From positions 1-23,225 of the IMG/VR virus record IMGVR_UViG_3300044634_000656: 23,225 nucleotides of DNA; one strand, written 5' to 3'. The DNA is from a virus. Position 1 is the stretch's first letter; every line of letters starts with the position of its first letter. Of this stretch, positions 1-23,225 are shown piece after piece. The position numbers and the translations under genes were made by a program. The notes under the pieces were generated by a model that worked only from the letters and a program-made list of their open reading frames with translations, was not told the DNA's origin and ran no database searches.

Positions 1-1
1 T

Positions 2-685
2 GAACAGATTGGTCGTGGTGAACATGTTATGATTATCATTGACTCGGTTGGTAACTTGGCTTCAAAGAAAGAAGTTGATGATGCTCTGAAGCAAAACTCA
101 GCAGCTGACATGACTCGTGCTAAGCAGCTCAAGTCTCTGTTCCGTATGGTAACTCCTCACTTGACCATCAAGGATATTCCGATGGTTGTGGTAAACCATA
201 CTTACATGACTCAGGAAATGTTCTCGAAGCCAGTTGTATCTGGTGGTACTGGTATCTATTACTCAGCTGATAACATCTTCATTCTTGGTCGTCAGCAAGA
301 GAAAGATGGCAAGGATGTTGTAGGTTATAACTTCATCATCAACGTCGAGAAGTCTCGCTTTGTCAAAGAAAAGAGCAAGATTCCAATCGAAGTTTCTTGG
401 GATGAAGGTATTTCCAAGTGGTCTGGTTTGATGGACATGGCTCTCGAGTCTGGCCACGTAATCAAGCCAAAGGTTGGTTGGTTCCAGCGTGTTGACATGG
501 AAACCGGTGAGATCCTTGATAAGTCTTATCGTATGAATGATACTTATAGCTTTAGCTTCTGGCATCCAATTCTACAATGCCCGAAGTTCAATGAATTCAT
601 TGAGAATAGGTATCGTGTAGCTTCCGGTAGTATCATGCAGGAAGATGAAGTTGAATCCGTTTATGAGGAGCTGGAAGGCGAATGA
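2..685 (+). CDS. uvsX: UvsX recombinase, 3' part
   Basis: RecA-family strand-exchange recombinase of T4-type phages, acting in recombination-dependent replication and repair. The frame is open from base 2, so the gene starts before the window and about 227 C-terminal residues are visible. The Walker B region (MIIIDSVGNLASKKEVDDAL) is followed by DMTRAKQLKSLFR, NHTYMTQEMFSKPVVSGGTG and NVEKSRFVKEKSK, all matching T4 UvsX in order. The Walker A half is outside the window. The C-terminus is shorter and less acidic than in T4 but still ends in an acidic tail (EDEVESVYEELEGE). The stop overlaps the helicase start in an ATGA junction, so the two are probably translationally coupled. Confidence 0.96.
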   Translation, partial: EQIGRGEHVMIIIDSVGNLASKKEVDDALKQNSAADMTRAKQLKSLFRMVTPHLTIKDIPMVVVNHTYMTQEMFSKPVVSGGTGIYYSADNIFILGRQQEKDGKDVVGYNFIINVEKSRFVKEKSKIPIEVSWDEGISKWSGLMDMALESGHVIKPKVGWFQRVDMETGEILDKSYRMNDTYSFSFWHPILQCPKFNEFIENRYRVASGSIMQEDEVESVYEELEGE

Positions 686-2097
686 AAATTGAGAATGTTA
701 TCTTCGGCAATTTGATTAACAATGAGGAGTATGCACGCAAGGTAATTCCATTCTTACAGTCAGACTATTTCAGTGACCAGGTTGATCGTACAGTGTTCGA
801 CCTAATCACTGACTATGTGAACAAGTACAACTCGTTTCCGACTAAGACTGCGCTTGACATTGATTTGAACGAGAAAACTGGCTTGACTGAAGAACAGTTC
901 AAGCGAGCCAAAGATCTCGTGTCAACTCTTGACAAGTCTGAAGAGAAGGATATGAATTGGCTTGTTGACTCCACCGAGAAGTTCTGTAAAGACAAAGCTC
1001 TATATAATGCTCTGATGCAATCGATTCAGATTGTAGATGATAATAAGAAGGATAGCATCAGTGTTGGTGCTATCCCTAAGATCTTGCAGGACGCTCTCGG
1101 TGTTTCATTCGACAACTCGATTGGCCACGACTTCCTTGATGATGCTGATGCTCGTTATGAGTTCTATCATCGCAAGGAAGTTCGTATTCCTTTTGATCTT
1201 GACTTCTTTAACAAGATTACTCAGGGTGGCCTACCGCGTAAGACTCTGAATATTGCTCTTGCTGGTACTGGCGTTGGTAAGTCTCTATTCATGTGTCACG
1301 GCGCAGCTCAAAATCTTTTGTCTGGTCAGAACGTTCTTTATATCACCATGGAAATGGCTGAAGAAAGAATTGCTGAACGCGTGGATGCAAATCTACTCGG
1401 TGTAACGCTCGACGAATTGAAGGAGCTTCCACAAGCAATCTACTATAAGTTGATTGGTCGTGTTCGTGATCGTGCCAAGGGCAAGTTGATTGTGAAGGAG
1501 TATCCAACTGCAACTGCTGGTTCGGCTAACTTCAGGCATCTATTGAATGAACTGAACTTGAAGAAAGACTTTGTTCCAGATATTATCTATATCGATTATC
1601 TGAACATCTGTGCTTCTTCTCGTATCAAGGCAGGATCGAATGTAAACTCCTACACCTACATCAAAGCAATTGCTGAAGAGCTTCGTGGTCTGGCTGTTGA
1701 GTTCAATGTTCCAATTGTCTCGGCTACTCAGACAACTCGTTCTGGCTATAGTAACTCTGATGTTGGATTGGAAGATACTTCTGAATCGTTTGGTCTACCA
1801 GCAACGGCCGACTTTATGTTTGCTCTTGTGACCAGTGAAGAACTTCGTCAACTCGATCAAATCATGGTCAAGCAGCTCAAGAATCGTTATGGTGATCCTG
1901 CTGTTCATAAACGATTCGTGATTGGTGTTGACTATTCAAAGATGAGACTCTATAATGTAGAAGCCTCTGCTCAAGAAGATCTCATGCAGGACGACGATGT
2001 TCCTGTATTTGATAAGTCGAGTTCTGGTAGTAGACTCAATGAAGAATCAAAGCCAGTTAATAAGTTCAACAAAAACAAATTTCAAGGATTTAAGTAA
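682..2097 (+). CDS. 41: Replicative DNA helicase, gp41/DnaB family
   Basis: Hexameric 5'-3' replicative helicase, the T4 gp41 counterpart, expected to unwind the fork and work with the phage primase. At 471 residues it is close to T4 gp41 (about 475). Walker A GTGVGKS lies at residues 195-201, followed by a DnaB-like segment (NVLYITMEMAEERIAERVDA). A Walker B-like IIYIDYLNIC sits near residue 300, and the C-terminal RecA-like core ends in KNRYGDPAVHKRF and GVDYSKMRLYN. The start overlaps the uvsX stop, and a GGAAGG Shine-Dalgarno lies just upstream. The gene order uvsX-41 is that of T4, although no gene 40 counterpart sits between them here. The last 35 or so residues are polar and probably disordered. 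Confidence 0.96.
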   Translation: MKIENVIFGNLINNEEYARKVIPFLQSDYFSDQVDRTVFDLITDYVNKYNSFPTKTALDIDLNEKTGLTEEQFKRAKDLVSTLDKSEEKDMNWLVDSTEKFCKDKALYNALMQSIQIVDDNKKDSISVGAIPKILQDALGVSFDNSIGHDFLDDADARYEFYHRKEVRIPFDLDFFNKITQGGLPRKTLNIALAGTGVGKSLFMCHGAAQNLLSGQNVLYITMEMAEERIAERVDANLLGVTLDELKELPQAIYYKLIGRVRDRAKGKLIVKEYPTATAGSANFRHLLNELNLKKDFVPDIIYIDYLNICASSRIKAGSNVNSYTYIKAIAEELRGLAVEFNVPIVSATQTTRSGYSNSDVGLEDTSESFGLPATADFMFALVTSEELRQLDQIMVKQLKNRYGDPAVHKRFVIGVDYSKMRLYNVEASAQEDLMQDDDVPVFDKSSSGSRLNEESKPVNKFNKNKFQGFK

Positions 2098-2324
2098 TGG
2101 TGGCCGAAGATGATGGCAGCTGGTATGCAATGGAAATGCCCGACAACCTGGTTATCAAACTGCCAGAAAAGTCTGAATGGGCAGTATGGTTGATGGGGGA
2201 TTATGGCAGTGGCCAGCCTGGTGCTATCGTTTATAACCCCAACAAAGGACAGGTGCCTAACTGGTTTCATCGTAAAATGCAAGAACTTTGTTTTGGATTT
2301 CAATGGAGGAAGACTAATGGTTAA
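2097..2324 (+). CDS. Small conserved-type phage protein, unknown
   Basis: A 75-residue protein I do not recognise. It is tryptophan-rich (W at 9, 28, 31, 56 and 70) and has no membrane segment. The start ATG shares a base with the helicase stop (TAATG), and AAGGA at 2083-2087 is a well-spaced ribosome site. Its last codons overlap the next gene by 8 bases. The placement suggests co-expression with gene 41, but nothing in the sequence gives a function. Confidence 0.8.
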   Translation: MVAEDDGSWYAMEMPDNLVIKLPEKSEWAVWLMGDYGSGQPGAIVYNPNKGQVPNWFHRKMQELCFGFQWRKTNG

Positions 2325-2559
2325 CTATAAGATTGTAAATGACAAGCAGCTGATTGATATTGGTGGTGGCTATGTTGAACAAGGTGGTGATATCCTTGAA
2401 ACCAAAACCGATCAGATTGTACTCTCGGGACTAGGAATGCGTAAGGCTAAGGAGATGGTTCGTCACCTGAACTTTGGTGGTGGATTTGATGGATTCACAC
2501 CATCATTTTTTTTAGCTAAAACTAAATTTTCTTTTAACGAATCAACTTTTCTCGTATAA
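2317..2559 (+). CDS. Small hypothetical protein with Gly-rich C-terminal half
   Basis: An 80-residue protein of unknown function. The start at 2317 is chosen over the upstream alternative at 2203 because GGAGGA at 2305-2310 is six bases away and the upstream extension only shadows the preceding gene. The protein ends with RHLNFGGGFDGFTPSFF and then a tail encoded across a run of eight T (2506-2513). A one-base change in that run would end the protein right after SFF, so the last dozen residues may not be ancestral. A weak intrinsic terminator overlaps the 3' end and a late promoter overlaps the stop codon. Confidence 0.75.
   Translation: MVNYKIVNDKQLIDIGGGYVEQGGDILETKTDQIVLSGLGMRKAKEMVRHLNFGGGFDGFTPSFFLAKTKFSFNESTFLV
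2487..2513 (+). terminator. Possible weak intrinsic terminator inside a gene end
   Basis: TGATGG (2487-2492) pairs with CCATCA (2500-2505) around a seven-base loop, followed directly by eight T. The stem is only 6 bp with moderate GC and lies inside the coding region of the 2317 gene, so it could be chance. Its position at the end of the uvsX-41 operon is where termination would be expected. Confidence 0.4.
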
Positions 2560-2562
2560 ATA
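2555..2562 (+). promoter_or_regulatory. T4-type late promoter TATAAATA
   Basis: This is an exact match to the T4 late -10 octamer recognised by RNA polymerase carrying gp55 and gp33. It overlaps the stop codon of the 2317 gene. The start of transcription would be near 2568, just ahead of the cloverleaf-like RNA, and no coding gene lies between it and the terminator at 2680-2710. Confidence 0.75.
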
Positions 2563-2567
2563 TATGT

Positions 2568-2710
2568 ACACTATGTGGTGCGTGGATTTGCGGTTTCATC
2601 CGTAAAAGAGGCAAGTGTCTTAATTGACGACTGGAATAGGCAGGATTACAGGTGGGGTTCCTCCTGCTACACGCATTTGGAGGGGAGTCGAGAGGCTCCC
2701 CTCTTTTTTT
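2568..2710 (+). ncRNA. Candidate structured small RNA, cloverleaf-like
   Basis: No plausible ORF occupies this stretch. By eye it folds into a multi-branch structure. The closing helix is TGCGTG (2579-2584) with CACGCA (2670-2675), extended by two G-U pairs. Hairpin A is TTTGCGG with CCGTAAA (2587-2606, 7 bp, 6-base loop). Hairpin B is GAGGC with GTCTT (2608-2621, tetraloop). Hairpin C is GCAGGA with TCCTGC (2640-2667). A terminator follows after about five bases. It is bracketed by an exact late promoter and a terminator, so a discrete transcript of about 140 nt is likely. It is not a tRNA: the arms and invariant T-loop bases do not fit. I know of no named family that it matches. Confidence 0.6.
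2680..2710 (+). terminator. Strong intrinsic terminator
   Basis: A 10-bp stem, GAGGGGAGTC (2680-2689) with GGCTCCCCTC (2694-2703), has a single G-U pair and is closed by a GNRA-type tetraloop GAGA. Seven T follow (2704-2710). It ends the late small-RNA unit and insulates it from the promoter at 2712. Confidence 0.92.
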
Positions 2711-2711
2711 G

Positions 2712-2740
2712 TTTACAATATATTCAAAACATGATATAAA
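2712..2740 (+). promoter_or_regulatory. Sigma70-type promoter
   Basis: TTTACA, a 17-base spacer containing TTCAAAACA, and TATAAA. It lies directly after the terminator and 24 bases before the 2765 gene, leaving a leader of about 18 nt with an AAGGAG ribosome site. Confidence 0.75.
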
Positions 2741-2764
2741 GGTTCTCTAGCAAGGAGAATTTTA

Positions 2765-3088
2765 ATGAATCGGTTGGAAAAAATAAAAATCTTAGATGAA
2801 TTGTTTTTCAATTTAGAAACTCATATCTGGTTTACAGAAGACACATCAGAACAAATTAAACTGAAAGATCAAATTGCCAAATTTGGTAAATTTGAATCGC
2901 TTCGTGCTGCCTGGAGGAAAAGAGAAGATCGTCGAGCTTGGTTGAAAAGAGCCAGTGAATATGATATCATTATCGAAGAACTGGATGGTACGACGAGAAA
3001 GCAAAATCGCCTTGAATACGAAATTGAACGTGGCAACATAAGCAAAAAAGATTTTGAATTAATTAGCAACGATGCATTTTTTAGTTGA
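2765..3088 (+). CDS. Hypothetical charged helical protein
   Basis: A 107-residue protein rich in Lys, Arg, Glu and Asp, predicted by eye to be mostly helical and soluble. No family is recognised. It has its own promoter (2712-2740) and a good Shine-Dalgarno (AAGGAG, 2752-2757, seven bases before ATG). Its stop codon TGA lies inside the -35 box TTGACA of the next promoter, so the units are packed without spare bases. Lys codons are strongly AAA/AAG A-rich compared with the replication genes. As a lone early gene under a strong promoter it could be a host-takeover protein, but that is only an inference. Confidence 0.75.
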   Translation: MNRLEKIKILDELFFNLETHIWFTEDTSEQIKLKDQIAKFGKFESLRAAWRKREDRRAWLKRASEYDIIIEELDGTTRKQNRLEYEIERGNISKKDFELISNDAFFS

Positions 3089-3113
3089 CATTTTTATCAA
3101 AATATACTATACT
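3085..3113 (+). promoter_or_regulatory. Sigma70-type promoter with extended -35
   Basis: TTGACA (3085-3090), a 17-base spacer starting TTTTTATCAAA, and TATACT (3108-3113). The -35 contains the stop codon of the preceding gene. It drives the 3146 gene. Confidence 0.87.
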
Positions 3114-3145
3114 AATAATATAAGGAATGAACAAAGGAACTGATT

Positions 3146-3445
3146 ATGACTGCATTTGCTAAAACCAACTTCGAATCTGGCAACGGTGGATACATCCACT
3201 ATAACACTGGTACGGAACGTAAGTTCGTTGCTCGGTTCAAGCATCGTGGTCCAGTTACCAAAGCTAAGTTCATCAAGACTCTGATCAAGCACTACACCGT
3301 CGAAGAATATTTCGCTCGCCTCGGTGGTGCTTACAACGCTCAGGGTGAAGCTCCTCTGCAGATTCTCATGAACGATGAGATCCTGGTTTTCGATCGTGAT
3401 GAACTTGGTCGTGGTTACTTCATCCTTGATGGAAAACAAATTTAA
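3146..3445 (+). CDS. Hypothetical small basic protein
   Basis: A 99-residue protein, basic in its middle (RKFVARFKHRGPVTKAKFI), with no membrane segment and no family that I recognise. Its own promoter is at 3085-3113, and AAAGGAA at 3133-3139 sits six bases before the ATG. Another promoter begins four bases after its stop, so it forms a single-gene unit. Codon use is GC-richer and CGT/AAG-biased, like well-expressed phage genes, and unlike the A-rich gene before it. This suggests high early expression. Confidence 0.8.
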   Translation: MTAFAKTNFESGNGGYIHYNTGTERKFVARFKHRGPVTKAKFIKTLIKHYTVEEYFARLGGAYNAQGEAPLQILMNDEILVFDRDELGRGYFILDGKQI

Positions 3446-3448
3446 TTG

Positions 3449-3477
3449 TTGACATTTTTCCAAATATAGTATAGACT
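3449..3477 (+). promoter_or_regulatory. Sigma70-type promoter for the RNA ligase unit
   Basis: TTGACA (3449-3454), a 17-base spacer starting TTTTTCCAAA, and TAGACT (3472-3477). An overlapping TATAGA with a 15-base spacer is an alternative. Transcription would start near 3484, at the foot of the long hairpin that precedes the ligase gene. Confidence 0.78.
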
Positions 3478-3482
3478 AAACT

Positions 3483-3565
3483 ATCAGATGGCGATGGATC
3501 CCGAGTGGGATTTCGTATATTGCTGAATTGCTAAGTGTCCTGGTCCGTCGCCGTCTGATCTTTTT
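3483..3565 (+). ncRNA. Long hairpin leader or small RNA ahead of RNA ligase
   Basis: Bases 3483-3500 pair with 3542-3559 in an 18-bp helix containing three G-U pairs, enclosing about 41 bases. Five T follow (3561-3565). The predicted transcription start falls at the base of this helix. An inner hairpin ATCCC with GGGAT (3498-3511) is an alternative to the innermost pairs, and the loop carries the direct repeat ATTGCT (3519-3524, 3527-3532). The helix plus T-run resembles an intrinsic terminator, so this could be a discrete RNA of about 80 nt, an attenuator, or a leader protecting the mRNA 5' end. The ligase ribosome site GAGG (3566-3569) starts right after the T-run. Confidence 0.65.
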
Positions 3566-3574
3566 GAGGTTATC

Positions 3575-4786
3575 ATGAACTACGAATTTCCTACTATCCG
3601 AAACATCTCTGATGTGCTGCCTGCAATCGAAGGTCGCGACGAATTCGTTGTGGCTGTCAAGGAAGGTTACACTGTCATCAACTACAATGTGATGATGGCT
3701 GACACGTTTCCTGATGTTCTAGATTCTTCTGATCTTCGTGCAAACCACGATCATTATGAGATCGAAAACCTTCATGCTCGACTTCGTCGTGAATGTCGTG
3801 GTATCATCTTTGATACTGCGACTGGCGAGATCATTCGTCGCCCGTTCCACAAGTTCTTCAACGTCAATGAGCGTGAAGAGACTCAGGACAATGTGGTCGA
3901 TCTGTCGCAGTTTCATACTATCCTTGAGAAGCTGGATGGCTCGATGATTGCTCCGTTTGTTGTGAACGATGAAATGATTTGGGGTACGAAGATGGGTGCT
4001 ACTGATGTGGCCAAGCCTGTCGAGAAGTTTATCGAAGACCATCCTAACTATCGTCAGTTTGCGAAGTTTGTAATCAGACGTGGATATACTCCTATCTTCG
4101 AATGGTGTTCGCGTAAGCAGCGTATTGTTCTTGACTACAAGGAAGATCAGTTGATTCTGACTGCCATGCGTGACATGACTACTGGTCGTTATATGTCTCG
4201 GGATATCATGATCAACACGGCTGATCAGTACTTTATCCCTGTTGTTAATGCATATGCTCCTCGGACCGATATGAGGGCTTTCCTCGAGTATGTTCGTGAT
4301 ATGGAAGACGTTGAAGGCTTTGTTGTTCGTTTCTCTGATGGTCACATGCTGAAACTGAAGTGCCATTGGTATCTGCAGATTCACAAGGCAAAGGAAGCCA
4401 TCCTTCAAGATCGTAACATCGTTGAGTTGATTCTTGACGATAAGCTCGATGACGTGAAGGCTCACTTGCCTCAGGAAGATCGTGATCGATTGACTGCGTT
4501 TGAGGGGGACTTTAATGCGGCTTTGCATCGACAGATAAAAGCGATTGCTGTGATTGTTGATACCCTAAATAAAAATCAAATTTCACGTAAAGATTTTGCG
4601 CTTTCTACTATGTCATCCAATATGCATTCTCATACTCGACCTATTGTATTCAAGAACTTTGAGGGTGCTACACAAGAGAAGATCGATGCTGATGTTCGTA
4701 ACACGATTCATAACAACTTGACCAAGACGGCAAAGTACGAAGCAATTCGTGATGCTTGGTTTCCTGGAGTGAAGTATAATGCCTGA
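3575..4786 (+). CDS. rnlA: RNA ligase 1 (T4 Rnl1 family)
   Basis: ATP-dependent ligase that seals 5'-phosphate and 3'-OH RNA ends. In T4 it repairs tRNA cut by host anticodon nucleases. The 403 residues hold the nucleotidyltransferase motifs in order: motif I K119-L-D-G-S, with K119 the predicted AMP-accepting lysine; motif III-like PIFEWCSRKQRIVLDY; motif IV VEGFVVRF; and motif V LKLKCHWY. An upstream RRECRGIIFD matches the N-terminal arginine motif of Rnl1. The C-terminal domain is T4-like in size. GAGG at 3566-3569 serves the start. The gene overlaps the following 5' kinase by 8 bases, a pairing that fits an RNA-repair operon. Expression starts from the promoter at 3449 through a structured leader. 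Confidence 0.93.
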   Translation: MNYEFPTIRNISDVLPAIEGRDEFVVAVKEGYTVINYNVMMADTFPDVLDSSDLRANHDHYEIENLHARLRRECRGIIFDTATGEIIRRPFHKFFNVNEREETQDNVVDLSQFHTILEKLDGSMIAPFVVNDEMIWGTKMGATDVAKPVEKFIEDHPNYRQFAKFVIRRGYTPIFEWCSRKQRIVLDYKEDQLILTAMRDMTTGRYMSRDIMINTADQYFIPVVNAYAPRTDMRAFLEYVRDMEDVEGFVVRFSDGHMLKLKCHWYLQIHKAKEAILQDRNIVELILDDKLDDVKAHLPQEDRDRLTAFEGDFNAALHRQIKAIAVIVDTLNKNQISRKDFALSTMSSNMHSHTRPIVFKNFEGATQEKIDADVRNTIHNNLTKTAKYEAIRDAWFPGVKYNA

Positions 4787-5261
4787 ATGTATAATGTTAG
4801 TTGGTGTGCCTGCGTCTGGTAAGTCTACTTGGCAGTACAAAAAGTACGGAGAATACCCGCCGATTGTGGCGTCAACTGATAACATAATCCAAGAAGTAGC
4901 TAGCAGCTATGGCATGACATATGATGAAGGATTCAAGGGACTTATTCAGTTTGCCGAACAGATAATGTGGAGGCAAATTACTACATGTCTGGTGCGCGGA
5001 AATGATTTTATTATCGACCGCACTAATCTGACTGCAAAGTCTCGTGCTAAGTTCATTCAGAAGTTGAAGTTGCATCGCTATGAGATCGAGGCTATTGTGT
5101 TTCCTGAGGTTGGGTCGGAAGCTCTTCCTAAAGAAGAGTGGAAGCGTCGCCTGAATTCACGCCGAGGCAAGACCATTCCTCAGGAAGTTCTTGATAAGAT
5201 GATCGATAGTTATGAGATTCCTCTCATGTCAGAAGGTTTTGATAAAATTACATTTGTGTGA
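4779..5261 (+). CDS. Polynucleotide 5'-kinase (T4 PNK kinase domain only)
   Basis: P-loop kinase expected to phosphorylate 5'-OH ends of RNA or DNA. Residues 9-17 are the P-loop GVPASGKST, D34 in STDNI matches the catalytic Asp of T4 PNK, and IDRTNLTAKSR corresponds to DTNLNPERR. RRLNSRRGKTIPQEVLDKM matches the T4 stretch carrying the key Arg (NSKRG). The protein is 160 residues and has no HAD phosphatase domain, whereas T4 PseT has about 301 residues with both. The phosphatase role may be filled by the HAD protein at 10666. It overlaps the ligase gene and lacks a separate promoter. Confidence 0.9.
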   Translation: MPECIMLVGVPASGKSTWQYKKYGEYPPIVASTDNIIQEVASSYGMTYDEGFKGLIQFAEQIMWRQITTCLVRGNDFIIDRTNLTAKSRAKFIQKLKLHRYEIEAIVFPEVGSEALPKEEWKRRLNSRRGKTIPQEVLDKMIDSYEIPLMSEGFDKITFV

Positions 5262-5270
5262 AAATAACTG

Positions 5271-5297
5271 TGTACATAATATGCAATTTAGTATAAA
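5271..5297 (+). promoter_or_regulatory. Possible sigma70-type promoter
   Basis: TGTACA (5271-5276) and TATAAA (5292-5297) are separated by only 15 bases, so the -35 is weak. The -10 ends eight bases before the ATG at 5306, which would leave a leader of zero to two nucleotides. Confidence 0.5.
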
Positions 5298-5305
5298 AGA
5301 AGATT

Positions 5306-5929
5306 ATGACAAAATTTGTAAACAGATTCGTTGTTTCTGATCACCACCTCGGTCATCAGAACTCGTGGGAAAAGTTCAAGCTAGAGGATGGCAGCCCTCT
5401 CCGTCCGTTCACCTCTAACGAGGAAATGAACGAGACTATGATCGAGCGTCACAACGCGAAGGTCAAGGAGCAGGACACTGTCTACTTCCTGGGTGATGTG
5501 GTAATCAACAAGAAGTATCTCGAGCTGGTAAAGCGGATGAATGGTCGTAAGATCCTTGTTCGTGGCAACCACGACATCTTCAAGGATAACGATTACCGCG
5601 ATGTTGGTTTCGAACAACTTCATGGTGTTCGTGTGTTTGTAGATAAGTTCATCCTGAGTCATATACCTCTGCATCCTGACTGCGTGACAGAACGGTTCCG
5701 TGTCAACGTACATGGCCATCTCCATGCGAATGAGGTTATGAGTTGGCAAGTTATCGACGAGGATATTGTCTATAAGCCAGATCCTCGCTATCTTTGTGTC
5801 TGCGTTGAACAAACCGATTTCACTCCTCTTCACTTTGACGAGGTTGAACAAAGAATCCAACAACGTTGGAAGGATGCGGAATATGAAGGTCCCGCAAAAG
5901 CATGGGGTAATGGAAGTGGTCCAGGTTAA
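5306..5929 (+). CDS. Calcineurin-like metallophosphoesterase
   Basis: A two-metal phosphoesterase of 207 residues. The metal-binding blocks appear in order: D12-x-H14, GDVV at 63-66, GNHD at 87-90, H119 and HGHLH at 136-140. The family cleaves phosphomonoesters or diesters of nucleotides and nucleic acids, and the substrate cannot be read from the sequence. Its position after RNA ligase and 5' kinase makes an RNA-end or cyclic-phosphate repair role worth considering, but this is inference. No good Shine-Dalgarno precedes the ATG, and the possible promoter at 5271 would make the mRNA nearly leaderless. The C-terminus is Gly/Pro-rich and probably flexible. Confidence 0.9.
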   Translation: MTKFVNRFVVSDHHLGHQNSWEKFKLEDGSPLRPFTSNEEMNETMIERHNAKVKEQDTVYFLGDVVINKKYLELVKRMNGRKILVRGNHDIFKDNDYRDVGFEQLHGVRVFVDKFILSHIPLHPDCVTERFRVNVHGHLHANEVMSWQVIDEDIVYKPDPRYLCVCVEQTDFTPLHFDEVEQRIQQRWKDAEYEGPAKAWGNGSGPG

Positions 5930-5938
5930 GGAGTTGTT

Positions 5939-6115
5939 ATGAGTAAAATAATTGTTGCTTTTGTTGCGTTGTTTATAGTATTATATACAAGCATCGATAT
6001 TTTCCGCAGGCTAACCGGAAAAGAACGAATGCAATTTGTTGCGTTAGCTGGTTACTCGTTGGCAATTGCGGCAGTCACTACTGCTGTTGCTATGGCTATC
6101 GTATTTTTGTTTTAA
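5939..6115 (+). CDS. Small two-helix membrane protein
   Basis: A 58-residue protein with two hydrophobic segments (about residues 4-17 and 33-57) separated by a positively charged turn (FRRLTGKER). By the positive-inside rule both ends would face the periplasm and the turn the cytoplasm. AAGGAG (5928-5933) sits five bases before ATG and overlaps the stop region of the phosphoesterase gene. It lies 19 bases ahead of the SPFH lipoprotein gene and could be its membrane partner. I recognise no family. Confidence 0.75.
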   Translation: MSKIIVAFVALFIVLYTSIDIFRRLTGKERMQFVALAGYSLAIAAVTTAVAMAIVFLF

Positions 6116-6134
6116 TTGAAAAGGAATGTATAGA

Positions 6135-6932
6135 ATGAATCGTATTGCTAAAATTGCTGTGCTCGCTGGTCTGATGGCTACGACTGCTGCATGTACTCGA
6201 ATCGAAACTGGTGAAGTTGGTGTTCGTCGTGCTATCGACAAGACCATTGAAACCACAGAGTTGATGCCAGGATCAATCAACCAGACACTGTTTGGCGATG
6301 TTATGACGTTTCCTACCAAGGACGTCTCTGTTGATGTTGTTGATCTGACTCCGTTGGCTTCGGATAACTCGACAGTTGCAGACTTTGATATGGCTGTGAT
6401 CTACTCGATCAATCCTGGTTCGGTTGCAGAACTCTACATCGAGAAGAACCGTGGTTTCCATGCTGAAACCGAAGAAGGTGATACGCTGTTGATGTACAAC
6501 TACATTCGTCAGCTCGGTCGTAATGCTGCCTATAAGGTCGCTCGTAAGTACGAGTCCTTGAAGATGGCTGATAATCGTGCAGAGATCGAGCAGCTTGTTC
6601 GTCAAGAGATCGTTGCGCAACTTGCTTCAGAGAAGCTCGACGGTTCGATTGTAGTCTCGCAGGTTCTTGTTCGTCAGATCAAGCCTGCTGCCAACATCGT
6701 AGCATCGGCTAACCAACTGGTTCAGGCACAGAACGCTGAGAAGCAAAAGCTGGTAGAGGTTCGTACTGCTAAGCTGGAAGCTGAGCGTATTGCCGCTCTG
6801 AACGCCAACAAGGGTGCTACCGAGTACATGGCTGCTATGGCTCTGCAAGACATCGCTGAAGGCGTGAAGAACGGCAAGGTGAATACGGTTGTGGTACCTT
6901 ATGACTTCAAGGGTATCGTCAACGTAAGATAA
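6135..6932 (+). CDS. SPFH/band-7 (prohibitin-like) lipoprotein
   Basis: A 265-residue exported lipoprotein. A basic N-terminus and hydrophobic core lead to a lipobox ending at C20 (TAAC). The rest reads as an SPFH domain (RIETGEVGVRR, then PGSINQ and FPTKDVSVDV), followed by a long helical stretch (about residues 170-235) rich in Ala, Glu and Lys, as in prohibitin and HflK/HflC. Such proteins form large rings or scaffolds on membranes. In a phage a role in membrane protection, superinfection exclusion or protease control is possible but unproven. The ATG at 6135 is preferred over 6126 because AAGGA (6121-6125) is nine bases from it and directly abuts the other. No TM anchor other than the lipid is seen. 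Confidence 0.85.
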   Translation: MNRIAKIAVLAGLMATTAACTRIETGEVGVRRAIDKTIETTELMPGSINQTLFGDVMTFPTKDVSVDVVDLTPLASDNSTVADFDMAVIYSINPGSVAELYIEKNRGFHAETEEGDTLLMYNYIRQLGRNAAYKVARKYESLKMADNRAEIEQLVRQEIVAQLASEKLDGSIVVSQVLVRQIKPAANIVASANQLVQAQNAEKQKLVEVRTAKLEAERIAALNANKGATEYMAAMALQDIAEGVKNGKVNTVVVPYDFKGIVNVR

Positions 6933-6935
6933 TTG

Positions 6936-6964
6936 TTGACATTAATTGAGTGGTAGTGTATAAC
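6936..6964 (+). promoter_or_regulatory. Sigma70-type promoter
   Basis: TTGACA (6936-6941), a 17-base spacer and TATAAC (6959-6964), starting four bases after the SPFH stop. It leaves a leader of about 12 nt with GGAGG for the gene at 6983. Confidence 0.85.
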
Positions 6965-6982
6965 AAAATCTGGAGGTTACTT

Positions 6983-7402
6983 ATGACAATGCATCTTCTA
7001 GGTCCTGCTTACACTACCACTCATACTGGTAAGCGTAAGTCTAAAATGTCTGCGTCCAAGCATACCAAGATTGGTTTGGCTTGGCTCGAAGACTGTAAGT
7101 TTTGTAAGCGTATTGGTGTCAAGCCAAAAACGTTCGAAGAATACAAACAGTACCGTGCAGGCAATTATAAGCCTAAACTTCGCGGTACTCCGATGCCTGA
7201 TTACAGCGTATCAGATCACCGTAAAAAGTATCCTTCTCAAAACGAGATTGGTGTACACTACGGAAAGAACTCGGCTTTCGAGCGTGAAAAGCTCGAGGTA
7301 AGTAGTAAGTTTATCGTCGGCCAAGCCTATAACAAAGGCGGACTTGTTGTCCTTTCCAAGTCTGACGCGGCCGACCCGGCAACAGGTAAGAGGCGCAGTT
7401 GA
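6983..7402 (+). CDS. Hypothetical basic protein with Cys pair
   Basis: A 139-residue basic protein without membrane segments. The ATG at 6983 is chosen because GGAGG (6972-6976) lies six bases upstream. A GTG at 6950 would fall inside the promoter. A CKFC pair (DCKFCKRIG) could bind metal or form a disulfide, but only two cysteines are present, so a zinc site would need a dimer. The Lys/Arg-rich N-terminus suggests nucleic-acid contact. No family recognised. The stop overlaps a TTG-started membrane mini-gene. Confidence 0.75.
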   Translation: MTMHLLGPAYTTTHTGKRKSKMSASKHTKIGLAWLEDCKFCKRIGVKPKTFEEYKQYRAGNYKPKLRGTPMPDYSVSDHRKKYPSQNEIGVHYGKNSAFEREKLEVSSKFIVGQAYNKGGLVVLSKSDAADPATGKRRS

Positions 7403-7548
7403 GTTTCATACTCCTGTTCTTGCTGTTGCCGTTCTTGGCGATCTTGGGTCTCTTCTTTTGGGTAGGGCTCAAGGTCGCCAAGGTTGCTTTTAGCTTTGTT
7501 TTATATGGATTCATATTTTTTTGTTTAATTTCTCTATTTTTCAGTTGA
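7399..7548 (+). CDS. Mini membrane protein with TTG start
   Basis: A 49-residue reading frame that starts at TTG overlapping the stop of the previous gene (TTGA) and ends at a TGA inside the next -35 box. It is almost wholly hydrophobic (begins MSFILLFLLLPFLAILG, ends FIFFCLISLFFS), with one charged break (KVAKVA) giving two transmembrane helices. AAGAGG at about 7388-7393 can serve as ribosome site. It fills an otherwise empty 150-base gap between two genes exactly. Small two-helix inner-membrane proteins are common phage immunity or lysis modulators, such as T4 Imm, but no homology is claimed. Confidence 0.55.
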   Translation: MSFILLFLLLPFLAILGLFFWVGLKVAKVAFSFVLYGFIFFCLISLFFS

Positions 7549-7573
7549 CATTTTTATCAAATGGTGGTAGACT
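7545..7573 (+). promoter_or_regulatory. Sigma70-type promoter with extended -35
   Basis: TTGACA (7545-7550), a 17-base spacer starting TTTTTATCAAA, and TAGACT (7568-7573). The -10 ends five bases before the ATG at 7579, so the transcript should begin at or within a base or two of the start codon. Confidence 0.85.
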
Positions 7574-7578
7574 AAATT

Positions 7579-7815
7579 ATGATTGAAACATTAAATCTTT
7601 ATGGCGTAAGCCCGTTCAAGGTACCATTGAAAATGACCGGCATCAATTTTGATGACCATCATCTTGTTGGGTTCTCTTGGCCATACACTAATTCGCAAGG
7701 TAAGACCTACCATACTACAATGACAGAGCGTGGCTGGGTTTGTAATTGCACTGGTTTTAATTTCCATGGCAAGTGTAAGCACATTCGCCAGGTGCACGAA
7801 AGGTTAGTAGCATGA
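7579..7815 (+). CDS. Small SWIM-type zinc finger protein
   Basis: A 78-residue protein whose C-terminal third has the SWIM pattern CxCx8CxH: C55, C57, C66, H68. SWIM fingers bind zinc and usually contact nucleic acid or protein partners. The whole protein is little more than the finger plus a short beta-rich N-terminal part. No Shine-Dalgarno is seen and the promoter at 7545 places the transcription start at the ATG, so translation is probably leaderless. It overlaps the next gene in an ATGA junction and heads a chain of six small genes reaching 9200. Confidence 0.85.
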   Translation: MIETLNLYGVSPFKVPLKMTGINFDDHHLVGFSWPYTNSQGKTYHTTMTERGWVCNCTGFNFHGKCKHIRQVHERLVA

Positions 7816-8219
7816 TTATTCAAAACGCAGCAAGTTGTAATGGATGCGGAGACTTCATTGTCTCTAAGCATCGTCATGATTTTGTGACTTGTACATGTGG
7901 TGCCATCTCTGTTGATGGTGGCCAGGAATACCTTCGTCGTGTTGGTACAATGACACCTGGTTCGTACAACGACCACTCATGGGAACTTCCTGATGAACTG
8001 TATAGAGCTTGTGCCGAAGCAGTTGAGGAAGCAATGAATACCAATCGTAATAAGTTTGGTATTGCTAACGCTGTAATGCGTAAACTACGTGAAGCACACC
8101 GTGTTGTTGCTGATCACGAACCACGTATCTTTGCTGAGAACAAGAACCTTGATGAGATCATGGTTGAAGAAGCTGATGGAACTGTTAATCGTTATAGAAA
8201 GGTGAATATTGATGAGTAA
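7812..8219 (+). CDS. Cys4 protein of a phage-conserved type
   Basis: A 135-residue protein. The N-terminal 45 residues carry C9xxC12 and C27xC29 with the block DFVTCTCGAISVDGGQEYLRRV, a sequence type I have seen in many phage and prophage proteins of unknown function. The four cysteines suggest a small zinc ribbon. The rest is helical and acidic. It overlaps the SWIM gene before it and the next gene after it, so all are one translationally coupled unit. Role unknown. Confidence 0.82.
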   Translation: MIIQNAASCNGCGDFIVSKHRHDFVTCTCGAISVDGGQEYLRRVGTMTPGSYNDHSWELPDELYRACAEAVEEAMNTNRNKFGIANAVMRKLREAHRVVADHEPRIFAENKNLDEIMVEEADGTVNRYRKVNIDE

Positions 8220-8448
8220 GATTACTGTAGAACTTGATTGGGAAACTATTGATAACATTATTGTTGAGCAACTCTTTGAGTCGCGTTCAGCTTTGTTGAA
8301 AGACTATGAGCGCGGTAATGCAAAGGTGTTTTCACTAGATCCTAAAGAGGATCGCAAGCAGATTCGCAAGATGATTAAATCGTTTGAGCGTGTTATCAGC
8401 TGGTACACTGTTCCTGGCAGCGTTGAGTTTGATGAGTTAGACAAGTAA
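8212..8448 (+). CDS. Small hypothetical protein, T4-like type
   Basis: A 78-residue acidic-basic helical protein beginning MSKITVELDWETIDNIIVEQL. This opening is a pattern I associate with small conserved proteins of T4-like phages. The ATG at 8212 is preferred over an in-frame TTG three bases earlier, with AAAGG (8198-8202) nine bases upstream. It overlaps the previous stop by 8 bases. No catalytic motif is visible. Confidence 0.8.
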   Translation: MSKITVELDWETIDNIIVEQLFESRSALLKDYERGNAKVFSLDPKEDRKQIRKMIKSFERVISWYTVPGSVEFDELDK

Positions 8449-8460
8449 AAGGAATAGACC

Positions 8461-8682
8461 TTGAATCCGAATCCTAATTGTGCAGATGAATGCAGGTTTC
8501 GTGTCGGCGCTGGTATGACTACATGTGCATACTATCCGCCAGTCTATGACAAGCACGGCAATAATACCAACCCAGATGGTAATACTACTACTGGTGATAT
8601 TTGGTGCACTGTCTGTGGTGGCCAATGGTATTATGCAACTCAATATGGTAAAACAACTTTTCGCGAGGTAAAAGGTGCCTAA
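8461..8682 (+). CDS. Cys-rich small protein, TTG start
   Basis: A 73-residue protein with five cysteines (C7, C11, C22, C49, C52), including CTVCGG, which suggests metal binding. The start is a TTG with AAAGGA about seven bases upstream. No ATG in this frame near the N-terminus would retain the first three cysteines. It overlaps the next gene. No family is recognised. Confidence 0.7.
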   Translation: MNPNPNCADECRFRVGAGMTTCAYYPPVYDKHGNNTNPDGNTTTGDIWCTVCGGQWYYATQYGKTTFREVKGA

Positions 8683-8947
8683 GTATCTTGTAGAGACAAT
8701 CGACATGTTTCGCATGCGATATGTCATTGAATGTGAAAGCGCAGATGATGCCAAAGATACTGTGATTTTCAAAGAGGCTGAAGAGTTTAGTCAGTTACAT
8801 CTTGACGAGACAATCACTTCTACTCGTGTTATCGATGATGCAGAGTATCTTCGCTTGTTTGACGAGGACAATGACTATCTTAAAGCTTGGCCAGAAGAAC
8901 AGAAATTTAAATACGTGCATAAGGTAGAAGATAATGGAACAGAATGA
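8675..8947 (+). CDS. Small acidic hypothetical protein, GTG start
   Basis: A 90-residue acidic protein beginning MPKYLVETIDMFRMRYVIEC. The pattern of a short beta strand, then ESADDAKDTV and a helix, resembles small ferredoxin-like phage proteins, but I do not recognise the family. The start is GTG, eight bases before the end of the preceding gene, with GAGG upstream at about 8665-8668. It overlaps the next gene by 14 bases. Confidence 0.75.
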   Translation: MPKYLVETIDMFRMRYVIECESADDAKDTVIFKEAEEFSQLHLDETITSTRVIDDAEYLRLFDEDNDYLKAWPEEQKFKYVHKVEDNGTE

Positions 8948-9200
8948 AGTTTATACGATTAAGCTTATCTCGGGTGAGGAAATCATTGCACGAGTGAAGC
9001 AAGAAGGTGGAGTGACTGAGCTTATTAAGCCACGGTCAATTGCCATGACTGGTAATGGTGGATTCGGTATGATGCCATGGTTGGTGTCTGCACCTGATAG
9101 TAACGTATTGATCTCTGATACGACTATTGTTGGTGCCGTGAAAACTGGCCAGATGGTAGCAAATCAGTATATTAAGCAGACCACAGGAATTCAGATATAA
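8934..9200 (+). CDS. Sm/LSM-like small phage protein
   Basis: An 88-residue protein beginning VYTIKLISGEEIIARV after a short N-terminus. The pattern of two strands joined by SGEEIIA, then a central Gly-rich segment ending in a buried strand (MMPWLV), then IVGAVKTG, resembles the Sm fold (Hfq and LSM proteins) and is common in T4-like cyanophages. If it is an Sm protein it could bind RNA or simply oligomerise. This call rests on pattern only. It closes the six-gene chain that starts at 7579. Confidence 0.7.
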   Translation: MEQNEVYTIKLISGEEIIARVKQEGGVTELIKPRSIAMTGNGGFGMMPWLVSAPDSNVLISDTTIVGAVKTGQMVANQYIKQTTGIQI

Positions 9201-9205
9201 AACGG

Positions 9206-9234
9206 TGTACAATATTTCGTGTTTGATGTATTAA
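9206..9234 (+). promoter_or_regulatory. Sigma70-type promoter
   Basis: TGTACA (9206-9211), a 17-base spacer and TATTAA (9229-9234). The -10 ends nine bases before the ATG at 9244, so the leader would be only a few bases and would exclude the weak AAGG at 9233-9236. Confidence 0.6.
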
Positions 9235-9243
9235 GGTATTATT

Positions 9244-9798
9244 ATGAATTTATTTGTTCTTGATAGTGATCCAGTTGTAGCCGCTCAATTGCAGTGCGAT
9301 AAGCACGTTGTCAAGATGATTGTCGAGTCAGCTCAAATGCTTTCGACAGTTCATCGTATGCTTGACGGCGTACAGACTCGTGTGCCATCAAAGTCTGGCA
9401 AGACTATGTCAAAGGCATGGACTCTTCCTGACAGTCGTGAGGATGTTCTCTATCGTGCAGTTCATATGCATCACCCTTGTACCATCTGGACGGCCGAGAG
9501 CAATAACAACTACAACTGGCATTATGTCCATTTTGTAGCTCTCTGTGATGAGTACACGTATCGTTATGGTAAGGTTCATGCCACTGATACGTTGCTACGT
9601 GAGGTACTCAAGCAATTGCCTCGTAACATTCCTGTTGGTTACAAGACTCCTCAACCACTAGCCATGAAGGCTAATCCTGAGTGTATTAACTACAATGACA
9701 TCGTAGGATCTTATCGTAAGTTCTATCAGACCAAACAGGATCGATTCAAGATGGCATGGACCAAGCGGCCAACTCCAGAATGGTTTATTGCCGCTTAA
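9244..9798 (+). CDS. Conserved T4-like phage protein, possible DNA glycosylase-like
   Basis: A 184-residue soluble protein with strongly conserved-looking blocks: VAAQLQCDKHVVKMIVESAQ, HHPCTIWTAESNNNYNWHYV and LCDEYTYRYGKVH. The family occurs in cyanophages and other T4-like phages, where I recall it sometimes being labelled pyrimidine-dimer DNA glycosylase. The resemblance to T4 endonuclease V is loose (helical, with HP..W and CDEYTYRY elements), so I treat the enzymatic label as tentative. Abundant His, Trp and Tyr in conserved blocks suggest an active or nucleotide-binding site. It is a single-gene unit between its own promoter and a late promoter plus terminator. Confidence 0.78.
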   Translation: MNLFVLDSDPVVAAQLQCDKHVVKMIVESAQMLSTVHRMLDGVQTRVPSKSGKTMSKAWTLPDSREDVLYRAVHMHHPCTIWTAESNNNYNWHYVHFVALCDEYTYRYGKVHATDTLLREVLKQLPRNIPVGYKTPQPLAMKANPECINYNDIVGSYRKFYQTKQDRFKMAWTKRPTPEWFIAA

Positions 9799-9801
9799 TA
9801 G

Positions 9802-9809
9802 TATAAATA
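9802..9809 (+). promoter_or_regulatory. T4-type late promoter TATAAATA
   Basis: This is an exact late octamer, lying between the stop of the 9244 gene and a terminator hairpin that begins only eleven bases downstream. Transcription would start near 9815. Either a very short hairpin RNA is made, or late polymerase reads through into the nuclease gene. Confidence 0.7.
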
Positions 9810-9819
9810 AGATTAATAT

Positions 9820-9862
9820 GGCCAGCCCCTCTGTTGCGTTGCACAAGGGCTGGCCTTTTTTT
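9820..9862 (+). terminator. Strong intrinsic terminator
   Basis: GGCCAGCCC (9820-9828) pairs perfectly with GGGCTGGCC (9847-9855) over 9 bp, enclosing 18 bases, followed by seven T. It ends the early/middle transcription of the 2712-9798 region. Confidence 0.9.
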
Positions 9863-9866
9863 ATAT

Positions 9867-9874
9867 GATAAATA
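9867..9874 (+). promoter_or_regulatory. Variant late promoter GATAAATA
   Basis: Seven of eight bases match the late octamer. It lies just after the terminator and 15 bases before the nuclease start, leaving room for the AGGAG ribosome site at 9880-9884. It would let late polymerase start beyond the terminator. Confidence 0.45.
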
Positions 9875-9889
9875 GACTGAGGAGTTTTT

Positions 9890-10624
9890 ATGAGTGCAGC
9901 ATCTGACAAGTACGAAAAAGACGTAGCCGACAATATCAATAGTATTCCTGGTGTTACAGCTACGCGTCCTCCTGGTGCTACTGACTTATCTGATGTTAAA
10001 ATCACTTCCTATAATAATAGACGTATTGATAAAGTTTGGGTAGAAGTCAAGATGTCGCACACCGACAATCTATCTAATCCTCGTGTATTTTATAGTGATG
10101 GTAAGTGGCAAACAACATATAAAACTCCAGCTGCTGCCGAAGCAGTTAAGATTTTGAACTCATCAGCTAAAGCAAAGCAGTTCATTAAAGACATTTCTAA
10201 ATACTCTGGTATTCCTGAGAAAGTGATTAAGATTCCTACCAGCAAAGGTGGGTTAAATGAACCTGGTGCCGTTCCATTACACGTTATGAAATCTTATTTC
10301 TCTCAGTCAAACATTAATCGTTATATTGCTAATGAACCTGGTATGAATCTAGGTGCACTTGTAACTCGCCACTATTTAGAAGGCAAAAGAGAACCAGCAT
10401 ACTACATGCAAGCTGGAGACGACTTTTACATGATTGGTAAAGGTAATCCGCTTGGGCTTAACACCGCCATTCCAGTTTTATCTGGAGAAGGTGACTTTAA
10501 AGTTCGTGTATCGACTCGCTCGCAATTTTATGAAGTTCAGGCTGAGATTAAGATCACCAAAATGCCTGATAGCAAATATTCGGTCAAGCCAGGAACTGCG
10601 AAAAAAAATCCATTTTTACGCTAA
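9890..10624 (+). CDS. PD-(D/E)XK nuclease-like protein
   Basis: A 244-residue protein. D35 in DLSDVKI followed by E52-V-K54 in VWVEVKM, seventeen residues later, gives the D...ExK signature of restriction-endonuclease-like folds, and YEKDVADNIN supplies an N-terminal helix with a Glu. The following HTDNLSNPRVFY also fits the conserved strand-helix core. Such enzymes in phages degrade host DNA, resolve branched DNA or act in packaging. The target here is unknown. AGGAG lies five bases before ATG. The C-terminus is basic. It stands alone between a late promoter/terminator block and the sigma70-type promoter at 10631. Confidence 0.68.
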   Translation: MSAASDKYEKDVADNINSIPGVTATRPPGATDLSDVKITSYNNRRIDKVWVEVKMSHTDNLSNPRVFYSDGKWQTTYKTPAAAEAVKILNSSAKAKQFIKDISKYSGIPEKVIKIPTSKGGLNEPGAVPLHVMKSYFSQSNINRYIANEPGMNLGALVTRHYLEGKREPAYYMQAGDDFYMIGKGNPLGLNTAIPVLSGEGDFKVRVSTRSQFYEVQAEIKITKMPDSKYSVKPGTAKKNPFLR

Positions 10625-10630
10625 AATAAG

Positions 10631-10659
10631 TTGACATTTTTTTCAAAACAAGATATAAA
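10631..10659 (+). promoter_or_regulatory. Sigma70-type promoter with extended -35
   Basis: TTGACA (10631-10636), a 17-base spacer starting TTTTTTTCAAAA, and TATAAA (10654-10659). Six bases separate the -10 from the ATG at 10666, so the A of the start codon is the expected +1. Confidence 0.87.
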
Positions 10660-10665
10660 GATAAT

Positions 10666-11271
10666 ATGAAAAAGATAAACAGATTTAAAAACTTCATTGG
10701 TTCCGGAACTCTCACGATCTTTGATATCGATGAGACGCTCTTTCATACCAAAGCCAAAGTTGCTGTAGTAAAGGATGGCAAAGTTGTTCGGATGTTGGAC
10801 AACCAGGAATTCAATACCTACAAACGTAAGGCCGGTGAAGAATACGACTTCAGAGAGTTTGCATCTGCTGAGGTGTTTCGTAAGACCTCTACACCAATCG
10901 TTCGGATGATTAACAAGGCCAAGGCCATTGTCAAAGCCAAAAAGAACGTTCATAGCCGAGCAATTATTGTAACGGCTCGAGCTGACTTTGACGATAAGGA
11001 AATGTTCCTTCAGACTTTCCGCGATCATGGTCTTCCAATCGACTCAATGCACGTTGAGCGTTCAGGTAATCTAGGAATGGATTCACCTGCTGAAGCAAAG
11101 AAAGTTGTGTTTCGCAAATACCTAAATACTCAAAACTACACTAAAACTCGTTTATACGACGATGCGATGAGTAACCTGAAGGCATTCCTGGAACTCCAAA
11201 AGGAATACCCTAATGTTAAATTCGAAGCTTATTTCGTGAAACCAGATGGATCGATAAAGACAATCAAATGA
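10666..11271 (+). CDS. HAD-family phosphatase, RNA-repair type
   Basis: A 201-residue HAD hydrolase. Motif I is D20-I-D22-E-T, motif II lies in IIVTARADF, a lysine in AKKVVFRKYL fits motif III, and motif IV is YDDA. This DxDxT class includes the 3'-phosphatase domain of T4 PseT and the HAD domains of proteins nicknamed Swiss Army Knife RNA repair proteins. With the kinase at 4779 it could complete a split PNK, though 6 kb apart. The N-terminus carries an RFKNFI motif like the two tagged proteins below, but no Glu at a cleavage position. It starts without a Shine-Dalgarno at the predicted transcription start and overlaps the next gene (ATGA), so it leads a coupled operon. Confidence 0.85.
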   Translation: MKKINRFKNFIGSGTLTIFDIDETLFHTKAKVAVVKDGKVVRMLDNQEFNTYKRKAGEEYDFREFASAEVFRKTSTPIVRMINKAKAIVKAKKNVHSRAIIVTARADFDDKEMFLQTFRDHGLPIDSMHVERSGNLGMDSPAEAKKVVFRKYLNTQNYTKTRLYDDAMSNLKAFLELQKEYPNVKFEAYFVKPDGSIKTIK

Positions 11272-12437
11272 CAGCATTTAAAAATTTCCTTACAGAAGAA
11301 GCCAGCGAAGAAAAGCTGAAGCACCTCGAACACGCAGAAGATCATGTGATTAATGCTGGTGGCGAGGGTTTCTCGCATGCCTATCACAATCTCAAAGATG
11401 TGCATGACAGACTAACTGGTAAAGATAATGCCACTAAGGTAACCATGAAGTATGATGGTTCACCTTCTGTTGTGTTTGGTCGCCATCCAGAAACTGGTAA
11501 GTTCTTTGTGGCTTCCAAGTCTGCATTCAATAAGAATCCAAAGATCAACTATACGCATGAAGATATTCAGCGTAATCATGGTCACGCGCCTGGTCTTGTT
11601 GAAAAGCTCAAAGCAGCTCTCGATCACCTGCCAAAGGTAACTCCAAAGAAGGGTGTGTTCCAAGGTGATATCATGCATACACCAAATGATGTGCACGAGT
11701 CTGGCAACAAGATTCACTTTACTCCGAATACCATTACATATTCTGCTGACAAGAATTCACCTCATGGCAAAGCTGCTTCGAGATCTAAAATTGGCGTGGC
11801 TGTTCATACCAAGTACAATGGTAAGAACCTCGAGGATATGAAAGCTGAGTATGCTCCGAATCTTGATGAGTTTGGTCTTCATAAAGACGTTCACCTGATT
11901 TCAACTGAGCATGACATGTCTGGTATTGATTACAAGCCTCAGCATCAAACTAGGTTTGTAAAGCATATGGCAGCCGCTGCTAAGCTTCATGCTAAGACTG
12001 GTCCAGAAACTCATGCTGCTATTGAGAGCCACCGTATTCCTTTGAAGACGTATATCAACCATACAGTTCGTACTGGTACCAAGCCAAACGTAAACGAGTT
12101 TATGGCTCACCTTGCTAAGTCTCATCAGAAAAAAGTTGATTCTGTTAAGACAGATAAAGCTAAAGCTATGAAAACGGCTGCTATGGAAAGTGATGTAGCT
12201 CACATTCAACGTAATCGTGGTCATTTTGAGCGTGTTCTTCAGATGCATAGCCATTTGCAAAAAGCCAAGGATGTATTGGCTAACACACTCTCGAGCCACG
12301 CTGAGTTCGACCATAGTATTAATGGTAAGAAATCTAAGCCTGAAGGATTTGTTGTAGTAAGACATAATCGTCCTACTAAGATCGTAGATCGTGCTGAGTT
12401 CTCGGCTGCTAACTTTAATAGGGACAAAGCACTATGA
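11268..12437 (+). CDS. Ligase-like nucleotidyltransferase with capsid-targeting N-terminus
   Basis: A 389-residue protein of a family common in T4-like cyanophages and usually left unnamed. It carries the landmarks of covalent nucleotidyltransferases (DNA/RNA ligases, capping enzymes): K61-Y-D-G-S as motif I, R72 soon after, GVFQGDI near 129-135 as motif III, PEGFVVV at 358-364 as motif IV and TKIVDR at 370-375 as motif V. Motif I lacks the Arg of DNA ligases (KxDGxR) and is closer to RNA-ligase forms. Residues 1-10 (MTAFKNFLTE) align with the T4 internal-protein capsid-targeting peptide (MKTYQEFIAE) and end at an LxE cleavage site. His-rich overall. It overlaps genes on both sides, consistent with coupled synthesis. 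Enzyme activity is inferred, not shown. Confidence 0.75.
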   Translation: MTAFKNFLTEEASEEKLKHLEHAEDHVINAGGEGFSHAYHNLKDVHDRLTGKDNATKVTMKYDGSPSVVFGRHPETGKFFVASKSAFNKNPKINYTHEDIQRNHGHAPGLVEKLKAALDHLPKVTPKKGVFQGDIMHTPNDVHESGNKIHFTPNTITYSADKNSPHGKAASRSKIGVAVHTKYNGKNLEDMKAEYAPNLDEFGLHKDVHLISTEHDMSGIDYKPQHQTRFVKHMAAAAKLHAKTGPETHAAIESHRIPLKTYINHTVRTGTKPNVNEFMAHLAKSHQKKVDSVKTDKAKAMKTAAMESDVAHIQRNRGHFERVLQMHSHLQKAKDVLANTLSSHAEFDHSINGKKSKPEGFVVVRHNRPTKIVDRAEFSAANFNRDKAL

Positions 12438-13045
12438 AGTCGATTCATATCACTCAAGGAAGATTCAATCCAGTGCATGCTGGCCACGAGATGGTCGTTA
12501 GACATGTAATGGGTGCTGCTCAAAAGGAAGGTGCGGATCATAAGATTCTAACTACGGGATCTCATGATGCCAAGAAGAATCCGCTGACTCCTGAGCAAAA
12601 GGTAAAGCATCTTTCTCGTGCTGTCAAAGGTTCTCATGTCGAGGCTATGACAAAGGACCATCCTACACTTCTTCATCAGATGTCTAAGCTACACAAAGCT
12701 GGTTACTCACACGTAACTATGCATGTTGGCTCAGATCGTGTCCACGAGTTTCATAACTTGTTACACAAGTACAATGGAACTGAAGGGAGACATGGACACT
12801 ACAATTTCAAGAGCATTAAAGTCAAGTCTGTAGGCGGTGAACGCAAAGAAGGTGGCGGTGGAATCGAATCTGCTTCTGGTACTGCAATGCGTAAACATGC
12901 CACTGCTGGTGATAAAGAATCATTCCACAAGATGGCTCCATCTGGCATGAGCAAAGCGCATAAAGATGAATTGTATCATGATGTTCGTAAGGGTATGGGT
13001 ATCCACGAGTCATTCATTGCAAGATTTAAGAACTGGATTAATTAA
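12434..13045 (+). CDS. HxGH nucleotidylyltransferase
   Basis: A 203-residue member of the nucleotidylyltransferase superfamily. GRFNPVHAGH at residues 9-18 holds the HxGH signature, GSDR at 99-102 and ASGTAMR at 147-153 correspond to the substrate and ATP-binding (ISSTxxR-like) motifs. Relatives transfer a nucleotidyl group to phosphate acceptors, for example nicotinamide mononucleotide adenylyltransferase or cytidylyltransferases. The acceptor here cannot be told. Its coupling to a ligase-like enzyme invites the idea of NAD supply or of a nucleotide modification, as inference. The C-terminus ends in SFIARFKNWIN, echoing the FKNF motif of neighbours. ATGA overlap upstream and TAATG overlap downstream. 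Confidence 0.85.
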   Translation: MKSIHITQGRFNPVHAGHEMVVRHVMGAAQKEGADHKILTTGSHDAKKNPLTPEQKVKHLSRAVKGSHVEAMTKDHPTLLHQMSKLHKAGYSHVTMHVGSDRVHEFHNLLHKYNGTEGRHGHYNFKSIKVKSVGGERKEGGGGIESASGTAMRKHATAGDKESFHKMAPSGMSKAHKDELYHDVRKGMGIHESFIARFKNWIN

Positions 13046-14388
13046 TGGCTCAATGGCGTATCGACTCACACGAATGGAAACAACCACATAACGTAACTCT
13101 CTTTGAAGCTGTTATGTTAGCGGATCCTTATGGCAATCTGGTAGGTCCAGCAAATCCTTCGGGTGTAGCAGTTGACGCGTTTGGTCGTATGCGTACATCA
13201 ACACCATTGACTCTTTTTGATTCTTCTCATCGTTACCGAGATAACGGACTTTGGTCTACATCAAACACCGCGGGCACGACAGTTGCTCATAGTACTAATC
13301 AAGGTCTCATAAATCTTACATTGCCTACTACTGCAAATGCAGAGATTATTCGAGAAACTACTAAAACATGTTCTTATCAACCCGGTAAATCGCTGTTTGT
13401 TCTCAATACATTTGTTCCTGCTACACCAAAAGCAAATCTACGTCAACGTGTAGGTTACTTCGGTGCAGAGAACGGAATATATTTCGAGATTGACGGTACT
13501 ACAGCATATCTTGTAGAGCGTTCGTATGTTACTGGTGAATTAGTAGAAACTCGTGTCGAACAGGCCAATTGGAATAACGATACACTTCAAGGTTCGTCTG
13601 TTAACGTACCGGGACAGGGTCTTGGTCCATGCCCATCAAATATCGAACTTGATCTGACGAAAGCACAAATCTTCTGGATGGATATTGAATGGCTTGGTCT
13701 TGGTACAGTTCGTTGCGGGTTTGTTATTGATGGTAAGTTAGTTCATTGCCATTCGTTCCACCATGCTAATAAAATTGCATCAACATATATTACTACCGCA
13801 TCTTTGCCACTTCGCTATGAGATGAAGAACACAGGAACTACTGCCAGTTCATCAACAATGGGCCAGGTTTGTTCATCTGTTGTTTCAGAAGGTGGATACG
13901 AACTGCGTGGATTACAACAGGCCGCGTCTGTTCCTATTACTGCGCCTGTAGATCTACCAACAGCTGGAACTTATTATACAGTTCTTTCGATTCGGTTAAA
14001 AGCATCTCCGAATCGATTAGATGCTATTGTAATTCTAACGGCTCTTTCAGTTCTTGGTATTACAAACAATGCTCATTATAACTGGCAAGTAAGAGCAAGT
14101 GGCACATCAAATGGTGGAACATGGGTTGATGCTGGCACAAACAGTGCGGTTGAATACAAGATTGATGGTGGCACTTATGATGGCGGTAGAATTTTAGCAT
14201 CTGGATATACATCGGGCTCTAACCAGGGATCAACATCTGTTGATATTCTAAAAGAAGCTCTCTTCAAGTTTCAATTAGAAAGAAATGGTTTAACCGGAGC
14301 GCCTTTTGAACTATCGCTAGTGGCTGCATCAAACTCCGGTGGTGCAGACATATATGCATCAGTAGACTGGGAAGAAATTTCACGATAA
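13045..14388 (+). CDS. Virion structural protein, fibre or decoration type
   Basis: A 447-residue beta-rich protein without signal or membrane segments. Segments such as DAFGRMRTSTPLTLFDSSHR, TCSYQPGKS and LRQRVGYFGAENGIYFEIDG occur in structural proteins of large myoviruses, and I read it as a fibre, baseplate or head-surface protein with lectin-like or jelly-roll beta domains. The start shares a base with the nucleotidylyltransferase stop (TAATG) and no clear ribosome site of its own is seen, so expression may depend on coupling. That is odd for a virion protein, because no late promoter is visible between 9874 and 14401. Residues after 300 are Thr/Ser/Gly-rich. Confidence 0.72.
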   Translation: MAQWRIDSHEWKQPHNVTLFEAVMLADPYGNLVGPANPSGVAVDAFGRMRTSTPLTLFDSSHRYRDNGLWSTSNTAGTTVAHSTNQGLINLTLPTTANAEIIRETTKTCSYQPGKSLFVLNTFVPATPKANLRQRVGYFGAENGIYFEIDGTTAYLVERSYVTGELVETRVEQANWNNDTLQGSSVNVPGQGLGPCPSNIELDLTKAQIFWMDIEWLGLGTVRCGFVIDGKLVHCHSFHHANKIASTYITTASLPLRYEMKNTGTTASSSTMGQVCSSVVSEGGYELRGLQQAASVPITAPVDLPTAGTYYTVLSIRLKASPNRLDAIVILTALSVLGITNNAHYNWQVRASGTSNGGTWVDAGTNSAVEYKIDGGTYDGGRILASGYTSGSNQGSTSVDILKEALFKFQLERNGLTGAPFELSLVAASNSGGADIYASVDWEEISR

Positions 14389-14400
14389 GAGTTTCTTTCT

Positions 14401-14408
14401 TATAAATA
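14401..14408 (+). promoter_or_regulatory. T4-type late promoter TATAAATA
   Basis: An exact late octamer, 60 bases before the 14469 start, with a predicted start near 14414. The leader holds AAGGG at 14456-14460 as ribosome site and a short CGG/CCG hairpin (14425-14435). An imperfect 6-bp inverted repeat (ATAAGA...TCTTAT) overlaps the octamer. Confidence 0.78.
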
Positions 14409-14468
14409 ACATGGCGGTTAGGCTACGGCAATCCCGTTTGTTTACAGATAAGCCCAAGGGAAACTCTG

Positions 14469-15992
14469 ATGGAAGATAAGAAGAATAAACCGGTACCAGA
14501 AAAGAATATCAAGAAGCCTACGGGCAAATCTGCAACTGGTAAACCACTAGACGGCATTGAAATCAATCCTCAGCTAGATGACAAGCGCCGTACAAACGAG
14601 GACTTTGCCGTCCTAACCGCGTCCCTTCAGGAACGTAAAGCTCTTACAATCGTTCAACGCCAACAAAGAGCTCGCCAACTCAAGCGTATAGAACCAAAGC
14701 TGAAGAGAGCAAAAGAAGTCTCTCAAGCAAAACTTGCTGGTCCAAAAAAACTGCAAGCAAGAGCAGAAGCAAAAGCACGTTCACTACTCAAGAAAAGATT
14801 CTCGGCTCGCAAGGATATTCCTTACGCAGAGCTGACAACCGCTGAGAAGATTCAGGTAGATACAGCAGTTGCTAAGAAAACAAATCTCATTAAGAGACTT
14901 GCATCTAGACTTCTACCGAAGCTAAGAAAAGCAGAATTTGAAAGACTTAAGTCTTTTCATAGTGGAGCTCAAATGAAGAGTCTCCATACTGTAGTAGCAG
15001 CAGAAGAATTTTCTGGTCTGTTTAATGATCTGAACGATAAGTCAACACTTGAACTGGTTGACATCATTGAGAATGCGATTGCTAAGTTTGAAAGAGAAAG
15101 CAATCCAATTAGCATTACTCTTCGTAGAATGCTAAACTCTACAGTCGGCACAGATTCTATTACAGAAACACTTATCAAAAAAGCTGAAAAGACTGGCATC
15201 CCGTTCTCGACTTTGAAAGAAGTATTCGAGCGCGGTGCTTCGCTATATGAAGAAGACGATCGCCAGTCAAGAGATCAGGTTGCATTCAATCGAGTCAATA
15301 GCTATATTGCCAAAGGCAGAGCTTGGACTCTTGATGCAGACCTTCGTGAAGAAAAGAATGTCAATGAAGAACTTGACAATGCTTTCAAATCACTTCTAGA
15401 AAAGAATGGCATGTGCGGTCAAGAAGTTGTTGATCGTCCACCACCAAGTCAAAAGGTAAAGAGACGCCAGCAAGAGATTCAAAAGAAGATCATCGACGAA
15501 TCAAATAATACACCTTATGTAAAGCCATTTGTTGAAAAAGGAAGCACAACACAGCGCGGCTGGAAAGCTTCAAACAAGCATGGCAAGGTCAAGTACTTTG
15601 GCATGGACTTTAAGGCTTCAGCACATAAGCATGCTGGCATCTCAGAAGATACAGCTGACAAGAGAGAAATTGGCACAGACTCTCTAACAAAGAAGTACAA
15701 GAAAGATACTCCGGGCCAAGATAATTCTAGCCTCAATGAAACATTCAATATGGCTTGGACAGCTGGTATTGGTGTAACTCTTTCTGCAGAAGAATGCGGC
15801 ATCAAAATGAAACCAGCATTTGAACTTCATCCAGATGTAGTTGATGCAATGGAAGAAGTTCGTTCTGCTGATGTTGAAGGTGTAGTTGTTAGAACCGGCG
15901 ATGGTAAAACAATTGTACGTAAGCAAAAGAGAAACAAAAAGATTATTGGAACCGGTAACTTAACAGATGGGAAGCCAGATGATACGGTTTAA
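14469..15992 (+). CDS. Head-associated or structural protein, unknown
   Basis: A 507-residue protein under a late promoter. Residues 1-170 are highly charged and basic with long helices (rich in KRIEPKLKRAKE-like stretches). Residues about 235-300 hold IPFSTLKEVFERGASLYEED and AFNRVNSYIAKGRAW, a pattern I have seen as a small conserved domain in many phage proteins. The region after 330 is basic and low in hydrophobic residues. Such a composition suits a DNA-contacting or internal head protein, but no enzyme motif is visible. AAGGG is eight bases before ATG. The 3' end overlaps the next gene by 14 bases. Confidence 0.7.
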   Translation: MEDKKNKPVPEKNIKKPTGKSATGKPLDGIEINPQLDDKRRTNEDFAVLTASLQERKALTIVQRQQRARQLKRIEPKLKRAKEVSQAKLAGPKKLQARAEAKARSLLKKRFSARKDIPYAELTTAEKIQVDTAVAKKTNLIKRLASRLLPKLRKAEFERLKSFHSGAQMKSLHTVVAAEEFSGLFNDLNDKSTLELVDIIENAIAKFERESNPISITLRRMLNSTVGTDSITETLIKKAEKTGIPFSTLKEVFERGASLYEEDDRQSRDQVAFNRVNSYIAKGRAWTLDADLREEKNVNEELDNAFKSLLEKNGMCGQEVVDRPPPSQKVKRRQQEIQKKIIDESNNTPYVKPFVEKGSTTQRGWKASNKHGKVKYFGMDFKASAHKHAGISEDTADKREIGTDSLTKKYKKDTPGQDNSSLNETFNMAWTAGIGVTLSAEECGIKMKPAFELHPDVVDAMEEVRSADVEGVVVRTGDGKTIVRKQKRNKKIIGTGNLTDGKPDDTV

Positions 15993-16278
15993 GAATTTCA
16001 TTTCAGAAGCTCGTGGCGAAGATTCTAAGGGTCACTATAGATCCACAGAGTCTGGCGCAGGTATGACTCAAAAAGGGATTGAAGCTGTTCGCAGAGATAA
16101 TCCCGGATCGAAGATTCAAACAGCTGTAACTGGTAAAGTCAAGCCTGGATCGAAGGATGCCAAGAGACGTAAGTCTTTCTGTGCTCGTATGGGTGGCATG
16201 CCAGGACCAATGAAAGATGAGAAGGGGCGTCCTACACGTAAGGCAATGTCACTTCGTAGATGGAGATGTAGAACATAA
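15979..16278 (+). CDS. Small basic protein with capsid-targeting N-terminus
   Basis: A 99-residue, strongly basic protein. Residues 1-12 MIRFKNFISEAR match the T4 IPIII opening (MKTYQEFIAEAR), including the IxE-A cleavage junction, so the mature form would be about 89 residues starting ARGEDSKG. The C-terminal block KRRKSFCARMGGMPGPM continuing to LRRWRC is a small conserved domain found in many T4-like phage proteins. I read it as an internal head protein, packaged with and probably bound to DNA. The ATG at 15979 is preferred to 15967 because GGGAAG lies just upstream and the match to the targeting peptide starts at this Met. A TAATG overlap joins it to the Dps gene. Confidence 0.8.
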   Translation: MIRFKNFISEARGEDSKGHYRSTESGAGMTQKGIEAVRRDNPGSKIQTAVTGKVKPGSKDAKRRKSFCARMGGMPGPMKDEKGRPTRKAMSLRRWRCRT

Positions 16279-16712
16279 TGGAAGAAGTGATTAACCCTCT
16301 TAAGATCGCATTTGCAGATACTTACGCATTCTATGTGAAAGCTCAAAACTATCACTGGAATGTAGAAGGTCCTATGTTTGCAATGTATCATGACTTCTTT
16401 GGTAAGATCTACGAAGAGGTAGGTGGAGCTATTGACCAGTTCGCCGAAGAAATTCGTGCTCAGAACGCTTATGCTCCAGCCGCATTTAGCAGATTCAGTG
16501 AACTGACAAACATCAGAGATGAAGTTTTGATTATAAAACCAGAGTTAATGGTTGCAACACTGTTTGCAGATAATGCTATTGTTCTTGCTTCTCTGCAACG
16601 TGCTAGAGACGAAGCTGATAAGTATGGTCAGAACGGTTTGGTAAATTTCATTGAAGAAAGACTTGACCAACACAATAAACATGCTTGGATGCTAAGGGCT
16701 TCAACGAAATGA
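16278..16712 (+). CDS. dps: Dps-like ferritin
   Basis: A 144-residue member of the Dps family, which forms 12-subunit shells that store iron, detoxify peroxide and can coat DNA. The hallmark YHWNVEGPMF (residues 25-34) and the four-helix pattern are clear. Aligned with E. coli Dps, the ferroxidase residues H26, H38, D53 and E57 are kept at the same spacing (H51, H63, D78, E82), but the Asp67 position is G42. D39, three residues earlier, might substitute. It lacks the Lys-rich N-terminal tail that E. coli Dps uses to bind DNA. It sits directly after a DNA-packaging-type basic protein and overlaps both neighbours, so it is expressed with the head genes. Confidence 0.93.
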   Translation: MEEVINPLKIAFADTYAFYVKAQNYHWNVEGPMFAMYHDFFGKIYEEVGGAIDQFAEEIRAQNAYAPAAFSRFSELTNIRDEVLIIKPELMVATLFADNAIVLASLQRARDEADKYGQNGLVNFIEERLDQHNKHAWMLRASTK

Positions 16713-17299
16713 GTTATAGATCTTTAGAATCTAAAATTCGAGATATATACGAAGGTAATCATATTGCTTTGGGAGCTGTTGAGTCTGATCAGAACGATCA
16801 GATTTCAGTTGGTTCATATACCACCAAGGCATTCGAGGTTTCACCTGAAGCACAGAAGCTTTATGCGGATCTTCCAAAAGATACGAATGCTTCTGATGCT
16901 CAGACAGCGGCTGAGAATTTAGATAAATTATTTGATATTGTCAAGGATGTTCATCATACTGGTAAAGCTACTTTAGCTCATATTGCTCGTGCTACGATGC
17001 ATGGTGATATTGTAATGAGACATGCCGTTGGAATGAAGCTTGAAAAAGAACATAAAGCTATTGTAAAAGCTGCAATGGATTCACTTCATACTCAATCCGG
17101 TGAACATGATAATGAAATTGATCCAAACGCTGATTACCATCCGGCTGATGATAAAAGATTTTATAACCCACCAAAGGGAAATGCTCCTGATCCGATTGCA
17201 GGACCCCAAGGTGATAAAGATATAGATAACCTAAAAAGATACCTTATTAAAAGGTCTCGTGCGGCAGAACGCAAAATTAAAATTATAGATGCAGACTAA
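16709..17299 (+). CDS. Conserved phage protein, unknown
   Basis: A 196-residue soluble protein beginning MSYRSLESKIRDIYEG, an opening I associate with T4-like cyanophage proteins. The ATG at 16709 overlaps the Dps stop (ATGA). An in-frame upstream ATG at 16685 would only overprint Dps. Residues 85-150 are helical and His-rich (VHHTGKATLAHIARATMHGD), and the region after 165 is Pro/Asp-rich with a basic C-terminus. I13-Y14-E15 before G16 fits the (L/I)xE pattern, so N-terminal trimming by a prohead protease is possible. Function unknown. Confidence 0.75.
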   Translation: MSYRSLESKIRDIYEGNHIALGAVESDQNDQISVGSYTTKAFEVSPEAQKLYADLPKDTNASDAQTAAENLDKLFDIVKDVHHTGKATLAHIARATMHGDIVMRHAVGMKLEKEHKAIVKAAMDSLHTQSGEHDNEIDPNADYHPADDKRFYNPPKGNAPDPIAGPQGDKDIDNLKRYLIKRSRAAERKIKIIDAD

Positions 17300-17311
17300 A
17301 GGACTAATTAA

Positions 17312-18943
17312 ATGTTTACAAAGAAACTCGAAGATCAATTTTCTGCCGACCTTCTGAATACCGTAAAAGGTATTCTAGGCGAGGCCAAGAAATGCCCAAA
17401 AGATTGTGAATGCGAAAAATGTGAAAAAGAAGATGATGAAGAAGAAGATGACAAGGAAGAAATGAAGGAAGGCAAGCGTGGCCTATGGGATAACATCCAT
17501 GCCAAGCGTAAGAGAATCAAAGCAGGATCTGGTGAGCGTATGCGTAAGCCCGGATCTGAAGGTGCTCCTACAAATGCTGACTTTAAAGCCGCAAGTGAAG
17601 GTGTAATGCCAACCGCTGACGAACCAACTGAAGCAAATAAAAAGACTGCTCAAAAGGTTCGTGATATGATGGCAAAAGAAAAGAAGCCAGTCAAGGAAGA
17701 AGCTGAGCAGGTTGACGAAGTTTCGAAAGCTACACTTGGCCGCTATATCAATAAAGCTAAAGATTCTATTGATATGGCTTCGTATAGACAAGGGCACAAA
17801 GAAGCTCACGGCAGTTCTTCGAAACCACTTGAAAAGAAACTGACAAAGCGTCATAAAGGTATTTCGACTGCTGTAAGCAAACTGACAAAAGAAGATGCAG
17901 AGCAGATTGATGAGCTTTCGACTGAAAAACTTCTTGCATATCGTAAAAAAGCAAGAGAAGCCGATACAAATAAGCATCATGTGTATGCTGATGAAGCAGA
18001 TAAAAAGATCAAAAAGAAAACAGGTGTTTATAATCCAAGTCTTCTGCAACGTGCTAAAGCCAAACTTCGCAATGAAGATGCCGAGCAGATCGATGAACTC
18101 TCGAAGGGAACAATGGGCCGTTACATCAATAAGGCTGCCACAAAAATGGGCAGTCAAGGTGTTACAGCTGGCCTGAAGATTGCTGCAGACGAAAAGTCAA
18201 GCAAGAACTTCAAGGACATGGGCAAGCGCGAAAAAGGCATTAAACTTGCTGTGAGCAAACTGACCAAGGAAGAGCAAGACTTTATTGATTCGCTGAATGT
18301 TGATACACTTGAAGAAGCAAACATGTGGCATGTTCAACTAAATGGCAAGCGTGTATCAAAGCATTTTGATTCTGAAGATCGTGCAAAGAAGTTTGCTGAA
18401 TACGGTAGCGATACTCGAAAGGGCAAATGGTCAGTTCATAAGAGCATGGCAGAAGAAGTAGAAATTGATGAAGGTAATACCAGCCCAGAAATCAAAAAAG
18501 CTTATGCCGATCTTTTAAAGACACCAGGTGGATCACCTGAACGTAAAGCTGCGGTTCGCCATTACAAGAGCTTGCGCCAGAATCTTGCTAAAGAAGAAGT
18601 AGAACTTGAAGAAGGTCGTGGCCGTCCACCAAAGGAAGGTTCGGCTGCTTGGCATGCAAAGCAAAATCAAGCCAGCGACGATATGGTAGCTCTTGGTATG
18701 CAACTTCGTAAAGCCAAGTCGATGAACAAGAAAGTTCGTTTCATGGACAATAAGGAACATGAAATTTCTGCTAACCATGCAGATCGCTTTGAAGATCACA
18801 TGGCTGCTCGCAGAACTACTCAAGAAAAAGCTGCTTTCCAAAAGCAAGCTCATAAGTCACACGCAGAATTTGTCAAAGCTGTATCTGCTCCAGTTCCTAA
18901 GGCTTCGAAGGACACTGGCGAGATCGTAAGATATAGGCACTAA
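17312..18943 (+). CDS. Repeat-rich charged protein, possible prohead core protein
   Basis: A 543-residue, very charged protein. It begins with a helix ending L22-G-E24 before A25, then C28, C32, C34 and C37, then a run of Asp/Glu (about 38-51), then KRGLWDNIHAKRKRIKAGSG, a block that recurs in phage proteins. Three repeats with AEQ(V/I)DE(V/L)S start at residues 131, 196 and 257, and KGI..AVSKLTKE occurs twice. Many (L/I)xE sites are present. Length, charge and these sites resemble T4 scaffold and internal proteins that gp21 digests into peptides. AAAGGA (17298-17303) lies eight bases before ATG. No enzyme motif is seen. It could equally be a stable structural protein. Confidence 0.7.
   Translation: MFTKKLEDQFSADLLNTVKGILGEAKKCPKDCECEKCEKEDDEEEDDKEEMKEGKRGLWDNIHAKRKRIKAGSGERMRKPGSEGAPTNADFKAASEGVMPTADEPTEANKKTAQKVRDMMAKEKKPVKEEAEQVDEVSKATLGRYINKAKDSIDMASYRQGHKEAHGSSSKPLEKKLTKRHKGISTAVSKLTKEDAEQIDELSTEKLLAYRKKAREADTNKHHVYADEADKKIKKKTGVYNPSLLQRAKAKLRNEDAEQIDELSKGTMGRYINKAATKMGSQGVTAGLKIAADEKSSKNFKDMGKREKGIKLAVSKLTKEEQDFIDSLNVDTLEEANMWHVQLNGKRVSKHFDSEDRAKKFAEYGSDTRKGKWSVHKSMAEEVEIDEGNTSPEIKKAYADLLKTPGGSPERKAAVRHYKSLRQNLAKEEVELEEGRGRPPKEGSAAWHAKQNQASDDMVALGMQLRKAKSMNKKVRFMDNKEHEISANHADRFEDHMAARRTTQEKAAFQKQAHKSHAEFVKAVSAPVPKASKDTGEIVRYRH
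17702..18271 (+). repeat. Protein-level repeats in the 17312 gene
   Basis: Three diverged units begin at 17702, 17897 and 18080, each encoding AEQ(V/I)DE(V/L)S followed by a helix (two of them as GRYINKA). The first and third units also share a downstream KGI..AVSKLTKE block. The DNA has drifted more than the protein, so these are old internal duplications and not a recent tandem array. Confidence 0.8.
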
Positions 18944-18944
18944 T

Positions 18945-19139
18945 ATGGCTATCAACGTAGGCGGTTTAGTAGTTAATGGTGTAGATGTCGTAAAGGCACA
19001 GGAAGAATCTGCTACAAAGGAGATTATTCTTTCTGAGAAGCCTATGCCTGAACACACCGTGATGGTCAATGGTCGACCAAAAAGATTTCATAAGAAAATG
19101 TCTCAGTACATGATCGACATGCTCACTACAGAAGAATAA
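18945..19139 (+). CDS. Small hypothetical protein
   Basis: A 64-residue protein with a short hydrophobic beta-like N-terminus (INVGGLVVNGVDVV) and a basic C-terminal part (RPKRFHKKMS). It starts one base after the preceding stop and has no strong Shine-Dalgarno, so translation probably continues from the upstream gene. No family recognised. Confidence 0.7.
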   Translation: MAINVGGLVVNGVDVVKAQEESATKEIILSEKPMPEHTVMVNGRPKRFHKKMSQYMIDMLTTEE

Positions 19140-19145
19140 TAAATA
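19138..19145 (+). promoter_or_regulatory. Variant late promoter AATAAATA
   Basis: Seven of eight bases match the late octamer, in the 33-base gap ahead of a gene with a strong AGGAGG site. The predicted start near 19151 leaves a leader of about 22 nt. This is plausible for an abundant virion protein. Confidence 0.5.
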
Positions 19146-19172
19146 AAAGAAAGTTCTTAGGAGGAAACTACA

Positions 19173-20018
19173 ATGGCTCAATGGGGCAATACAGATGACG
19201 CTGCAAACTCGGTCCTATGGGCTACAGCGTTAGTTAACAAAACACCTAACACAACAAACCAATCAGCTCTGTTTGGTAACACAACTGTTGGTGCATTTAT
19301 TGCTAATGAAGCAGTAGGCCAATTTGGTCTAGATGCTACAGAAATTCGTGTTTCTGGCAACGCGGCTGTACAACAATATGTAATTACATTCGCTGGTTCT
19401 GGATACGCTGCAAATGCTGCTGTTACAGTTGCAAATACAACAGGCGGTGCAAATACACAGCTTGCTAATTCTGCTGCAACAGGTGGCCGCATTACTGCAG
19501 TCACAGCTAACGTAACTGTTGGTGGATATACATCTGCTCCTTCAGTAACAATTGCTGCACCAGGTGCACAAAGCTTTAATGCTAACTCGGCTGTGACAAA
19601 CGCAACAGACGCTATTACAATCTCATCTGCAAACAGCATCTTCCTTGCTGGTGATAAGGTAACTTATACAGTTGCTGCTGGTAATACTGCTCTGACAAAC
19701 CTGACATCAGGCACTGCATATTACATCAAGACATCGAACTCAACAGCTGTTACACTCACAACTGTTCCTAATGGTGACACTATCGACCTTACAAAGGGTG
19801 TAACAGAAACCGGTCACTCTCTGACAGGTGAAACTGCTACTGCAGTTGCTGAACTGACTGAAACCGGTTACACCAAGGGTGCAGCTCACACTGGTTGGGT
19901 AATGCGCACAGTTGGTACTGGTGGTCGTGCAGGTCGTGTACAGTACGAAACACTAGTTGCATTTGGTGGTAACTTCTCGGATGACGCATCTGACGACGCA
20001 ATCCTACCAGACGCATAA
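19173..20018 (+). CDS. Virion structural protein, beta-rich
   Basis: A 281-residue protein of low complexity, rich in Ala, Thr, Asn, Val and Gly. The N-terminal block MAQWGNTDDAANSVLWA and LFGNTTVGAFI identify a family I know from structural proteins of cyanophage-like myoviruses. The middle carries Ig-like or immunoglobulin-fold-like strands (VTYTVAAGNTALTNLTSGTAYYI), as in decoration or fibre proteins. AGGAGG (19159-19164) is eight bases before ATG, the best ribosome site in this half of the window, and a variant late promoter is just upstream, so the product should be abundant. Codon use favours ACA/GCA more than the early genes do. Confidence 0.78.
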   Translation: MAQWGNTDDAANSVLWATALVNKTPNTTNQSALFGNTTVGAFIANEAVGQFGLDATEIRVSGNAAVQQYVITFAGSGYAANAAVTVANTTGGANTQLANSAATGGRITAVTANVTVGGYTSAPSVTIAAPGAQSFNANSAVTNATDAITISSANSIFLAGDKVTYTVAAGNTALTNLTSGTAYYIKTSNSTAVTLTTVPNGDTIDLTKGVTETGHSLTGETATAVAELTETGYTKGAAHTGWVMRTVGTGGRAGRVQYETLVAFGGNFSDDASDDAILPDA

Positions 20019-20027
20019 GGATAACTC

Positions 20028-20279
20028 ATGACTGATCGTGCCAAAAAAATAACTGAATTCACTTCGATTGGCACGGCCAACACGTCGATTGCTAGCGGGG
20101 ACCTCTTCATTGTTGAGGATGTCTCCGCTAACACGACCAAGTCTGCTACATTATCCACACTACGTAAAGCTATCGTACAAGGTCCTTATGCAGATGATAC
20201 AGCTGCCAACACCGCGGGTGTTGCACTTGGACAACTATACTATACTGCTGCAGGGGTTGTCAAAGTAAGAATTGCATAA
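20028..20279 (+). CDS. Small structural protein, fibre-type
   Basis: An 83-residue protein. The opening MTDRAKKITEFTSIG continues into a segment with a VEDVSANTTKSATLSTLRKA pattern, typical of the short N-terminal parts of phage tail-fibre or baseplate-attached proteins. The end DTAANTAGVALGQLYYTAAG with VKVRI is a pattern seen at the ends of phage structural proteins. AAGGA is six bases before ATG. The stop overlaps the next start (TAATG). Confidence 0.72.
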   Translation: MTDRAKKITEFTSIGTANTSIASGDLFIVEDVSANTTKSATLSTLRKAIVQGPYADDTAANTAGVALGQLYYTAAGVVKVRIA

Positions 20280-20668
20280 TGATTGATAAACTTGATGAAA
20301 CAAACTTTTTGTTATACGCCGCTAAACATTATGATAACCCACAATGTTTTGATACACTTGAATTTTATGAGGATTTAGCTCGATTCAAGTATATCAAAAG
20401 ATTGTTTAATCGTTATGAAGAAACTGGTGAACTCAAAGAAAGACTGGTAATCAATCATTTGATTATTCTTTATAATGTATTTGGTCCACCTGCTACACGA
20501 ATGCTTTTCTTTAAGTTAGATGGTTATCATCATATGTTGAAACCATTCATTGTATTATTAGGACATATGCCTGATACAGTCAAAGGTATCGGGTTCCAGA
20601 ACAAAACCATATTTAGTTCAGACATTGCAATGGACGAGAATATAATCAAGATTCTAAGGAAGATCTAG
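20279..20668 (+). CDS. Conserved T4-like phage protein, unknown
   Basis: A 129-residue protein. NFLLYAAKHYDNPQCFDTLE and RFKYIKRLFNRYEETGELKE with LVINHLIILYNVFGPPATRM are strongly conserved-looking and typical of a family found across T4-like cyanophages. It is all helical. I do not know a function. Tight overlaps with both neighbours suggest a role in head or tail assembly, by context only. Confidence 0.8.
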   Translation: MIDKLDETNFLLYAAKHYDNPQCFDTLEFYEDLARFKYIKRLFNRYEETGELKERLVINHLIILYNVFGPPATRMLFFKLDGYHHMLKPFIVLLGHMPDTVKGIGFQNKTIFSSDIAMDENIIKILRKI

Positions 20669-21378
20669 TGGCTAATAAAGAAAAACAAGAGTACGACTAC
20701 GAAGGCGATATGGCTATGTCGCAACTCAAGTCTATCATTGCTAACGCTCAGCGTATGCATGATATGCTGAAGGTCGATACGAATCTTCCTGAATGGGTTC
20801 AGTCAAAGATCACGCTCGCAGAAGACTACATCACCACTGCATCAAATTACCTGCAAGGTGAGATGAATGAAGATGTCGACTCTTACGCTGATGCATTAAT
20901 AAGACGTAACAAACAAAATCTTAATAAAGGCCATGTTGTCAATGCGGCTCGTATTGCTGGTATGGATGGCAAGAAACTTATGGCCGCTGTGAATAAAAAA
21001 GTAGGTCGTATTAAAGAAGAAGTTGCTCACTCTGTACATGTTAAGACATATGACTCTCAGGGTGAAAAGCAAATGAACTCACCGGAGTTTAAAAAGCATA
21101 TTGAAGCACACGGTGGCAAATTGGATTATGCATCTGATAAAGGCGCAGCATTCAAGTTTGCTTCACACTCACACGCTGCAGCATTCCATCGTGGTGTTCA
21201 ATCAAAGTTTAAAGAACTTGATTCTGAGCATGATGTGCACGAAGAAGTTGCAGTGAATGCTGCTGGTGCTGGTAATGTTGCTGGTCTTGGTGTAGGTCCA
21301 CAAGGTGAACCGGGCGTGCACATGAAGAAAAAGAAGAAAGTAGTACTCGCGAGTTTCAAAAGATTTGCAAGGAAATAA
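20668..21378 (+). CDS. Conserved structural-region protein, GTG start
   Basis: A 236-residue protein whose GTG start shares one base with the previous stop; AAGGAAG lies just upstream. Residues 1-65 (SQLKSIIANAQRMHDML, LPEWVQSKITLAEDYITTAS) are a helical domain I have seen at the start of many T4-like cyanophage proteins. The middle contains HVKTYDSQGEK and a segment that reads as a small alpha/beta domain. The tail is GAGNVAGLGVGPQGEPG, then a Lys run, and ends SFKRFARK. Function unknown. A packaged or head-associated role would fit the location. Confidence 0.78.
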   Translation: MANKEKQEYDYEGDMAMSQLKSIIANAQRMHDMLKVDTNLPEWVQSKITLAEDYITTASNYLQGEMNEDVDSYADALIRRNKQNLNKGHVVNAARIAGMDGKKLMAAVNKKVGRIKEEVAHSVHVKTYDSQGEKQMNSPEFKKHIEAHGGKLDYASDKGAAFKFASHSHAAAFHRGVQSKFKELDSEHDVHEEVAVNAAGAGNVAGLGVGPQGEPGVHMKKKKKVVLASFKRFARK

Positions 21379-21381
21379 ATT

Positions 21382-21894
21382 ATGTTGGGTATGATTCCTC
21401 TACCATATAAGCTACTTGCTATTGGTGGTGCTCTTGTAGGGGTATTTGTATTTGGATATATGAAGGGATCTGCTTATGCAGAAGCTGAGTTGGCTAGATT
21501 CTCTGCCGAAAAGAGTGCGCAAGTTGCGGAATTGGAGAAGCAAAATTCTGCTATTTCTACTCAGGTAGTCACTGAATATGTTGATAGAGTTAACACAATT
21601 AGAGAGAAAGAATATGTATACCGCGACATCGTTAAAGACTCTGTTCCTGCTCAGTACGATTTGTCTAACGGCTGGGTGTACACGCACGACCTTAGTGCCA
21701 CATCCGGTAATGCCGACGCCACCAGAGCTTCTGATGCGAGCCCCTCAGGAATTAAAGACAATTCAGCCCTCCTCACCATCATCTCAAACTACGCCACCTG
21801 CCAATCCAACGCCGAGCAACTCAGACAACTCCAGCAATGGATAATTCAGAATAAAGACGCGGTTGATGCCATGGCCAAAGAGAAAAAGAAATGA
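21382..21894 (+). CDS. Rz: i-spanin (Rz-like)
   Basis: A 170-residue inner-membrane spanin. One N-terminal transmembrane segment (about residues 9-26) is followed by a long periplasmic coiled coil (residues 30-85, EAELARFSAEKSAQVAELEK) and a Gln-rich C-terminal helix ending in a Lys run. With the lipoprotein encoded inside it, it should bridge inner and outer membranes and disrupt the outer membrane in the last step of lysis. AAGGAAA lies about eight bases before ATG. The C-rich stretch 21690-21840 differs from its surroundings because the second gene overprints it. Confidence 0.87.
   Translation: MLGMIPLPYKLLAIGGALVGVFVFGYMKGSAYAEAELARFSAEKSAQVAELEKQNSAISTQVVTEYVDRVNTIREKEYVYRDIVKDSVPAQYDLSNGWVYTHDLSATSGNADATRASDASPSGIKDNSALLTIISNYATCQSNAEQLRQLQQWIIQNKDAVDAMAKEKKK
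21614..21844 (+). CDS. Rz1: o-spanin lipoprotein (Rz1-like), nested in Rz
   Basis: A 76-residue outer-membrane lipoprotein read in the +1 frame and wholly inside the Rz gene. A hydrophobic signal (LFLLSTICL) leads to the lipobox LTAGC with the acylated Cys at C22. After it the mature chain is Pro/Ser/Thr-rich (PVMPTPPELL, TTPPANPTPS), as in lambda Rz1. GAGAAAG is upstream of the ATG at 21614, which is preferred over 21578 because it gives a compact signal peptide. Full nesting of Rz1 in Rz is the classic lambda layout. Confidence 0.88.
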   Translation: MYTATSLKTLFLLSTICLTAGCTRTTLVPHPVMPTPPELLMRAPQELKTIQPSSPSSQTTPPANPTPSNSDNSSNG

Positions 21895-22112
21895 AGAAGT
21901 TTAAAGATTTTGACAAGCCAGAAGACACAGAAGATACTCCTTCAAAGGATAACCTTGTCAACGTCATTGCTAACTCTCTCAACCGCGTAGGCGGTAAAGA
22001 TGATTCTAAGACTATGCTCGCTTTGATTGCAGCACTCGGACTATTAAATACTTCTAAAGATGGTCTTCCACTCAGTGTTGCTCGTAAACTTGCTACAACA
22101 ATAAAAAAGTAA
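21891..22112 (+). CDS. Small hypothetical protein
   Basis: A 73-residue, charged protein with one moderately hydrophobic helix (MLALIAALGLL, residues 42-52). The start overlaps the Rz stop (ATGA). The opening MKKFKDFDKPED recalls the FKxF-type openings of tagged proteins in this window, but it has no (L/I)xE site in position. Function unknown, although its place between spanin and holin-like genes suggests lysis or head association. Confidence 0.72.
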   Translation: MKKFKDFDKPEDTEDTPSKDNLVNVIANSLNRVGGKDDSKTMLALIAALGLLNTSKDGLPLSVARKLATTIKK

Positions 22113-22123
22113 TGGAGATAACC

Positions 22124-22315
22124 ATGTGGGAAAAAATTAAAAAGTGGTTTGGTCTACTTGACCTAAACAAAGACGGTAAAGTAACAGCTGAAGATCTTGA
22201 AGTTGCAAAAGCACTTGCTGATAAGAATGCAAAAGCTGCAAATGAAGCAATCAACGAAGTTGCTGAAGCTGCAGCTGCCGTGAAGAAAGTAGTAAAGGGT
22301 GTAAAAAAGAAATGA
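22124..22315 (+). CDS. EF-hand mini-protein
   Basis: A 63-residue protein. It opens with an amphipathic stretch MWEKIKKWFG, followed by one EF-hand loop at residues 13-24 (D13, N15, D17, G18, K19, V20, T21, D24). This is a good match to the calcium-binding loop with Asp instead of Glu at position 12. The rest is an Ala/Lys/Glu-rich helix with a basic end. The ATG at 22124 is preferred over 22112 because GGAG (22114-22117) precedes it by six bases. It lies among membrane/lysis genes, so a Ca-dependent membrane role is imaginable, as inference only. The stop overlaps the next start. Confidence 0.75.
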   Translation: MWEKIKKWFGLLDLNKDGKVTAEDLEVAKALADKNAKAANEAINEVAEAAAAVKKVVKGVKKK

Positions 22316-22761
22316 GCCTAATGTCGTTTTTCTCATCGCCACCTATTACATCGTTCGAACAACTAGAACTTGAAAAAGGCAAGATTCAGCTAACCATCAT
22401 GAAGATGGCTGCTACTATTCTTGGCGCAATCATGCTTGCTGTTGTTGCAATCTTCCTTGTTGGTATGTTTATGCCAAATGAACTGATTGACAATAACGAG
22501 ATCTTTAAGATTATTGGTCCTGCATTCTCGACCATCGTTGGTGCCTTTGTTGGTGCTTTTGCTACGATGATGGGTATGAAGGTAACTGAATTCGATCCAA
22601 ATATCAAGACACAAGAGCTTGGTAAGACAGATCATAAAGCACTTGCAGAAGCTCATGTTATCAATGCTCAAGCCGAGTCAATTGAAACTGACAATGAAAT
22701 CAAGATGATGGCTGCAATCGACAAATATCGTGACTCTGACGAGGACCACGGTCCTTTCTAA
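22312..22761 (+). CDS. Two-helix membrane protein, holin candidate
   Basis: A 149-residue membrane protein with two hydrophobic helices (about 30-53 and 65-88), a short polar linker (MPNELIDNNEIF) and a charged C-terminal tail of about 60 residues. The layout would suit a class II holin with both ends in the cytoplasm, but the long acidic tail is unusual for one. Its context next to the spanins supports a lysis role. I do not recognise the family. ATGA overlap with the EF-hand gene. Confidence 0.7.
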   Translation: MSLMSFFSSPPITSFEQLELEKGKIQLTIMKMAATILGAIMLAVVAIFLVGMFMPNELIDNNEIFKIIGPAFSTIVGAFVGAFATMMGMKVTEFDPNIKTQELGKTDHKALAEAHVINAQAESIETDNEIKMMAAIDKYRDSDEDHGPF

Positions 22762-22794
22762 ATTATGATTTCGTTTTCAAACGGAGTCTCAAAA

Positions 22795-23034
22795 ATGTTT
22801 GCTAAGTTAAAGAATCTGATTTTCCAGACATTCACTGGAAAAGATAACAAGACGCTTGACCTAGGTAGAATCTTGTGGGCCAAAGGAGTAATCATCTTCT
22901 TTGGCCTCTCGATCTATGATATCTATCGTGGTGCTGCATTTGATGCATCAACATGGGGTATTGGTCTAGGTGCAGTACTTGCTGCCGGTGGCGCTGCTCT
23001 TGCTATGAAAGCTGGAACGGAACCAACTGAATAA
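22795..23034 (+). CDS. Small holin-like membrane protein
   Basis: A 79-residue protein with two hydrophobic segments (about 29-45 and 59-75), a basic amphipathic N-terminus (MFAKLKNLIFQTFTGKDNK) and a short acidic C-terminus. The ATG at 22795 is preferred because GGAG (22783-22786) is eight bases before it and the alternative at 22765 has no ribosome site. Similar small proteins with two helices in this region of T4-like phage genomes are proposed holins. The stop shares a base with the next start. Confidence 0.72.
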   Translation: MFAKLKNLIFQTFTGKDNKTLDLGRILWAKGVIIFFGLSIYDIYRGAAFDASTWGIGLGAVLAAGGAALAMKAGTEPTE

Positions 23035-23225
23035 TGGCTGCTCCAAACGTCAACAAGCTAGCTGAGGACATGTCGTATCTACGTAAAGATATGGCAGTTG
23101 TTGGCGCGCTTGTTGATCGTTTGGATACCACCATTGATAAACTTACAGACATTTCAAACAGCGTATCAAGTCTATTAGCTGTGCATGAAACTAAACTGAC
23201 TTCTCAAGAGATCATAAGTAAACAA
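23034..23225 (+). CDS. Hypothetical coiled-coil protein, 5' part
   Basis: The frame is open from the ATG at 23034, which overlaps the preceding stop (TAATG), to the end of the window: 64 codons without a stop. The visible part MAAPNVNKLAEDMSYLRKD continues into a heptad-rich helix (VDRLDTTIDKLTDISNSVSS). This opening is a type I associate with T4-like cyanophages, next to lysis or tail genes. The role is unknown. Confidence 0.75.
   Translation, partial: MAAPNVNKLAEDMSYLRKDMAVVGALVDRLDTTIDKLTDISNSVSSLLAVHETKLTSQEIISKQ

What the first reader, a model, noticed from the sequence alone, without database searches (positions are those of the whole stretch)
11268..12437. Ligase-like enzyme carrying a T4-style capsid-targeting and cleavage sequence
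Residues 1-10 (MTAFKNFLTE) align without gaps with the targeting peptide of T4 internal proteins IPI-IPIII (MKTYQEFIAE): aromatic at 4, F at 7, I/L at 8, E at 10, then the cleavage point of an (L/I)xE prohead protease site. The rest of the protein has nucleotidyltransferase motifs I (K61-Y-D-G), III, IV (PEGFVVV) and V. Together this predicts an enzyme packed in the capsid and injected with the DNA, to act on nucleic acid ends or on nucleotides at the first moments of infection. The tag match and motifs are seen in the sequence; packaging and activity are inference.
Basis: partly seen in the sequence, partly recalled or inferred. Interest (0 to 1): 0.85.

Follow-up and report, generated by a model that had tools for sequence, protein, structure and literature searches.

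The report
Capsid-tagged ligase-like phage enzyme
This phage gene encodes an enzyme resembling RNA/DNA ligases that begins with a ten-residue "pack me in the head" label like that of phage T4's injected proteins; the same label sits on many unrelated enzymes of related aquatic phages, several of which have been found in purified virus particles.

Summary
P0001 (11268-12437) is DUF6267 (PF19782), a family of unknown function common in T4-like phages of aquatic bacteria. Its first ten residues, MTAFKNFLTE, match in register the four functional positions (4, 7, 8, 10) of the T4 capsid-targeting sequence. Alone this is weak (P about 0.02 per 36 genes). The real support: the peptide is kept in three DUF6267 lineages at 30-55% identity, lost in cyanophages whose core is intact, unstructured in a confident AlphaFold model, and recurs on many unrelated proteins around DUF6267. 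In published S-CREM2 virion proteomics, 5 of 52 virion proteins but 0 of 167 others carry it in strict register (p 6e-4; 0.009 with a looser pattern). Tagged cytidylyltransferases are in the particles of three phages; untagged DUF6267 is in none of the three lists. The ligase-like reading is plausible: invariant K61-x-D-G, K84, D134, E359-G and K371 parallel T4 Rnl1 K99, K119, E159, E227 and K240. Foldseek's best hits are ligases, but not significant (E 0.03), and profile comparison is negative. Cleavage, packaging of DUF6267 itself, injection and activity remain inference. One correction: T4 IPI does not carry MKTYQEFIAE.

The parts
11268..12437 (+). DUF6267 protein P0001 (389 aa), proposed packaged covalent nucleotidyltransferase
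   Evidence: PF19782 E 1.6e-101; phrog_455 E 1.5e-93; homologs in 471 phage records
11268..11297 (+). capsid-targeting-like N-terminal peptide MTAFKNFLTE, predicted gp21-type cleavage after E10
   Evidence: F4/F7/L8/E10 match T4 CTS positions; pLDDT below 50 for residues 1-12; conserved in three lineages, absent in cyanophages
11448..11459 (+). motif I, K61-Y-D-G, predicted nucleotide-accepting lysine
   Evidence: K61, D63, G64 invariant in 70 homologs and kept in shorter, distant forms
11514..11519 (+). motif Ia-like S83-K84, aligned by eye with T4 Rnl1 K119
   Evidence: K84 invariant; motif comparison
11661..11669 (+). motif III-like Q132-G-D134 (Asp where ligases have Glu)
   Evidence: Q132 and D134 invariant; strand 130-137 in the model
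12342..12362 (+). motif IV, E359-G-F-V-V-V-R
   Evidence: E359, G360, V362 invariant; strand 360-365; compare T4 Rnl1 E227-G-Y-V-A-V
12378..12392 (+). motif V-like K371-I-V-D-R375; the second lysine of K-x-K is missing
   Evidence: K371, V373, R375 invariant; T4 Rnl1 has K240-I-K242
10666..11271 (+). HAD-type phosphatase (polynucleotide kinase phosphatase-like), stop overlaps the DUF6267 start; N-terminus MKKINRFKNFIGSG is tag-like without the Glu
   Evidence: phrog_415 E 1e-6; distant homologs have the full tag: L069 MKSFKDYLIEESK, L078 MKRFSQFIAEAVQ
12434..13045 (+). cytidylyltransferase/NMNAT-like protein, start overlaps the DUF6267 stop; C-terminus FIARFKNWIN
   Evidence: PF01467 E 3e-4; phrog_3041 E 6e-45; N-tagged homologs of this family are virion proteins in three cyanophages
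15967..16278 (+). DUF6321 protein; with start at 15979 it begins MIRFKNFISE, a second register-4 tag in the window
   Evidence: PF19846 E 1.3e-18; tag kept in relatives

Best explanation
P0001 is a cargo enzyme of a T4-like phage. Its N-terminal ten residues act as a capsid-targeting sequence: they bind the prohead core (F4, F7) and are clipped after E10 by the phage's gp21-type protease, leaving the 379-residue enzyme loose in the head to be ejected with the DNA (each step inferred from T4; the tag and its conservation are shown). The enzyme is most likely a covalent-lysine nucleotidyltransferase of the ligase/capping superfamily: K61 takes up a nucleotide, with K84, D134, E359 and K371 forming the pocket (inferred from invariant motifs, weakly supported by fold). 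Together with the overlapping HAD phosphatase and cytidylyltransferase genes it would form a pre-made set of enzymes acting on RNA/DNA ends or nucleotides before phage gene expression starts (inference).
For: Register match at all four functional T4 CTS positions. Tag conserved in three lineages at 30-55% identity and missing in cyanophage DUF6267 with intact core. Residues 1-12 unstructured on a core with mean pLDDT 92. Same N-terminal pattern in 201 non-DUF6267 genes (14 single-linkage families) near DUF6267, against 3-14 genes at control offsets; the families include cytidylyltransferases, HAD phosphatases, P-loop kinases and nuclease-like proteins. Published virion proteomes: in S-CREM2, gp6 SAM hydrolase MKDFDSFLEE, gp13 MKDLHSFLTE, gp14 kinase (V)KRFDAFLTEE, gp136 MQTFSMFFSE and gp154 cytidylyltransferase MKNFSSFLTE are all virion proteins; 5/52 versus 0/167 strict, p 6e-4. 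S-SCSM1_91 MKSFLQFLKE and S-SZBM1_140 MRFRQFIIE are virion proteins. Three proteomes pooled, loose pattern: 7/127 versus 6/592, p 0.003. gp21 protease in relatives. Motif parallels with T4 Rnl1; Foldseek tops are ligases. Stop-start overlaps HAD-DUF6267-cytidylyltransferase and a PHROG that fuses DUF6267 to cytidylyltransferase.
Against: No proteome of a phage with a tagged DUF6267 was available, so DUF6267 itself has not been seen in a virion in the data I could reach. Virion detection may include carry-over, as the S-CREM2 and S-SCSM1 authors warn. Some tagged proteins were not detected (SSCSM1_30, the S-SZBM1 ORF at 122311-122640, S-CREM2 gp175). Foldseek E values are 0.03 or worse and TM-scores 0.2-0.3; hhalign against Rnl1, Rnl2 and DNA ligase found nothing. 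The second motif V lysine, essential in T4 Rnl1 (own knowledge), is absent. The protease was not in the 23-kb window.
Confidence: 0.62

Rival explanations
1. The protein is packaged and injected, but works in nucleotide or NAD chemistry with the neighbouring NMNAT/cytidylyltransferase (for example rebuilding NAD+ or making an activated nucleotide) rather than joining nucleic-acid ends.
For: DUF6267 and the cytidylyltransferase overlap in the window and are fused in phrog_455 and S-PM2; the partner is repeatedly a virion protein annotated NMNAT-like.
Against: K-x-D-G / E-G / K motifs are typical of polynucleotide ligases and capping enzymes; a HAD polynucleotide-kinase-type phosphatase sits upstream.
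Confidence: 0.3
2. The N-terminal peptide is a docking motif for another phage protein (for example the sliding clamp or a replisome/late-transcription factor) and the enzyme works in the infected cell, not in the virion.
For: Short hydrophobic-acidic peptides at protein ends bind the T4 clamp (own knowledge, not tested); DUF6267 lies next to replication genes in cyanophages; similar peptides occur at C-termini.
Against: Tagged SAM hydrolase, kinase and cytidylyltransferase are in virions; the match is in register with the T4 CTS including the cleavage residues.
Confidence: 0.12
3. It is packaged but is a catalytically dead or structural core (scaffold-filling) protein, as may hold for some T4 internal proteins.
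For: T4 IPIII has a role in head assembly; fold and profile similarity to active ligases is weak.
Against: Eleven motif residues are invariant in 70 diverse homologs, also in untagged forms not listed in virions, which implies a catalytic site kept apart from packaging.
Confidence: 0.1
4. The tag is a chance resemblance or simply the first helix of the DUF6267 domain.
For: A single register match in 36 genes has P about 0.02.
Against: Residues 1-12 have pLDDT below 50; cyanophage members start directly at the core; the same peptide is on unrelated families.
Confidence: 0.04

Closest known systems
DUF6267 (Pfam PF19782; PHROG 455; T4-like GC 71)
   Same: Full-length member, E 1.6e-101, residues 18-387
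   Different: Pfam covers the core only; the N-terminal tag lies outside it and is absent in the cyanophage members sampled
T4 internal proteins IPI/IPII/IPIII and Alt (capsid-targeting sequence, gp21 cleavage)
   Same: Ten-residue N-terminal peptide with aromatic 4, F7, I/L8, E10; carried by unrelated proteins
   Different: Cargo is a larger conserved protein with a predicted catalytic core; no homology to IPs; cleavage not shown
T4 RNA ligase 1 (Rnl1/RnlA) and covalent nucleotidyltransferases
   Same: K-x-D-G, downstream K, acid at motif III, E-G-(F/Y)-V-x-V and K 12-13 residues later
   Different: No detectable profile similarity, Asp for Glu in motif III, second motif V lysine missing, a helical block (about 224-341) between motifs III and IV
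NMNAT-like cytidylyltransferase virion proteins of cyanophages S-CREM2, S-SCSM1, S-SZBM1
   Same: Neighbour gene family of DUF6267; same N-terminal peptide; detected in purified particles
   Different: A different enzyme family; in those phages DUF6267 itself is untagged and not in the virion lists

Membership tests
DUF6267 (PF19782) | profile match above the curated cut-off | tested here: met
   340.8 bits against cut-off 27
T4-type capsid-targeting sequence (CTS) | aromatic/hydrophobic 4, F 7, I/L 8, E 10 counted from Met1 | tested here: met
   MTAFKNFLTE; positions from PMC9026906
T4-type capsid-targeting sequence (CTS) | tag is separable from the folded protein | tested here: met
   pLDDT below 50 for residues 1-12; tag absent in cyanophage homologs
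T4-type capsid-targeting sequence (CTS) | shared by unrelated cargo proteins | tested here: met
T4-type capsid-targeting sequence (CTS) | cognate gp21 (S77) prohead protease in the same genome | tested here: inconclusive
   none in the 23-kb window; present in relative G002, whose DUF6267 is 79% identical, and in 9 other records
T4-type capsid-targeting sequence (CTS) | the protein itself is found in virions | not testable with these tools
   no proteome of a phage with tagged DUF6267 found; for OTHER tagged proteins of related phages the tag goes with virion detection: S-CREM2 5/52 vs 0/167, pooled p 0.003
T4-type capsid-targeting sequence (CTS) | cleavage after E10 | not testable with these tools
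   needs N-terminal mass spectrometry
covalent nucleotidyltransferase (Rnl1-like) | motif I K-x-D-G | tested here: met
   invariant K61, D63, G64
covalent nucleotidyltransferase (Rnl1-like) | motif IV E-G and motif V lysine in consecutive strands | tested here: met
   E359-G360 and K371 invariant; strands 360-365 and 368-372
covalent nucleotidyltransferase (Rnl1-like) | motif V second lysine (T4 Rnl1 K242) | tested here: not met
   V373 is invariant at that place
covalent nucleotidyltransferase (Rnl1-like) | significant sequence-profile or fold similarity | tested here: inconclusive
   hhalign negative; Foldseek best ligase E 0.034, prob 0.77
covalent nucleotidyltransferase (Rnl1-like) | lysyl-NMP formation | not testable with these tools
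   needs a biochemical assay

The most novel reading that the evidence does not exclude
Aquatic T4-like phages carry an island of rapidly swapped genes whose products (DUF6267 nucleotidyltransferase, cytidylyltransferase, HAD phosphatase, kinases, nucleases, DUF6321 and others) are marked by a common T4-type capsid-targeting peptide and delivered with the DNA as a first-minutes take-over and counter-defence kit; the peptide alone predicts much of the injected proteome of uncultured phages.
Probability: 0.5. Interest if true: 0.85.

Novelty: new variant of a known kind. Interest (0 to 1): 0.7.

Why it matters
Which phage proteins enter the cell with the genome is normally known only from virion proteomics of cultured phages. 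If a ten-residue peptide marks them, injected enzymes can be read from sequence for uncultured aquatic viruses, and known but puzzling virion enzymes (NMNAT-like proteins, SAM hydrolase, kinase) get a packaging mechanism. It also gives DUF6267, a widespread family of unknown function, a testable location and active-site lysine.

Tried and rejected
HMM search of PDB sequences with the family profile: nothing. Pfam scan of all 70 homologs: no ligase family. hhalign against T4-type Rnl2, Rnl1 and DNA ligase alignments: no signal. PADLOC: nothing for P0001. PDB by sequence for the neighbours: nothing. Global C-terminal tag: not enriched, so the C-terminal FIARFKNWIN of the neighbour stays a lead only. 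Papers: none mentions DUF6267; searches for capsid targeting together with cyanophage or marine phage returned only T4 and giant-phage papers. The Melnitz paper has no proteome. Rejected: 'the tag is part of the domain' and 'all three T4 IPs share MKTYQEFIAE'.

Full report
What it is. The ORF at 11268-12437 encodes 389 residues starting MTAFKNFLTEEASEE. It is a full-length DUF6267 protein (PF19782, E 1.6e-101; PHROG 455), with homologs in 471 phage records, nearly all T4-like phages of Synechococcus, Prochlorococcus, Pelagibacter and Methylophilales. No paper in the library mentions DUF6267. In the cyanophages it is 'T4-like GC 71', next to a cytidylyltransferase, GC 190. In the window it overlaps, stop on start, an upstream HAD phosphatase and a downstream cytidylyltransferase. 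PHROG 455 and a 591-aa S-PM2 protein fuse DUF6267 to a cytidylyltransferase.

The tag. In T4 the first ten residues of IPIII suffice for packaging; targeting depends mainly on positions 4 and 7, processing on 8 and 10 (PMC9026906). P0001 has F4, F7, L8, E10. T4 ipII and ipIII read MKTYQEFIAEA, but ipI reads MKTFKEFTSTTTPVSTITEA, so the finding is wrong about IPI. By chance the pattern would appear in at least one of 36 window genes with P 0.018, in two with P 1.5e-4; it appears in two, P0001 and the DUF6321 protein at 15967-16278.

Conservation. In five sets of about 80 loci, the register-4 pattern is in 65/78 window-like, 45/79 C48C1-like, 43/79 Melnitz-like, 5/79 pelagiphage-like and 0/79 P-HM2-like DUF6267 proteins. 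Examples: MENFADFITEQ and MINFSSFLTED. Pelagiphages often keep a shorter form (MELLNEDKNTHLEH) and cyanophages begin directly at the core (MSKNTHLEHLED). AlphaFold2 with 70 homologs gives mean pLDDT 92.2, with residues 1-12 below 50: the tag is an appendage.

A shared label. Around DUF6267 the pattern sits at the first start codon of 201 other genes in 14 single-linkage families, against 3-14 genes at offsets 16-61. A slightly looser pattern and finer clustering gave more than 20 families, including HAD phosphatases (MKSFKDYLIEESKGSLHVFDVDDTLF), P-loop kinases (MKTFKTFLDEG...GGPGSGKS), cytidylyltransferases (MIKNFSQYLLEEE) and proteins homologous to the window's untagged nuclease-like 9890-10624 (MLTFKSYITESKAADQYEKDVADY). 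The tag comes and goes within families, as expected of a sorting signal.

Link to virions. I compared the tag with published virion proteomes. In S-CREM2 (PMC10665884 Table 3) the virion proteins gp6 (SAM hydrolase), gp13, gp14 (kinase), gp136 and gp154 (cytidylyltransferase) begin MKDFDSFLEE, MKDLHSFLTE, (V)KRFDAFLTEE, MQTFSMFFSE and MKNFSSFLTE. In strict register this is 5/52 virion against 0/167 other proteins, p 6e-4, if position 7 must be F; allowing Y or W at 7 adds gp175 (p 0.003), and the loosest pattern adds gp30 (p 0.009). The pattern was fixed before these proteomes were read, except for the F-only choice at position 7, so 0.003-0.009 is the safer range. In S-SCSM1 the virion NMNAT begins MKSFLQFLKE (PMC9602691). 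In S-SZBM1 the virion cytidylyltransferase begins MRFRQFIIEA (PMC9146016). Pooled over three phages with the loose pattern: 7/127 against 6/592, p 0.003. DUF6267 in these phages (S-CREM2 gp87, SSCSM1_257, SSZBM1_141) is untagged and not among the reported virion proteins. Limits: the tagged and untagged proteins are of different families, the S-SCSM1 and S-SZBM1 counts rest on one tagged virion protein each, carry-over is possible, and some tagged ORFs were not detected.

Protease. None in the 23-kb fragment; PF03420 is present in the 129-kb relative G002 (DUF6267 79% identical), in C48C1, Melnitz and seven other records. G002 also has a T4-type portal.

Enzyme. K61, D63, G64, K84, Q132, D134, E359, G360, V362, K371 and R375 are invariant in 70 homologs down to about 30% identity, and the motifs are kept in shorter, distant forms. 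Against T4 Rnl1 read here: K99-E-D-G / K61-Y-D-G; S-K119 / S-K84; E159 / D134; E227-G-Y-V-A-V / E359-G-F-V-V-V; K240-I-K242 / K371-I-V373. Spacing E to K is 13 and 12. This alignment of motifs was made by eye. The second motif V lysine is missing. Foldseek: 22 of the first 50 PDB hits of the whole model are ligases or capping enzymes, best E 0.035; for the core fragment 19-218 (pLDDT 93) the four best hits are archaeal DNA ligases (E 0.034, prob 0.77), then T4 DNA ligase and a trypanosome RNA editing ligase among the first ten. None is significant, TM-scores are 0.2-0.3, and hhalign finds nothing. I put 'covalent nucleotidyltransferase' at about 0.75 and 'packaged in the virion' at about 0.8; the substrate is open.

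Mechanism proposed. Late in infection the tag draws the enzyme into the prohead core; the gp21-type protease clips it after E10; the enzyme is packed with DNA and ejected at the next infection. There it would charge K61 with a nucleotide and modify RNA/DNA ends, or nucleotides, alongside the phosphatase and cytidylyltransferase. Shown: tag, conservation, motifs, gene order, correlation of the tag with virion detection in relatives. Inferred: cleavage, packaging of this protein, injection, chemistry.

Novelty. Capsid-targeting sequences are known, and the Black review already suggests them as a route to packaging varied proteins. In the papers I could search, I found no description of the tag on enzymes of aquatic T4-like phages, of DUF6267 as its bearer, or of the match to cyanophage virion proteomes; subscription papers were not searchable.

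Noticed in passing
window 12434-13045: The cytidylyltransferase ends ...ESFIARFKNWIN*, kept in relatives as FI(A/V/I)RFKNWI(N/S); possibly a C-terminal version of the tag. S-CREM2 gp12 (annotated Cas9, virion) ends TFRDFLN and S-SCSM1_93 (virion) ends TFKEFLEYIE.
   Followed up: partly
window 20668-21378: C-terminal module GVGPQGEPGVHMKKKKKVVLASFKRFARK; relatives end MTFNRFMKK or MTFSRFMRK.
   Followed up: partly
window 17312-18943: Repeats of the type EEAEQVDEVSKATLGRYINKA / EDAEQIDELSTEKLLAYRKKA / EDAEQIDELSKGTMGRYINKA, rich in (I/V/L)xE sites; could be a prohead core protein cut many times.
   Followed up: no
window 9890-10624: Nuclease-like untagged protein whose homologs in L349, L354 and L355 carry the N-terminal tag (MLTFKSYITESKAADQYEKDVADY).
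   Followed up: partly
window 10666-11271: HAD phosphatase N-terminus RFKNFIGSG is conserved in close relatives as RF(K/R)(E/N)F(V/I)G(S/T)G: tag-like, but without the Glu of the cleavage site.
   Followed up: partly
window 3575-5929: A separate Rnl1-type RNA ligase, a polynucleotide kinase-like P-loop protein and a metallophosphoesterase lie together, so the phage also has a conventional RNA-repair set.
   Followed up: no
L473 7704-10313 (S-CREM2 gp12): A virion protein annotated CRISPR-associated endonuclease has a tag-like LRFASFMAEAA at residues 17-27.
   Followed up: no
S-SCSM1 44215-44535 and S-SZBM1 122311-122640: A small tagged protein (MKTFKQFMSESVNISGDFNGN / MKSFKSFLSESVNISGDFNGN), near the terminase genes in S-SCSM1, not reported in virions: a counter-example to check.
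   Followed up: partly
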